Assembly: GCA_005893165.1 (NCBI GenBank)
Contig: VBOR01000063.1
Span: 3,807-48,980 of the forward strand
Source: Candidatus Eiseniibacteriota bacterium
GTDB lineage: Bacteria; Eisenbacteria; RBG-16-71-46; SZUA-252
Reading direction: 5' to 3'
DNA length: 45,174 bases
In this document: piece after piece, positions 1 to 45,174 of the stretch
Layout of the letters: the number at the start of each line of letters is the position of its first letter
How positions within the stretch are numbered: the stretch's first letter is position 1
Translations under genes and position numbers: made by a program
The notes under the pieces: model-generated
Seen by the model: only the letters and a program-made list of their open reading frames with translations
Database searches by the model: none
What the model was told of the DNA's origin: nothing

Positions 1-882
1 GCCGAAGCGCGGGGACTCACGGTGCCGGAAGCCCTCGAGCATCCCGAGCTGGGCGCCGCGGTGGCCGGGCCCGGCACGAGGAAGCTCCAGGAATTCGCGC
101 GCCTCTTCGTCTCGCTCCGGCCGCTCGCGTCCCTCTCCCCGCCGGCCTTCCTGACCGAGCTGATCGCGAGGATCCGGTACCGGGAATATCTCCTCGAGGA
201 GAATCCCGCCGAGGCGGCGGAGCGAATCGAGAACGTGGACGAGCTGATCGCGGGCGCGGAATCCTATCTGCGGCGCGCCGAGGATCCCACGGTGGAGGGG
301 TTTCTCGCCGAGGTGGCGCTCCTGACCGACGTGGATCTCTGGAACGACGAGGACGACACGGTGAATCTCATGACCATCCACTCGGCCAAGGGGCTCGAGT
401 TTCCGTACGTGTTCGTGGTCGGGCTGGAGGAAGGTCTCCTCCCGCATTCGTCCTCGATGGACGATCCGGCGCAGCTCGAGGAGGAGCGGCGACTCTTCTA
501 CGTGGCGCTCACCCGGGCGCAGCAGCGCGTGCATCTCTTCCATGCTTCCTTCCGCCGTACCTGGAACCCGGCCGGAGGAGGAAGCTCCCGGTTCCTCCAT
601 GAGATTCCGGAGGACTGCATCGAGTGGGACGGGGAGCCGTGGGCGGCGGCCCCGAAGCCGGTGTCGAGGAAATGGCGCGGGGGGAGCGAGCAGGGAGCCC
701 GGGCGGCGCGGGGGGGCGGACCGAGCCCGATCGGGGTGCGCGTCACGCATCCGCAGTTCGGGGAGGGGATCGTCGTGGCCTGCGAAGGGCACGGCGAGCG
801 CGCGAAGCTCACGGTGGACTTCCGGCGGGCGGGGACCAAGAAGATCCTCGCCGCCTTCGCGGAGCTGAGCCATGCCGATTGA
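1..882 (+). CDS. PcrA/UvrD-type DNA helicase, C-terminal part (5' end outside window)
   Basis: The reading frame is open from base 1, so the gene begins upstream and only about 293 residues are seen. Superfamily 1A helicases (UvrD/PcrA/Rep) unwind DNA 3' to 5' using ATP in repair and replication restart. Two hallmark motifs are visible: TIHSAKGLEFPYVFVVGLEEG (split here as TIHSAKGLEF and the following VVGLEEGLLPH; motif V region, about 355-450) and EEERRLFYVALTRAQ (motif VI, about 478-525). After a low-complexity Gly/Ala/Arg linker, the end (about 735-880) has a VTHPQFGEGIVV segment like the Tudor-like tail of PcrA. The stop overlaps the start of gatC by 11 bases. PcrA is favoured over Rep because of that tail, and in several Gram-positive genomes pcrA also lies near gatCAB. 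UvrD cannot be excluded. Confidence 0.93.
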   Translation, partial: AEARGLTVPEALEHPELGAAVAGPGTRKLQEFARLFVSLRPLASLSPPAFLTELIARIRYREYLLEENPAEAAERIENVDELIAGAESYLRRAEDPTVEGFLAEVALLTDVDLWNDEDDTVNLMTIHSAKGLEFPYVFVVGLEEGLLPHSSSMDDPAQLEEERRLFYVALTRAQQRVHLFHASFRRTWNPAGGGSSRFLHEIPEDCIEWDGEPWAAAPKPVSRKWRGGSEQGARAARGGGPSPIGVRVTHPQFGEGIVVACEGHGERAKLTVDFRRAGTKKILAAFAELSHAD

Positions 883-1159
883 CGCGAAGGTCGTGCAGCA
901 AGTCGCGGTCCTGGCGCGATTGCAGGTGGAGTCTTCCGAGGAGGCGCGTCTCGTGAAGGAGCTGACCTCGATCCTCTCCTACGTGGAGCAATTGCAAGAT
1001 CTGGACGTGAGCGGCATCGAGCCGACCAGCCAGGTGGGCGAAGGGACCAAGGCGCCTCTGCGGGAAGATGAGGTGAAGCCCTCGAACGTGCGCGACGAGG
1101 CCCTCGCGCAGGCTCCCGACCGGGACGGGGACTACTTCAGAGTGCCGCAAGTCGTATGA
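872..1159 (+). CDS. gatC: Asp-tRNA(Asn)/Glu-tRNA(Gln) amidotransferase subunit C
   Basis: A 95-residue protein, the usual GatC length. GatC is the small non-catalytic subunit of GatCAB, which converts mischarged Glu-tRNA(Gln) and/or Asp-tRNA(Asn) to the correct amide form; it wraps around GatA and stabilises the complex. The sequence has the family pattern: an N-terminal helix (VVQQVAVLARLQV), an ELTSILSYVEQLQDLDVSG helix followed by EPTSQV, and a C-terminal LREDEVKPS...APDRDGDYFRVPQVV tail. The ATG at 872 lies inside the helicase end (11-base overlap) and the stop overlaps gatA by 4 bases, so the three gat genes are probably translationally coupled. No separate promoter is evident. Confidence 0.96.
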   Translation: MPIDAKVVQQVAVLARLQVESSEEARLVKELTSILSYVEQLQDLDVSGIEPTSQVGEGTKAPLREDEVKPSNVRDEALAQAPDRDGDYFRVPQVV

Positions 1160-2643
1160 CGAAGAAGCCGGACCCTCTGGAAACCGCGGAGTCGATTGGA
1201 CGTGCCGTCCGGAACCGCGAGCGGAGCGCCGTCGAGGTAGCGCGCGTCTTCGTGGAGCGCGCGGAGCGGAGCGCGCCGCGGCTCTCGACCTATCTCCATC
1301 GCGACGGCGCGCGCACCCTCGAGATGGCGGCCGAGGTGGACCGGCGGCTCGAGTCCGGCGAGAAGCTCTCTCCTCTCGCGGGCGTGCCGATCGCACTCAA
1401 GGACAACCTCTGCACGCACGGCATTCCGACCACGTGCGGGTCCCGCATCCTCGAAGGATACCTTCCTCCCTACGACGCGCACGTCGTGGAGCGCTTGCGC
1501 GCCGCCGGGGCCGTGTTCACGGGGAAGACCAACTGCGACGAGTTCGCGATGGGCTCCTCTACCGAGAACTCGGCCTATTTTCCGACGAGAAATCCCTGGG
1601 ACCTGGACCGGGTCCCCGGAGGGTCGAGCGGGGGATCCGCGGCGACGGTGGCGGCGCTCGAAGCGTCCCTGGCGCTGGGATCGGACACCGGCGGCTCGGT
1701 GCGGCAGCCCGCCGCCTTCTGCGGCGTGTTCGGCCTCAAACCCACCTATGGCGCCGTGTCCCGCTACGGTCTCGTGGCGTTCGCTTCCTCGCTCGATCAG
1801 ATCGGTCCGTTCGCGCGGACGGCCCGGGACGTAGCACTCCTCTTCAACGAGATCTGCGGACGGGACGAGCGCGACATGACCAGCCGCTCCGACGCCACGC
1901 CGATCGATCTCGAGAGCCTGGAGCGCGGCGTGCGCGGCATGAAGATCGGGATTCCGCGCGATCTCCTGTCCGTAGGGGTGGACCCCGAGATCACGGCCTC
2001 CCTGGATCGCGTCACGAAGAAGCTCTCCGGCGAAGGTGCCGAGATCCTGGACGTCACCCTGCCGCACGCGCGCTACTCGATCGCCACCTACTACCTCATC
2101 GCGCCGGCGGAAGCTTCCAGCAATCTCGCCCGGTACGACGGCGTCCGCTACGGCTTCCGCGCGAAGAGCGACGATCTTCAGACGATGTACGCCTCGACGC
2201 GCGGCAAGGGATTCGGGCGCGAGGTGAGACGCCGCATCCTGCTGGGCACGTACGCGCTCTCCGCGGGCTACTACGACGCCTACTATCTTCGCGCCATGAA
2301 GGTGCGCACGCTCGTGCGCCGGGATTTCGATCAGGCGCTCCTGCGCGCGGACGCGATCCTCCTGCCCACGACGCCCACGCCTCCGTTCAAGCTCGGCGAG
2401 AAGGTGGACGATCCCCTCGCCATGTACCTGAACGACATCTTCTCCATCCCCGCCTCGCTGGCGGGTGCGCCGGCCCTCTCCTTTCCCTCGGGCAGGACAC
2501 GCTCCAATCTTCCGATCGGGCTTCAGCTCGTGGGACGACCCTTCGACGAGGGGACCCTGCTCCGGATCGCGAGGACCTGGGAGAAGAAGAGCGGGGATCC
2601 GCTCGGCGTGCCGCCCATCGCGAACGGGGGAGCCCGGACGTGA
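1156..2643 (+). CDS. gatA: Asp-tRNA(Asn)/Glu-tRNA(Gln) amidotransferase subunit A
   Basis: A 495-residue amidase-signature enzyme, normal length for GatA. It hydrolyses glutamine and channels the ammonia to GatB. The amidase catalytic triad is present: Lys82 in GVPIALKDNL, the cis-Ser157 in VPGGSSGGSA, and the nucleophile Ser181 in GSDTGGSVRQPAAFCG; the spacing matches characterised GatA enzymes with a constant offset of three. FGLKPTYGAVSRYGL and the C-terminal GLQLVGRPFDEGTLL are also typical. The ATG at 1156 overlaps the gatC stop (ATGA) and the stop overlaps the gatB GTG (GTGA). Specificity for Glu-tRNA(Gln), Asp-tRNA(Asn) or both cannot be read from this gene; it depends on which discriminating or non-discriminating synthetases the genome carries. 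Confidence 0.97.
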   Translation: MTKKPDPLETAESIGRAVRNRERSAVEVARVFVERAERSAPRLSTYLHRDGARTLEMAAEVDRRLESGEKLSPLAGVPIALKDNLCTHGIPTTCGSRILEGYLPPYDAHVVERLRAAGAVFTGKTNCDEFAMGSSTENSAYFPTRNPWDLDRVPGGSSGGSAATVAALEASLALGSDTGGSVRQPAAFCGVFGLKPTYGAVSRYGLVAFASSLDQIGPFARTARDVALLFNEICGRDERDMTSRSDATPIDLESLERGVRGMKIGIPRDLLSVGVDPEITASLDRVTKKLSGEGAEILDVTLPHARYSIATYYLIAPAEASSNLARYDGVRYGFRAKSDDLQTMYASTRGKGFGREVRRRILLGTYALSAGYYDAYYLRAMKVRTLVRRDFDQALLRADAILLPTTPTPPFKLGEKVDDPLAMYLNDIFSIPASLAGAPALSFPSGRTRSNLPIGLQLVGRPFDEGTLLRIARTWEKKSGDPLGVPPIANGGART

Positions 2644-4142
2644 GCGCGACGAGACCGGCTCCGGAATCCCCCTCGAAGGCGGAAGCGGGCGCGGCGCCGG
2701 GACGCTACGAGACGGTCGTGGGGCTCGAGGTCCACGCTCAGCTCAAGACCGCTTCGAAGATCTTCTGCTGCTGCAGCACGAAATTCGGAGCACGGCCGAA
2801 CACCCAGGTCTGTCCCATTTGCCTCGGGCTCCCCGGCGTCCTTCCGATCCTGAACGAGCGGGCGGTGCGGTTCGCGGTCATGACCGGGATCGCCGTGGGC
2901 GGCACGATCGCCGTGCGGAGCGTGTTCGCGCGGAAAAACTACTTCTATCCCGATCTCCCGAAGGGCTACCAGATCTCGCAGTACGACCGGCCGCTCTGCT
3001 CGGGAGGAACCGTCGAGATCCACGTCGGAGGGGCCTGGAAGCGGATCGGCCTCGTGCGGATCCACCTCGAGGAGGACGCGGGGAAATCGCTCCATCCGGA
3101 AGGCCGGCAAGGGGTGAACACGACGCTCGTGGATCTGAACCGGAGCGGCGTGCCGCTCATCGAGATCGTGTCGGAGCCGGAGATCCGGAGCGGCGCCGAG
3201 GCCTACGACTATCTCATCCGCCTGAAGCAGATCCTCGTGTATCTCGACGTCTGCGACGGGAACATGGAGGAGGGGAGCCTCCGGTGCGACGCGAACGTCT
3301 CGGTCCGGCCTCGCGGTCAATCGGTGTTCGGCACGAAGACCGAGATCAAGAACATGAACTCGTTCCGGAACGTGGAGCGCGCGATCGCGTTCGAGACCGA
3401 GCGCCAGATCCGGCTCCTGGAGTCCGGGGGCCGCGTCGTCCAGGAGACCCTCCTCTGGAACGCGGACAAGGGCAAGGCGGAGCCCATGCGAAGCAAGGAG
3501 GAGGCGCACGACTACCGTTACTTCCCGGAGCCGGACCTCCTGCCGCTGGATCTCGAACCGCCCTGGATCGAATCCGTGCGCTCCGCGCTGCCCGAGCTTC
3601 CGCATCAGGTGCGGGAGCGGCTCACGCGCGACTTCGGCATTCCGGAATACGACGCCGAGGTCCTGACCGAGACGCGCGCCCTGGCTTCCTATTATGAGGA
3701 GGTCGCCCGGCGCTCCGGCAGCGCGAAGCTCGCCTCGAACTGGATCATGACGGAGGTGAACGGGATCCGGAACAAGGAGGGGCAATCGATCGAGGAATTT
3801 CCGATCCGGCCGGACCGCCTGGGGACGCTGGTGAGGATGATCGCGGAGGAGAGGATCTCCGGAAAGATCGGAAAGCAGCTCTTCGAGATGATGCTGACCC
3901 GTCCCGAGGATCCGGAAGCGCTGGTGAAGAGCCAGGGACTGCTCCCGATCGACGACGAAGCCTCCCTCCGGGCGATCGCGCGCGAGGTGATCGCGGCGAA
4001 CCCGGGCCCCGCCGCGGAGGTGCGCGCGGGGAAGGAGCGCACGTTCGCCTTCCTCGTGGGACAGGCGATGAAGCAGTCACGGGGACGCGCCCACCCGGAG
4101 AAGATCCAGGACGCGCTCAAGAAGGAGCTCGAGGCGACGTGA
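2640..4142 (+). CDS. gatB: Asp-tRNA(Asn)/Glu-tRNA(Gln) amidotransferase subunit B
   Basis: A 500-residue protein that begins at a GTG overlapping the gatA stop by 4 bases. The frame stays open far upstream, but the homology begins at YETVVGLEVHAQLKT, so the upstream part is shadow. GatB phosphorylates the misacylated tRNA and transamidates it with ammonia from GatA. Family features seen: the Cys-rich zinc region (CCCCSTKFG...CPICLGLPG), KNYFYPDLPKGYQISQYD, GSLRCDANVSVRPRG, KTEIKNMNSFRNVERAI and the helical tail with FLVGQAMKQSRGRAHPEKI. The C-terminus appears complete. Immediately after its stop the next gene begins in mid-domain, see purD. Confidence 0.97.
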   Translation: MSATRPAPESPSKAEAGAAPGRYETVVGLEVHAQLKTASKIFCCCSTKFGARPNTQVCPICLGLPGVLPILNERAVRFAVMTGIAVGGTIAVRSVFARKNYFYPDLPKGYQISQYDRPLCSGGTVEIHVGGAWKRIGLVRIHLEEDAGKSLHPEGRQGVNTTLVDLNRSGVPLIEIVSEPEIRSGAEAYDYLIRLKQILVYLDVCDGNMEEGSLRCDANVSVRPRGQSVFGTKTEIKNMNSFRNVERAIAFETERQIRLLESGGRVVQETLLWNADKGKAEPMRSKEEAHDYRYFPEPDLLPLDLEPPWIESVRSALPELPHQVRERLTRDFGIPEYDAEVLTETRALASYYEEVARRSGSAKLASNWIMTEVNGIRNKEGQSIEEFPIRPDRLGTLVRMIAEERISGKIGKQLFEMMLTRPEDPEALVKSQGLLPIDDEASLRAIAREVIAANPGPAAEVRAGKERTFAFLVGQAMKQSRGRAHPEKIQDALKKELEAT

Positions 4143-5303
4143 ACGGGCACCCGCGGGTGCTCCCTCCCCTCGCTCGCCGCGTGGGCCTCGCGCGAAAAGC
4201 CGGACCTGGTCGTGATCGGACCGGACGCGGCGATCGCCGCGGGGCTCGCCGACGAGCTCCAGAAGGGCTCGATTCCCGTGCTCGGTCCCATCCGCGCCGC
4301 GGGCCGCCTGGAGTCGAGCAAGAGCTTCGCCAAGCAGTTGATGCAGGAGTTGAATCTCCCCACGGCGCCCTACCGCCTCGCGCACAGCGCGTCCGAGGCG
4401 AAGCGCATCCTCGCGGCCGCGACCTATCCCATCGTTCTGAAGGCCGACGGCCTCGCGGCCGGCAAGGGGGTGGTGGTCGCGGATACCGAGCGCGAGGCGC
4501 TCGAGGTGATCGCGTCCTGGATGGACCGGGGAGAGCTGGGGGAGTCGGGGAGGACGCTCGTGATGGAGGAGTTCCTTCGCGGGGAGGAAGCCTCGCTCCT
4601 GGTCCTCACGGACGGGGAGCGCTGGATGCTCTTCCCGCCGGCGCGCGACCACAAGCGCGCCTACGACGGAGACACGGGCCCGAACACAGGCGGAATGGGG
4701 GCGTGCGCGCCCGCGCTCGAGCCGAATCACGAGGATGCGCTCGCGATCGGGCGCCGGATCGTGGATCCACTCCTCGCCGCGCTGCGCGCGCGGGGGATCG
4801 CCTATCGCGGGATTCTCTACCTGGGCCTCATGCTCACCCCCTCGGGTCCGATGGTGCTCGAGATCAACGCGCGGTTCGGCGATCCGGAGGCGCAGGTGGT
4901 GCTGCCGCTCCTCGACGAGGACGTGTTGCCGCTCTTTCTCCGTGCCGCCCAGGGCTCCCTTCCCGCGGACCGGCACCGGACATTCCTTCGCCACGCGGGC
5001 GCGGCGGTGTGCGTGGTGCTGGCGGCGGCGGGATATCCTAAAGACACGCGCACCGGGCAGCGGATCGAGGGATTGAGCCACGCGCGGCCCCACGGCATCC
5101 GGTTCTATTGCGCCGGCGTGGACCGCCGCGCGGGGAGATTCGTGACGAGCGGCGGCCGCGTTCTCGGAGTGACCGCCCGTGCCGAGACGGTGAAGCGTGC
5201 GCGGGAGGCGGCCTACGAGGCGGTCTCCTGGATCCGATTCGATGGAATGCACTACCGGCGCGATATCGCGGCGCCACTTCAAACGGGGAGAACCGGCACA
5301 TGA
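4143..5303 (+). CDS. purD: Phosphoribosylamine--glycine ligase (GARS), N-terminally truncated
   Basis: GARS joins phosphoribosylamine and glycine using ATP in the second step of purine synthesis. The ATP-grasp core and C-terminal domain are intact: YPIVLKADGLAAGKGVVV, GEEASLLVLTDGERW, RDHKRAYDGDTGPNTGGMG, VLEINARFGDPEAQVVLP and a GMHYRRDIA end. The first roughly 50 residues, including the conserved Gly-rich GREHA-type loop that starts every PurD, are absent. Recognisable homology starts at SLAAWASREKPDLVVIGPD, only about 25 bases after the gatB stop, and no ATG is available there; the first usable start is the GTG at 4212 (363 residues). There is no room for an intergenic region or ribosome site. 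The loss is a clean deletion or an assembly gap. The stop overlaps purE (ATGA). If the sequence is real, the enzyme is probably inactive. Confidence 0.88.
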   Translation, partial: TGTRGCSLPSLAAWASREKPDLVVIGPDAAIAAGLADELQKGSIPVLGPIRAAGRLESSKSFAKQLMQELNLPTAPYRLAHSASEAKRILAAATYPIVLKADGLAAGKGVVVADTEREALEVIASWMDRGELGESGRTLVMEEFLRGEEASLLVLTDGERWMLFPPARDHKRAYDGDTGPNTGGMGACAPALEPNHEDALAIGRRIVDPLLAALRARGIAYRGILYLGLMLTPSGPMVLEINARFGDPEAQVVLPLLDEDVLPLFLRAAQGSLPADRHRTFLRHAGAAVCVVLAAAGYPKDTRTGQRIEGLSHARPHGIRFYCAGVDRRAGRFVTSGGRVLGVTARAETVKRAREAAYEAVSWIRFDGMHYRRDIAAPLQTGRTGT

Positions 5304-5776
5304 GCGAGAAGGCTCGCGTTTTGATCCTGTTCGGCAGCGATTCCGACCGCGCGGTGATGGAGGAGGCGGCCAAGGTGCTCGAGAGCTTCGGCGTCGGCTC
5401 CCGCCTGGAGATCGCATCCGCGCACCGCAGCCCCGATCGCGTGCGCGAGCTCGTCCAGGAGGCGAAGGGAGCGGGGATCCAGGTCTTCATCGCGGGCGCC
5501 GGCATGGCGAACCATCTCGCCGGCGCGGTGGCGGCGCACACCACCCTTCCCGTGATCGGCGTGCCGCTCGGCGGATCGCCCCTTCAAGGGGTGGACGCGC
5601 TCTATTCCACCGTGCAGATGCCCGCGGGTGTGCCGGTCGCCACGGTCGCGATCGGATCCGCGGGGGCCAAGAACGCCGCCGTGCTCGCGGTCCAGATGCT
5701 CGCGCTCGGGGACCGGGGGCTGGCGCTGAAGCTCGAGGATCTGAAGCAGCGCCTGGCTCGCGGCGAGCGTCTTTGA
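5300..5776 (+). CDS. purE: N5-carboxyaminoimidazole ribonucleotide mutase, class I PurE
   Basis: A 158-residue protein, normal length for class I PurE, which moves the carboxyl group of N5-CAIR to C4 to give CAIR in purine synthesis. The phosphate and nucleotide loops are present: FGSDSDRAVM near residues 11-20, the catalytic SAHRSPDR with His42, AGAGMANHLAGAVA, and PLGGSPLQGVDALYSTVQMP with a following GVPVATVAIG. The ATG overlaps the purD stop by 4 bases, so it is coupled to purD. Class I PurE needs PurK to make its substrate; purK is not in this window. The gene looks intact, in contrast to its upstream partner. Confidence 0.96.
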   Translation: MSEKARVLILFGSDSDRAVMEEAAKVLESFGVGSRLEIASAHRSPDRVRELVQEAKGAGIQVFIAGAGMANHLAGAVAAHTTLPVIGVPLGGSPLQGVDALYSTVQMPAGVPVATVAIGSAGAKNAAVLAVQMLALGDRGLALKLEDLKQRLARGERL

Positions 5777-5818
5777 TCCGCGCCCACCAGAGCGCGGAGA
5801 CTCGAGGAAGAGCTTTCG

Positions 5819-6418
5819 ATGGAACGTCTCGTTCTGGATGCCGGAGGGAAGTGGCGCGATGTCGCCAAGCGTGCCGCCTCCGTGCTCCGCGCCGGCGGGG
5901 TCGCGCTCCTTCCCGCCGAGGGCGTCTACGGCCTCCACGCGTGCGCCGAGGATCCCGTCGCGGTCGAGCGCCTTCTTCGGTTGAAGCCTCGGGAAGAGAA
6001 GAAGGGATTCATCGGCCTGATCGCCGAGCCGCGGGAGCTCGAGCGCTGGACCGAGCCGAACCCGCGCGCCGAGGTGCTCGTGCGGAAGCACTGGCCCGGC
6101 GCGCTGACGCTGGTGCTCCCGGCCTCGGCATCGGTTCCGGAAGCCATGCGCAATCCCGACGGCACCGTCGCGTTGCGATGCCCAGGGAGCCCCTTCCTCT
6201 GCGCGACGGTGGCCGGAGCGGGCGGAATCGTCCTCAGCACCTCCGCGAACCGTCCCGGCGAGCCGGCAATGATCACGCCGGAAGGGTTTCTGGAGGAGTA
6301 CGCGGACCTGGTCGTGGACGGAGGAACGTTGTCCGGAATGCCGTCGACCGTGGTCTCGATCGTGGCCGATCGAGTCCTGGTGCTCCGGCAAGGTTCGGTC
6401 CTGCTCGGTATCTCGTGA
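5819..6418 (+). CDS. YrdC/Sua5-family threonylcarbamoyl-AMP synthase
   Basis: A 199-residue single-domain YrdC protein. Family members condense threonine, bicarbonate and ATP to threonylcarbamoyl-AMP, the first step of the universal t6A37 tRNA modification. The protein has the fold markers AAGVLRAGG-like start (SVLRAGGVALLPAEGVYGLHA), RLLRLKPREEKKGFIGLIAE, HWPGALTLVLPAS, the TVALRCPGSPF strand and the nucleotide-loop LSTSANRPGEPA. The usual PT-TVYGL pattern here reads PAEGVYGL, a small departure. It lacks the extra C-terminal Sua5 domain, so it is TsaC-like in size. It lies 42 bases after purE and ahead of the YwlE-like gene; that order echoes the Bacillus ywlC-ywlE neighbourhood. A YciO-type paralogue without proven activity is the alternative. 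Confidence 0.88.
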   Translation: MERLVLDAGGKWRDVAKRAASVLRAGGVALLPAEGVYGLHACAEDPVAVERLLRLKPREEKKGFIGLIAEPRELERWTEPNPRAEVLVRKHWPGALTLVLPASASVPEAMRNPDGTVALRCPGSPFLCATVAGAGGIVLSTSANRPGEPAMITPEGFLEEYADLVVDGGTLSGMPSTVVSIVADRVLVLRQGSVLLGIS

Positions 6419-6431
6419 GCGGAAGGCGTAC

Positions 6432-6460
6432 TTGACGCTGCGCACCCCGGCTCCTAAACT
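6432..6460 (+). promoter_or_regulatory. Candidate sigma70-type promoter for the phosphatase gene
   Basis: TTGACG at 6432-6437 and TAAACT at 6455-6460 are separated by exactly 17 bases in the gap between the YrdC and phosphatase genes. The predicted transcript would start near 6467, about 38 bases before the ATG at 6505. Two close matches with ideal spacing in a GC-rich background make chance less likely, but no experimental support exists. Confidence 0.5.
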
Positions 6461-6504
6461 CGACCCTTCGAAGGCCTCGTCCCGTTCCGCCTGAAGTGGA
6501 GCCC

Positions 6505-7008
6505 ATGTACCAAATACTCCTGATCTGCACCGGAAACACATGCCGGAGTCCCATGGCCGAGGGGATCCTGCGTTCCCTCTTGCCGGCGGAGCTGGCCCCG
6601 CTGGTGCGCGTCGCGTCCGCGGGCACGGGTGCGGGGGACGGACTTCCAGCGACCCCGCTCGCGGTCCAGGTCTGCGCGGACTCCAAGGTGGATCTCAAAG
6701 GCCATCGTTCCGCTCCGCTGACGCCGGCCCTGCTCCGGGCGTCCGATCTCATCCTGGCCATGGAGCCACACCATATCGAATACGCGCGCGGGCTCGCCCC
6801 CGAAGCGTCGAATCGAATCCATCTCATCACCGAAAAGGGAGCCGCGGGCGCCAAGGCCAAGGACGGGGTGCTGGATCCCCTGGGCGGCACCGCGGAGCAA
6901 TACCGGGACACGTTCCATCGGATCCGGAGCCACCTCCTGGGGTGGATTCCGGTGATCCGGGAATCGGTCGAGCGGCGCGAAGGCGTGCGCCGGTCGAGCG
7001 AATCATGA
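6505..7008 (+). CDS. Low-molecular-weight phosphatase, YwlE-like (possible protein-arginine phosphatase)
   Basis: A 167-residue LMW-PTP fold protein. The catalytic P-loop CTGNTCRS sits at residues 8-15, with nucleophile Cys8 and Arg14 (CX5R), and the general acid Asp124 is in the late DPLGG motif. Classical tyrosine phosphatases of this family usually have Ile at the fifth P-loop position; Bacillus YwlE has Thr there, and that Thr is known to select phosphoarginine. This protein has Thr12, so arginine phosphatase activity is a reasonable inference. A GTG at 6496 is an alternative start adding three residues; the ATG gives the standard family N-terminus. A 17-bp-spaced promoter lies just upstream. 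No McsB-type arginine kinase is visible in this window, so the substrate stays open. Confidence 0.9.
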   Translation: MYQILLICTGNTCRSPMAEGILRSLLPAELAPLVRVASAGTGAGDGLPATPLAVQVCADSKVDLKGHRSAPLTPALLRASDLILAMEPHHIEYARGLAPEASNRIHLITEKGAAGAKAKDGVLDPLGGTAEQYRDTFHRIRSHLLGWIPVIRESVERREGVRRSSES

Positions 7009-7034
7009 AACCAACACGCCGGAAGGAGGAGGGC

Positions 7035-7997
7035 ATGGCGCGTGAGTCGACCGGCGTGATCTGGATGAATGGAACGTTCGTTCCCTATGAAGACGCGAAG
7101 ATCCACGTCCTCTCGCACGTGGTTCATTACGGCTCGAGCGTGTTCGAGGGGATTCGGGCGTACGCGACACCGTCCGGAACGGCGGTCTTTCGCCTGGACC
7201 GTCACGTGCAGCGCATGCTCGATTCCTGCAAGATCGCCCGCATCGCGTGCCCGTACGGATACGCCGAGCTGATGGAAGCCATCCGCGAAACCGTGCGGAA
7301 GAACGGGTGCGCGCCCTGCTATATCCGCCCCGTGGTGTATCGCGGCTTCAAGACGCTGGGCGTGAATCCCACCGGCGTTCCCATCGACGTCGCGATCGCG
7401 ACCCTGAACTGGGGCAAGTACCTGGGCAAGGACGCGCTGGACCACGGCATCTCGGTGCGCGTCGCCTCCTGGAACCGGCAGGCGCCGAACACCTTCCCGG
7501 CGATGGCCAAGACCGGCGCGAACTACCTGAACAGCCAGCTCATCAAGCTCGAAGCGGTCGCGGACGGATACGAGGAGGGGATCGCCCTGGACGTCTTCGG
7601 CTACGTGGCCGAGGGAAGCGGCGAGAACATCTTCCTCGTGCGCGGGGATACCCTCTACACCCCGACCGTCGCGAGCGCGATCCTCCCCGGCGTCACCCGC
7701 GACTGCGTGATCACCCTCGCGCGCCACCTGGAGCTCGAGGTGCGCGAGGAGCAGATCCCGCGCGAGATGCTCTACATCTCCGACGAGCTCTTCTTCACGG
7801 GGACGGCGGCCGAGATCACGCCCATCACCCAGGTGGACCGGATTCCCATCGGGACCGGCGCCGTCGGTCCGGTGACGCGCAAGCTCCAGAAAGCGTTCTT
7901 CGACATCATCGAAGGGCGTGCGCGCGACGCCCACCGGTGGCTCTTCCCCGTAGAGGCGACCGGAAAAGTCCAGCGCGCCGCGAAGAAGGCGCGATAG
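7035..7997 (+). CDS. ilvE: Branched-chain amino acid aminotransferase
   Basis: A 320-residue fold-type IV PLP enzyme that interconverts branched-chain 2-oxo acids and leucine, isoleucine and valine with glutamate. Family features: [41 protein letters not shown], the PLP lysine Lys159 in [58 protein letters not shown] and [12 protein letters not shown]. All key parts match group I IlvE. The ATG at 7035 is preceded by a strong Shine-Dalgarno run (ggaaggagga at 7021-7030). A second ATG at 7005 overlaps the phosphatase stop (ATGA) and would add ten residues, but lacks a comparable site. Confidence 0.96.
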
Positions 7998-8008
7998 GCG
8001 CTTCACGC

Positions 8009-9292
8009 ATGACCTCCAAGTCCGCGGCCGCCGTCAATCCGCGCGAAGCCTCGCTGCGCTCCGTCGATCCCGAGATCGATCGCGCCATCCGCGCGGAGAT
8101 CGGACGCCAGCAGGGGACCCTCGAGCTCATCGCCTCGGAGAACTTCGTGAGCGAGGCGGTGCTCGAGGCCATGGGCTCGCCGCTCACCAACAAGTACGCC
8201 GAAGGGTACCCGGGGAAGCGGTACTACGGCGGCTGCGAGTTCGTCGACCAGGCCGAGACGCTGGCGATCGAGCGGGTGAAGGCGCTCTTCTCGGCCGAGC
8301 ATGCGAACGTGCAGCCGCACGCGGGCGCCCAGGCGAATCTCGCCGCGTACCTGGCGCTCATGCCGCCGGGATCGACGCTGCTCGGGATGGCCCTGGCGCA
8401 CGGCGGCCATCTCACCCACGGCCACAAGGTCTCCTTCTCGGGCATCCTCTTCAAGGCGGTCCAGTACGGACTCTCCCCGGAGACCGGGCTCCTCGATTAC
8501 GACCAGGTGCTCCGCCTTGCGCGGGAGTCGCGGCCACAGGTAATCGTCGCGGGGGCGAGCGCGTATCCCCGCTTCTTCGACTTCCAGAGGCTCCGGTCGA
8601 TCGCGGACGAGGTGGGCGCACGGTTCGTCTTCGACATGGCCCACGTCGCCGGGCTCGTCGCGGGAGGCGCGCACCCCAACCCGACGCCCTTCGCGGACGT
8701 GGTCACGTCCACGGCCCACAAGACCCTGCGCGGACCCCGAAGCGGCTTCATTCTCTGCAAGAACGAATTCGCCAAGGCGATTGACAAGTCGGTGTTTCCC
8801 GGGATGCAGGGAGGCCCCCTGATGCACGTGATCGCCGCCAAGGCGGTCTGCTTCCGCGAGGCCGCGGCCCCCGAATTCAGGGTGTACGCCCGGCAGGTGG
8901 TGGCGAACGCGAAGGCGCTCGCGGACGGGCTGATGAAGCGCGGCTACCGCCTCGTCACGGGCGGAACCGACAACCATCTCCTCCTCGTGGACCTGCGCGA
9001 CGCGGGGTTCTCGGGCGCGGACGCGGAGAACGCGCTCCACGCGGCCGGGATCACCGTGAACAAGAACGCCGTGCCGAACGATCCCCGTCCCCCCGCCGTC
9101 ACGAGCGGCATCCGGATCGGATCCGCGGCGGTGACCACGCGGGGCATGGGGGAGCCGGAATTCCACAGACTCGCGGGGTGGATCGACGACGCGCTGAAGC
9201 GCCGGGAAGAAGCGGCCTCGCTGATGAAGATCCGCGCCCAGGTGGAAGAGCTCTGCCGCGCGTTTCCGCTCTACGTGAATCGGAGTCTGTAA
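8009..9292 (+). CDS. glyA: Serine hydroxymethyltransferase
   Basis: A 427-residue PLP enzyme interconverting serine and glycine with tetrahydrofolate, the main source of one-carbon units. Evidence: [69 protein letters not shown], the PLP lysine Lys238 in [29 protein letters not shown] and [15 protein letters not shown]. Length and start are normal. It follows ilvE by 11 bases; upstream neighbours include the YrdC and YwlE-like genes, and glyA also lies downstream of that pair in Bacillus, so the order may be an old one. Glycine production also fits the nearby purD. Confidence 0.97.
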
Positions 9293-9311
9293 CTCCGCCG
9301 CCGCTCGTCCG

Positions 9312-10301
9312 ATGGCCCAACTCACGATCGAGGAACGAAACGCGAAGGTGCGCGACGAGAGCGCCTTCGTCGAGCCGCTCCTCCGATCCGTGGAGTCGAT
9401 CATCGTGGGGCAGCGGGAGATGGTGCGCCGGATCCTCATCGGGTTGCTCGCCGACGGACATCTTCTCCTGGAAGGAGTTCCCGGGCTCGCCAAGACCCTT
9501 GCGGTGAAGACGGTCGCGCAAGCGATCCATGCGACCTTTCACCGGATCCAGTTCACGCCGGACCTCCTGCCGGCGGACCTGACCGGGACGCTCATCTTCG
9601 ATCCCACGAAGGGATCCTTCGCGCCCAAGTTCGGACCCGTCTTCACCCAGATCCTGCTCGCCGACGAGATCAACCGCGCGCCCGCGAAGGTGCAGAGCGC
9701 CCTGCTCGAAGCGATGCAGGAGCGGCAGGTGACGATCGGCGATACGTCGTACCCCCTCGAGGGGCTCTTCTGGGTCCTCGCGACCCAGAATCCCATCGAG
9801 CAGGAGGGAACGTATCCCTTGCCCGAGGCGCAGATGGACCGCTTCCTCCTCAAGATCCGGGTGAGCTATCCCAGTCCCGAGGAGGAGGGGCTCATCCTCG
9901 AGCGCATGAGCGGCGAGCCTCCTCCGCCTCCCAAGCCCGTGCTCCAGGCGGACGCCATCTTGAAGTCGAGGCACTCGGTGAATTCCATCTACCTGGACGA
10001 GCGGATCCGGAACTACATCGTGGATCTCGTGCACGCCACGCGCGAGCCGGAGCGGTTCGGCCTGGACCTGCGTCCCCTGATCCAGTACGGGGCCTCGCCG
10101 CGCGCGACGCTGGGGCTGGCGCGCGGCTCCCGCGCGCTCGCGTTCCTCGAAGGGCGCGCCTACGTGACGCCGGACGACGTGAAGACCATCGCTCCGGACG
10201 TGTTCCGCCACCGCGTTCTCCTCACCTACGAGGCCGAAGCCGAGGGGGTCCCGGTGGACGAAGTCGTCCGCCGGATTCTCGCCCGCGTCGAGGTCCCGTG
10301 A
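9312..10301 (+). CDS. MoxR-family AAA+ ATPase
   Basis: A 329-residue AAA+ ATPase of the MoxR type. These act as chaperones that help VWA-domain proteins fold or bind metal, and they are normally encoded beside DUF58 and Bat genes, as here. The Walker A loop is GVPGLAKT (residues 55-62), Walker B is ILLADEINRAP with Asp118/Glu119, sensor 1 lies in VLATQNPIEQEGTYPLPEAQMDRF, and the lid domain contains QYGASPRATLGLARGSRALA and YVTPDDVK. The gene is intact, begins 19 bases after glyA, and ends with a GTGA overlap with the DUF58 gene. It starts a run of coupled genes that continues to 28423. Confidence 0.95.
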   Translation: MAQLTIEERNAKVRDESAFVEPLLRSVESIIVGQREMVRRILIGLLADGHLLLEGVPGLAKTLAVKTVAQAIHATFHRIQFTPDLLPADLTGTLIFDPTKGSFAPKFGPVFTQILLADEINRAPAKVQSALLEAMQERQVTIGDTSYPLEGLFWVLATQNPIEQEGTYPLPEAQMDRFLLKIRVSYPSPEEEGLILERMSGEPPPPPKPVLQADAILKSRHSVNSIYLDERIRNYIVDLVHATREPERFGLDLRPLIQYGASPRATLGLARGSRALAFLEGRAYVTPDDVKTIAPDVFRHRVLLTYEAEAEGVPVDEVVRRILARVEVP

Positions 10302-11021
10302 TCACCCCCGAGCTCCTGGCGCAGGTCCGCCGGCTCACGATCCGGAGCCGCCGGGCGGTGGAGGAGGTCTTCTCGGGCGCGTACCGAAGCGCGTTCCGGG
10401 GAACGGGGCTCGAGTTCGCGGAAGTGCGCGAATACGTGCCCGGGGACGACGTCCGCACCATCGATTGGAACGTGACGGCACGGCACAGCCGCCCGTTCGT
10501 GAAGCGCTTCGAGGAGGAGCGGGAGCTCACCGTGGTGGTGGCGCTGGACCTCTCGGGTTCGCTCCGGTTCGGCAGCCGGCGGAGGACCAAGCGCGACGCC
10601 GGCGCCGCAGGGAGTCGGGACCGGTCTCGCGCCGGCGCTCGCGTTTCTCGGACGCGTGCTCCGCCGCCGCGCCGTCGTCTTTCTCATCTCCGACTGGTTC
10701 GCCGATTCCTTCGACAAGGAGCTCCAGCTCCTGGCGCGCCGCCACGAGATCGTGACGGTCGAGGTCGAGGATCCGCTCGAGGAATCCATTCCGGACCGCG
10801 GCCTCCTCCTTGCGCGGGATCTGGAGACCGGCGCGGTGCGGACGGTGGATTTCGGCGTCTCGGCGGCGAGAAGGGAGTGGCGGAGTCTCCGCGCGCGGAG
10901 ACTCCGGGCGCTCCGCGAATCCTTTCTCCTCGCCCGCGCCGATCGCATCCGGGTGAGGTGCGACCGCCCCGTAGCTCCCGAGCTGGTCCGCCACTTCGAG
11001 CAACGCACCTACCGGCGCTGA
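10298..11021 (+). pseudogene. DUF58 protein of the MoxR/Bat cluster, broken by an internal deletion and frame change
   Basis: DUF58 proteins carry a VWA-like domain and are the usual partner of MoxR. The 5' part (GTG at 10298 to about 10598) has RSRRAVEEVFSGAYRSAFRGTGLEFAEVREY, DDVRTIDWNVTARHSRPFVKRFEEER and the MIDAS-like ALDLSGSLRFGS. The 3' part (about 10602 to 11021) is in a different frame and resumes with VGTGLAPALAFLGRVLRRRAVVFLISDWF. The roughly 55-60 residues that normally join them, containing the NDRVGL- and PPRKGRRH-type segments, are absent, and the join is out of frame. The flanks are undamaged, so this is a single deletion event or an assembly loss between about 10598 and 10611, not general decay. 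Confidence 0.85.
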
Positions 11022-11025
11022 GTCC

Positions 11026-12846
11026 GTGTTCCCGGCGGATCGCTTCGCATCGAGAGCCGCGCTCCTCGCCACCATCCTCTGTGTCCTGGCACACGCGGGC
11101 TGCGCGCGGCCGGGAGCGCCGCGCCGCGTCGTGGAGCGCGAGGAGAGCGCGGGCAAGATGCGCGTCCGCCTCCGGAGCGAGCTCAAGCCCGCGCGCGCCA
11201 CGCTGGGGGACCGGGTGACGTGGCGGCTGACCGCGACCCTGGACGGCGGGGCGTCTCCCGGGACGCTCCTTCTCGGAGCAACCCCTGCTTCCGTGGAGCT
11301 CGAGGCGATGAGGCCTCCGAGCCAGAGGAGCGAGCCGCACGGGCTCGTCTGGTCCCGCGAGTTCCTGCTTCGGGTTTTCGATCTGGGCGCGATCGAGCTT
11401 CCGGGCGCGGCGCTTCCCGTGTCCGCGGCCGGGAAGACCGATACGCTGGAGTTCCCGCGCGACACCCTCTTCGTCGATTCGCTGACGCAGACCTCGACCG
11501 GAGCGCTCCGGCCCGACCGCGGTCCGATCACGCCCCCGTTGCGCCCGCTGGATTACGCGGTCGCCGCGATCGCGGCGCTTCTCGCGATCCTTGCGATCGT
11601 GCTCCTGATTCGCTGGATCCGCGGCCGCCGTAAACGCGGAGCGGCCCGGGCAGCCGCTCCGCCGCCCGAGCCGCCGGAGTCGGTGTACCTCCGCGCGCTC
11701 GACGACCTCGGGGGGAAGATCGGGTCGCTTCCTCGCGACGTCTTCTACGACGAGCTGTCGCAGGCGCTCCGCGCCTACGTCCGGTCCGTGACCGGGATTC
11801 CCGCGCACGATCTGACCACGACGGAGCTCGAGAGGGAGCTGGCGCGGGACGGGCGGGTCCGCGCCGAAGGAAGAAAGGCGGTCCTGTTCCTCTTCCTTCC
11901 CTTCGCCCTGGCACTCTGGCTCGCCCGTCGAAGGCCCGTGTGGCGCGATCCGGAGCTTTCCTTCTCGAGCCTCCACGCGCTCCCTCCGACCCTGGGGCTC
12001 CGCGCACGCACGTCCGGACTCCTGCCCGCGCTCCGGCTGCTGGCGATCGCGCTCGTCCTCCTCGCCGCGGCGCGGCCGCAAGGAGGTCGCGAGGTTCGCG
12101 AGGTGGTGAGCGAGGGCATCAACATCATGCTGGCGATCGACCTCTCCGGGAGCATGCGCTCGGAGGATTTCCGGCCGAGGAACCGCCTCTACGTGGCGAA
12201 GGAGGTGGCGAAGGAATTCGTGCGGGGGAGACAGCAAGACCGGATCGGTCTCGTGGCCTTCGCGGGGGAGAGCGAGCTCATCTCACCGCTGACCCTCGAC
12301 TACGAGGGGCTGGCGTCCCTCATCGACGGCCTGGATTTCGGGCAGCTCCCGGACGGGACCGCGGTGGGCGCGGCCATCGCACAGGCGGCGGAGCGGCTCA
12401 GCAAGGCGCCCGGCAAGAGCCGCGTCCTGATCCTCCTCACGGACGGAATCAACAACGCGGGGGCGATCGATCCCATCACGGCCGCCAAGCTCGCGAAAGC
12501 GGTCGGCGTCCGGATCTACGCCATCGGCGCGGGCACGCAGGGCGCCGCGCCCTTCCCCGTGGACGACCCCATCCTGGGCCGTCACTACGTCTGGGTGGCT
12601 TCCGAGGTGGACGAGGCGACGCTGCAGGCGGTCGCACGGGAGACGGGCGGGCGTTATTTCCGCGCGACCTCCGCCGAGCTCCTGAGCCAGGTCTATCGGG
12701 AGATCGGCGCCCTGGAACCCTCGCGGGTCGAGACCCGTTCGTATACCAAGTGGGCCGAGATGGGACCGCTCGCGATGAGTGCCGGACTGGCTCTGCTCGG
12801 AATCGAGCTCCTGATGGGCTTCACGGTATGGAGGAGGTACCCCTAG
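11026..12846 (+). CDS. Fusion of a membrane-anchored Bat-associated protein and BatA (VWA domain)
   Basis: A 606-residue reading frame made of two parts. Residues 1 to about 280 are a separate protein: a signal peptide with lipobox-like LAHAGC, a beta-rich extracytoplasmic region, a transmembrane helix near 175-195 followed by RGRRKRG, and a DUF4381-like cytoplasmic tail (DVFYDELSQALRAYVRSVTG...TTTELEREL). Residues from about 285 are BatA: two membrane helices, RRRPVWRDPELSFSSL, then a VWA domain with MIDAS motif AIDLSGSM near residue 370, LTDGINNAG, and a C-terminal membrane helix. The end of the first protein and the start of BatA are missing; the join lies near 11865-11885 and happens to be in frame. 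A true fusion cannot be excluded, but neighbouring genes with similar losses argue for a deletion or assembly error. Confidence 0.8.
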   Translation: MFPADRFASRAALLATILCVLAHAGCARPGAPRRVVEREESAGKMRVRLRSELKPARATLGDRVTWRLTATLDGGASPGTLLLGATPASVELEAMRPPSQRSEPHGLVWSREFLLRVFDLGAIELPGAALPVSAAGKTDTLEFPRDTLFVDSLTQTSTGALRPDRGPITPPLRPLDYAVAAIAALLAILAIVLLIRWIRGRRKRGAARAAAPPPEPPESVYLRALDDLGGKIGSLPRDVFYDELSQALRAYVRSVTGIPAHDLTTTELERELARDGRVRAEGRKAVLFLFLPFALALWLARRRPVWRDPELSFSSLHALPPTLGLRARTSGLLPALRLLAIALVLLAAARPQGGREVREVVSEGINIMLAIDLSGSMRSEDFRPRNRLYVAKEVAKEFVRGRQQDRIGLVAFAGESELISPLTLDYEGLASLIDGLDFGQLPDGTAVGAAIAQAAERLSKAPGKSRVLILLTDGINNAGAIDPITAAKLAKAVGVRIYAIGAGTQGAAPFPVDDPILGRHYVWVASEVDEATLQAVARETGGRYFRATSAELLSQVYREIGALEPSRVETRSYTKWAEMGPLAMSAGLALLGIELLMGFTVWRRYP

Positions 12847-13848
12847 GTGCGCTGGTCCTCGCCGCAGCTCGTGCATCTTCTCTGGGGAGTTCTCGTCCTG
12901 GGGCTGCTCTGGCTCTACGCCGAGCGGGCGCGGCGCCTCACCGAGCTGTCGCTGGGAGAGCCTCCCGCCCTCCGGGCGCTGAGTGGAGAGGCGGGACCCC
13001 GCGCGCGCGCGGTGCGAGTCCTGCTCGTGCTCTCGGCTCTGGCGTTCCTGGTCCTGGGAGTGATGCGCCCCCAGGCGGGATTCCGCCTCGTCACGACGAC
13101 CTCGCAAGGAGTGGATGCGGTGATCGCGCTGGATGTCTCCCGCAGCATGGACGCGCGGGACGCGCGCCCGAGCCGGCTCGAGGCGGCGAAGCGGGAGGCG
13201 CTGGCGATCCTGAACGGGCTCGAGGGATCCCGGATCGGACTGGTGGAGTTCGCCGGGTCGGCCCGGACCGTGAGCCCGCTCTCCACGGATCGCGAAGGGC
13301 TGGCCTCCCTGATCGAGACCGCGACGACGCGCGACGTCGACCGTCCGGGCACGGATCTCGAGAACGCGCTCTCGCTCTCGGCGCGGCTCCTCGCGGGTCC
13401 CGGCGAGCGGCCCCGGGCGGTGGTGCTGCTCTCGGACGGCGAGAATCTCGAGGGGAATCCGCGCGCGGCGTTGAGCGAGCTGAAGCGCGCCGGGGCCAAG
13501 CTCTACACCATCGGTCTCGGGACGACCCAGGGCGCCACGATCCCGGTCGTGGATTCGACGGGCGCCGTGATCGGAGTGAAGCGCGATGCGGACGGCAACA
13601 TCGTGAGCACGCGCCTCGATGAGGACACCCTTCGCAAGCTCGCCCAGGCGGGCGGGGGGAGGTACGAGCGCGGGGATGGAACCGGAACGGCGGGACTCCG
13701 CCTCGTCGATCCCATCCGCTCGGGCGGGACCTACGAGGCGCGAGGAAGGACCATCCGCGCCTACGACGAGCGCTTTCCGTGGTTCGCGGCGGCCGCGGGA
13801 GTGCTGCTCATCGCGGAGCGTCTGGTGCCACGCCGGAGGCGGAGGTGA
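12847..13848 (+). CDS. BatB-like VWA-domain membrane protein
   Basis: A 333-residue protein with two N-terminal membrane helices (LVHLLWGVLVLGLLWLY and AVRVLLVLSALAFLVLGVM), then RPQAGF and a VWA domain whose metal site ALDVSRSMD is near residue 96. LVEFAGSARTVSPLSTDREGL, GTDLENALSLSARLL, VVLLSDGENLEG and LYTIGLGT match BatA/BatB proteins. A C-terminal hydrophobic helix (WFAAAAGVLLIAERLV) ends in a basic RRRRR tail. BatB pairs with BatA in the periplasm-facing Bat complex, linked to oxidative-stress and aerotolerance phenotypes in Bacteroides and Leptospira, with unknown biochemical role. The GTG follows the BatA stop directly; its stop shares one base with the next ATG. The region between the VWA end and the last helix is rather short and Gly-rich. 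Confidence 0.88.
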   Translation: MRWSSPQLVHLLWGVLVLGLLWLYAERARRLTELSLGEPPALRALSGEAGPRARAVRVLLVLSALAFLVLGVMRPQAGFRLVTTTSQGVDAVIALDVSRSMDARDARPSRLEAAKREALAILNGLEGSRIGLVEFAGSARTVSPLSTDREGLASLIETATTRDVDRPGTDLENALSLSARLLAGPGERPRAVVLLSDGENLEGNPRAALSELKRAGAKLYTIGLGTTQGATIPVVDSTGAVIGVKRDADGNIVSTRLDEDTLRKLAQAGGGRYERGDGTGTAGLRLVDPIRSGGTYEARGRTIRAYDERFPWFAAAAGVLLIAERLVPRRRRR

Positions 13849-14504
13849 TGCGTCCCGTGGCGCTCCTCCTTCTCGCGCTCACCGCGAACGGCGCCGTGTA
13901 TGAGTGGGGAGGCCCTGCGCGAAAGGGCGTCCGCGAGCTCGAGGCGAAGAAGTACGACGAGGCGCTGCGTGATCTCCGGGCGGGGCGTGCCGAGCTTCCC
14001 CAGGCCGCCGGGATTCCCTACGACGAGGGGCTGGCCCATTTCGGCAGGGGCTCCCCCGATTCCGCCGTGGCGCGCTTCCAGGAGGCGATGAAGCTCCGCG
14101 GCGATCCCGCGCGCGCGGCCGCGGCCTACAACCTGGGGAACCTCGCCATGCGGGGGAAGGACTACCGTCGGGCGGCGGGGTACTACAAGGACGCGCTCCG
14201 GATCGCGCCGGGGGACCTGGATGCCAAGCGCAATCTGGAGGAGGCGCTCCGGCGCATGCGGGAGCCACGTTCCCAGGAGCGCCAGCAGCCCAAGTCGGGA
14301 GGATCGGGACCGTCCACTCCGGAGGGCTCCCAGAGCCCGCTCCCGAAGGGGAAGGGAGAGCAGCAGCCGCCGAGAGGGAGCCCCGGCGAGTTCACGAAGC
14401 AGGAAGCGGAGCGATGGCTTCAGGCCCTGGAAGCGGAACGGCGCGCCAGACGGCAGGAGAGCAAGTCGAAATCGGACCAGGGAGGCGGGAATCGTGACTG
14501 GTAG
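13848..14504 (+). CDS. BatC-like TPR protein
   Basis: A 218-residue protein with a short N-terminal hydrophobic stretch (signal peptide-like), followed by two to three TPR-like helical pairs between residues 20 and 135: KGVRELEAKKYDEALRDL, GLAHFGRGSPDSAVARFQEAM, YNLGNLAMRGKDYRRAAGYYKDAL. The C-terminal third is a charged, Pro/Gly/Gln-rich linker ending in a Lys/Arg/Ser-rich tail and NRDW, which is the shape of BatC proteins. TPR domains here are taken to hold the Bat proteins together. The start shares one base with the BatB stop and the end overlaps BatD by 11 bases. Confidence 0.83.
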   Translation: MRPVALLLLALTANGAVYEWGGPARKGVRELEAKKYDEALRDLRAGRAELPQAAGIPYDEGLAHFGRGSPDSAVARFQEAMKLRGDPARAAAAYNLGNLAMRGKDYRRAAGYYKDALRIAPGDLDAKRNLEEALRRMREPRSQERQQPKSGGSGPSTPEGSQSPLPKGKGEQQPPRGSPGEFTKQEAERWLQALEAERRARRQESKSKSDQGGGNRDW

Positions 14505-16347
14505 GCGCATCGCGAGCGCGACGTTTCTGGTGTCCGCGCTTCTGGCCCTGGCCACGCTCCTCGCGCTTCCACGCGCGGGTGCGTGCGGAACGTCGCCCGG
14601 CGGCAAGCTCTCGATCGATGCGACGCTCGACGTGAACACCGTGGCGCCCGGCGCCACGGCGACCCTCACCGTGCAGGTCCGCTCGGCGGGCTTGAACCTT
14701 CCGGACGTCACCCTTCCTCCGCTCACGGTAGAGCGTGTGGGGCCCAGCAAGTCCGTCGAGCATACTCCGGCGCTGGTCGAGCGCGCGGGGACCTCCCAGA
14801 GCTTCTCCATGGTGAACAACGCGGTGGAGCGCTCCTCGACCACGGTGTACCGGATCCTCCCGCGGGGCGAAGGCACGATTCACATCCCGCCGATCCGGAT
14901 CACGGTGGGGCGGGAAACTGCGCAAACTTCTCCGCTCACGCTCACCGTCTCCCGCACCGCCGTTTTCCCCGGCCCGGGGCCGGGGAGCGCGGTCACCGGT
15001 CCCGCCAAGACTCCCACCGGAAGGCCCGAGGTGTTCGTGCAGGGCGCGGTGGACCGCGCGCACGTCTTCTGGAATCAGCAAATTCTTCTCCACCTCAAGC
15101 TCTACTCTCGGGTCGACATTCTCGGAGACGTGGACTGGAAGCCTCCGGCAACGGCTGGATTTTGGACCGAGGGGCTAGGCCCGCCGAGGCGCGGCCGGGT
15201 GCAGGTGCGCGGGGCCACGTACGAGGTGATGGAGATTCCCTCCGCCCTCTTTCCGACGAAGACGGGAAAGCTGACGATCGGGGCCGCTCAGGTCCGAGTT
15301 CGCGTGGCGCGCGTCGTCGAGCCGCCGGATCCGTGGAGCATGCTCGCCATGCCGGAGATCGTTCCGCAAGACCTCGCGCTCACCAGCGATCCGGTCACCG
15401 TGACCGTGGACCCGCTCCCACCCGGCGCTCCCAGGGGATTCCAGGGGGCCGTGGGCGATTTCCGGCTGACGGTGCACGTGGACAGCCTCACGGTGCGTGC
15501 CGGGGATCCCGTCACGGTCCGCGCGACGATCCAGGGAACCGGAAACATCGCCACCGTCCGCGATCCCGAGATCCGCGGCCGCGGCGTCACGCGCCAGTAC
15601 GTCGTGGGCTCCTCGACGAAGGTCGACCGGAGCGGGGACCAGCTCAAGGGAGAGCGGGAGACCGACATCGCGCTCATCGCGGATCAGCCCGGGACCCTCA
15701 CCATCCTTCCGGTCTCCTTCGTGTGGTTCGATCCCGAGGCGGGGCGCTACCGGTTGCAGCGATCGGACAGCGTGCGCGTGACCGTGCTTCCGGCCGCGGG
15801 CGCGCCGGCCCAGGCGGGGCGCCCCGGATCCGGCTACGCCGAAGCGGCGCCGAGGGCGAAGCCGGGCCCCTTCGGCACGCTTCGTCCGGATCCTCCTCCG
15901 TCCGCGGTCGCGCTCCTGGGGCTCTCCGCGATCGCGTACGCCTCGGCGCTCGCCGTGGGCGGCGCGAGGCGGAAAAAGCTGCGGGACCCGCGCGTGGCGC
16001 GGCTCGAGGCCCTCGAAGGTCTCCTCGTGCGCGATCTCTCCCGTGCCGAGTCGCTCGCGATGCGCAACGAAGCCGGTCGCGCGGCCGCGATCGCGGAGCG
16101 CGCGCTCCTGCTAGGAACCGGCATCCGCTACGACGTGGAGCTCTCCGGAGCGGCGAAATCCGAGCGGGCGGAGCTGCTGCGGGTGAGAGGAGCGGAAGGA
16201 GCGGAGGTGTCCGCGCTGGAGTCGCTCCACGACTCGCTCGGTGCGATCGCCTACGCGCCTCCCGAGACGCGGGTCTCGGACGCGAGACATGCCATTCGCG
16301 CCGTCCGGGAGCGGCTGGAACGATACCGCCGGGAGCTCTCGCTGTGA
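14494..16347 (+). CDS. BatD-like protein (oxygen-tolerance family)
   Basis: A 617-residue protein starting at a GTG inside the end of BatC. It has an N-terminal signal peptide (FLVSALLALATLLALP), followed by several beta-sandwich repeats between about residues 40 and 440 with BatD hallmarks: PGATATLTVQV, FSMVNNAVERSSTTVYRILPRGEGTIHIPPI, EVFVQGAVDRAHVFWNQQILLHLKLYS, GDFRLTVHVDSLTVRAGDPVTVRATIQGTGN and DQPGTLTILPVSFVWFDPEAGRYR. A membrane helix near 470-490 (AVALLGLSAIAYASALAVG) leads to a cytoplasmic helical tail. BatD is thought to be the large periplasmic scaffold of the Bat system. No missing block is apparent. The stop overlaps the next GTG (GTGA). Confidence 0.88.
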   Translation: MTGRRIASATFLVSALLALATLLALPRAGACGTSPGGKLSIDATLDVNTVAPGATATLTVQVRSAGLNLPDVTLPPLTVERVGPSKSVEHTPALVERAGTSQSFSMVNNAVERSSTTVYRILPRGEGTIHIPPIRITVGRETAQTSPLTLTVSRTAVFPGPGPGSAVTGPAKTPTGRPEVFVQGAVDRAHVFWNQQILLHLKLYSRVDILGDVDWKPPATAGFWTEGLGPPRRGRVQVRGATYEVMEIPSALFPTKTGKLTIGAAQVRVRVARVVEPPDPWSMLAMPEIVPQDLALTSDPVTVTVDPLPPGAPRGFQGAVGDFRLTVHVDSLTVRAGDPVTVRATIQGTGNIATVRDPEIRGRGVTRQYVVGSSTKVDRSGDQLKGERETDIALIADQPGTLTILPVSFVWFDPEAGRYRLQRSDSVRVTVLPAAGAPAQAGRPGSGYAEAAPRAKPGPFGTLRPDPPPSAVALLGLSAIAYASALAVGGARRKKLRDPRVARLEALEGLLVRDLSRAESLAMRNEAGRAAAIAERALLLGTGIRYDVELSGAAKSERAELLRVRGAEGAEVSALESLHDSLGAIAYAPPETRVSDARHAIRAVRERLERYRRELSL

Positions 16348-17084
16348 GCCGCGTGCGCCCATGTCTCAGGCTTGCCCTGGCATTGGCATTCGCGCTGGCA
16401 TCGGCCCGGGGATCGATGGCTTCCCTCGCCGAGACCGACGCCAGCGACCCCCGAGCCCAGGACCACGTGGACGCGGCCGCGCTCTATGACGCTGGAACCG
16501 AGGCGCTGGCGCGCGGCGACCTCGGTCCGGCGGTGACGTTCCTGCTCGCGGCCTACCGCATCGATCCCCGGGCGCGGGACATTCGCACGAACCTGGGAAT
16601 CGCTCGCGCGCGGGTCGAGGCGGCCGAGGGATCCGGGGACCACGGCATGCCTCCGGCACCCCCACCGTTCGCGCTCTCCCCGGCCGAGTCCTGGCACCTC
16701 GCGGCGGCGCTCGCGCTCGCGGGAGCCCTGGTGGCCTGGATGGCCGCCGCCCGTCCGCGCGCCCGCCGCCTTCTCCTCGCGGGGAGCGCGCTCTTCGCGG
16801 CGGGAATGGTCTTCTCCGGCGCGCTCCTACTCCGCGCGCGGGAAGAAGCGGTCCATCCCTCGGCCGTCGTCGTGGCGCCCGTGCTGGAGGTGGGTCCGGC
16901 TCCGGACGAGCGGCCGCTTCCACCGTACCTCCTCGGCGCGGGAGACGAGGTGCGGCTGGGCCCGTCGCGCGGCGATCTCGTCCAGGTCCGCGTGGGGGGC
17001 AACACCATCGGCTGGGCGAAGGGGTCGGGGCTCTGGCGCGTCGTGGACGCGCCACGCTATACTCGAAATTCTGGGGCGCGATGA
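16344..17084 (+). CDS. BatE-like protein: signal peptide, TPR, two membrane helices, SH3-like tail
   Basis: A 246-residue protein. A signal peptide ([18 protein letters not shown]) is followed by a TPR-like unit ([45 protein letters not shown]), two closely spaced membrane helices ([19 protein letters not shown] and [20 protein letters not shown]), and a C-terminal beta-rich segment ([37 protein letters not shown]) that reads like a bacterial SH3 domain. This order is the BatE architecture. The GTG overlaps the BatD stop and the stop overlaps an ATG at 17081. A TATACT hexamer at 17058-17063, within its end, could serve as a -10 box for the following gene, but no good -35 partner is seen. Confidence 0.8.
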
Positions 17085-17101
17085 ACCAAAGGGGAGGGAC
17101 G

Positions 17102-18220
17102 ATGGGCGCGCGAAAAGTCGTGAAGAAGGGGTCGAAGATCGCTCCCGATCCGGTGACGCCGGGGATGACCGTCGAGCAGATGGTCGATTCCGCGTTCCTG
17201 GCCTACAACGCGGCGCGGCTTCGCGAGGGCTGCCGTCTCTTCGTCGAGCGGATGCTCGAGCCCGACGTGACCGTGGGGCTGACGCTGAGCGGCGCCCTCA
17301 CGCCGGCCGGCCTGGGGCGCTCCTGCCTGATCCCGCTTCTCAAGCACGGCTTCGTGGACTGGATGATCTCCACGGGCGCGAATCTCTACCACGACACCCA
17401 CTTCGGCATCGGGCTCACCATGCATCAGGGGCAGAGCCAGGTGGACGACGTGGAGCTTCGGGAGCAGGGCATCGTCCGCATCTTCGACATCTTCTTCGAC
17501 TACGACGTGCTTCTCTCCACCGACGCCTTCTTCCGCGAAGTGATGCGCGCGCCCGAATTCCGGAAACCGATGGGGACCGCCGAATTTCACCACCGCGCGG
17601 GGCGCTACGTCCTGGAGCGCGAGAGGGCGCTGGGACAGAAGGAGACCTCGCTGCTCGCGCAGGCGCACGCCCTGGACGTGCCCGTGTACACCTCCTCGCC
17701 GGGCGACAGCTCGATCGGAATGAACGCCGCCGCGCTCTCGCTCGCGGGGGAGCCCATCCAGTGGGACATCTTCCGTGACGTGAACGAGACCGCCGCGATC
17801 GTGCACGCCGCGAAGAAGTCGGGGGGCAAGAGCGCGATCCTGATCCTCGGCGGCGGCTCGCCCAAGAATTTCGCGCTCCAGACCGAGCCCCAGATCCAGG
17901 AGGTGCTCGGAATCGCGGAGGCGGGGCACGATTACTTTCTCCAGATCACGGACGCCCGCGTGGACACGGGCGGGCTGTCGGGCGCCACGCCCGGGGAAGC
18001 GGTGAGCTGGGGAAAGATCGATCCCAGCCGGCTTCCGGATGCGGTCGTGGCGTACGTCGATTCCACCGTCGCGCTTCCCATCCTCACCGCCTATGCCTTG
18101 AGCAAACGCAAAGCGCGTCCGCTCCGGCGTCTGTACACGAAGCGCGATGCGCTGCTGGAGGAGATCCGGATCGCCCATCTGGACGCGACGGCCCCGGCGG
18201 CCAAGGGGACCCGTTCGTGA
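17102..18220 (+). CDS. Deoxyhypusine synthase-family protein
   Basis: A 372-residue protein of the DHS family, which transfers an aminobutyl group from spermidine by way of an enzyme-lysine imine. Eukaryotic and archaeal DHS modify eIF5A/aIF5A; bacterial relatives include homospermidine synthase-like enzymes and many without known function. The lysine that forms the imine is probably Lys255 in [13 protein letters not shown], and [46 protein letters not shown] and [11 protein letters not shown] are family motifs. The ATG at 17102 is preceded by aggggaggga and is preferred over the ATG at 17081, which overlaps the BatE stop. It sits between Bat genes and a cytochrome, with no polyamine gene nearby. 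Substrate is unknown. Confidence 0.88.
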
Positions 18221-19241
18221 TCGCGGGAGGCCCTCCCGTTCCGCGCCCCGGTACGCGTGGCACGCTGGTGCTCGCCGCGGCCGTGGCCGCGCTCGCGTGC
18301 TGGGGGTCCGAAGCGCGCGCACAGGACTTGCGCCCCGCGCGCTTCTGCGGCGCTTGCCACGGCCCGATCCGGCGCGAATGGGAAACCTCCGCGATGGCCA
18401 AATCCGCGAAGAATCCGGTCTTCCTGGCCTTCCTCGAGGATGCCAGGGCGGCGCGTGGGGACACGGTGGTCGCTTTCTGCGTCGCCTGCCATGCGCCCGC
18501 GGCGGCGGTCACGGCGGACTACAAGCTGGAGGCGGACGTCAGCAAGGAAGGGGTGACGTGCAACTTCTGTCACAACGTGAGCGCCGTCGATCCCTCGCCG
18601 AGACCCGCTTCGTACACCTTCGACGGAACCGATCCGCTCCTCATGCGAGGTCCTTACAAGGACGCCGATCCCGGCTCGGCCCATCGCTTCGCTTACAGCG
18701 GGATCCCTACGCCGGACAGGCCGCGCCGAGGATCTCGAAGATGCATCGGGAGAAGGTGCACGCCCACGCCTTCCCCGGACCCCGAAACGGGGCGGTGCTG
18801 GATTCGGTGGCGTCCCTCAGCGCCAAGGTGGAGGGCGGCCGCCTGAAGCTCACCGTCTCGAACCGCCGCGCGGGGCACACGCTGCCCGGCGGAGGAGGGG
18901 GCATGCGGCTGATCCAGCTCTCGGTCGCGTTCTTCGGACTCTCCGGGGATTCGATCCAGAGCGAGGACGTCCAGACCTACGGAATCCGCTACGCGGACGC
19001 CACGGGCAAGACACCGGTGCCCAAGTGGCTCGCGCGCACGATCGTGCACCGGGCGGAGATTCCCTCCGACAGCGCGGCCGTGGAGTGGTGCGACATTCCC
19101 TCGCGGGCCAAGCGGGCCGAGGCGAGGCTCATCTACTACTTCATCGACCCCGCGTACCTGCCTTCGCTGAACAAGAGGCACGTGGACCTGACGGGGCATC
19201 AGCCGGTCGTCATGGCGCGCGCCACCGCCAAGCTCCCATGA
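18217..19241 (+). pseudogene. Multihaem c-type cytochrome, broken by an internal loss and frame change
   Basis: The first part (GTG at 18217, overlapping the upstream stop) has a signal peptide ending near SEARAQ and three haem-binding CXXCH motifs: CGACH (44-48), CVACH (88-92) and CNFCH (115-119), as in cytochrome c-554-like proteins. It is readable to about FAYSGI at 18705. From about 18707 the related sequence continues in another frame: ISKMHREKVHAHAFPGP, VSNRRAGHTLPGGGGGM, then a beta-rich C-terminal domain ending at 19241. Relatives have at least one more CXXCH site and an MP-containing linker between these parts, which are absent. The loss is estimated at about 100-150 bases. As written, no haem protein of full length can be made. 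Stop overlaps the next ATG (ATGA). Confidence 0.8.
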
Positions 19242-20395
19242 TGACCTCGCTCGAGCCGCCGGTCCCTCTTCTGGATCTGGGTGCGGTCCATGGGCCGCTC
19301 CTGGAAGAGCTCGTCCGCGACTTCGAGCGCGTGCTCCGCTCCGGGCAGTTCATCCTCGGACCCGAGCACGACAGCTTCGAGCGCGAGCTCGCCCAGGCGT
19401 GCGGCGTCACGCACGCAATCGGAGTTTCCTCCGGGACCGCGGCGCTCTCGATCGCGCTCCTGGCGCTCGGGGTCGAAGCCGGGGACGAGGTGATCGTGCC
19501 CGCCTTCACCTACTTCGCGAGCGCGAGCGCCGTGACCTCGCTTGGAGCGCGTCCCGTATTCGTGGACGTGGAGCCGGAGCGCTTCGGACTGGACCCGGAG
19601 GCGGCGGAGTCCGCGATCACCCCGCGCACGCGCGCGATCATGGCGGTGCATCTCTACGGACTCTCCTCGAGTCTCGGTCCGCTGTTGAACGTCGCCGCCC
19701 GGAATTCGATCCCTCTCCTGGAGGATGCCGCGCAGGCGATCGGGGCAAGCGACGGAGGCCGCCCCGTCGGTACCCAGAGCGCGGCGGCCGCGCTGAGCTT
19801 CTTTCCGACGAAGAACCTCGGAGGACTCGGGGACGCCGGCGCGATCCTTACTCAGGACGACGAGCTCGCCTCGCGCACGAAGCTTCTCCGCGTCCACGGC
19901 GACGCCGGAAACTACACGCACGTGGCGCTCGGTACCAACGCGCGGCTCGACGCCCTGCAGGCCGCGTTTCTCCGCACCAAGCTGCGGAGGCTCGCGGCAT
20001 GGACGGAAGAGCGGCGGACGCTGGCGGCCCGCTACCGTCAGGCACTCGCCGGCACGCCCGTAGCGCTTCCCCCCGATCCCCAGGGCGCCACCCACACCTA
20101 CCACCAGTTCACGATCCGCGCGCCGAAGCGCGATGCGCTCGCCGATTGTCTCCGCGAGCGGGGCATCGCGACGCGGGTCTACTACCCGAGGACCGTTCCC
20201 GCCCAGCCCTGCTTCGCTGACCTGGGCCACGCCCCTGGGAGCTTCCCCGTATCCGAGCGCCTGGCGCGGGAGGTCCTATCGCTTCCGATCTACCCAGGGC
20301 TCAGGCCGGAGCAGGTGGACCGGGTCGCGCGCGAGATCCGGGCGTTCTACGAGCGGACGCCCGCCGGGACCAACGCGGATGGAGGGAATCCATGA
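19238..20395 (+). CDS. DegT/DnrJ/EryC1/StrS-family PLP aminotransferase
   Basis: A 385-residue fold-type I PLP enzyme. This family transaminates keto-sugars, mostly nucleotide-linked, for lipopolysaccharide, capsule or glycan synthesis. Features: VPLLDLGAVHGPLLEEL start, SGQFILGPEHDSFERELAQ, GVSSGTAALSIALLALG, GDEVIVPAFTYFASASAV, PVFVDVEPERFGLDPE, AVHLYGLSSSLGPLL, LEDAAQAIGA, the PLP lysine Lys192 in SFFPTKNLGGLGDAG, and NARLDALQAAFLRTKL. All are intact. It begins with ATGATG overlapping the cytochrome stop and ends with an ATGA overlap with the AsmA gene. No sugar-nucleotide genes are close, so the substrate is not indicated by context. Confidence 0.92.
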   Translation: MMTSLEPPVPLLDLGAVHGPLLEELVRDFERVLRSGQFILGPEHDSFERELAQACGVTHAIGVSSGTAALSIALLALGVEAGDEVIVPAFTYFASASAVTSLGARPVFVDVEPERFGLDPEAAESAITPRTRAIMAVHLYGLSSSLGPLLNVAARNSIPLLEDAAQAIGASDGGRPVGTQSAAAALSFFPTKNLGGLGDAGAILTQDDELASRTKLLRVHGDAGNYTHVALGTNARLDALQAAFLRTKLRRLAAWTEERRTLAARYRQALAGTPVALPPDPQGATHTYHQFTIRAPKRDALADCLRERGIATRVYYPRTVPAQPCFADLGHAPGSFPVSERLAREVLSLPIYPGLRPEQVDRVAREIRAFYERTPAGTNADGGNP

Positions 20396-22881
20396 GCCGT
20401 CCGCTCCGCGTGCTCGTGATCGCGGCACTCTCGCTCGCCGCGGTCGTCGTGGTCGTCTTCGCCGTCGCGTGGTTCATGGTGCCTCGCGACTGGATCGACC
20501 GCGAGGCCCGCCGCCAGGTCTCTCAGATGAAGGGCGCCGCCGTGCGGTGGACGCGCCTGACGCCCGCCATCCAGTGGCTTTCGATCGGCGTGAAGATCGA
20601 GGGGCTGACGGTGCGCATTCCCGGCGGCGGTCCTCCAAAGACCGATCTGCACGCGAACGAGATCTTCGTTCGCATGAAGCTCCTGCCGCTCCTCTCCCGC
20701 CGCGTGGAGGTCTCCTCCGCGAAGCTGGACGGCGTATGGGTCACGCTGACCGACCAGCCGCCCGAGGCCCCCGGCCCTCCGGGGTCGCCTCCGGCGCCGC
20801 AATTCCTGATCCTTGTTCCCAGGATCGAATTTCACAACCTCAACGTCCGGGCCCGCGACACACTCGGAGGCGGCACAGAGCTCAAGGGACTGAGTGGAAG
20901 CCTGGATTTCCAGGGGACCCTGGACACGCCCTCGTCGATCCGCGTTTCCGCAAAGGCGGACAGCCTCTTCTGGAAAGCGTCCGCCGCCGCGGCGAACACG
21001 CCCCTTCCGTCCCCACTCGCGCTCGATGCCGCGCTGGAATCGAAGGGAGACAAGGGTGTGCTCGAGGTGACGCGCGGCTCGCTCGAGCTGGGGCCCCTTC
21101 ACAGCATCGTTGCGGGAAAGGTGACGTTTCCGAACCGGGAAGCGGGCGGCGGGCCAACGGTGGATCTCGCGCTCACCGGCGATCCGCAGAAAATCGACTC
21201 CGGAGATCGCGCGTTTCAGGGAATCGCCGCCGCGACGCCCGCGAAGTGGGAGGGAACGGCCGCCTGGGAGATCCACGCAAGCGGGCGCGCCCCCGACATC
21301 CTGACGAACGGAACCATGAAGCTGGGCGGTCTCTCGGTGCGTGCCAAGGAGAGCTCATTTCTCATCGAGAACGTAAAAGCCGAGTGGAACACGCGCGCTG
21401 ACCACACGTTCACGGCCAGCGGCAATGGCTCGGGGCCGGGGGTCTCGCTCTCCTTCTTGGCCAAGGGTCTCCTGACGCCCGGAGGAGCGACCACAGGTGG
21501 GCTTAACGTTCACGCTTCGGCAGCCCGGCTGAACGGCCTCGTGCCGAACTCGCCAACGTGGCGGGCGGGGGATGTTGAGCTCCGCGTTTCTTTCGAGCTT
21601 CGGCCTCCTGCCAAGCCCGTCATACGATGGTCCGTCCGTGGCACGGGAATCGACGGGACGATGCAGGGGCTTGCGCGCCCGGTGCGCGGGCTTCAGTTCG
21701 ACGTCGAGGGGAACGAGGCTTCGGCCGAGATCCGCTCGTTCCGCGCCGGGGTCGGCTCCTCTACGTTGAGCCTCACCGGAACTGTGGCGCAAGGGAAGCC
21801 GCTCAGCACAGGGACGTTTCAGATCGCGATCGACCGGCTCATCGCGGAGGAGTGGGCTCCCCCCGCCGGCGGGAAGGCGCCCGAGAAGGTGGCGGCGCCC
21901 CCTCCCACGAGCCTCCCTGTGCCGATCGGCGCCTTCACGGGACAGGTGGGCATCGCCGAGGCGCGCTCCGGGAACATGGTGATGACGAAGATCTCCGCCC
22001 CGGTCCGGTACGACGGCAAGGACCTCGTCGTCTCGCCGATCCGCGGCATGATCGGCACGGGATCCTTCGAGGGAACCCTGAACATCGCTTCTCCCTTCGA
22101 GAAGCCCAGCTACACCTTTCACATGGACGTGAAGCGCACCCCGGTGGAGCAGGTGGCCTCGGGAACGATGCCATTCTCCTCGGCCGTGACCGGATACCTG
22201 AGCGGCGTGATCGATCTGAGCGGGCAGGGGTTCCCCAGCGCGAAGCCGAACGACACCCTTCGCGGGCTGCTCAAGGGAACGCTCGAGGACGGCCATCTCA
22301 AAGTGTCGCCCACCGTCATCGCCATCGCGCGCTCCCTCGGGATCTCGCAGGCTTCCGACGTGCCCGTCTCCCGGGAGACGCACACGATCCGGATCCTGGG
22401 GAACAAGATGGTCATCGACAAGGCGAGCGGGGATCTGGGCGAGGACAAGGCGGAGGTGACGGGCTCGGTGGGGTTGGATCGCATGCTGGACCTGAACGTG
22501 CTCCTTCGTCTCGCGCCGAACCGCGTCAAGGGCAGCTCCTTTCTCTCCAAGCTCGCCCAGTACGCTCGCGATCCCGAGGGAAGGCTTCCCGTCACCTTGA
22601 AGATCGAGGGACCGGACCATGCCCCCAAGATCCAGGTGAATACGCAGGCGCTCCTCGAGACCGCGACCAAGGAGCTCGGAAAGAACGTGACCCGATCGCT
22701 CGTTGGGAACCTGACCAAGGGACTCGCCCGGAAGCCGGATACCGTGCGCGCCGTGGATTCCACGATTGCCGCCGACTCAGCGCGAAATCTCGGGACGTCA
22801 AAGAAGCCGCCGGCCGATTCCACCGCGGCCGATCCGCTCAAGAAGGCCCAAGATGCCTTGAAGCAGATCTTCGGAAAGTGA
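20392..22881 (+). CDS. AsmA-family outer-membrane biogenesis protein
   Basis: An 829-residue protein with one N-terminal membrane helix (residues about 5-28, VLVIAALSLAAVVVVVFAVAWFMV), followed by a long beta-rich periplasmic region. AsmA/TamB-like proteins form bridge-like grooves thought to move phospholipids to the outer membrane. Typical traits: VRWTRLTPAIQWLSIGVKIEGLTVR near the start, repeated amphipathic strands with ...FRMKLLPLLSRRVEV-like spacing, and a C-terminal AsmA block with GTGSFEGTLNIASPF, GYLSGVIDLSGQG, LRGLLKGTLEDGHLKVSP and RLPVTLKIEGPDHAPKIQV. The end is Lys/Ala-rich. Its presence supports a two-membrane cell envelope. Overlaps of 4 bases at both ends. Confidence 0.85.
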   Translation: MSRPLRVLVIAALSLAAVVVVVFAVAWFMVPRDWIDREARRQVSQMKGAAVRWTRLTPAIQWLSIGVKIEGLTVRIPGGGPPKTDLHANEIFVRMKLLPLLSRRVEVSSAKLDGVWVTLTDQPPEAPGPPGSPPAPQFLILVPRIEFHNLNVRARDTLGGGTELKGLSGSLDFQGTLDTPSSIRVSAKADSLFWKASAAAANTPLPSPLALDAALESKGDKGVLEVTRGSLELGPLHSIVAGKVTFPNREAGGGPTVDLALTGDPQKIDSGDRAFQGIAAATPAKWEGTAAWEIHASGRAPDILTNGTMKLGGLSVRAKESSFLIENVKAEWNTRADHTFTASGNGSGPGVSLSFLAKGLLTPGGATTGGLNVHASAARLNGLVPNSPTWRAGDVELRVSFELRPPAKPVIRWSVRGTGIDGTMQGLARPVRGLQFDVEGNEASAEIRSFRAGVGSSTLSLTGTVAQGKPLSTGTFQIAIDRLIAEEWAPPAGGKAPEKVAAPPPTSLPVPIGAFTGQVGIAEARSGNMVMTKISAPVRYDGKDLVVSPIRGMIGTGSFEGTLNIASPFEKPSYTFHMDVKRTPVEQVASGTMPFSSAVTGYLSGVIDLSGQGFPSAKPNDTLRGLLKGTLEDGHLKVSPTVIAIARSLGISQASDVPVSRETHTIRILGNKMVIDKASGDLGEDKAEVTGSVGLDRMLDLNVLLRLAPNRVKGSSFLSKLAQYARDPEGRLPVTLKIEGPDHAPKIQVNTQALLETATKELGKNVTRSLVGNLTKGLARKPDTVRAVDSTIAADSARNLGTSKKPPADSTAADPLKKAQDALKQIFGK

Positions 22882-25715
22882 CCCCGCCCAGGAATCCGCT
22901 CCTCGCGGTTCTCGCGCTGGCGCTCGTCACGGGCGCCCCCGCCCCGGCTCTCGCCGAACACACGCCCGGAGTGCCGGGCTGGCAGCAGGACGTCCACTAC
23001 AGCATTTCCGCTTCCTATACCCCCGCCAAGTTCGAGATCGCGGGGCGGGAGACCCTCGCCTACTGGAATCTCTCACCCGACACGCTCTCGGAGCTCTACT
23101 TCCACCTCTACCTCAACGCCTACCGGCCCGGCTCCCACATGGCCCGCCACGACGCCTATTTCGAGGACTGGAAGATCGAGAACCTTCCATCGCGCCGCCG
23201 GGGCTCGGAGACGATCGATGGCGTGACCCTTCTCAGGGGCGATCCGCTCCCCGTGCAGGTGGACGACACGATCGCCGGGATCGCGCTGCCCTCCGTGCTC
23301 GCGCCGGGGGAGAGCGTGATCGTCTGTCTCGCCTTCCGGTCGGTCATCCCCGACGTTCCGGAACGGATGGGGCGGTCGGGGAAGGGAATCTTCGCGGCGC
23401 AGTGGTTTCCGAAAGTGTGCGCGTACGACCGGTTCGGATGGCACGCGGAGCAGCACCTGGGCTCGGAGTTCTACGGCGACTTCGGAGCCTACGACGTCCG
23501 GATCACGCTTCCGGGAAGCTTTCTCCTCGCGCACACGGGAACCCTCGTGAACGGGGCGGAGGTGCTCCCTGATTCCATCCGGGCGCGGCTCGAGGCCCCC
23601 GGAGACAGCGCGGTCACGATCTGGGATCGAAGCGGCGCTGCGGCTCCCGGCGATTCGGCGGGCCGGCGCGCGTACGAGCTGCCGCGCACCTGGGTGGTCC
23701 ACGCCGACTCGGTCCACGATTTCGCGTGGGCGTGCGACGAGAAGTGGATCTGGAGGCGCGCGCGGTGGAACGGGATCCAGATCTACACGTTCCACCGCAA
23801 GGGGGACTCCAAGCGCTGGTACGACATGGCCGGGGAAGGCGCGCGCATGATGGAGGTCCTGAATCACCGTTTCGGCCCCTATCCCTATCCCACGTTCTCG
23901 TTCGTGGAGGAGCCGATCGGCGCGGGGGGCGTCGAGTTCCCGAACGTCGTCTGGATCACGCCGCGGAGGAGCGCGATCGCGCGGCGGCTGGAGTACCTCT
24001 TCGCTCACGAGCTGGCCCACAACTGGTTCTACGGAATGGTGGGCAGCAACGAGACGGCGCAGGCGTTTCTGGACGAGGGGCTCACCAGCTACTCCGAGAC
24101 CGCGATCATGGAGACGCTCTACGGACGGGAGGGGAACCTCACGATCCCGCGAACGCCCCGCTGGTTGTATCCCCCGGACGATTCGCGGCGGACCGCGTGG
24201 CGGAGCTATCTCGAGTTCCAGGCGAGCGGGATCGAGGAGCCGGTCCTCACCCATTCCGACCGGTTCAAGAATCCCGCGGCCTACTATCCCTCCGTGTACC
24301 ACAAGACGAACGTCGGGCTCTGGACCCTTCGCTCGATCGCGGGGACCGACCGCTTCGACGCGGCGATGCGCGAGTATTTCGCGATCTGGCGCTTCCATCA
24401 CCCCTACGCGGAGGACTTCTTCGCGTCGATGAACCACGCCCTGGGTCAATCCTACGACTGGTTCTGGGACGGCTGGATCGTGAGGACGGACCGCATGGAC
24501 CTCAAGCTCCGGAAGATGCGCGTCGCTCGCGATGGAACTGACTACCAGGCGGAGCTCGAGATCCAGTCTCGCGGCGGCATCGATCCGCCGGTGCCGGTCC
24601 GGTTCCGCGGGAGCGGCGGCCACGAAGTCCTGCGAACCATTCCACGCGACGTGTTTCTCGGCGCGGCGGGAGACGGCCGGTACCGGACGACCCTTCCGTT
24701 CCGGCCCTCCGAGGCCGAGCTGGATCCGGACCTCACGCTCCCCGACGTGAGCTGGAGCGACAACAGCACGAGGTGGCGGTTGCGGCTCCAGCCGATGCTC
24801 GACAACTGGCATTCCTCCCCGATGCCGATCGGGAAGACGCTCCTCCTCTGGCGTCCCGATCTGTGGTATCAGACGGAGGACGGCGTCCAGGGAGGCCTGG
24901 CCTTCGACGCGAGCACGGTGCGGTGGGAGCACGCCCTCCACGGACTCGCGGGAGTGGGGGCCCGGAAGCCCCGACCGTTCGCCGACTTCGAAGGGCGCTT
25001 CCGCGCGCTCTCCGCCGACCCGAAAGGGATCGTGCGCGCGCGGGCGTACAACATCGACGGGCATCGCGGAGCGCAGCTTCTTTTCTCCAAGGCGCTCGGC
25101 TCCAGGATCGAGCGCGGCTTCCGCTGGACGCTGGCCGCCGGGGTGGATCTGGACCGGCTCTATGATCGCGCCGTTCCGCGACGTCCCTCGGAGTGGTCGG
25201 ACGGAGGACACGGAAATCTGGAACTGCAGGTTTCCTCGACACGGAATTTCCGGCGGGTCCGCTGGTCCGGAGCGATGAGGCTCCGGACCGATCTCCTGAG
25301 CGAGGGTGCCTCGTACAGCTCGATCTATGGAACGATGACCGGCGACGTGAGTGTGATCCCGAAATTCCCGCTTCTCCTCCGGGCCTCGGCGGGACGCGTG
25401 CGCGGAGACCAGGTGCCGCCCGAGGAGCGCTTCTACCTCGCGGGCGCGGGGCCGCGGGGCGAGTGGGCCAGCCGCTGGTTCCGCTCGCGAGGCACCATTC
25501 CGACGCCCCTCTTCGCGGACGTGGGCAAGGTGAGCGAGAACAAGCTCGACTGGAGCGACCTCGCGGCCGATTGCGGCGTGGGCTTCCGGACGAAGCCGCT
25601 CGTCCGGAACCATCTCGTGCTTAGGACCGATCTGCCTCTGTGGCGGACACCGACGCTGCCGGGGGAGCGGCCCTGGAAGCTGCGCGCCGTGTTCTCGGTG
25701 GGGGAGGCGTTCTGA
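22878..25715 (+). CDS. M1-family metallopeptidase with a long C-terminal beta-rich extension
   Basis: A 945-residue secreted zinc aminopeptidase-like protein starting at a GTG that overlaps the AsmA stop. A signal peptide (LLAVLALALVTGAPAPALA) precedes an M1 N-terminal beta domain. The zinc site is HELAHNW with His377, Glu378 and His381, and the third ligand Glu400 at the standard 18-residue distance (FLDEGLTSYSE). The exopeptidase GXMEN-type motif reads IGAGGVEFPN, a variant. The catalytic module ends near residue 540 (YDWFWDGWIVRTDR). A further 400 residues contain many alternating hydrophobic strands (LLFSKALG, FRWTLAAGVDLDRLYD, RLRTDLLSEGASYSS, ending WKLRAVFSVGEAF), reminiscent of an outer-membrane barrel. 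Similar two-part proteins occur in environmental Gram-negatives. Peptide substrate unknown. Confidence 0.88.
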   Translation: MTPPRNPLLAVLALALVTGAPAPALAEHTPGVPGWQQDVHYSISASYTPAKFEIAGRETLAYWNLSPDTLSELYFHLYLNAYRPGSHMARHDAYFEDWKIENLPSRRRGSETIDGVTLLRGDPLPVQVDDTIAGIALPSVLAPGESVIVCLAFRSVIPDVPERMGRSGKGIFAAQWFPKVCAYDRFGWHAEQHLGSEFYGDFGAYDVRITLPGSFLLAHTGTLVNGAEVLPDSIRARLEAPGDSAVTIWDRSGAAAPGDSAGRRAYELPRTWVVHADSVHDFAWACDEKWIWRRARWNGIQIYTFHRKGDSKRWYDMAGEGARMMEVLNHRFGPYPYPTFSFVEEPIGAGGVEFPNVVWITPRRSAIARRLEYLFAHELAHNWFYGMVGSNETAQAFLDEGLTSYSETAIMETLYGREGNLTIPRTPRWLYPPDDSRRTAWRSYLEFQASGIEEPVLTHSDRFKNPAAYYPSVYHKTNVGLWTLRSIAGTDRFDAAMREYFAIWRFHHPYAEDFFASMNHALGQSYDWFWDGWIVRTDRMDLKLRKMRVARDGTDYQAELEIQSRGGIDPPVPVRFRGSGGHEVLRTIPRDVFLGAAGDGRYRTTLPFRPSEAELDPDLTLPDVSWSDNSTRWRLRLQPMLDNWHSSPMPIGKTLLLWRPDLWYQTEDGVQGGLAFDASTVRWEHALHGLAGVGARKPRPFADFEGRFRALSADPKGIVRARAYNIDGHRGAQLLFSKALGSRIERGFRWTLAAGVDLDRLYDRAVPRRPSEWSDGGHGNLELQVSSTRNFRRVRWSGAMRLRTDLLSEGASYSSIYGTMTGDVSVIPKFPLLLRASAGRVRGDQVPPEERFYLAGAGPRGEWASRWFRSRGTIPTPLFADVGKVSENKLDWSDLAADCGVGFRTKPLVRNHLVLRTDLPLWRTPTLPGERPWKLRAVFSVGEAF

Positions 25716-26719
25716 GCCGCACCGAAGCGGCAATCGATACCCGGGGCCTGACGCGCGTCTTCAAAGCGCGCCGGAAGGGCGGGGAGGTGCGCGCGCTCCA
25801 GGGCGTGGACCTCGAGGTCCACCGGGGCGAGTGCTTCGGCCTCCTCGGTCCGAACGGCGCCGGAAAGAGCACCCTCATCAAGATCCTCACCACCCTCCTG
25901 CTCCCGACCTCGGGGCGCGCGCTGGTCGTCGGCTACGACGTGGCCACCGAGCCCTTCCAGGTGAGGAGGCGGATCAACCTCGTCTCCGGAGGAGACAGCT
26001 CGGGATACGGGGTCCTCACGGTCCGCGAGACGCTGCATCTCTTCTCCCAGTTCTACGGCGTTCCGGGGCCGGTCGCGCGCCGCCGCGAGGAGGAGCTCAT
26101 GGAGATCACGGGGCTCCGCGACAAGGCGGACGCGAGACTCTCGGGGCTCTCGACGGGCATGAAGCAGAAGCTCAACTTCGCCCGCGGATTCATGAGTGAT
26201 CCCGAGGTCATCTTCCTCGACGAGCCCACGCTGGGTCTCGACGTGGAGGCCTCCCGGGACGTGCGGGCCTTCATCGCGCGCTGGGTGCGCGAGCGCCCGG
26301 AGCGGACGGTGCTCCTCACCACGCATTACATGATGGAAGCGGACGAGCTCTGCGGGCGCGTGGCGATCATCGACCACGGCAGGATCCTCGCCCTGGATAC
26401 TCCGTCGGCGCTGAAGCGCACCCTGCCCGAGGAGGCCGCCTTCGAGTTCCAGGTCAGCGCGACGGGACAGGATCTGGAGCCCCTTCTCGAGATCACCGGT
26501 GTCCGCTCGATCTCGCACCACGCGCATCCCGGGACCGGGGCCGTGGAGCTCAAGGTGGTGGTGCAGGAGGACGACGTCATCGGCGAGGTGCTCGGCAGGC
26601 TGAAGGGGCTCGACCGCTCGGTGCTCCACCTGACGAAGATGGAGCCCACGCTCGAGACCGTGTTCATCCATCACGTGGGGCGAGGGCTCACCGACGAGGA
26701 AGCGGGGAATGGCGCCTGA
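25712..26719 (+). CDS. ABC exporter ATP-binding protein
   Basis: A 335-residue ABC-2-type ATPase. Walker A GPNGAGKS is at residues 46-53, the signature region is LSGLSTGMKQKL, Walker B is VIFLDEPTLGLD, and the H-loop is LTTHYMMEADEL. A C-terminal extension after residue 230 (AFEFQVSATG...LTKMEPTLETVFIHHVGRGL) is typical of DRR/NatA-type exporters. There is no ATG, GTG or TTG at the obvious start. The best choice is the CTG at 25712, whose CTGA overlaps the M1 stop, with ggggagg shortly upstream at 25700-25706; the alternative GTG at 25640 would overlap the M1 gene by 76 bases. The two permease genes follow at once. Confidence 0.92.
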   Translation: MSRTEAAIDTRGLTRVFKARRKGGEVRALQGVDLEVHRGECFGLLGPNGAGKSTLIKILTTLLLPTSGRALVVGYDVATEPFQVRRRINLVSGGDSSGYGVLTVRETLHLFSQFYGVPGPVARRREEELMEITGLRDKADARLSGLSTGMKQKLNFARGFMSDPEVIFLDEPTLGLDVEASRDVRAFIARWVRERPERTVLLTTHYMMEADELCGRVAIIDHGRILALDTPSALKRTLPEEAAFEFQVSATGQDLEPLLEITGVRSISHHAHPGTGAVELKVVVQEDDVIGEVLGRLKGLDRSVLHLTKMEPTLETVFIHHVGRGLTDEEAGNGA

Positions 26720-27557
26720 GGACGCGGCACGCTCCTCGGGGCTCGGGCAGAGGCTCCGCATGAACCTCGCGGCCGTCTATGCGCGGGCGAGCGTGCGCGT
26801 GAAGGCCTCCTTCCGCGAGCGGTCCTGGCTCCTGGGGGAGACCCTCTTTCCGTTCCTCGCGATGTCCGCCTTCGTGCTCGTCTACCGCGGGCTAAGGGCA
26901 CCCCGCGAGTACGAGGGGTTCGTGGTGCTCGGCGGAGCGATGATCGCGTACTGGAACAACGTGATCTGGGGGATGGCGAGCCAGTTCTTCTGGGAGCGGG
27001 AACAGGGGCAATTGCAGCTCTACCTCATCACGCCCGTCTCGCGGATGTCGATCCTCCTCGGCATGGCGCTCGGCGGCATGGCGATGACCACCACGCGCGC
27101 CGCGGCGATCCTGACCGGAGGGATCCTTCTCTTCCACGTCTCGCTGCCGCTCGAGCGCGCGCTGCCCGCGTTCGGTCTCTTCCTGCTCACGCTGGGCGCG
27201 GCGTACAGCCTGGGAATGATTCTGAGCAGCCTCTTCCTTCTCTGGGGAAGGGAAGTATGGCACACGGCCACGATCCTCCAGGAGCCGGTCTATCTCCTCT
27301 CCGGCTTCTATTTTCCGGTGAGCGCCATGGGGGTCGGCATCGCGATCGTGGGATCGATCCTGCCGGTCACGCTGGGGCTCGACGGGATCCGTCAGGTCTT
27401 CTACGGCCCCGCGGCGCACGGGCTGCTCCCGGTCCGCTGGATCCCGCCGATCCAGATCGCCCTCACCGCGATCTTCCTCTTCGTCTCCGCGGTCTCGCTC
27501 CGCTACATGGAGAACCTGGGAAAGCAGGAGGGCCGGCTCACGGTGCGCGGCGATTGA
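26709..27557 (+). CDS. ABC-2-type transporter permease (first)
   Basis: A 282-residue membrane protein with about six hydrophobic helices, among them ETLFPFLAMSAFVLVYRG, VVLGGAMIAYWNNVIWGM, AAAILTGGILLFHVSL, ALPAFGLFLLTLGAAYSLGMIL, EPVYLLSGFYFPVSAMG and a final helix near IALTAIFLFVSAVSL. The REQGQLQLYLITPVSRMSILLG segment after helix two is the characteristic cytoplasmic coupling loop of ABC-2 permeases (compare E-x-G-T-L-E-x-L-L-x-x-P-V). Its ATG lies inside the ATPase end (11-base overlap) and its stop overlaps the second permease start as TTGA. Two different permeases plus one ATPase suggest a heterodimeric exporter. Cargo cannot be told from sequence. Confidence 0.9.
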   Translation: MAPEDAARSSGLGQRLRMNLAAVYARASVRVKASFRERSWLLGETLFPFLAMSAFVLVYRGLRAPREYEGFVVLGGAMIAYWNNVIWGMASQFFWEREQGQLQLYLITPVSRMSILLGMALGGMAMTTTRAAAILTGGILLFHVSLPLERALPAFGLFLLTLGAAYSLGMILSSLFLLWGREVWHTATILQEPVYLLSGFYFPVSAMGVGIAIVGSILPVTLGLDGIRQVFYGPAAHGLLPVRWIPPIQIALTAIFLFVSAVSLRYMENLGKQEGRLTVRGD

Positions 27558-28423
27558 GAGCGGCGGTGATCGTAGGGCCGGTGAAGCGGCTGGCGCAGGT
27601 GCTCCGCACCTCGGCGTGGCTGGGCTGGCAGGTCGAAGCGAACTGGGCGGAGCCCTGGATCTTCCTCATGTACGCCATCGCAAAGCCGCTCGCGACCACG
27701 CTCATCCTCTTCTTCATGGTGCGGGTCGTCTCGCAGGGTCATGCGAACGCGGAGACGTTCCGCTTCATCTTCATCGGGAACACGTTCTTCCTCTACGTCA
27801 CGGAGGTGCTGATCGGGATCTCGTGGACCGTGTTTCGGGATCGCGAGGATTACGAGACCCTGAAGTACATCTACGTGGCGCCGGTCCGGCTGCTTCCGTA
27901 TCTCCTGGGGCGCGCGTTCACGCGCGTGGCGACCGCGACGCTGGGGGTGCTGGTGGCGCTCCTCTTCGGACGCCTCGTGCTCGGGCTCACGATCGGGGTG
28001 CCGGGGACGAACTGGCTCCTGGTCGTGGGCGCCGTGCTCCTCGGGCTCCTCGGCGTGCTCTGGCTGGGGATCATCCTCGCGGGGATCTCGCTCGTCGTGG
28101 CACGGCACAGCATGAACCTGAACGAGGGACTGAGCGGGCTCTTCTTCCTGCTCTGCGGCGCGATCTTCCCCCTGGACGTGCTTCCGCGGTGGGCGCTCCA
28201 CCTCTCGCTCCTCCTGCCCTTCACCTACTGGCTCGAGCTTCTCCGGAGGATGCTCACGGGCCGAGGATTCGCGGCGAGCCTGGGGCGGTACGGCGACGGG
28301 GATCTCTGGTGGATTCTCGCGCTGGCCACGGTGGGGCTCTGCGCGCTCGCGCTGGTCTGGTTCCGCGGGTGCGAGCGGATCGCGCGCGAGCGCGGGCTGA
28401 TCGACTGGAAGACGAACTACTGA
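27554..28423 (+). CDS. ABC-2-type transporter permease (second)
   Basis: A 289-residue membrane protein with about six helices, including AIAKPLATTLILFFMVRVV, FRFIFIGNTFFLYVTEVLIG, TLGVLVALLFGRLVLGLTIG, LVVGAVLLGLLGVLWLGIIL, LSGLFFLLCGAIFPLDVLP and ILALATVGLCALALVWF. The coupling loop here is DREDYETLKYIYVAPVRLLPYLLGRA, the same position and pattern as in the first permease. The start is a TTG overlapping the previous stop (TTGA); a GTG at 27566 is an alternative. It is the last gene of the plus-strand run and ends four bases before the end of a convergent minus-strand gene. Confidence 0.88.
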   Translation: MRAAVIVGPVKRLAQVLRTSAWLGWQVEANWAEPWIFLMYAIAKPLATTLILFFMVRVVSQGHANAETFRFIFIGNTFFLYVTEVLIGISWTVFRDREDYETLKYIYVAPVRLLPYLLGRAFTRVATATLGVLVALLFGRLVLGLTIGVPGTNWLLVVGAVLLGLLGVLWLGIILAGISLVVARHSMNLNEGLSGLFFLLCGAIFPLDVLPRWALHLSLLLPFTYWLELLRRMLTGRGFAASLGRYGDGDLWWILALATVGLCALALVWFRGCERIARERGLIDWKTNY

Positions 28424-28426
28424 CGG

Positions 28427-28948
28427 CTAGGGGTATCGGGTCCCGGTGCGCCGGCCGCCGCGGCGTTTCTTTCCTCCGCGGAGCGCCTTGCCGAGCATGA
28501 CGTTGATGGGATGGCTGCGGGGAAGAACCGGCACGACCGGAGGCTTGCGGACCCCCAGCTTCCGGAGCGTATCGTTGGCCGCCTCGTAGTTGGGGTTCCA
28601 CGAGAGCGCCTGATTGAACGCCTTGATCGCGTCCGCGGTGCGGTTCGCGAGCAGGAACACCTCGCCCAGATTGTGATAGTGCTCCGGGCGGTGGTATTCG
28701 ACCTCGATCGACCGTCGGCAGAGCTGCTCCGCGTCGCTGTACTTGCGGTCCGCGTGCGCGACCGCGAGACCGAGGTAGCTGAGGTAGCCCTTGGCCTGGG
28801 GCTCCAGCATGATCGCTTCCTGGAAATGGTTCACGGCGTCCCGGTAGCGGCACGCGTAGAGCATGCGCACGCCGGCCATGAAATGCTCGTGGCCGATCGC
28901 CCCGGTCACAGCGATCTGACGCTGCCTCTTATCCCGCGCGGTTGACAT
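28427..28948 (-). CDS. Small TPR-repeat protein
   Basis: A 173-residue protein on the minus strand with three to four TPR-like units between residues 20 and 130: FMAGVRMLYACRYRDAVNHFQEAIMLEP, LGLAVAHADRKYSDAEQLCRRSIEVEY, HYHNLGEVFLLANRTADAIKAFNQALSWNP and NYEAANDTLRKLG. The C-terminal 40 residues are basic and Pro-rich with a PVLPRSHPINVMLGKALRGGKKRRGGRR tail. No signal peptide, so a cytosolic adaptor is likely. The ATG at 28948 has an excellent ribosome site (ggaggaa) seven bases upstream on the minus strand and is chosen over an earlier in-frame start at 29044. It is convergent with the ABC exporter and divergent from the PTS gene. Partner unknown. Confidence 0.87.
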   Translation of the reverse strand: MSTARDKRQRQIAVTGAIGHEHFMAGVRMLYACRYRDAVNHFQEAIMLEPQAKGYLSYLGLAVAHADRKYSDAEQLCRRSIEVEYHRPEHYHNLGEVFLLANRTADAIKAFNQALSWNPNYEAANDTLRKLGVRKPPVVPVLPRSHPINVMLGKALRGGKKRRGGRRTGTRYP

Positions 28949-29134
28949 GTGGGTTCCTCCCCCTGCAGAAAGAAGGCAAGCAGTATGCCGTCCGGATCGT
29001 GCGTATTGAGACCCCTGTCCTTTCGAGGGGGCACTGAAACGCATGGACTTATGGAGTTACGACCCGGCCGGCAAATCTCTGGCCGCCAGGAGCCGCGTCT
29101 CCTCGTGCGAAGCGCCCGTCCGGCACAAGAAACT

Positions 29135-29163
29135 TGCGAGAACCAAGCGGTTTGTGTAGGTTA
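29135..29163 (+). promoter_or_regulatory. Candidate promoter for the EIIA/zinc-ribbon pair
   Basis: TTGCGA (29135-29140) and TAGGTT (29158-29163) with a 17-base spacer, in the 271-base gap between two divergent genes. The transcript would begin near 29170 and leave a leader of about 50 bases before a strong ribosome site (aaaaggagga at 29209-29218). The rest of this gap holds no gene that I can support. Confidence 0.4.
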
Positions 29164-29219
29164 GCTCATCGGGTTCAGGACCCAACGGTTCCAACCTGAG
29201 CATAGGTCAAAAGGAGGAG

Positions 29220-29714
29220 ATGCCGACCGTATCCGCTGCCCCGCGCCGGAGTGAGACGCATCTGGAATTACACCTCCGCCCCTCTCTCTTCATCCCCGAG
29301 CTGAGAACCCGAAAGAAATCCTCCGTCCTCGAGGAGATGGTCGCTCATCTCGCCGAGCACCGGATCGCGCGTCAGGCGCAGGCGGTTCTGGAGGTGCTGC
29401 GGCAGAGGGAAGCCCTGGGTAGCACCGGCCTGGGCAAGGGGATCGCGGTTCCGCACGCGCGCTCCACCATGGTCACCGAGCGGGCCGTCCTTTTGGCGCG
29501 CTCCACCAAGGGTGTGGAATTCGATTCGATCGACGGCAATCCGGTCCATCTCTGCTTCCTGATCGTGGCGCCGCCGGTCGACCGGGACCCCATTTACCTC
29601 CAGATGCTCGCCGAGATCGTGAAGGCGGTCCGGCTGGCTCCGGTGCGAAAGAAGATCCTGGAAGCCGCTGACTTCGCGTCGATCCGGTCTCTGATCGGAG
29701 CCCAGCTCGCATGA
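29220..29714 (+). CDS. PTS EIIA domain protein (fructose/mannitol or PtsN type)
   Basis: A 164-residue protein with an N-terminal extension of about 20 residues and then a complete EIIA domain of the fructose/mannitol/nitrogen class. Such domains accept a phosphate from HPr on one histidine. That residue is His79 in GLGKGIAVPHAR, and EEMVAHLAEHR, EALGSTGLGKG, VEFDSIDGNPVHLCFLIVAPP and YLQMLAEIVKAVR match the family. No sugar-specific EIIB or EIIC follows, so a regulatory PtsN-like role is more likely than sugar import. The start has a strong ribosome site (aaaaggaggag). The stop overlaps the zinc-ribbon gene by 4 bases. Confidence 0.92.
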   Translation: MPTVSAAPRRSETHLELHLRPSLFIPELRTRKKSSVLEEMVAHLAEHRIARQAQAVLEVLRQREALGSTGLGKGIAVPHARSTMVTERAVLLARSTKGVEFDSIDGNPVHLCFLIVAPPVDRDPIYLQMLAEIVKAVRLAPVRKKILEAADFASIRSLIGAQLA

Positions 29715-30055
29715 ACACCAAGCTCCAAGCGCTCGTGGCCCTTCAAGACCTGGACCTCATGATCCGCGAGGCCAAGGATCCGGAGCAGGCGACGCGGGAG
29801 GAGGAATTGGGCTTTCCGCTGAGCGGGGTGGACAAGCTGGAGCGCACCCGGGACCGGCTGGCGAAGCAGATCGACGAGCAGCTCCTCCAGCGATACGAGC
29901 GCATGAGCCGGCGGTTCACCCGCGTCGTCGTCCCCGTGGAAGGACGCGTCTGCCTCGGATGCTTCATGGGGCTTCCCACCGCGACGCGGCGAAATATCGA
30001 TCCTGGAACGGTAGAGCACTGCGAGAATTGCGGCCGTATCTTGTACCGCCTCTAG
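29711..30055 (+). CDS. Short C4-type zinc-ribbon protein (CT398/DUF164-like)
   Basis: A 114-residue protein with an N-terminal helical part (residues 1-65, likely coiled coil: TKLQALVALQDLDLMIRE ... VDKLERTRDRLAKQIDEQLLQRYERM) and a C-terminal zinc ribbon with Cys81, Cys84, Cys104 and Cys107 (CLGCF ... HCENCGRIL). This is the arrangement of the CT398/YacG-like zf-RING_7 family, but the coiled coil is much shorter than the usual 240-residue proteins. The sequence RRFTRVVVPVEGRVCLGCFMGLPT resembles those relatives closely. Coupled to the EIIA gene by ATGA. Function of the family is unsettled; a scaffold or RNA-associated role has been proposed for some members. Confidence 0.85.
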   Translation: MNTKLQALVALQDLDLMIREAKDPEQATREEELGFPLSGVDKLERTRDRLAKQIDEQLLQRYERMSRRFTRVVVPVEGRVCLGCFMGLPTATRRNIDPGTVEHCENCGRILYRL

Positions 30056-30092
30056 AACCCAGCACCCCTTCCTTCAGACGCCTTCCGTAAGC

Positions 30093-30098
30093 TATAAT
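30093..30098 (+). promoter_or_regulatory. Candidate -10 box (TATAAT)
   Basis: A perfect TATAAT stands in the 118-base gap between the zinc-ribbon gene and the small secreted protein. The best -35 partner, ttcctt at 30069-30074 with an 18-base spacer, is weak. Transcription would start near 30105 and leave a leader of about 70 bases. Confidence 0.35.
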
Positions 30099-30173
30099 TG
30101 TGTGTGTCAGGGGCTCCCCTGGGTCCTGCCGGTCGGGCGGGATGGGAGCCCTCCATCGGAGGCGATCCGCGCC

Positions 30174-30605
30174 ATGCTCAAACGACTTGCGCTGCTCCTC
30201 GGCGCCGCCCTGCTCCTCTTCTTTGCGCCGCCGCCCTCCCGCGCGTCGGCGGACCCGGAACAGACCGCGGGGGATCGACCGATGTACGTCGGTCCGACCG
30301 AGATCCTCTTCGCGGACGCCGATTCCGTGTACTACGTCGTCTCGAGGGAGTGGCTCTCCGCGAGCGTGCGGCATCAGGAAAAGCTCCTTCGCCGCGCCGT
30401 TCGCATGGCGTATTGGCTCAAGCACGTCTCCAAGGACATGCGGATGGTGTTCGACGCGCTCGGCTATCCCACCGGCCGCGTGCTCGCGACGCCGGCGGGG
30501 CACAACGAGGAGTGGTGGTATTACGGCGAGCTCGCGCCGCCGTTACGCTTTCGTGACGGCGCGCTGATCGACACCGACGAATTCGAGGCCCTTCTCTCGC
30601 GCTGA
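30174..30605 (+). CDS. Small secreted protein with a SmpA/OmlA-like C-terminal pattern
   Basis: A 143-residue protein with a signal peptide (LKRLALLLGAALLLFFAPPPSRASA) and a mature domain of about 115 residues. The mature part has a helical stretch (HQEKLLRRAVRMAYWLKHVSKDMRMVFDALGYPTGR) followed by EEWWYYGELAPPLRFRDGALI. A helix, then lGxPtg, then eWWYY and fxdG is the order seen in SmpA/BamE/OmlA-type lipoproteins, but there is no lipobox cysteine and similarity is only by pattern. The ATG at 30174 is chosen because the signal peptide starts there; the frame is open further upstream without coding character. A TATAAT box lies about 75 bases upstream. Exported and envelope-associated is likely; role unknown. 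Confidence 0.75.
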   Translation: MLKRLALLLGAALLLFFAPPPSRASADPEQTAGDRPMYVGPTEILFADADSVYYVVSREWLSASVRHQEKLLRRAVRMAYWLKHVSKDMRMVFDALGYPTGRVLATPAGHNEEWWYYGELAPPLRFRDGALIDTDEFEALLSR

Positions 30606-30632
30606 TCCGGATGCCGTTCCCGGCAATCCGCC

Positions 30633-30661
30633 TTGTCCGTCCCTCGCGCCGATGGTAGATT
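30633..30661 (+). promoter_or_regulatory. Candidate promoter for the Cys/Met metabolism PLP enzyme
   Basis: TTGTCC (30633-30638) and TAGATT (30656-30661) with a 17-base spacer, 34 bases upstream of the start codon. A strong ribosome site (gggagggagg, 30681-30690) follows. Confidence 0.45.
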
Positions 30662-30694
30662 CCGCGCGGGGTCTTCACTGGGGAGGGAGGGTTC

Positions 30695-31903
30695 TTGCCG
30701 AGTCGTGACGCTACGGGTCCATCCACGCGATCCGTCCATGCCGGCCGCGTCCGCGATCGCGAGAGCGGCCACGTCGCCACTCCCATCCACCTGAGCTCGA
30801 CCTTCTTCTCCCGCAATACCCGCGAGCTCATCGAATACCTGGAAGGCCGCCGGTCCGCGAATTTCTACTCGCGCTATTCCAATCCCACGGTCGAGGCCGC
30901 CGAGGAGAAGATCGCGGAGCTGGAGGGGGGCGAGCGCGCACTCTGCTTCGGCTCCGGCATGGCGGCCATCTCCACGCTCCTCCTTTCGCAGCTCCGGCAC
31001 GGCGACGGCATCGTCGCCACGCGCGAGCTCTACGGCGGCACGTTCGAGTTCATCGAGAGGATGCTCCCGCGCTGGGGGATCTCGGTCACCTTCGTCGATC
31101 CCGGCGATCTCCGGGGGCTGGAGGCCGCGGTCGGTCCCATGACCCGGCTCATCTACACCGAGACCCCGACGAATCCCAGGCTCACCGTCGTGGACCTCCG
31201 CGCGGTGGCGGAGATCGCCCGGCGGAAGCAGGTGCCGTGCGCGGTCGACAACACCTTCGCCTCGCCGATCAACCAGCGGCCGATTGGATTCGGCTTCGAT
31301 TTCGTGCTGCACTCGGCGACCAAGTATCTCGGCGGCCACTGCGACCTGATCGGCGGCGTGGTCGTCGGTCCGCGGGACCGGATGAAGGAGGTGTGGCAGC
31401 ACCGGAAGCTCCTCGGCGGGATCCTGGATCCCCACGCCGCCTATCTCCTCGAGCGCGGGATGAAGACCCTGGCGCTCCGGATGGAGCGGCACAACGAGAA
31501 CGGCCTCGCGATCGCGCGTCACCTGGCGGAGCATCCACGGGTCCGCCGGGTGTTCTATCCAGGGCTTCCCGGCCACCCCGGTCACGAGATCGCGAAGCGC
31601 CAGATGTCAGGGTTCGGGGGCGTGGTCTCCTTCGAGGTCGATGCCGGGAAGGAAGAGACGACGCGGGCCGTGGAAGCGCTCGAGCTCATGTACCTGGCGC
31701 CGAGTCTCGGAGGGGTCGAGACCCTCGTGAGCCAGCCCACGAACACGTCCCATTATTTCGTCTCGCCGGAGGAGCGCGCGGCCCAGGGAATCTCCGATTC
31801 GCTGGTGAGGATCGCGCTCGGGATCGAGGACCCTGCGGATCTCATTCGCGACCTCGATCGCGCGCTCGAGACGGTGCCTTCGGAGGAGCGGGCGAGGAGG
31901 TGA
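30695..31903 (+). CDS. Cys/Met metabolism PLP enzyme (cystathionine gamma-synthase/lyase family)
   Basis: A 402-residue fold-type I PLP enzyme of the trans-sulfuration family. Motifs: STRSVHAGR at the start, THLSSTFF-like PIHLSSTFF, FYSRYSNPTVEAAEEKIAELEGGERALCFGSGMAAI, YTETPTNPRLTVVDL, VDNTFASPINQRP, the PLP lysine Lys210 in VLHSATKYLGGHCDLIGGVV, and SLGGVETLVSQPTNTSH. The family covers cystathionine gamma-synthase, beta- and gamma-lyase, O-acetylhomoserine sulfhydrylase and methionine gamma-lyase; I cannot separate these by eye. The TTG start at 30695 has a strong Shine-Dalgarno site directly upstream and no better ATG near. No methionine or cysteine genes adjoin it. Confidence 0.9.
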   Translation: MPSRDATGPSTRSVHAGRVRDRESGHVATPIHLSSTFFSRNTRELIEYLEGRRSANFYSRYSNPTVEAAEEKIAELEGGERALCFGSGMAAISTLLLSQLRHGDGIVATRELYGGTFEFIERMLPRWGISVTFVDPGDLRGLEAAVGPMTRLIYTETPTNPRLTVVDLRAVAEIARRKQVPCAVDNTFASPINQRPIGFGFDFVLHSATKYLGGHCDLIGGVVVGPRDRMKEVWQHRKLLGGILDPHAAYLLERGMKTLALRMERHNENGLAIARHLAEHPRVRRVFYPGLPGHPGHEIAKRQMSGFGGVVSFEVDAGKEETTRAVEALELMYLAPSLGGVETLVSQPTNTSHYFVSPEERAAQGISDSLVRIALGIEDPADLIRDLDRALETVPSEERARR

Positions 31904-31917
31904 CGGGGCCGGGCTCC

Positions 31918-31946
31918 TGGAAAGGAGCGCCTCGATCCACTATGCT
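31918..31946 (+). promoter_or_regulatory. Candidate promoter placing the next gene's transcript at its ATG
   Basis: TGGAAA (31918-31923) and TATGCT (31941-31946) are 17 bases apart. The expected start of transcription, about seven bases after the -10 box, falls at 31953, which is the first base of the next gene's ATG. No Shine-Dalgarno sequence lies between. Confidence 0.4.
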
Positions 31947-31952
31947 CCCAGC

Positions 31953-32444
31953 ATGCGCCCTTCTCTCAGAGCAGCGCTCCCGTTCCTCATGCTCGTAGCG
32001 GGATCGATTTCCGTTCCTCCCGAGTCCGCGCGCGCGGAGGGGGGGGATGCGCATGCGGTCCAGGCGCCCGCGGATGCTGTGGCCCTCTTGGATTACCTGA
32101 TGCAGCCGCCGGCGGGGAATGAAGGTGGTGGAGAGGAGGACTCCGTGCCTCGGATCGAACGCCCCACCTCGGGGGGACAACAGCAAACACAACCGCCTTC
32201 TTCAGGCGGGACGTTCCATCCTCCAGGCGGAAGCGCGGCTCCTGATTCCGCGAAGAGGACCTCTCCATTCAACAATCCGAATTTCGGGGACACGCTGACG
32301 GCGGGCTTTGGACAGCATCGCGCGCAGGAGACCGCTCCGCCTCCTCCCGGCGCGAGACGCGGCGTCCTGGGCCTTCATCCTCTCGCGATTCTCGTGGGAC
32401 TCATCGCGCTCGACATCTTCGTCGTAAGCGTGGCCGCGAAGTGA
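31953..32444 (+). CDS. Small membrane protein: signal peptide, Pro/Gly-rich region, C-terminal helix
   Basis: A 163-residue protein without a recognised family. Residues 1-28 form a signal peptide (AALPFLMLVAGSISVPPESARA). Residues 30-130 are low complexity, rich in Pro, Gly, Gln, Ser, with QTQPPSSGGTFHPPGG and AETAPPPPGARR-like stretches, probably disordered. The last 25 residues form a membrane helix (LHPLAILVGLIALDIFVVSVAAK). It would be an envelope-anchored linker with a long disordered periplasmic part. The stop overlaps the start of the HEXXH protein (GTGA), which itself overlaps the PP2C gene, so the three are coupled. The probable promoter puts the transcript start at the ATG. Confidence 0.72.
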   Translation: MRPSLRAALPFLMLVAGSISVPPESARAEGGDAHAVQAPADAVALLDYLMQPPAGNEGGGEEDSVPRIERPTSGGQQQTQPPSSGGTFHPPGGSAAPDSAKRTSPFNNPNFGDTLTAGFGQHRAQETAPPPPGARRGVLGLHPLAILVGLIALDIFVVSVAAK

Positions 32445-33142
32445 GCCGGCGTATCCGCCCGCTTCATGACGCCCACGGAGGGACGGGACTGCGCGTCCGC
32501 TGGCAGCCTCCGGATTTCCCCCTGCGCGAGGCGGCCGAGGTCGTCCTGCGCGAATCGATCCGGGAGCTGGGCCTCTCCGACGTCGTGCGCGACGTGCACG
32601 TTCACGTGGATCTCCGGAACCGGGACGACCACGCCTACATCGAGTGGAACACGCACGATCACCGCGCCGCGCGCCTCTCCTTCGCGCTGGGGAATTTCGT
32701 GACTCCCTCCCGGCGGCGCGCATGGGCGCGCACCTGGGGCCGCCGCGCCGGGACCCCTCCGGTCCTGCCGCGGCAGTTCTCGGGCAAGTGTTTCGCCGAG
32801 GCGTGCCTTCACGAGCTCTTCCACCTCCGTGACGACCACGAGGCGGGCGTGGACCTGGCAGCCCACCCCGAGCAGGATCGCGAAGCCTTGAACGAGCTCT
32901 GGAACGTCTGGATCGACGGACGTCTTCACCGCCGCGGGCTGCCCGCCATGACCCGCGGGGAGCGCCACCGCGTGTTCGTGCGCACGCTCGCGCACTATCC
33001 GCGCTTTGCGCGCCGCGGGGAGCGGATCTTCAACGCGCTCTGGTCCGCGGACCACCTGGGACCCAAAGAGCTTCGGGCGTTTCTCGCCGAGATCCAGAGC
33101 CCGCCCGAAGCCGGCAGGCGGGTGAAGCGCCGGACGCGATGA
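32441..33142 (+). CDS. Predicted zincin-like protein with HEXXH motif
   Basis: A 233-residue protein with no family I can name. It contains ACLHELFHLRDDHEAGVD: His124, Glu125 and His128 form HEXXH, and a further His133 or Glu134 could be the third metal ligand. The spacing (four residues to the next His) differs from the HEXXHXXGXXH metzincin pattern. The rest is charged and helical, with LREAAEVVLRESIRELGLSDVVRDVHVHVDL at the N-terminus and ALNELWNVWIDGRLHRRG beyond the motif. No signal peptide and no membrane helix, so a cytosolic location is expected. The end is very basic (RRVKRRTR). It lies between a membrane protein and a PP2C phosphatase with four-base overlaps on both sides. Protease activity is inference from the motif only. 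Confidence 0.78.
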   Translation: MSRRIRPLHDAHGGTGLRVRWQPPDFPLREAAEVVLRESIRELGLSDVVRDVHVHVDLRNRDDHAYIEWNTHDHRAARLSFALGNFVTPSRRRAWARTWGRRAGTPPVLPRQFSGKCFAEACLHELFHLRDDHEAGVDLAAHPEQDREALNELWNVWIDGRLHRRGLPAMTRGERHRVFVRTLAHYPRFARRGERIFNALWSADHLGPKELRAFLAEIQSPPEAGRRVKRRTR

Positions 33143-34902
33143 ACGAGCGCTCCACGCTCGCCCAGAGCGCCACGAGCCAGGAAGAGCGACTCCAGGCCCT
33201 CGTTCGGGCTTCCCGCGAGCTCGCGCTCCTGAAGCGCGACGAGCTGGCGCGCCGCGCGCGCGATCTCTTCCTCCGCTCGAGCACCTTCTCCGAATTCTCG
33301 CTCTGGGTCCTGGATCCCAGGACCGAGGTGCTCTATCCCTGGACGCTCTGCAATACGCCCGTGATGGGACGGCGCCCGCGTCTCACGGTTGGGCAGGGGA
33401 TCGCGGGGGTCGCGTCCGCGGAGGAGCAGCCTTCGTTTCATCCCACGGTGGCGGAGACGCAGTATCTTCCCGAGGAGTGGGGTGGGCGCCCGCGGAACAT
33501 GATCCAGGGGGTGCTGACGCTGCCGCTCCGCCGCGCGGGGGAGCCTCTGGGAGTCGTCGTGCTCACGAAGCTCGACTCCACACGGCCCCCCGACGAGGAC
33601 ATCTCCTTCCTGCGCGAGCTCTCGATCCAGCTCGCGATCGCGATCGGCAATGCCCGCACGCATTCCGAGGCCATGCGGGAGAAGGTCCAGAACCATCTGC
33701 TCCTGGAGCTGGGCACCAAGATCTCGGTCAGCCTGGACACGAATCAGCTCCTGGAGCAGATCCTCGACCTCGTGTTCCAGGTCGTGCGCTACGACGCCGC
33801 GGGAATCTACCTCGTGGACAAGGACACCCAATGGGTCAACCAGCAGGCGATCCGGGGCTACGAGGCGAATCGGGAGGAGGCGGTCCGCTTGAAAGTAGGG
33901 CGCGGGCTGATCGGGTGGGTCGCGAAGACCGGCCGCTCGGTGATCGTGCCGGACGTCCGGCGCGACGACCGCTACGTGAACGCGAGGCCCCAGACGCGTT
34001 CGGAGATGGTGGCGCCGCTGCGCGCGGGGACCGAGGTGATCGGCGCCTTCAATCTCGAGTCCGACGAGCCCGACGCCTACGAGCCCGAGGATCTGGAATT
34101 GCTGATGACGTTCGCTTCTCAGGCCGCGGTCGCGATCGAGCGCACCCGCCTCCACGCCGAGGTGCTCGAGACGCGGAGGCTGGAGGAGGAGCTCTCGATC
34201 GGGCAGCGGATCCAGCGCACCTTCCTGCCCGAGCGCGATCCCAAGGTGCCGAACTTCGACATCGCGGGGGCGAACTATTCGTCGGGCCTGGTGGGCGGGG
34301 ATTACTACGACTACGTGAGGATCACGGAAGGGCACCTGGGGATCGTGGTCGCGGACGTCTCGGGGAAGGGGATTCCGGCCGCGCTCATCATGGCGGCCTT
34401 CCGCGCCTCGCTCATCGCCGAGGTCCGGAACAACTACGCCATCCGGACCGTATTCGCGAAGGTGAACAAGCTCCTCTGGGAGAGCATCGAGATCGACCGG
34501 TTCGTGACCGCGATCTACGGGGTGCTCGACATCCAGGGGCGGAAGTACACGTACGTGAATGCGGGTCACAACGCGGGATTGCTGTATCGCGCCGCGACGG
34601 ATTCATTCGAGACGCTGGATTCCACGGGGCCGCTGCTGGGGACATTGGAGACGGCGATGTTCAAGGAGCGGCAGGTGGAGATCCGCCCCGGGGACGTCCT
34701 GACGCTCTACACGGATGGGATCACGGAGGCGATGAACCCCGAGAAGGAGCTGTTCGGGGAGGAGCGGCTGCGGGATGTGATCCGGTCTCGGAAGGGGGGT
34801 ACGGCGTCAGAGATTGTTCGCGGGATCCGGGAGACCGTCGGTGCCTATGCCGGCGGCGAGCTGGACGACGACCTGACGCTGGTGCTGATCAAGGGGCAGT
34901 AG
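33139..34902 (+). CDS. GAF-GAF-PP2C protein phosphatase (RsbU/SpoIIE type)
   Basis: A 587-residue cytosolic protein. Two GAF sensor domains occupy about residues 20-170 (VMGRRPRLTVGQGIAGVAS ... LGVVVLTKLDS) and 190-340 (YDAAGIYLVDKD ... VGRGLIGWVAKTGRSVIVPDVRRDDRYV ... EVIGAFNLESDEPDAYEPEDLELL). A SpoIIE-type PP2C domain follows at about 370-587, with metal-binding GGDYYDYVRI, VADVSGKGIPAALIMAAFRASL, YVNAGHNAGLLY, TLYTDGITEAMNPEKELFG and LDDDLTLVLIK. Such enzymes dephosphorylate anti-sigma-factor antagonists and thereby release sigma factors after the GAF domains sense a ligand. No anti-sigma factor or antagonist gene is adjacent. Starts at ATG in a four-base overlap with the HEXXH gene. Confidence 0.92.
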   Translation: MNERSTLAQSATSQEERLQALVRASRELALLKRDELARRARDLFLRSSTFSEFSLWVLDPRTEVLYPWTLCNTPVMGRRPRLTVGQGIAGVASAEEQPSFHPTVAETQYLPEEWGGRPRNMIQGVLTLPLRRAGEPLGVVVLTKLDSTRPPDEDISFLRELSIQLAIAIGNARTHSEAMREKVQNHLLLELGTKISVSLDTNQLLEQILDLVFQVVRYDAAGIYLVDKDTQWVNQQAIRGYEANREEAVRLKVGRGLIGWVAKTGRSVIVPDVRRDDRYVNARPQTRSEMVAPLRAGTEVIGAFNLESDEPDAYEPEDLELLMTFASQAAVAIERTRLHAEVLETRRLEEELSIGQRIQRTFLPERDPKVPNFDIAGANYSSGLVGGDYYDYVRITEGHLGIVVADVSGKGIPAALIMAAFRASLIAEVRNNYAIRTVFAKVNKLLWESIEIDRFVTAIYGVLDIQGRKYTYVNAGHNAGLLYRAATDSFETLDSTGPLLGTLETAMFKERQVEIRPGDVLTLYTDGITEAMNPEKELFGEERLRDVIRSRKGGTASEIVRGIRETVGAYAGGELDDDLTLVLIKGQ

Positions 34903-34945
34903 CAGGGGGCAGTAGGTCCACCAACTCGTCCCGTTGCAGCACCCC

Positions 34946-34979
34946 AAAAAAGAAGTGGCGGAGCTTTCGCCCCGCCACT
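34946..34979 (-). terminator. Rho-independent terminator of the minus-strand RNA
   Basis: An 11-bp stem (34954-34964 with 34969-34979) closed by a GAAA tetraloop on the minus strand, followed by TCTTTTTT (34953-34946). One position pairs only as G-U when read on the minus strand and is an A-C mismatch on the plus strand, and the T run is also on the minus side, so the direction is clear. It may also act on plus-strand transcription from the PP2C gene, but without a T run there. Confidence 0.88.
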
Positions 34980-35176
34980 CCGATGCGGAAAAGGTTCCCC
35001 GCAAAGACCGTATCCCGACGACTTGCATAAGGCCTTGGGCAACCCACCGGCGAACGCCGGGTCAAGCCACCAGGTCGCGAATCACAGGGAACCTATACCC
35101 TGTTTTGCCGTACCCTTTAGACGCCTCGAGTGGTAAAAAGTTCCGAGGCCTTCCATAGGTTGGATGGAGAGTTACA
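34946..35176 (-). ncRNA. Candidate structured small RNA, possibly 6S-like
   Basis: A minus-strand transcript of about 231 bases bounded by a near-consensus promoter (35183-35212) and an intrinsic terminator (34946-34979). No ORF of coding character is present. Internal structure: a hairpin near the 5' end (35123-35128 with 35144-35149), a long-range helix (35087-35093 with 34993-34999) enclosing about 87 bases, and an apical GC hairpin (35047-35051 with 35056-35060, loop 35052-35055). A competing hairpin (35084-35089 with 35098-35103) uses three bases of the long-range helix, so two folds exclude each other. Length, a long rod with a central open region and a competing hairpin are traits of 6S RNA, but I cannot confirm the family; tmRNA, RNase P and SRP RNA signatures are not seen. 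Confidence 0.6.
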
Positions 35177-35182
35177 TTAACA

Positions 35183-35212
35183 AGTATACATAAAGCACTG
35201 GCAGTTTGTCAA
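35183..35212 (-). promoter_or_regulatory. Strong sigma70-type promoter for the minus-strand RNA
   Basis: On the minus strand TTGACA (35212-35207, perfect -35) and TATACT (35188-35183) are separated by 18 bases. The -10 box overlaps the palindrome gtatac (35184-35189), so a plus-strand -10 (tataca, 35185-35190) for tRNA-Leu could share the same site; the plus-strand -35 (ttggat, 35160-35165) is weaker. In a GC-rich genome this is the best promoter in the window. Confidence 0.75.
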
Positions 35213-35227
35213 TTACAAAGTTAGCGT

Positions 35228-35316
35228 GCCGGAGTGGTGGAACTGGCAGACGCGCCGGACTCAAAATCCGGTGGAGCTCAAACTCCGTGGGGGTTCAAGT
35301 CCCCCCTCCGGCACCA
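35228..35316 (+). tRNA. tRNA-Leu(CAA)
   Basis: An 89-base class II tRNA. The 7-bp acceptor stem pairs gccggag (35228-35234) with ctccggc (35306-35312), followed by A and an encoded CCA (35314-35316). The anticodon stem ccgga/tccgg holds a seven-base loop with CAA at 35262-35264, which reads the UUG leucine codon. A long variable arm (gtggagctcaaactccg) and the T-arm (gggggttcaagtccccc) are present. The 3' half, from the anticodon loop on, is repeated at 37037-37095, marking it as the target of a site-specific integration. Confidence 0.97.
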
Positions 35317-35317
35317 A
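35259..35317 (+). repeat. 59-bp direct repeat, copy 1 (attL-like, inside tRNA-Leu)
   Basis: Identical over 59 bases to 37037-37095 (offset 1778). It runs from the anticodon loop through the CCA end and one further A. This stretch is the usual attB segment for tyrosine integrases that use tRNA genes. Confidence 0.92.
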
Positions 35318-35408
35318 GTTTTCAAAGGGTTACGCGGCTTGATGAAGTGACACCAGAGAGTGCCCAGATCCGAATTGTGACCGTTCTGTGACCAGGAAGG
35401 GAGATGGC

Positions 35409-35837
35409 ATGAAGGATTCTGGCGGGCCCTACCGCTGCATCCTACCGACGCGGCGTCGAACCGAGCGACATTTCTTGAGCCGGACGGAACTCTTCGTCGG
35501 CCCGGGACACCACCCATGGGCGCGATCCGTCTATGGGATCCGCAGCGCGGTCGAGCACCTCAACGACCGTCTCGCGATCACAGGTTACCCGACTGAGCGA
35601 GAGGCGAAGCTCGCGATCCTGCGGCACACGCACGAGAGCCAGGAGCTGGCACGGGATTGCCTGCCCCGCATCCTGACCCGACCCGGACTTCTCTCGCATT
35701 TCCGTGATGATACGACCCTCGATCAATTCTGGGAGACCATGACGCACGCCCAGCGCGCCCGGCTCTGGGGTGATCCGTTCAAGCTCGCACAGGCAGGAAC
35801 CGAGTTCGATCCGGAACTGGCGACGCTAGACGAGTGA
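35409..35837 (+). CDS. Hypothetical protein inside the tRNA-Leu insertion
   Basis: A 142-residue protein with no family I recognise. Mostly helical and charged; segments such as GIRSAVEHLNDRLAITGYPTEREAKLAILRHTHESQEL and LDQFWETMTHAQRARLWGDPFKLAQ look like a folded protein and not random GC-rich translation. Cys is rare and there is no signal peptide. The ATG at 35409 has aggaagggag at 35393-35402, a good ribosome site; a GTG at 35388 in the same frame would add seven residues. It is the first gene of the insertion, 92 bases after the tRNA end. No anti-phage, toxin or regulatory motif is obvious. Confidence 0.6.
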   Translation: MKDSGGPYRCILPTRRRTERHFLSRTELFVGPGHHPWARSVYGIRSAVEHLNDRLAITGYPTEREAKLAILRHTHESQELARDCLPRILTRPGLLSHFRDDTTLDQFWETMTHAQRARLWGDPFKLAQAGTEFDPELATLDE

Positions 35838-36401
35838 GTTGATTCGCGACGAGTTGATCACCGGAGCGTCTGCGTCTCCAATGATCATCTTCCTATGAAT
35901 ACATGATCATCTTCGAGGGAGAGCGGGCCTTCTGCGGGGGCGTTTGGTCACGTTTCAGGCACAGCGGGGCGAGATTCGGACACGGAGCTTTGCCAAACGA
36001 TTCTCCCGCTTGGGGGATCTTGGGACTTCCATCGGATTCAGCATCCGACAGGCGGACACGAGCCTCGATCTTGCCGGAGTTTGATCCTCTCATCTCCTCA
36101 TTGGCAGGACACCCCCCGGAGGGGCGGCCCCCAGCCCCGGTGATCGCTATTGAGCCGCACCCCGCGATCCGAAACCTGAAATCCAGTGCCGCAGAATTTC
36201 GCGAGAGGTGGGGACATCCCCCGGCACCCGGTATTTGGGTGCCCCCGTCGCGGAAGATGTGTTTTACTCGCGCTTATCTTCGATCTGATTTTTCAAACTA
36301 GCGCTGGTAGGCTGTAGCAGTGAGCCAAAGACCAAAGCCCCGGGGCTGCCCCCCCGCCGTTACCTGAGTCCCTTGAGCCGGCCCAGAGGAAGAACCGGAT
36401 C
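35838..36401. other. 564-base stretch without a supported gene inside the insertion
   Basis: A short direct repeat, atgatcatctt, occurs at about 35880-35891 and again about 22 bases later. An open frame at 35903-36301 (132 residues) exists but has no ribosome site, odd composition (rich in Pro, Arg, Ser) and no recognisable fold; I do not call it. A GC-skewed patch at 36108-36140 with runs of C and G could fold. The remainder shows nothing I can identify. Confidence 0.5.
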
Positions 36402-36770
36402 ATGAAGCTCTTGAACTGCGCGCTGGTCGCGCTTGCCCTCTCCGGCACAGGCTGCGGGTCCCAGTCGTCCCTGTCACCCCAGGTGCTGCAGGTTTCCGGG
36501 ACCGTCCGTCTATCGGACGGCACTGCGGTGGGGGGCGCGGAGGTCTGGGTAGACGACGGCTCCAACACTCGCTCCAGCACTCTATCCGACCCCGCAGGCC
36601 GTTTCAAAATCGTCGTGCCCGCAAATGGAGGCATCATCACCCTCCGCGCATCGGAAGTACCCCCCGCTGGAGTCTTCTCCGTTGGGACCATTTCTGGCAT
36701 GGTGCGCGTCGGAGGGAACCCCGGCCGGATAACGATAGACATCGTGCTCGACCGCTTCGATCCCATCTGA
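36402..36770 (+). CDS. Small secreted or lipoprotein with a carboxypeptidase-regulatory-like beta domain
   Basis: A 122-residue protein. The N-terminus (MKLLNCALVALALSGTGCGS) is signal-like, with Cys18 as a possible lipidation site, though the residues before it (GTG) fit the lipobox only loosely. The mature part VLQVSGTVRLSDGTAVGGAEVWVDDG...STLSDPAGRFKIVVPANGGIITLRASE matches the CarboxypepD_reg-like beta-sandwich pattern: a hxGxV-DG-A-x-G-A-x-V start and a D-x-x-GxF turn. Such domains are common in surface proteins. It ends with RITIDIVLDRFDP. It lies inside the tRNA-Leu insertion; the role is unknown. Confidence 0.7.
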   Translation: MKLLNCALVALALSGTGCGSQSSLSPQVLQVSGTVRLSDGTAVGGAEVWVDDGSNTRSSTLSDPAGRFKIVVPANGGIITLRASEVPPAGVFSVGTISGMVRVGGNPGRITIDIVLDRFDPI

Positions 36771-36967
36771 CGCGATCCCCGCTGGCTGCGGTCCGGGGCG
36801 CGCTCTCACGGGGCACCATATCCTCTCGTCCGCTCCTGAGCCTCATCGGTCCGACGTAAGGGACTACGTAGACCTCTGGACGGGGCTTGCAGCGGAACTC
36901 CGCTATGCCCTTGGCAAATCGCAGGCGACTACTGTGCCCGGACTGTGACCAGACCATCTAGCGGGAA

Positions 36968-36996
36968 CGTTCGGAACCGTTTGCGATCGTTCGGAA
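36968..36996 (+). repeat. Pair of 9-bp direct repeats near the right end of the insertion
   Basis: cgttcggaa occurs at 36968-36976 and 36988-36996, 20 bases apart, which is about two helical turns, 40 bases from the 59-bp repeat. Arm-type binding sites of tyrosine integrases have such spacing and position. At the left end tgtgacc occurs twice, about 11 bases apart, near 35376-35393. Confidence 0.4.
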
Positions 36997-37036
36997 GTCG
37001 CCCGATCGCGCATGATAGTCTCGACCCGTAGGTACA

Positions 37037-37095
37037 ACTCAAAATCCGGTGGAGCTCAAACTCCGTGGGGGTTCAAGTCCCCCCTCCGGCACCAA
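37037..37095 (+). repeat. 59-bp direct repeat, copy 2 (attR-like tRNA-Leu 3' fragment)
   Basis: A copy of the tRNA-Leu anticodon loop to CCA end without the 5' half; bases before 37037 no longer match the tRNA, so it cannot make a tRNA. It marks the distal end of the insertion. Confidence 0.9.
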
Positions 37096-37449
37096 ATATA
37101 GAATTGGTTTCGAAGCCCCGATTCGGTTCGAGACTCATTGGAGCGGCTTCCGCCCGCCGTCGCGCCGCGCGTCAAGCGGCTGGATCGCTTCGTGGCTCCT
37201 CCTCCTCCATCAATGCCATCCCTGACAATCGATCAACTTCTCTCTTCTCCGGACCCGTTCTCGGCGTGCGCTCGTCTCCCAACAAATTTTCCTTCGCGCG
37301 CTTTCACGACGTCCGAGTCTGGATGACTTCCTGACGTCCGCTGGTCGATTGCAGCCACACGATTCACTTCACGACGATTTCGCTGGACCTTCAGATCGCC
37401 CCCTAGGGTAGATTCCAGTACGGGGTCAGATCATGAAGGGAGGCCACAC

Positions 37450-37767
37450 GTGAAGCGGATTGCGACGATCCTCCTTCTCGCTCTGGCATCGACGCTCCTC
37501 GCCCAAGACACGCAACGCCAGCCCGCCAATCCCTACGTACAAGGCACCATCCACGCGATCCAGGCGAGGAGCGGATCGCTCGATCTCGTGACCGGGGTCG
37601 GTATGGCCCTCCGGGTCGCGCACGTCACGGCCCCTCCCACCGCACGACTCGCGGCCGCCGGAGTCCCGCTGAGCGCACTGAAACGCGGCGACATCGTGCG
37701 CGTGCAGTGCCACTGGTCCGGGAAACAACTCGTCGCGGATCGCATCGACACGGTCGGTGTGCGATGA
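37450..37767 (+). CDS. Small secreted beta-rich protein upstream of a di-haem oxidoreductase
   Basis: A 105-residue protein starting at GTG with a strong ribosome site (gaagggagg) seven bases before it. Signal peptide KRIATILLLALASTLLAQ, then a compact domain: YVQGTIHAIQARSGSLDLVTGVGMALRVAHV ... LKRGDIVRVQCHWSGKQLVADRIDTVGV. The GxIxxI-x-x-x-x-G-x-hxL and LKxGDxVxV pattern suggests an OB-like barrel as in DUF5666-type proteins. One Cys, no haem motif. Its stop overlaps the ATG of the next gene (ATGA), so the two are coupled and may work together in the periplasm. It may be a metal- or haem-handling accessory, but there is no direct evidence. Confidence 0.72.
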   Translation: MKRIATILLLALASTLLAQDTQRQPANPYVQGTIHAIQARSGSLDLVTGVGMALRVAHVTAPPTARLAAAGVPLSALKRGDIVRVQCHWSGKQLVADRIDTVGVR

Positions 37768-38924
37768 GGCGCGCGCCGAGCACACCGGCGTGTCTCCTTC
37801 TTCTGCTCGGCCTCATCGCGAGCGGTTGCACCAAGCCCGTGCACCCGGGCGATCCGATTTCGGGCCTGACCCGGGAGCAACTCGATCGATTCCGGCGAGG
37901 CCGGGCGGTCTTCGACACTGTCTTCACGCCTGAGAGGGGACTGGGTCCGCTCTTCAACGCGGCCGCCTGCGGGGAGTGCCACGAGAATCCCGTGTCGGGC
38001 GCATTCGGCGACGAGATCGAGGTGCACGCCACCGCGTTCCACCCTGATGGAAACTGCGATCCGCTTGCGGCGGAAGGTGGCCCCGTGATCCAGCAAAACG
38101 CGACCCCGGCGCTCAAGGCGGCATTGGGGATCGACAAGGAACCCTCTCCCAAGGATGCCACCGCGCTCGCGCACCGAAGCTCGCCCGCGATCTTCGGCCG
38201 CGGCCTGCTCGATGCCGTGCCCGACTCGGACATCGTCTCCTACGCCGATCCCGACGATCGAAATCACGACGGGATCTCCGGCCGCGTGAACCGGTTCGTG
38301 GACGGGCGCGTCGGGCGGTTCGGGCGGAAGGCGTTCGTGCCGGCGCTGGACGAATTCAACGCCGGGGCATTCGTCATCGAGATGGGCGTCACGAATCCAG
38401 CCGTGCCGACCGAGGAATCGATCGGCGGGGATTCAATCCCGCAGGGTGTGGATCCCACGCCCGAACCGGAGATCAACCAGGAGGCGCTCGATCTCACAAA
38501 CGACTTCGTGCGGTTCCTGGCGCCACCTTCTCCATTGCGGCAGAACGGCGCCGCCGGAAGGGGCCGTCGTCTCTTCGATCGCATCGGGTGCGCTTCGTGC
38601 CATTTCCCGACGCTGCGGACGGGAAAGAATGCCGTGCGGGCCCTCGACCGGAAGAAATTCTTTGCCTACACGGATCTTCTCCTCCACGACATGGGCCCGG
38701 ATCTGGCGGACATCTGCCTGGGCCTCGCGACGCCATCCGAGTTCCGAACGGAGCCGCTCGTCGGCGTGCGCCTCGCGAAACATTTCCTCCACGATGGCCG
38801 CGCCGATTCGCTGGAGCAGGCGATCGAGCTGCATGGCGGGGAAGGATCCGGGGCGCGGGACCGGTTCAAGGCGCTCGAGCCCAAGGATCGAAAGGCGCTG
38901 CTGGCGTTCCTCAAGACGCTGTAG
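37764..38924 (+). CDS. Di-haem oxidoreductase lipoprotein (DHOR/DUF1111-like)
   Basis: A 386-residue protein with a lipobox (LIASGC, Cys22) and two c-type haem motifs: CGECH (69-73), after GLGPLFNAAACGECHENPV, and CASCH (276-280) in GRRLFDRIGCASCHFPTLRTG. The sequence RGRAVFDTVFTPERGLGPLFN, RSSPAIFGRGLLDAVPD, DPDDRNHDGISGRVNR and LLLHDMGPDLAD ... EFRTEPLVGVR ... FLHDGRADSLEQAIELHGGE is the signature of the DUF1111 di-haem oxidoreductase family, relatives of cytochrome c peroxidase. Physiological electron donor and substrate are unknown for the family. It would sit on the outer face of the membrane. Convergent with the ATP-grasp gene; 42 bases separate the stops. Confidence 0.9.
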   Translation: MRRAPSTPACLLLLLGLIASGCTKPVHPGDPISGLTREQLDRFRRGRAVFDTVFTPERGLGPLFNAAACGECHENPVSGAFGDEIEVHATAFHPDGNCDPLAAEGGPVIQQNATPALKAALGIDKEPSPKDATALAHRSSPAIFGRGLLDAVPDSDIVSYADPDDRNHDGISGRVNRFVDGRVGRFGRKAFVPALDEFNAGAFVIEMGVTNPAVPTEESIGGDSIPQGVDPTPEPEINQEALDLTNDFVRFLAPPSPLRQNGAAGRGRRLFDRIGCASCHFPTLRTGKNAVRALDRKKFFAYTDLLLHDMGPDLADICLGLATPSEFRTEPLVGVRLAKHFLHDGRADSLEQAIELHGGEGSGARDRFKALEPKDRKALLAFLKTL

Positions 38925-38966
38925 GGGCGACCGCTAGCCTTTGATTTCCGCTCTAGAGGAAGAGCC

Positions 38967-41354
38967 CTAGCGCCGAATGGTGGGCGGGAACAGCGGGCGC
39001 GGACGGTCCCCGCGGAAGGCGTAGGTCTCCAGAAACGGGCCCAGCGGCCCGGCGAGGATCCCCTTCTCGGTGATGTACTGGGCGGCGTAAACGTCCCCCG
39101 AAGAGTTCAACTCTAGAATCAGCGGACCCTTCGACGTCAGCGCGATGTCCCAGTTCTGCCACCGGGCGCCCGGGAACGCCGTGGCCGCCCGCAGGCAGAG
39201 CGCGACCGCCGCGTGCCAATCCGGGAGCGTGAAGCCCTTCATGCTACCTCCCGAAATCGGATGCAGATCGACGTCCTTCCGCCCGCGTCCCGTTCCGCCG
39301 ATCACGCGGGTAACCCGCCCGGTCGCGAGATCCAGCCCTCCGATCAGATTCGCCGTGTCGCCCTTGGCGAAGTTGGACACCGGGCTTCGACCTGACGGAA
39401 TGCCCCAGTCCGCGTGGATGAGCTCGGGACCGTCGTCGTGGAGCAGAACGATCATGCGCACGCTCGATATCGTCGGGCCGCACAGCGCCCGGATCTGTTC
39501 GTGCGACTCCAGATGTTCCAGGAAGAGGAACCCGAAACCCGTCGGATCGAGGAGCCCCGCGAGGAAATCCTCGACGCGGATTTGCTTCCCGCTGCTCAGA
39601 ACGAGACGATCCTTCGCTGCGTCGTATGCGCTCACCGAGTAGCAGGAGCGCCCCTCGCTTCCCTTGATGGGTTTCACGAAGAAGGGGTAGCGCATCCCCG
39701 CACGCAGGAACGCCGCGAGGGGGCCAGGCTCCGTGAAGCAGCGGGCAGTCCCGTAAGAGCGCGGCTCGGACGTCGCGACCGCGTACACGCGCGCGTGGGG
39801 AAGGCCGGCAGCCTCGAGGTACCCCGTCTGCGCCAGCTTGTCGGTCATCAGGACTTCCCAGGCCTTGTTGTTCAGGCGGCGGTGGATCTCCTTCTTGAAT
39901 CCGTCTCCCGCAAAGGCGCGCCGGTCGGCCATCGTGTAGCTCGGGTCGTAGAGCCGGAAATCGTAGTACTCCGCGGAGCGGAGCCCTATCGGGCTCACCC
40001 TTAGCCGGACGAGGTCGCTCAGCTGGACGAGCAGACCGCGTCCCGTGATCCGCCTGGCATGAATCGCTTCCGGCAGGAGCGTGAGGCGCGCGCGAATCTT
40101 CCGGAACACCCCCTCCCGCGGCAGCGCCTTGTCCAGCGCACCCCAGAGAAGAATGGCCGCATCCCAGAAGGCAGGCATCGGATCGTCCCAGGCCGCGATC
40201 GGCTTCTCGCTCCAGATCCAATCACGGATGCATTCCCGAAGGCCGATCCGGCCCGCTTTCCGGAGCGCTTGGCAGGCGCCCCAGTCGCGCTGGACGAACA
40301 CGCACCGGACCCCGGTCCGGTAATCGGGGACCGCTTCCATGGGGAGCCGGAGCGCGTCCTGGTAGGAGAGCAGAGGCATGTTCATGCCGCACGCCTCGGC
40401 GAAGCCGATGTACCACCAGGGACGCGCGTTCATTTCGAGCATCTTGAAGATTCCGTCCGTGGGATCGCGCTTGAACTCCGCGCTGAAGATTCCCCGGACG
40501 CGGAGCCCCTGGAGCAGCCGCTCCAGGGAGGCGATCGCGGGTCCCACCTCCTCGATCGGCACGCTGATCGTGCAGGTGCTGTTTCCGAAATCCGGAGGGT
40601 TCATCCGAATCCTGCGCCTGCCGAAGACCGCGAGGATGCTGCCGCTCCGGTCCACGAAGCCGTCGATGAAATAGTGGCAGTCGGGCGGGCCGGGCAGGTA
40701 CTCCTGAAGCAAGAGGTCCAGTCCGTCCTGGGCCACCTCCTCGTAGACGAGCGCCGCCGATTTCCGGTCGGTGCACGGAAGGGCTTTCACGCGGTATTTC
40801 GCCGAGAAGCTCTGGGAATTGCACGGCTTGAGAAACGCGCGATCGAAGCAGCTGTCGGGGAGCGCCTCGAGATCCTCGACCGAGCGTATGGCCAGCGTGT
40901 GCGGGTGGGGGACGTCGAACCGGCGAAGCGCCTCGGCAAAACGTGCCTTGTCCACCAACACGGCCTGGGTCTCGGGGCTTGAGATCGAGGCCGGGAAGCG
41001 TTCGGCGATATCCGCGGGGAGACCGGCGACCGCGGCCGACCAGATATCCGTGCAGGCCAGCAGCACCGCGCTCTCGAAAGGAAGCTCGCGAAGCGCCGCG
41101 GCGAGCGCCATGGGATCGGGGGATTCGGGAATGGGCTTGGGGAGCGGGTGACTCCATCGCGATCGGCGCGCGTAGCCGATCGCCGCGGAGGCGACCGTGA
41201 CCGGAATGCCTTCCCGCCCCAAGCAGCGCAGGGTGCCGAGCAGGGTGAGACCCGAGCCGAACGCGAGGACCGGGACCTTGGTCTTGGGTGTCGAATGCAA
41301 GGAACGCCGTTTCGGAAGGCGGCGTCTGTCCCAGGGTGCCAGGCCATTCCGCAC
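38967..41354 (-). CDS. Two-domain ATP-grasp protein (PylC/carboxylate-amine-ligase-like plus sugar-transfer-associated ATP-grasp)
   Basis: A 795-residue minus-strand protein that looks like two ATP-grasp enzymes in one chain. Part 1 (about 25-430): N-terminal Rossmann-like start VPVLAFGSGLTLLGTLRCLGREGIPVTVAS, then VDKARFAEALRRFDVPHPHT, FLKPCNSQSFS, LLLQEYLPGPPDCHYFIDGFVD and metal-binding FSAEFKRDPTDGIFKMLEMNARPWWYIG. Part 2 (about 440-795): FVKPIKGSEGRSCYSVSAYD, FLFLEHLESHEQIRALCGPTISSVRMIVLL, and WQNWDIALTSKGPLILELNSSGD, which match the sugar-transfer-associated ATP-grasp domain seen beside polysaccharide genes. The start is a GTG; a TTG 18 codons later is possible. ATP-grasp enzymes form amide or peptide bonds; two in one chain suggest two successive ligations. 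No peptide precursor or glycan genes are next to it. It is divergent from a lipoprotein gene. Confidence 0.85.
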   Translation of the reverse strand: MRNGLAPWDRRRLPKRRSLHSTPKTKVPVLAFGSGLTLLGTLRCLGREGIPVTVASAAIGYARRSRWSHPLPKPIPESPDPMALAAALRELPFESAVLLACTDIWSAAVAGLPADIAERFPASISSPETQAVLVDKARFAEALRRFDVPHPHTLAIRSVEDLEALPDSCFDRAFLKPCNSQSFSAKYRVKALPCTDRKSAALVYEEVAQDGLDLLLQEYLPGPPDCHYFIDGFVDRSGSILAVFGRRRIRMNPPDFGNSTCTISVPIEEVGPAIASLERLLQGLRVRGIFSAEFKRDPTDGIFKMLEMNARPWWYIGFAEACGMNMPLLSYQDALRLPMEAVPDYRTGVRCVFVQRDWGACQALRKAGRIGLRECIRDWIWSEKPIAAWDDPMPAFWDAAILLWGALDKALPREGVFRKIRARLTLLPEAIHARRITGRGLLVQLSDLVRLRVSPIGLRSAEYYDFRLYDPSYTMADRRAFAGDGFKKEIHRRLNNKAWEVLMTDKLAQTGYLEAAGLPHARVYAVATSEPRSYGTARCFTEPGPLAAFLRAGMRYPFFVKPIKGSEGRSCYSVSAYDAAKDRLVLSSGKQIRVEDFLAGLLDPTGFGFLFLEHLESHEQIRALCGPTISSVRMIVLLHDDGPELIHADWGIPSGRSPVSNFAKGDTANLIGGLDLATGRVTRVIGGTGRGRKDVDLHPISGGSMKGFTLPDWHAAVALCLRAATAFPGARWQNWDIALTSKGPLILELNSSGDVYAAQYITEKGILAGPLGPFLETYAFRGDRPRPLFPPTIRR

Positions 41355-41407
41355 AGAAGGACGCGAACCATCCCCTGGACGCGAAGGTCGTTTTCGCCCA
41401 CTATTCT

Positions 41408-41432
41408 AGCACAACCGTTCCAGCACAACCGT
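41408..41432. repeat. Tandem 11-bp repeat between divergent genes, operator-like
   Basis: agcacaaccgt occurs at 41408-41418 and at 41422-41432, a 14-base period, between the divergent ATP-grasp and lipoprotein genes. A minus-strand -10-like TAGAAT (41408-41403) adjoins it, so the repeats cover the -35 region of a possible ATP-grasp promoter. It could bind a regulator; no regulator gene is close. Confidence 0.45.
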
Positions 41433-41463
41433 GGGCCGTACCCGGCGCTTCCCAGGAGATCCT

Positions 41464-42018
41464 ATGAGACTCAGAATCGGCATCGCGGTGGTGATGGCGG
41501 CTTTCCTGACGCCGGGGTGCGGAAGCGACCACGTCGTCGGGCCTGGAAGCCCCCCGGTCAGCAAGTACCCCAAGCTCATCAACCCCTACAGCGTCCTGGA
41601 CGCGCTCCAGATCGCCTACCAGGACAAGGACACGACCGAGATCAAGGCGCTCTACCACGACCAGTACGATGGAAGCTCCATCGACCAGACCGATCCCGCG
41701 CCTGCGACGGTGACCTTCACGAAGGCGAACGAGGTCGCCCACGTCTCCGCGCTACGCCATAGCTCGAGCATCGGCAGCATCAATCTGACGAGCGGCCCGG
41801 GTCGCGAGCGATTCAGCGACGGCGCCGATCCGCCCGGTTGGGCCACGATCCGGAATCCGTTCACGGCGATCGAAATCAGCGACGCCACGACAACGCGCAC
41901 TGTCGACATGGCGCACATCACGATGGAGTTCAAGTTCATCCCCAAGACTCCCGACTCCAGCTCGCCGACCGACACGACGTGGAAGATCATCCGCTGGACC
42001 GAAGTCAGGGTACCCTGA
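41464..42018 (+). CDS. Small secreted protein or lipoprotein
   Basis: A 184-residue protein with a signal-like N-terminus (RLRIGIAVVMAAFLTPGCGS); Cys19 is a possible lipidation site although the LTPGC context is not ideal. The mature part is a SnoaL/NTF2-like pattern at first sight (YSVLDALQIAYQDKDTTEIKALYHDQYDGS near residues 40-70), then a beta-rich region with FTAIEISDATTTRTVDMAHITMEFKF and WKIIRWTEVRVP at the end. These are the traits of small DUF4440/NTF2-like lipoproteins found in many copies in such genomes, where the ending W-x-I-x-x-W is common. The ATG at 41464 has an aggagat ribosome site. Its role is unknown. Confidence 0.78.
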   Translation: MRLRIGIAVVMAAFLTPGCGSDHVVGPGSPPVSKYPKLINPYSVLDALQIAYQDKDTTEIKALYHDQYDGSSIDQTDPAPATVTFTKANEVAHVSALRHSSSIGSINLTSGPGRERFSDGADPPGWATIRNPFTAIEISDATTTRTVDMAHITMEFKFIPKTPDSSSPTDTTWKIIRWTEVRVP

Positions 42019-42065
42019 CGCAGCCGCGTAGCTGACGCCTCATACGCGCCGGCCGTCCCCGCGAA

Positions 42066-42815
42066 TCAGCCGGTTCCTCCTGCCTCGATCCCCGCGCTCG
42101 ACCCGAGCAGCGACCGGAGCAGGAGCCGCCATCCAGGAGCCAGCCAGAACTTCAGCATGATGTCCGCGGCGAGAAATGCGAGCGAGGCGCCGAGGAGGCG
42201 TCTCACGGGGACGCGCGGTCCGTTGCGGTCGTAGAGGCGCGAGACGCCCCACAGAGCGGCCCCCGTGCCCGCGAAGATGAAGGAGACCACGCGCATCATC
42301 GGCCAGGGGGGCCAGGCGAGGAAGGCGGCGGCGAGGGGTCCCGTCTTCGGATCGGCATGCGCGACGACCCATCCCACGTAGCCGTTCATATAGCCGAGGA
42401 GGAGCGCGCCCAGGAGCAAGGCCGCGACTCCCAGAGAAACCGCGGAGAGCACCACGACGAGCACGTATTCCAGAATGACGCGAGGCAGGAAGAGGAGGAT
42501 CGATCCCTCCGCGCCCGCGCCGGTCGCGATCCAGCGCAGCATCTCGTCGCGATAGGCGCTCGCGTGCCAGATCCCGCGCACGATCGCCTCGGGGGATCGC
42601 ACCACCGAGGCGACGGTGGAGACGCACAGCGCCGCGGCCCACGCGAGCGTCAGGAGCGCGGCGTCACGATGTCTTCGCGCCAGGATCGCGCGCGCGTACA
42701 CGACCGCGAGCGGCAGCACCGGAAGCACCGCGAAGAGAAACGGGTTCCGTAGCGGCAGGAGCAGCGGCGGGAGCACGAGGGCCGGGATGACACAGGCGGC
42801 CAGGGCGGGTATCAT
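42066..42815 (-). CDS. Multi-pass membrane protein of unknown family
   Basis: A 249-residue protein with five to six hydrophobic helices: PALAACVIPALVLPPLLLPL, LFAVLPVLPLAVVYARAIL, LLTLAWAAALCVSTVASVV, VILEYVLVVVLSAVSLGVAALLLGALLLGYM, MMRVVSFIFAGTGAALWGV and LLGASLAFLAADIMLKFWLA. The N-terminal layout resembles a Yip1 or SpoIIM-like membrane protein but I cannot place it. The ATG at 42815 is preferred; a TTG at 42836 would add seven residues. A TATACT (42831-42826, minus strand) lies just upstream and would give a very short leader. It is divergent from the dehydrogenase gene. Localised in the inner membrane; function unknown. Confidence 0.75.
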   Translation of the reverse strand: MIPALAACVIPALVLPPLLLPLRNPFLFAVLPVLPLAVVYARAILARRHRDAALLTLAWAAALCVSTVASVVRSPEAIVRGIWHASAYRDEMLRWIATGAGAEGSILLFLPRVILEYVLVVVLSAVSLGVAALLLGALLLGYMNGYVGWVVAHADPKTGPLAAAFLAWPPWPMMRVVSFIFAGTGAALWGVSRLYDRNGPRVPVRRLLGASLAFLAADIMLKFWLAPGWRLLLRSLLGSSAGIEAGGTG

Positions 42816-42865
42816 GACGGCGCGGAGTATAGGCAAACCGCTCTCGTTCCCGTAAGGAGAAGTCC

Positions 42866-44422
42866 ATGCTTCCGGAGTTTCACAGCGCGCCGATGCTCGA
42901 TTTCGCGCGTCCCGACGCGGAGGCGGGGATGCGCCAGGCGCTCGAGCAGGCGCGATCCAAGTTCGGCACGACCTATCCTCTCGTGATCGGCGGGAAGCGG
43001 ATCACGACCAAGGAAACCTTCCAGAGCAAGAATCCGGCGAACCCTTCCGAATGCGTGGGCAATTTCTCGAAGGCCACGGTCGAGCACGTGAACGACGCGG
43101 TGGCCGCGGCCGAGAAGGCGTTCCAATCCTGGTCGCGCATTCCGCCCGAGGAGCGCGCCGACGTGCTGCTCCGCGCGGCCGGGCTCCTCCGCAAGCGCCG
43201 TCACGAGATCAACGCCACGATGGTGTTCGAGGTGGGGAAGAACTGGCTCGAGGCGGACGGCGACACCGCCGAGGCGATCGACTTCTGTGAATTCTACGCC
43301 CACGAGATGATGCGCTGGGGGTCGCCCACCGCGCACCCGCTGGTACCGAACCCCGGCGAATCGAACGACCTCCTCTACATTCCGCTCGGGGTCGGGGTGG
43401 TGATCCCGCCCTGGAATTTCCCCTGCGCGATCGCGATGGGAATGACCGCGGCGGCCGTCGTCACGGGGAACAGCGCGATCCTGAAACCGAGCAGCGACTC
43501 GCCCCTGACGGCGTGGAAGATATTCGAGGTTCTGGAGGAGGCGGGAGTGCCCGCGGGGGCGCTGAATTTCCTTCCCGGTCCTGGAGGGACGATCGGCGAC
43601 GCGCTGGTGGAGCATCCGCGCGTCCGGTTCGTGGCGTTCACCGGCTCGATGGAGGTCGGGATCGGCATCAACGAGCGCGCGGCGAAGGTGCCGAAGGGGC
43701 AGATCTGGCTCAAGCGCGCGATCCTCGAGATGGGCGGGAAGGACTTCATGATCCTGGACGAGGACGCGGATCTGGAAGCGGGCGTGGCGGGAGTCCATGC
43801 GGCCGCCTTCGGATTCCAGGGACAGAAATGCTCCGCGTGCTCGCGGGCCATCGTGCACGAGAAGCTCTACGACGAATTCGTGGAGAAGCTCCGCGTCCGC
43901 ACCCAGGCCATGTCGATCGGCCCGACGGAGAAGCCCGAGAACGATCTCGGTCCGGTCGTGAGCGCGTCCGCGGAGAAGAAGATCCTCGAGTACATCGAGA
44001 TCGGGAAGGGGGAGGGAAGGCTGATCACGGGCGGCGGCAAGCACTCGGGCCCCGGGTACTTCCTGAAGCCCACGATCATCGCCGACGTGAAGCCGAACGC
44101 GCGAATCGCGCAGGAGGAGATCTTCGGTCCTGTGCTCGCGGTGATCAAGGCGCGCTCCTTCGAGGAGGAGATCGAGATCGCGAACGCCACGATCTACGGA
44201 CTGACCGGATCCTATTACAGCCGGGACCGCGCGCGGGTGGCCGAGGCGAAGCGCCGCCTCCACGTCGGGAACCTCTACATCAACCGGAAGTGCACGGGAG
44301 CGCTCGTGGGGATTCACCCCTTCGGTGGGTTCAACATGAGCGGGACCGATTCCAAGGCTGGAGGACGGGATTACCTCGGGCTGTTTCTCCAGGCCAAGTC
44401 CATCGCCGAATACGTGGGCTGA
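42866..44422 (+). CDS. L-glutamate gamma-semialdehyde dehydrogenase (1-pyrroline-5-carboxylate dehydrogenase)
   Basis: A 518-residue aldehyde dehydrogenase of the RocA/PruA type, which oxidises glutamate semialdehyde to glutamate with NAD+ in proline and arginine breakdown. Evidence: N-terminal PRPDAEAGMRQALEQ-like start, YPLVIGGKRITT, NPANPSECVGNFSKAT, VVIPPWNFPCAIAMGMTAAAVVTGNSAILKPSSDSPL, catalytic Glu in LEMGGKDFMILDEDADLE, catalytic Cys in FGFQGQKCSACSRAIVHEKLYDEF, EEIFGPVLAVIKA and GIHPFGGFNMSGTDSKAGGRDYL. The extended N-terminal part is as in monofunctional PruA of about 515 residues. Ribosome site taaggaga is upstream. No proline dehydrogenase is adjacent. Confidence 0.93.
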   Translation: MLPEFHSAPMLDFARPDAEAGMRQALEQARSKFGTTYPLVIGGKRITTKETFQSKNPANPSECVGNFSKATVEHVNDAVAAAEKAFQSWSRIPPEERADVLLRAAGLLRKRRHEINATMVFEVGKNWLEADGDTAEAIDFCEFYAHEMMRWGSPTAHPLVPNPGESNDLLYIPLGVGVVIPPWNFPCAIAMGMTAAAVVTGNSAILKPSSDSPLTAWKIFEVLEEAGVPAGALNFLPGPGGTIGDALVEHPRVRFVAFTGSMEVGIGINERAAKVPKGQIWLKRAILEMGGKDFMILDEDADLEAGVAGVHAAAFGFQGQKCSACSRAIVHEKLYDEFVEKLRVRTQAMSIGPTEKPENDLGPVVSASAEKKILEYIEIGKGEGRLITGGGKHSGPGYFLKPTIIADVKPNARIAQEEIFGPVLAVIKARSFEEEIEIANATIYGLTGSYYSRDRARVAEAKRRLHVGNLYINRKCTGALVGIHPFGGFNMSGTDSKAGGRDYLGLFLQAKSIAEYVG

Positions 44423-44453
44423 GACTTCCGCGCTGTGTGAACTACCTAGGAAA

Positions 44454-44475
44454 GAACTCGTCCTGGGACGAGTTC
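44454..44475 (+). terminator. Perfect inverted repeat downstream of the dehydrogenase
   Basis: A nearly closed palindrome (gaactcgtcc/ggacgagttc, 44454-44463 with 44466-44475) 32 bases after the stop, between convergent genes. It could fold as a 9- to 10-bp hairpin in both directions. There is no T run on either side, so it is a weak terminator candidate or a protein-binding site. Confidence 0.4.
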
Positions 44476-44551
44476 CACATTCGGAAGTCCCTGCTGCACC
44501 GCGATTTCACCTTCAATTCGTGTTTCCGAAGAGCACCCAGCTCGTGACGGT

Positions 44552-45174
44552 CTAGCGCTGGGGGCGACTCGCCGCAGGCTCGCCCGATCGCGCCAGAAGC
44601 CCGGCCAGGATCTCGCGGGCGTATGAGGGAAGGGTGTCGTCGCGGGCGCCCATGACGACCACGCGGTCGCCTCGACGGGCTCCCTCGATGACACCCTGCA
44701 GCGCTTCCTCGCGCGAGGCGACCTTCGCGGACCGGTCCGACCGGCTCACCGGCCTGGCGATGTCCTCGGATTGGATCGTCCGGTTGGCGGTGCCCCCCGC
44801 GTCGTAGATGGGCGTGAGGAGAAGATGGTCCCCGGGACGGAGCGCCGACCGAAACGTATCGATGAGCTCGTCCCGGAAGAACCGGGTCGGCCCGTAGCCG
44901 TGGGGCTGGTAGAGAACCCAGAGCGCGCCGTTGGGGCGGAGGGCCTCGATCGCCATCCGGATCTTCACCGGGTTGTGGGCGAAATCGTCGTACACGTCCA
45001 CTCCGTCCGCGGCTCCGACCCGCTCCAGCCGCCGGCGCACGCCCGCGAATCGCTCCAGCGATTGCGCCGCGGCCTGCACGTGGATTCCGGCCGCGACCGC
45101 GGTCGCGATGGCGAAGGCCGCGTTCTGCACCGTCAGGAGGCCCGGAAATGGAACGCGCGCTTCCGCGCCGCCGA
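44552..45174 (-). CDS. Mur ligase family protein, C-terminal part (5' end outside window)
   Basis: The minus-strand frame is open to the window end, so at least 207 residues of the C-terminal half are seen. Mur ligases add amino acids to UDP-MurNAc by way of an acyl-phosphate; this resembles MurC or Mpl. Evidence: LLTVQNAAFAIATAVAAGI (linker between the central and C-terminal domains), ERFAGVRRRLERVG, the DDFAHNPVKIRMAIEALRP motif, LYQPHGYGPTRFFRDELIDTF and LLTPIYDAGGTANRTIQSEDIA. MurC normally reads DDYAHHP; here the second His is Asn and the YQPHGYGPTRF segment is of the kind seen in Mpl-like proteins. The ATP-binding domain is outside the window, so the exact enzyme is not decided. Confidence 0.85.
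   Translation of the reverse strand, partial: GGAEARVPFPGLLTVQNAAFAIATAVAAGIHVQAAAQSLERFAGVRRRLERVGAADGVDVYDDFAHNPVKIRMAIEALRPNGALWVLYQPHGYGPTRFFRDELIDTFRSALRPGDHLLLTPIYDAGGTANRTIQSEDIARPVSRSDRSAKVASREEALQGVIEGARRGDRVVVMGARDDTLPSYAREILAGLLARSGEPAASRPQR

Follow-up and report, generated by a model that had tools for sequence, protein, structure and literature searches.

We have analysed a short RNA gene on the minus strand of a 45,174-nt stretch of DNA (the window), which comes from a Candidatus Eiseniibacteriota draft genome of 2.5 Mb in 143 contigs. Upstream of the RNA gene, and divergent from it, lies a tRNA-Leu(CAA) gene (35228-35313); downstream is a plus-strand gene for a GAF-SpoIIE phosphatase (33139-34902), whose end is convergent with the RNA gene. 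RsbU-like GAF-SpoIIE phosphatases are of a type that often acts in sigma-factor partner switching. An earlier note on this DNA had described here a minus-strand TTGACA-N18-TATACT promoter, an 11-bp GAAA-capped terminator stem and a structured RNA that would be new if it were not 6S. The promoter is present as described and is the sole sigma-70-type site between 34800 and 35400 (11/12 matches; shuffled sequences have 0.2 sites on average), and it is kept in all seven family genomes, with a hexamer identity of 87-92% against 48% in the spacer. The terminator stem, its GAAA loop and the T-run were also borne out, but the length has to be corrected, as the terminator caller gives 13 pairs, nine of them G-C; a terminator-like site alone is not rare (0.8 on average in shuffles). 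The folding energy of a 236-nt stretch is -96.3 kcal/mol (z = -3.2), none of 200 shuffles being as stable, and the ORFs overlapping the locus look mechanical. Promoter, terminator, fold and the homologues described below give good support to a new stand-alone structured RNA, whose predicted start was set 7 nt past the -10 box (position 35176).

Table. Features of the RNA locus (positions in the window), from the promoter to the terminator
Feature	Position	Strand	Basis or remark
Sigma-70 -35 box TTGACA	35207..35212	minus	TTGAC[AT] in 7/7 family genomes
Sigma-70 -10 box TATACT, 18-nt spacer	35183..35188	minus	[TC]ATA[AC]T in 7/7 family genomes
Proposed transcript, ~231 nt	34946..35176	minus	Predicted from promoter and terminator, fold and conservation
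Bipartite box, first half, GGAACTTTT	35136..35144	minus	Identical in 7/7 family genomes
Bipartite box, second half, GTCTAA	35117..35122	minus	Invariant in 7/7 family genomes
Competing hairpin ACAGGG/CCCUGU	35084..35103	minus	Seen only on folding the 5' part by itself
Conserved core 'type A', 104-nt rod	34991..35094	minus	Covariance models R1 and R2
P1 closing stem, 5' strand AGGUUCCCUGUGA (6S-like CCCUG)	35082..35094	minus	Fold, alignment
Internal-loop strand UUCG, conserved	35078..35081	minus	Faces GUCU at 35005-35008
GGCUUGACCC	35059..35068	minus	Apparent counterpart of type B motif GGCUGAUCCC; alignments judged by eye
Apical hairpin CCGGC-GUUC-GCCGG	35047..35060	minus	Fold, alignment
P1 closing stem, 3' strand (GCGGGGAACCU side; 6S-like ACG-N8-GGGG)	34992..35004	minus	Fold, alignment
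Intrinsic terminator stem, GAAA loop	34952..34981	minus	Followed by U-run 34946-34951 (TTTTTT)

BLASTN recovered homologues of this RNA in three genomes of the same genus and in three others from its family (G004, G006 and G007), with a marginal match in G009, which belongs to a different family; a covariance model added G005. Ten Candidatus Eisenbacteria MAGs, and one MAG titled Latescibacterota, came up in a pattern scan of named genomes; no plasmid homologues of the window RNA were found. Promoter, core and terminator position recur across the related Candidatus Eisenbacteria genomes, and at the type A loci the hexamers and the core are conserved while the spacers drift. A tRNA-Leu gene is found near the type A locus in most of the homologous genomes, and the downstream sequence suggests that the phosphatase gene has also been kept beside type A in relatives. 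Pair changes on both sides of the type A stem between genomes give modest support to the structure.

Covariance models, that of 6S RNA (RF00013) included, have now been run on the locus, and no Rfam family matches the window RNA. The only gathering-level match within the window is the tRNA-Leu, RF00013 gives no match to the RNA even at E<=10, and the other type A and type B loci yield tRNAs only. SRP RNA was rejected because the SRP RNA of this genome is located elsewhere, and other Rfam families because none reaches gathering level at the locus. The RF00013 search gave, in four genomes, weak matches of ~103 nt that represent a second short RNA, which we call type B. Two covariance models were used to follow both types: R1, built from seven type A cores only, and R2, whose training set held one type A sequence (L062). 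Of the 47 Eisenbacteria genomes, R2 matches 36 at E<=0.05 and 33 at E<=1e-4; as a rule there is one type B per genome, with a type A in addition in the window's family and G009. The type B core measures ~105 nt, and its structure is strongly supported by 97 doubly changed cells against 35 in shuffled alignments and by a covariation score of 0.313, compared with 0.086 at most when slid. In a survey of 385 genomes, type B-like RNAs occur in further phyla, and two of these phyla carry type B in 17/20 and 7/7 genomes.

From its sequence, the type B promoter looks like a sigma-54-type promoter. In the 160 nt that precede type B, the pattern GGYMY-N5-YTGC is found at 23/29 Eisenbacteria loci (control windows 0.65%) and at 19/26 loci from other phyla (control 1.2%). 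A variant with A at the fourth base and any base before TGC, settled on after some of these 26 loci had been inspected, precedes all of them (control 0.9%). Type B loci are related, so these counts are not independent and binomial p-values overstate their independence. The distance from site to core varies from ~30 to 120 nt. A sigma-54 gene was found in 45/47 Eisenbacteria genomes, and none was seen in the incomplete genome of the window. Sigma-54-like sites of the form GGCAC-N5-xTGC precede type B in at least three phyla (L064-L093, L152-L175).

Some further loci found in these searches are of interest in themselves. Two genomes of family f9 carry rods of ~120 nt, L038 (G017:C103) and L039 (G024:C137), with the closing stem of types A and B and downstream of a TTGACA; they were found by R1 and missed by R2, and RF00013 gave no 6S in either genome. 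In family f8 (L065-L077) a longer GGGCCCC...GGGGCCC domain lies 3' of the type B core and may form a terminator or extend the structure at the 3' end. G010 has a second R2 match (L151, G010:C315:14221-14326), a rod of 106 nt that shares the closing stem and lacks the CUGAUCC motif. A weak R1 match in G022 is a short G+C-rich hairpin and was treated as chance.

As judged by these models, type A is a divergent paralogue of type B that lacks its sigma-54-like promoter. The R1 matches in distant f6 and f8 genomes (G019, G030, G032, G037 and G038) are the loci that R2 calls type B, and R2 scores the window RNA at 25.4 bits (E=3.4e-4), although, with L062 in its training set, R2 is not a wholly independent test of type A. 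We speak of a paralogue and not of a type B member because the sigma-54-like site is found at none of the 8 type A loci; it is also absent from 18 6S loci. Type B is in turn related to 6S. RF00013 scores it at 26-34 bits (maximum 34.1), below the gathering score of 46.4, in an alignment where the closing stem is matched and 95 apical positions are deleted, with 15 nt left. Reciprocally, of 18 canonical 6S loci tested with R2, ten were detected, mostly end to end; the best scored 27.9 bits (E=1e-6), and seven of the ten had E<0.01. Two R2 matches in other phyla were confirmed by Rfam as canonical 6S. The closing stem common to 6S and type B reads CCCUG / ACG-N8-GGGG, with an invariant U-G wobble. 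Its identity between 6S and type B is 19-30/35, and most type B stems are far above the shuffled level (11.4 +/- 2.7, maximum 22). Between type A and 6S the identity is 21-23/35 in the window's family, at or just above that shuffled maximum, and 12/35 in G009, a null-level value obtained where fixed-spacing extraction misaligned the 6S. R1 found none of the 6S genes and RF00013 misses type A, so the tie of type A to 6S runs via type B.

The usual view of 6S RNA is of a ~160-200-nt regulator of the housekeeping polymerase. Its central bubble imitates an open promoter, its closing stem contacts the beta and beta' subunits as a duplex that mimics downstream DNA, and its apical arm holds a -35-like region. 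The cores described here, of 104-118 nt, are without that arm, and the predicted folds of types A and B have small internal loops only and no large open central bubble.

The locus is best explained as a non-coding RNA gene that stands alone and is driven by sigma-70, with a 6S-derived core that probably acts by binding RNA polymerase. Types A and B keep the 6S closing stem and lack most of the apical -35-like arm; the RNA would dock on the polymerase through this stem and tune transcription as 6S and other polymerase-associated RNAs do, and the siblings seem to have been placed under different promoters, sigma-54-type for B and sigma-70 for A. Polymerase inhibition and product-RNA synthesis could follow, and the two RNAs may be expressed at different times. 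Binding by a reduced 6S scaffold is proposed because the shared stem corresponds to the part of 6S with the duplex that contacts beta and beta', and because truncated forms of 6S-1 RNA (78-82 nt) that have lost the -35 arm continue to bind polymerase, about ten-fold more weakly, template pRNA and are released (PMC8876501). That the window RNA should be the organism's own 6S, a likeness raised in the earlier note on account of size, rod shape and a competing hairpin, cannot be maintained: rod, closing-stem similarity, promoter and terminator would fit, but RF00013 is silent on the RNA, the core is short and has no large bubble, and a full-length 6S already lies on another contig of this genome (G000:C41:15802-15983), with 82.4 bits against the gathering score. 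The resemblance was nonetheless meaningful, in that it pointed to a short family related to 6S. We consider it rather unlikely that the RNA is an ordinary sRNA working by base pairing or protein binding, its closing stem having converged with that of 6S on a stable G+C-rich helix. The missing central bubble, the mutual silence of RF00013 with type A and of R1 with 6S, and the strong folding frequent among bacterial sRNAs would all agree with this; against it, the 6S and type B models detect each other in both directions and in the same register, and the wobble and the ACG-N8-GGGG spacing are shared with 6S.

According to the earlier note, the internal helix 34993-34999/35087-35093 and a hairpin at 35084-35089/35098-35103 exclude each other in a switch-like way. 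The helix is real, with pairs changing on both sides between genomes. Most family members, like the window, have segments that could pair as the hairpin, and in some of them it does form if the 5' part is folded by itself. In the full-length window RNA, though, it has a probability of ~0.02 whereas P1 has 0.98 (0.71-1.0 across all seven genomes); it shrinks to four pairs or fewer in some relatives, being weak in G001 and G005, and is absent from G009 of the other family, and the partners of the 5' part folded alone differ among genomes. A two-state switch, unsupported at equilibrium, is therefore very improbable, and the modelled hairpin would be transient at best. More room is left for a second promoter. 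The box GGAACTTTT-N13-GTCTAA, with a spacer just 46% identical across the seven type A loci, resembles the layout of ECF/RpoE-type promoters, and the sigma-E promoter of E. coli is laid out as GAACTT-N16-TCTAA. It is thus possible, if doubtful, that the RNA comes also or mainly from an internal ECF-sigma promoter GGAACTT-N15-GTCTAA, as a stress-induced transcript of ~165 nt starting just upstream of the core. Both boxes are invariant in 7/7 genomes around a variable spacer; yet the exact pattern occurs once per genome, solely at the type A locus, one-mismatch matches do not in total exceed a reversed-pattern control, and, in two genomes, no such site was found within 700 nt upstream of any of 26 sigma-70 region 2 genes. 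An ECF regulon around this box was accordingly rejected, there being no other sites and no sigma gene sharing it. The box may instead be a leader RNA element, since GGAACUU can pair with AAGUUCC of P1.

What would polymerase-binding RNAs of this size mean? The type A gene was previously uncatalogued, and together with type B it hints at an undescribed branch of RNAs acting on RNA polymerase. We regard as evenly balanced a wider proposal, in which short, sigma-54-controlled, 6S-derived RNAs without the -35-like arm regulate the polymerase in several phyla under conditions signalled by sigma-54 activators, and the window RNA arose by duplication in one lineage and came under the control of sigma-70, possibly also of an ECF sigma factor. 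Most Eisenbacteria have retained type B, in the genomes compared alongside an ordinary 6S, and almost all genomes of two other phyla carry it as well. A half-size relative of 6S with its own apparent sigma-54 promoter suggests that there may be dedicated versions of polymerase-binding RNAs for different sigma programmes. It also offers a natural test of which parts of 6S matter, as evolution has removed the -35 arm and preserved the closing stem. Among open-licence papers we found no description of a short 6S relative linked to sigma-54.

Polymerase-associated RNAs besides 6S exist (PMC11077062). Ms1, CoRP and scr0792 are structured, like the RNAs described here, and have been shown to associate with the polymerase, and scr0792 is also short (~85 nt); they are actinobacterial and their binding was measured, whereas that of types A and B is proposed from the shared stem. 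The Myxococcus Pxr sRNA (PMC5684412) is also a regulatory RNA of a bacterium, and sigma-54 is mentioned in papers on it, but it is set apart by its description, three separate predicted stem-loops, unlike the 6S-like rod of types A and B. To 6S itself (SsrS, RF00013) the likeness lies in the closing stem in the same register, in the stand-alone gene and in the reciprocal model matches with type B. The differences are a core of ~105 instead of ~180 nt, with neither the apical arm nor a predicted large central bubble, scores below Rfam gathering, presence beside a canonical 6S in the genomes compared, and the promoters, sigma-54-like in B and sigma-70 with an extra box in A. In Bacillus subtilis, too, the genome carries more than a single 6S-type RNA, namely 6S-1 and 6S-2, which differ in expression; both of these are full-length 6S RNAs, whereas types A and B are short forms that have diverged strongly.

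Follow-up and report, generated by a model that had tools for sequence, protein, structure and literature searches.

A single gene in a Candidatus Eiseniibacteriota genome joins two ATP-grasp enzymes of different ancestry

A single open reading frame in a genome of a Candidatus Eiseniibacteriota bacterium encodes two ATP-grasp units in one chain, which raises the questions of whether both units are complete enzymes, where each of them came from and what they might do together. The stretch of DNA analysed here, referred to as the window, comprises 45,174 nucleotides of contig VBOR01000063.1 (assembly GCA_005893165.1), and the features of the locus are listed in Table 1. An initial annotation of the window had proposed that two ATP-grasp units of different lineage are joined in one chain. 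The frame was found to be open over all of its 795 codons, and the gene is present at a single place in the whole genome (contig C40).

Table 1. Coordinates of the fused gene, its functional residues and the surrounding features in the window.
Feature	Position	Strand	Remarks
tRNA-Leu (CAA), left border of the genome-specific stretch	35228..35316	+	
tRNA-Leu 3' end, first copy of 59-bp direct repeat	35259..35317	+	
Second copy of the 59-bp tRNA-Leu 3' end	37037..37095	+	perfect, attachment-site-like
6.1-kb stretch lacking at this place in same-genus genome G002	35318..41430		gene calls and matches, L092
Fused double ATP-grasp gene	38967..41354	-	795 aa, GTG start; stop-free open frame
N-half, residues 1-425 (homology about 12-411; enzyme about 20-422)	40080..41354	-	ATP-grasp, CPS-like lineage
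C-half, residues 426-795 (relatives align from about 430)	38970..40079	-	ATPgrasp_ST (PF14397)
Junction, residues 411-430	40065..40124	-	complete enzyme on each side
K136, ATP lysine, linker before N-half grasp domain (RAGNYA)	40947..40949	-	invariant, 17 rows
K176, second ATP lysine of N-half (end of RAGNYA strand 2), motif FLKPCNS	40827..40829	-	invariant, 17 rows
E307-x-N309, metal-binding ExN of N-half, LEMNARPW	40428..40436	-	E307 at least 90%, N309 invariant, 17 rows
K506, ATP lysine in C-half linker	39837..39839	-	invariant, 12 rows
K561, ATP lysine of C-half, motif FVKPIKGSEGR	39672..39674	-	invariant, 12 rows
S570, replaces phosphate-loop glycine of C-half	39645..39647	-	G in 11/11 other rows
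D736, acidic metal ligand of C-half	39147..39149	-	invariant, 12 rows
E748-x-N750, ExN of C-half, LELNSSGD	39105..39113	-	invariant, 12 rows

The longer matches to the N-terminal half (N-half) stop at about residues 396-411, and the matches of relatives of the C-terminal half (C-half) begin at about residues 430-438, so the protein consists of two full-length enzymes separated by a very short linker. The gene is an end-to-end fusion of two complete ATP-grasp enzymes that differ in ancestry. In the Pfam scan, PF14397 (ATPgrasp_ST) was recognized at residues 488-767 (E 1.3e-28, 100.4 bits, cutoff 31.4), in agreement with the initial assignment of one unit to the sugar-transfer-associated type, and PF15632 (ATPgrasp_Ter) at residues 213-351 with a score of 29.1 bits, which is exactly its cutoff of 29.1. 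The NCBIfam scan of the fused protein gave matches only far below the cutoffs, and its direct comparison with solved structures gave nothing convincing (one row, E 0.64).

PF14397 was detected in 16 genomes of a wide sample of 385, and in two of 47 genomes of the source phylum, one of which is the source genome itself. The closest relatives, all stand-alone and Pseudomonadota by their records, are a protein from locus L067 (38% identity), a protein encoded on a Lichenicola plasmid (33%) and the products of two neighbouring genes in locus L068 (30-32%); together they form a clade with the C-half (support 96/94). When searched with a profile of the C-half family, the RimK and D-Ala-D-Ala ligases came first. 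An AF2 model made with four C-half relatives was mostly confident for the C-half, and this part of the model (about residues 482-785) aligned with ArgX (Z 16.9, rmsd 2.6 over 215 residues, model residues 483-781), followed by RimK (Z 15.7), LysX (15.5), DcsG (14.4) and cyanophycin synthetase (14.1), with D-Ala-D-Ala ligases also among the fold matches. ArgX, RimK, LysX, DcsG and cyanophycin synthetase form amide or peptide bonds.

The N-half belongs elsewhere. The large subunit of carbamoyl-phosphate synthase (CPS) was the first match of the N-half family profile to solved structures (3.3e-26), with biotin carboxylases and an L-amino acid ligase also recovered; PylC, to which the initial annotation had likened this unit, was absent from the best 60 of the 151 matches. 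A narrower profile, built from close relatives, recovered only a CPS-like protein (0.0029) plus two weaker rows. The structure models of this half had a mean pLDDT of 35 when predicted from a single sequence and values mostly below 50 in the AF2 model with four C-half relatives. By their profile matches, the N-half and the C-half have different origins, as the initial annotation had claimed.

Within a set of 59 genomes, 10 contained matches, the source genome included, and in all except the source genome the N-half alone was covered. In another phylum, matches were obtained in 20 of 132 genomes, and six stand-alone proteins (L107-L112) match the full-length N-half at 41-46% identity in the search and at 38-45% in the alignment. 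In a 23-row tree, the N-half groups with these six proteins (100/100), and the relatives from its genus and family fall outside this clade. When the six proteins were left out, the N-half was placed weakly beside a protein of its own family.

For the ATP-grasp superfamily, PMC4431377 gives two lysines (the first of them in the linker), an acidic residue and an ExN pair as the expected residues. The four motifs quoted in the initial annotation are present and hold the conserved residues of this set, namely K176 (FLKPCNS), E307 and N309 (LEMNARPW), K561 (FVKPIKGSEGR) and E748 and N750 (LELNSSGD). Both E307 and N309 are invariant in the seven close N-half rows, as is E293, the acidic residue of this half; by sequence only, E293 was assigned to strand 4 and the ExN pair to the last strand. 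Ten columns have the same residue in all 16 other N-half rows, and nine of them are kept, the exception being P172 to R; of the 73 columns identical among the six close relatives, 67 are kept. In the C-half, R633, a further expected residue, is also present. Of 13 columns that do not vary among the 11 other rows, the C-half keeps 11, including both lysines, the acidic residue and the ExN pair; the two changes are G570 to S and T701 to S. The glycine-rich loop (ssxGbGl) is present as KGSEGRS, with S570 in the position of the conserved glycine. In a profile-profile comparison of the two halves, the lysines and the ExN residues pair up. A loss of ATP-binding residues in one half, which the initial annotation had named as grounds for rejection, was not seen in the alignments: lysines, acidic residue and ExN are kept in both. 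Apart from the single glycine-to-serine exchange, both halves are probably intact and active, in line with what had been suggested.

We searched for the same fusion in other genomes, as the initial annotation had advised, and no second case was encountered among about 900 genomes, nor among the plasmids and viral contigs scanned. No match extended over both halves elsewhere in the sets of 385, 132 and 396 genomes, some of which belong to more than one set (the matched part of the query was reported, and rows were partly fetched). Among the loci that were fetched, 84 frames matched the N-half, 24 matched the C-half and none matched both, the copies of the gene itself (window, L001, L013) being excluded and overlapping loci being counted repeatedly. 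The plasmid search gave matches in 65 of 72,556 records, none of which covered at least 80% of the fused protein. On genome contigs, no relative was obtained from 45 stretches, and 70 stretches yielded three C-half loci, none of them fused. Nothing was found in the phylum of G260, which was represented by three genomes only, and the viral contigs scanned held no relative. Several long frames (G094, 664 aa; G591, G805, G731 and G842) were considered as second fusions and rejected, as each carries one half only. Both parts belong to known enzyme superfamilies, and the literature searched gave no name for their pairing or for the operon of the N-half relatives described below; a description may exist in Iyer et al. 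2009, which is reportedly the founding paper on these amidoligases.

The fused gene is part of a 6.1-kb stretch between a tRNA-Leu gene and a lipoprotein gene. In the same-genus genome G002, this stretch is lacking at the corresponding place: only about 80 bases separate the tRNA-Leu from a lipoprotein gene, whose match in the window is at 41920-41997. The block beyond it (42066-45154) is conserved in G002, G003 and G006. A di-haem oxidoreductase (DHOR) gene is located at 37707-38924, and the block to which it belongs (37434-38925) is located elsewhere, on different contigs, in the same-genus genomes G002 and G003. When an element integrates at a tRNA, a copy of the tRNA 3' end stays behind. 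The two 59-bp repeats of this locus bound 1.8 kb (35318-37095) with short open reading frames, which resembles the remnant of an integrated element. The second copy bounds only this segment, and the fused gene is located outside it; the gene may have entered at the tRNA in an insertion that took place earlier. No integrase was recognized.

A MurC-like ligase, truncated by the contig end to its C-terminal part, is encoded at 44552-45172; it adjoins a gene for L-glutamate-gamma-semialdehyde dehydrogenase and was dropped as a partner because the two genes are conserved side by side in G002, G003 and G006, in which we saw no fused gene. A defence system was also considered, but neither the fused protein nor five nearby open reading frames had a match in PADLOC.

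That the gene has no neighbouring pathway, as stated initially, holds for the window, where no GNAT or thiamine diphosphate (ThDP) partner gene was found, but not for the closest relatives of the N-half. In the six loci L107-L112, the ATP-grasp gene comes first, and in five of them it is closely followed by a PF13480 GNAT gene and then by a gene for a ThDP enzyme; in the sixth (L110) there is no GNAT gene and the ThDP gene follows directly. One or both of these genes are thus located downstream of the ATP-grasp gene in all six loci of the close clade. Four of the five GNATs were assigned by the Pfam scan, and the one in L109 only by a model built from the loci's own proteins. Three of the ThDP proteins were scanned; they resemble acetolactate synthase, with scores that stay under the curated cutoff in every match listed. 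Among 29 frames related to the N-half for which flanks were available (window excluded), a GNAT-type gene was found within 600 bases in 11 and a ThDP gene within about 1.1 kb in six; since the models were built from nine GNATs and five ThDP enzymes of these same loci, most of these hits arise by construction.

The source genome appears to lack the partner genes, as searches of it with the GNAT and ThDP proteins gave weak best hits (E 4.4e-4 and 8e-10, 24-25% identity) in a draft that is 91.8% complete. ThDP enzymes such as YerE build branched sugars (compare PMC12247030), and by analogy a branched-sugar pathway is one idea for where the N-half may have had its home. The operon of ATP-grasp, GNAT and ThDP genes is a better-defined target for finding the chemistry.

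A cell-envelope or sugar-polymer role, the former being one of the contexts suggested in the initial annotation, is favoured by the loci of some relatives, and the link is not uniform. Two more distant N-half relatives are located in exopolysaccharide/exosortase-type loci, where a FemAB protein (TIGR03019, in L036) and a deacetylase (TIGR03006, in L039) scored above their cutoffs. Matches above the cutoffs were also obtained for wecB in L038 and for rmlC in L111, a member of the close clade, while an exosortase-type ATPase in L037 and a NeuB-like protein in L042 were below theirs. The single neighbour scanned in each of L040, L041 and L049 gave no sugar-polymer family. These mixed neighbourhoods make the envelope link of the N-half suggestive, not uniform. 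Two different ATP-grasp genes are present in one exopolysaccharide cluster (L035 and L036), each adjoining a FemAB/GNAT-type gene.

Among the four loci of C-half relatives considered, L068 has the make-up of a polysaccharide-type cluster: alongside its two ATPgrasp_ST genes it contains genes for a MurF-like ligase, WbsX and an asparagine synthase. The MurF-like Mur ligase is fused to a peptidyl-tRNA hydrolase domain and is encoded between the two ATPgrasp_ST genes (L068 positions 4841-6736). No sugar genes are annotated near the relative on the Lichenicola plasmid, the gene calls around L067 gave no sign of a sugar locus and no family for the one neighbour scanned, and the one neighbour scanned in L043 is restriction-helicase-like, again with no sign of a sugar locus.

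The reading that we tentatively prefer, at somewhat less than an even chance, is a bifunctional carboxylate-amine ligase, an end-to-end fusion of two ATP-grasp enzymes that would carry out two successive ATP-driven couplings. The N-half would phosphorylate a carboxylate with ATP and couple it to an amine, after which the C-half, with its RimK/Ddl/LysX-type fold, would activate a carboxylate, perhaps on the product of the N-half, and add a second amine or amino acid. In this way the active sites of both halves would be tethered for sequential use, the substrate would likely be a sugar or another cell-envelope precursor, and the protein would represent a two-step amide ligase assembled after gene transfer. 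The activity, the order of the steps and the class of substrate are inferred. If the halves act in sequence, the fused gene would offer a compact, cloneable system for unusual amides. It is unlikely, though conceivable, that the fusion reflects an exchange of partners, in which an ATP-grasp enzyme that in other genomes passes its product to a neighbouring GNAT-type transferase moved into an unrelated genome and was fused to a second ATP-grasp enzyme replacing the transferase, yielding a self-contained two-unit system for amide decoration of a sugar or envelope precursor.

The relationship of the N-half family to CPS large subunits, its best solved relatives, would also fit a single-product synthetase of that kind, with the halves performing two ATP-consuming half-reactions of one reaction. 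Two ATP-grasp domains in one protein is the layout of CarB, for which the exact phrase "two ATP-grasp domains" is used in PMC11915815; the halves of CarB are described there as an internal duplication, whereas those of the fused gene belong to different lineages. Both halves also exist as stand-alone enzymes, a search with the fused protein gave no TIGR01369 match at E<=1, the other CPS-like models were far below their cutoffs, and we consider such a synthetase quite unlikely. Domain fusions often leave one domain regulatory, and S570 in the C-half loop could be taken to mean that one half only is catalytic while the other serves in substrate binding or as a scaffold. Against this stand the conserved columns, 11 of 13 in the C-half, with the catalytic residues among them, and 67 of 73 in the N-half; a single catalytic half is a doubtful explanation.

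That two adjacent, separately translated genes were joined by a base error or an assembly error is quite unlikely in our view, even though the source genome is a draft (2.55 Mb, 143 contigs, 91.8% complete) and a second fusion was absent from the sets searched. Between residues 386 and 446, the frame offers just two possible start codons. ATG393 is located within the N-half, and GTG416 is at the junction, immediately preceded by a run of purines, which makes for poor spacing of a ribosome site. The frame is uninterrupted, the junction is away from the contig ends, and the halves are alike in GC content (66.8% in the N-half, 66.4% in the C-half) and in composition by codon position. Least probable of all, and highly improbable, is that the gene is relic cargo of a decaying island with no current function. 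Its place is island-like, with no integrase recognized and no partner genes found, but the 795 codons are open, the GC content at third positions is 0.84 in each half and the catalytic residues are kept.

The fused protein shares features with several known systems and differs from each. With RimK, LysX, ArgX and the D-Ala-D-Ala ligases, the C-half has a common fold (Z about 13-17) and matches between family profiles, while the aligned core is only 10-22% identical among the matches listed. As a member of ATPgrasp_ST, the C-half scores more than three times the family cutoff; none of the relatives examined combines both kinds of ATP-grasp unit, whereas the C-half of the fused protein sits behind another one. 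The match to TIGR02291 (alpha-L-glutamate ligase-like) is weak (27.6 bits, far below the curated cutoff of 314.2); RloC (PMC12239564) would be a member of that group, with an operon that differs from the window. CarB has two ATP-grasp units per chain and is related to the N-half family by profile, and its halves duplicate one unit, unlike the two lineages of the fused gene.

In Campylobacter, Cj1438 is a multidomain protein whose C-terminal amidoligase (Cj1438C), an ATP-grasp domain, amidates the glucuronic acid of the capsule, a sugar carboxylate (PMC11800379). Its partner in that protein is a glycosyltransferase, and the amidoligase belongs to the TupA-like family, for which the Pfam scan of the fused protein gave no match. 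The proteins of L107-L112 resemble the N-half over its full length and group with it in the 100/100 clade; their genes are followed by those for the GNAT and the ThDP enzyme, whereas in the fused gene a second ATP-grasp enzyme has been fused on instead.
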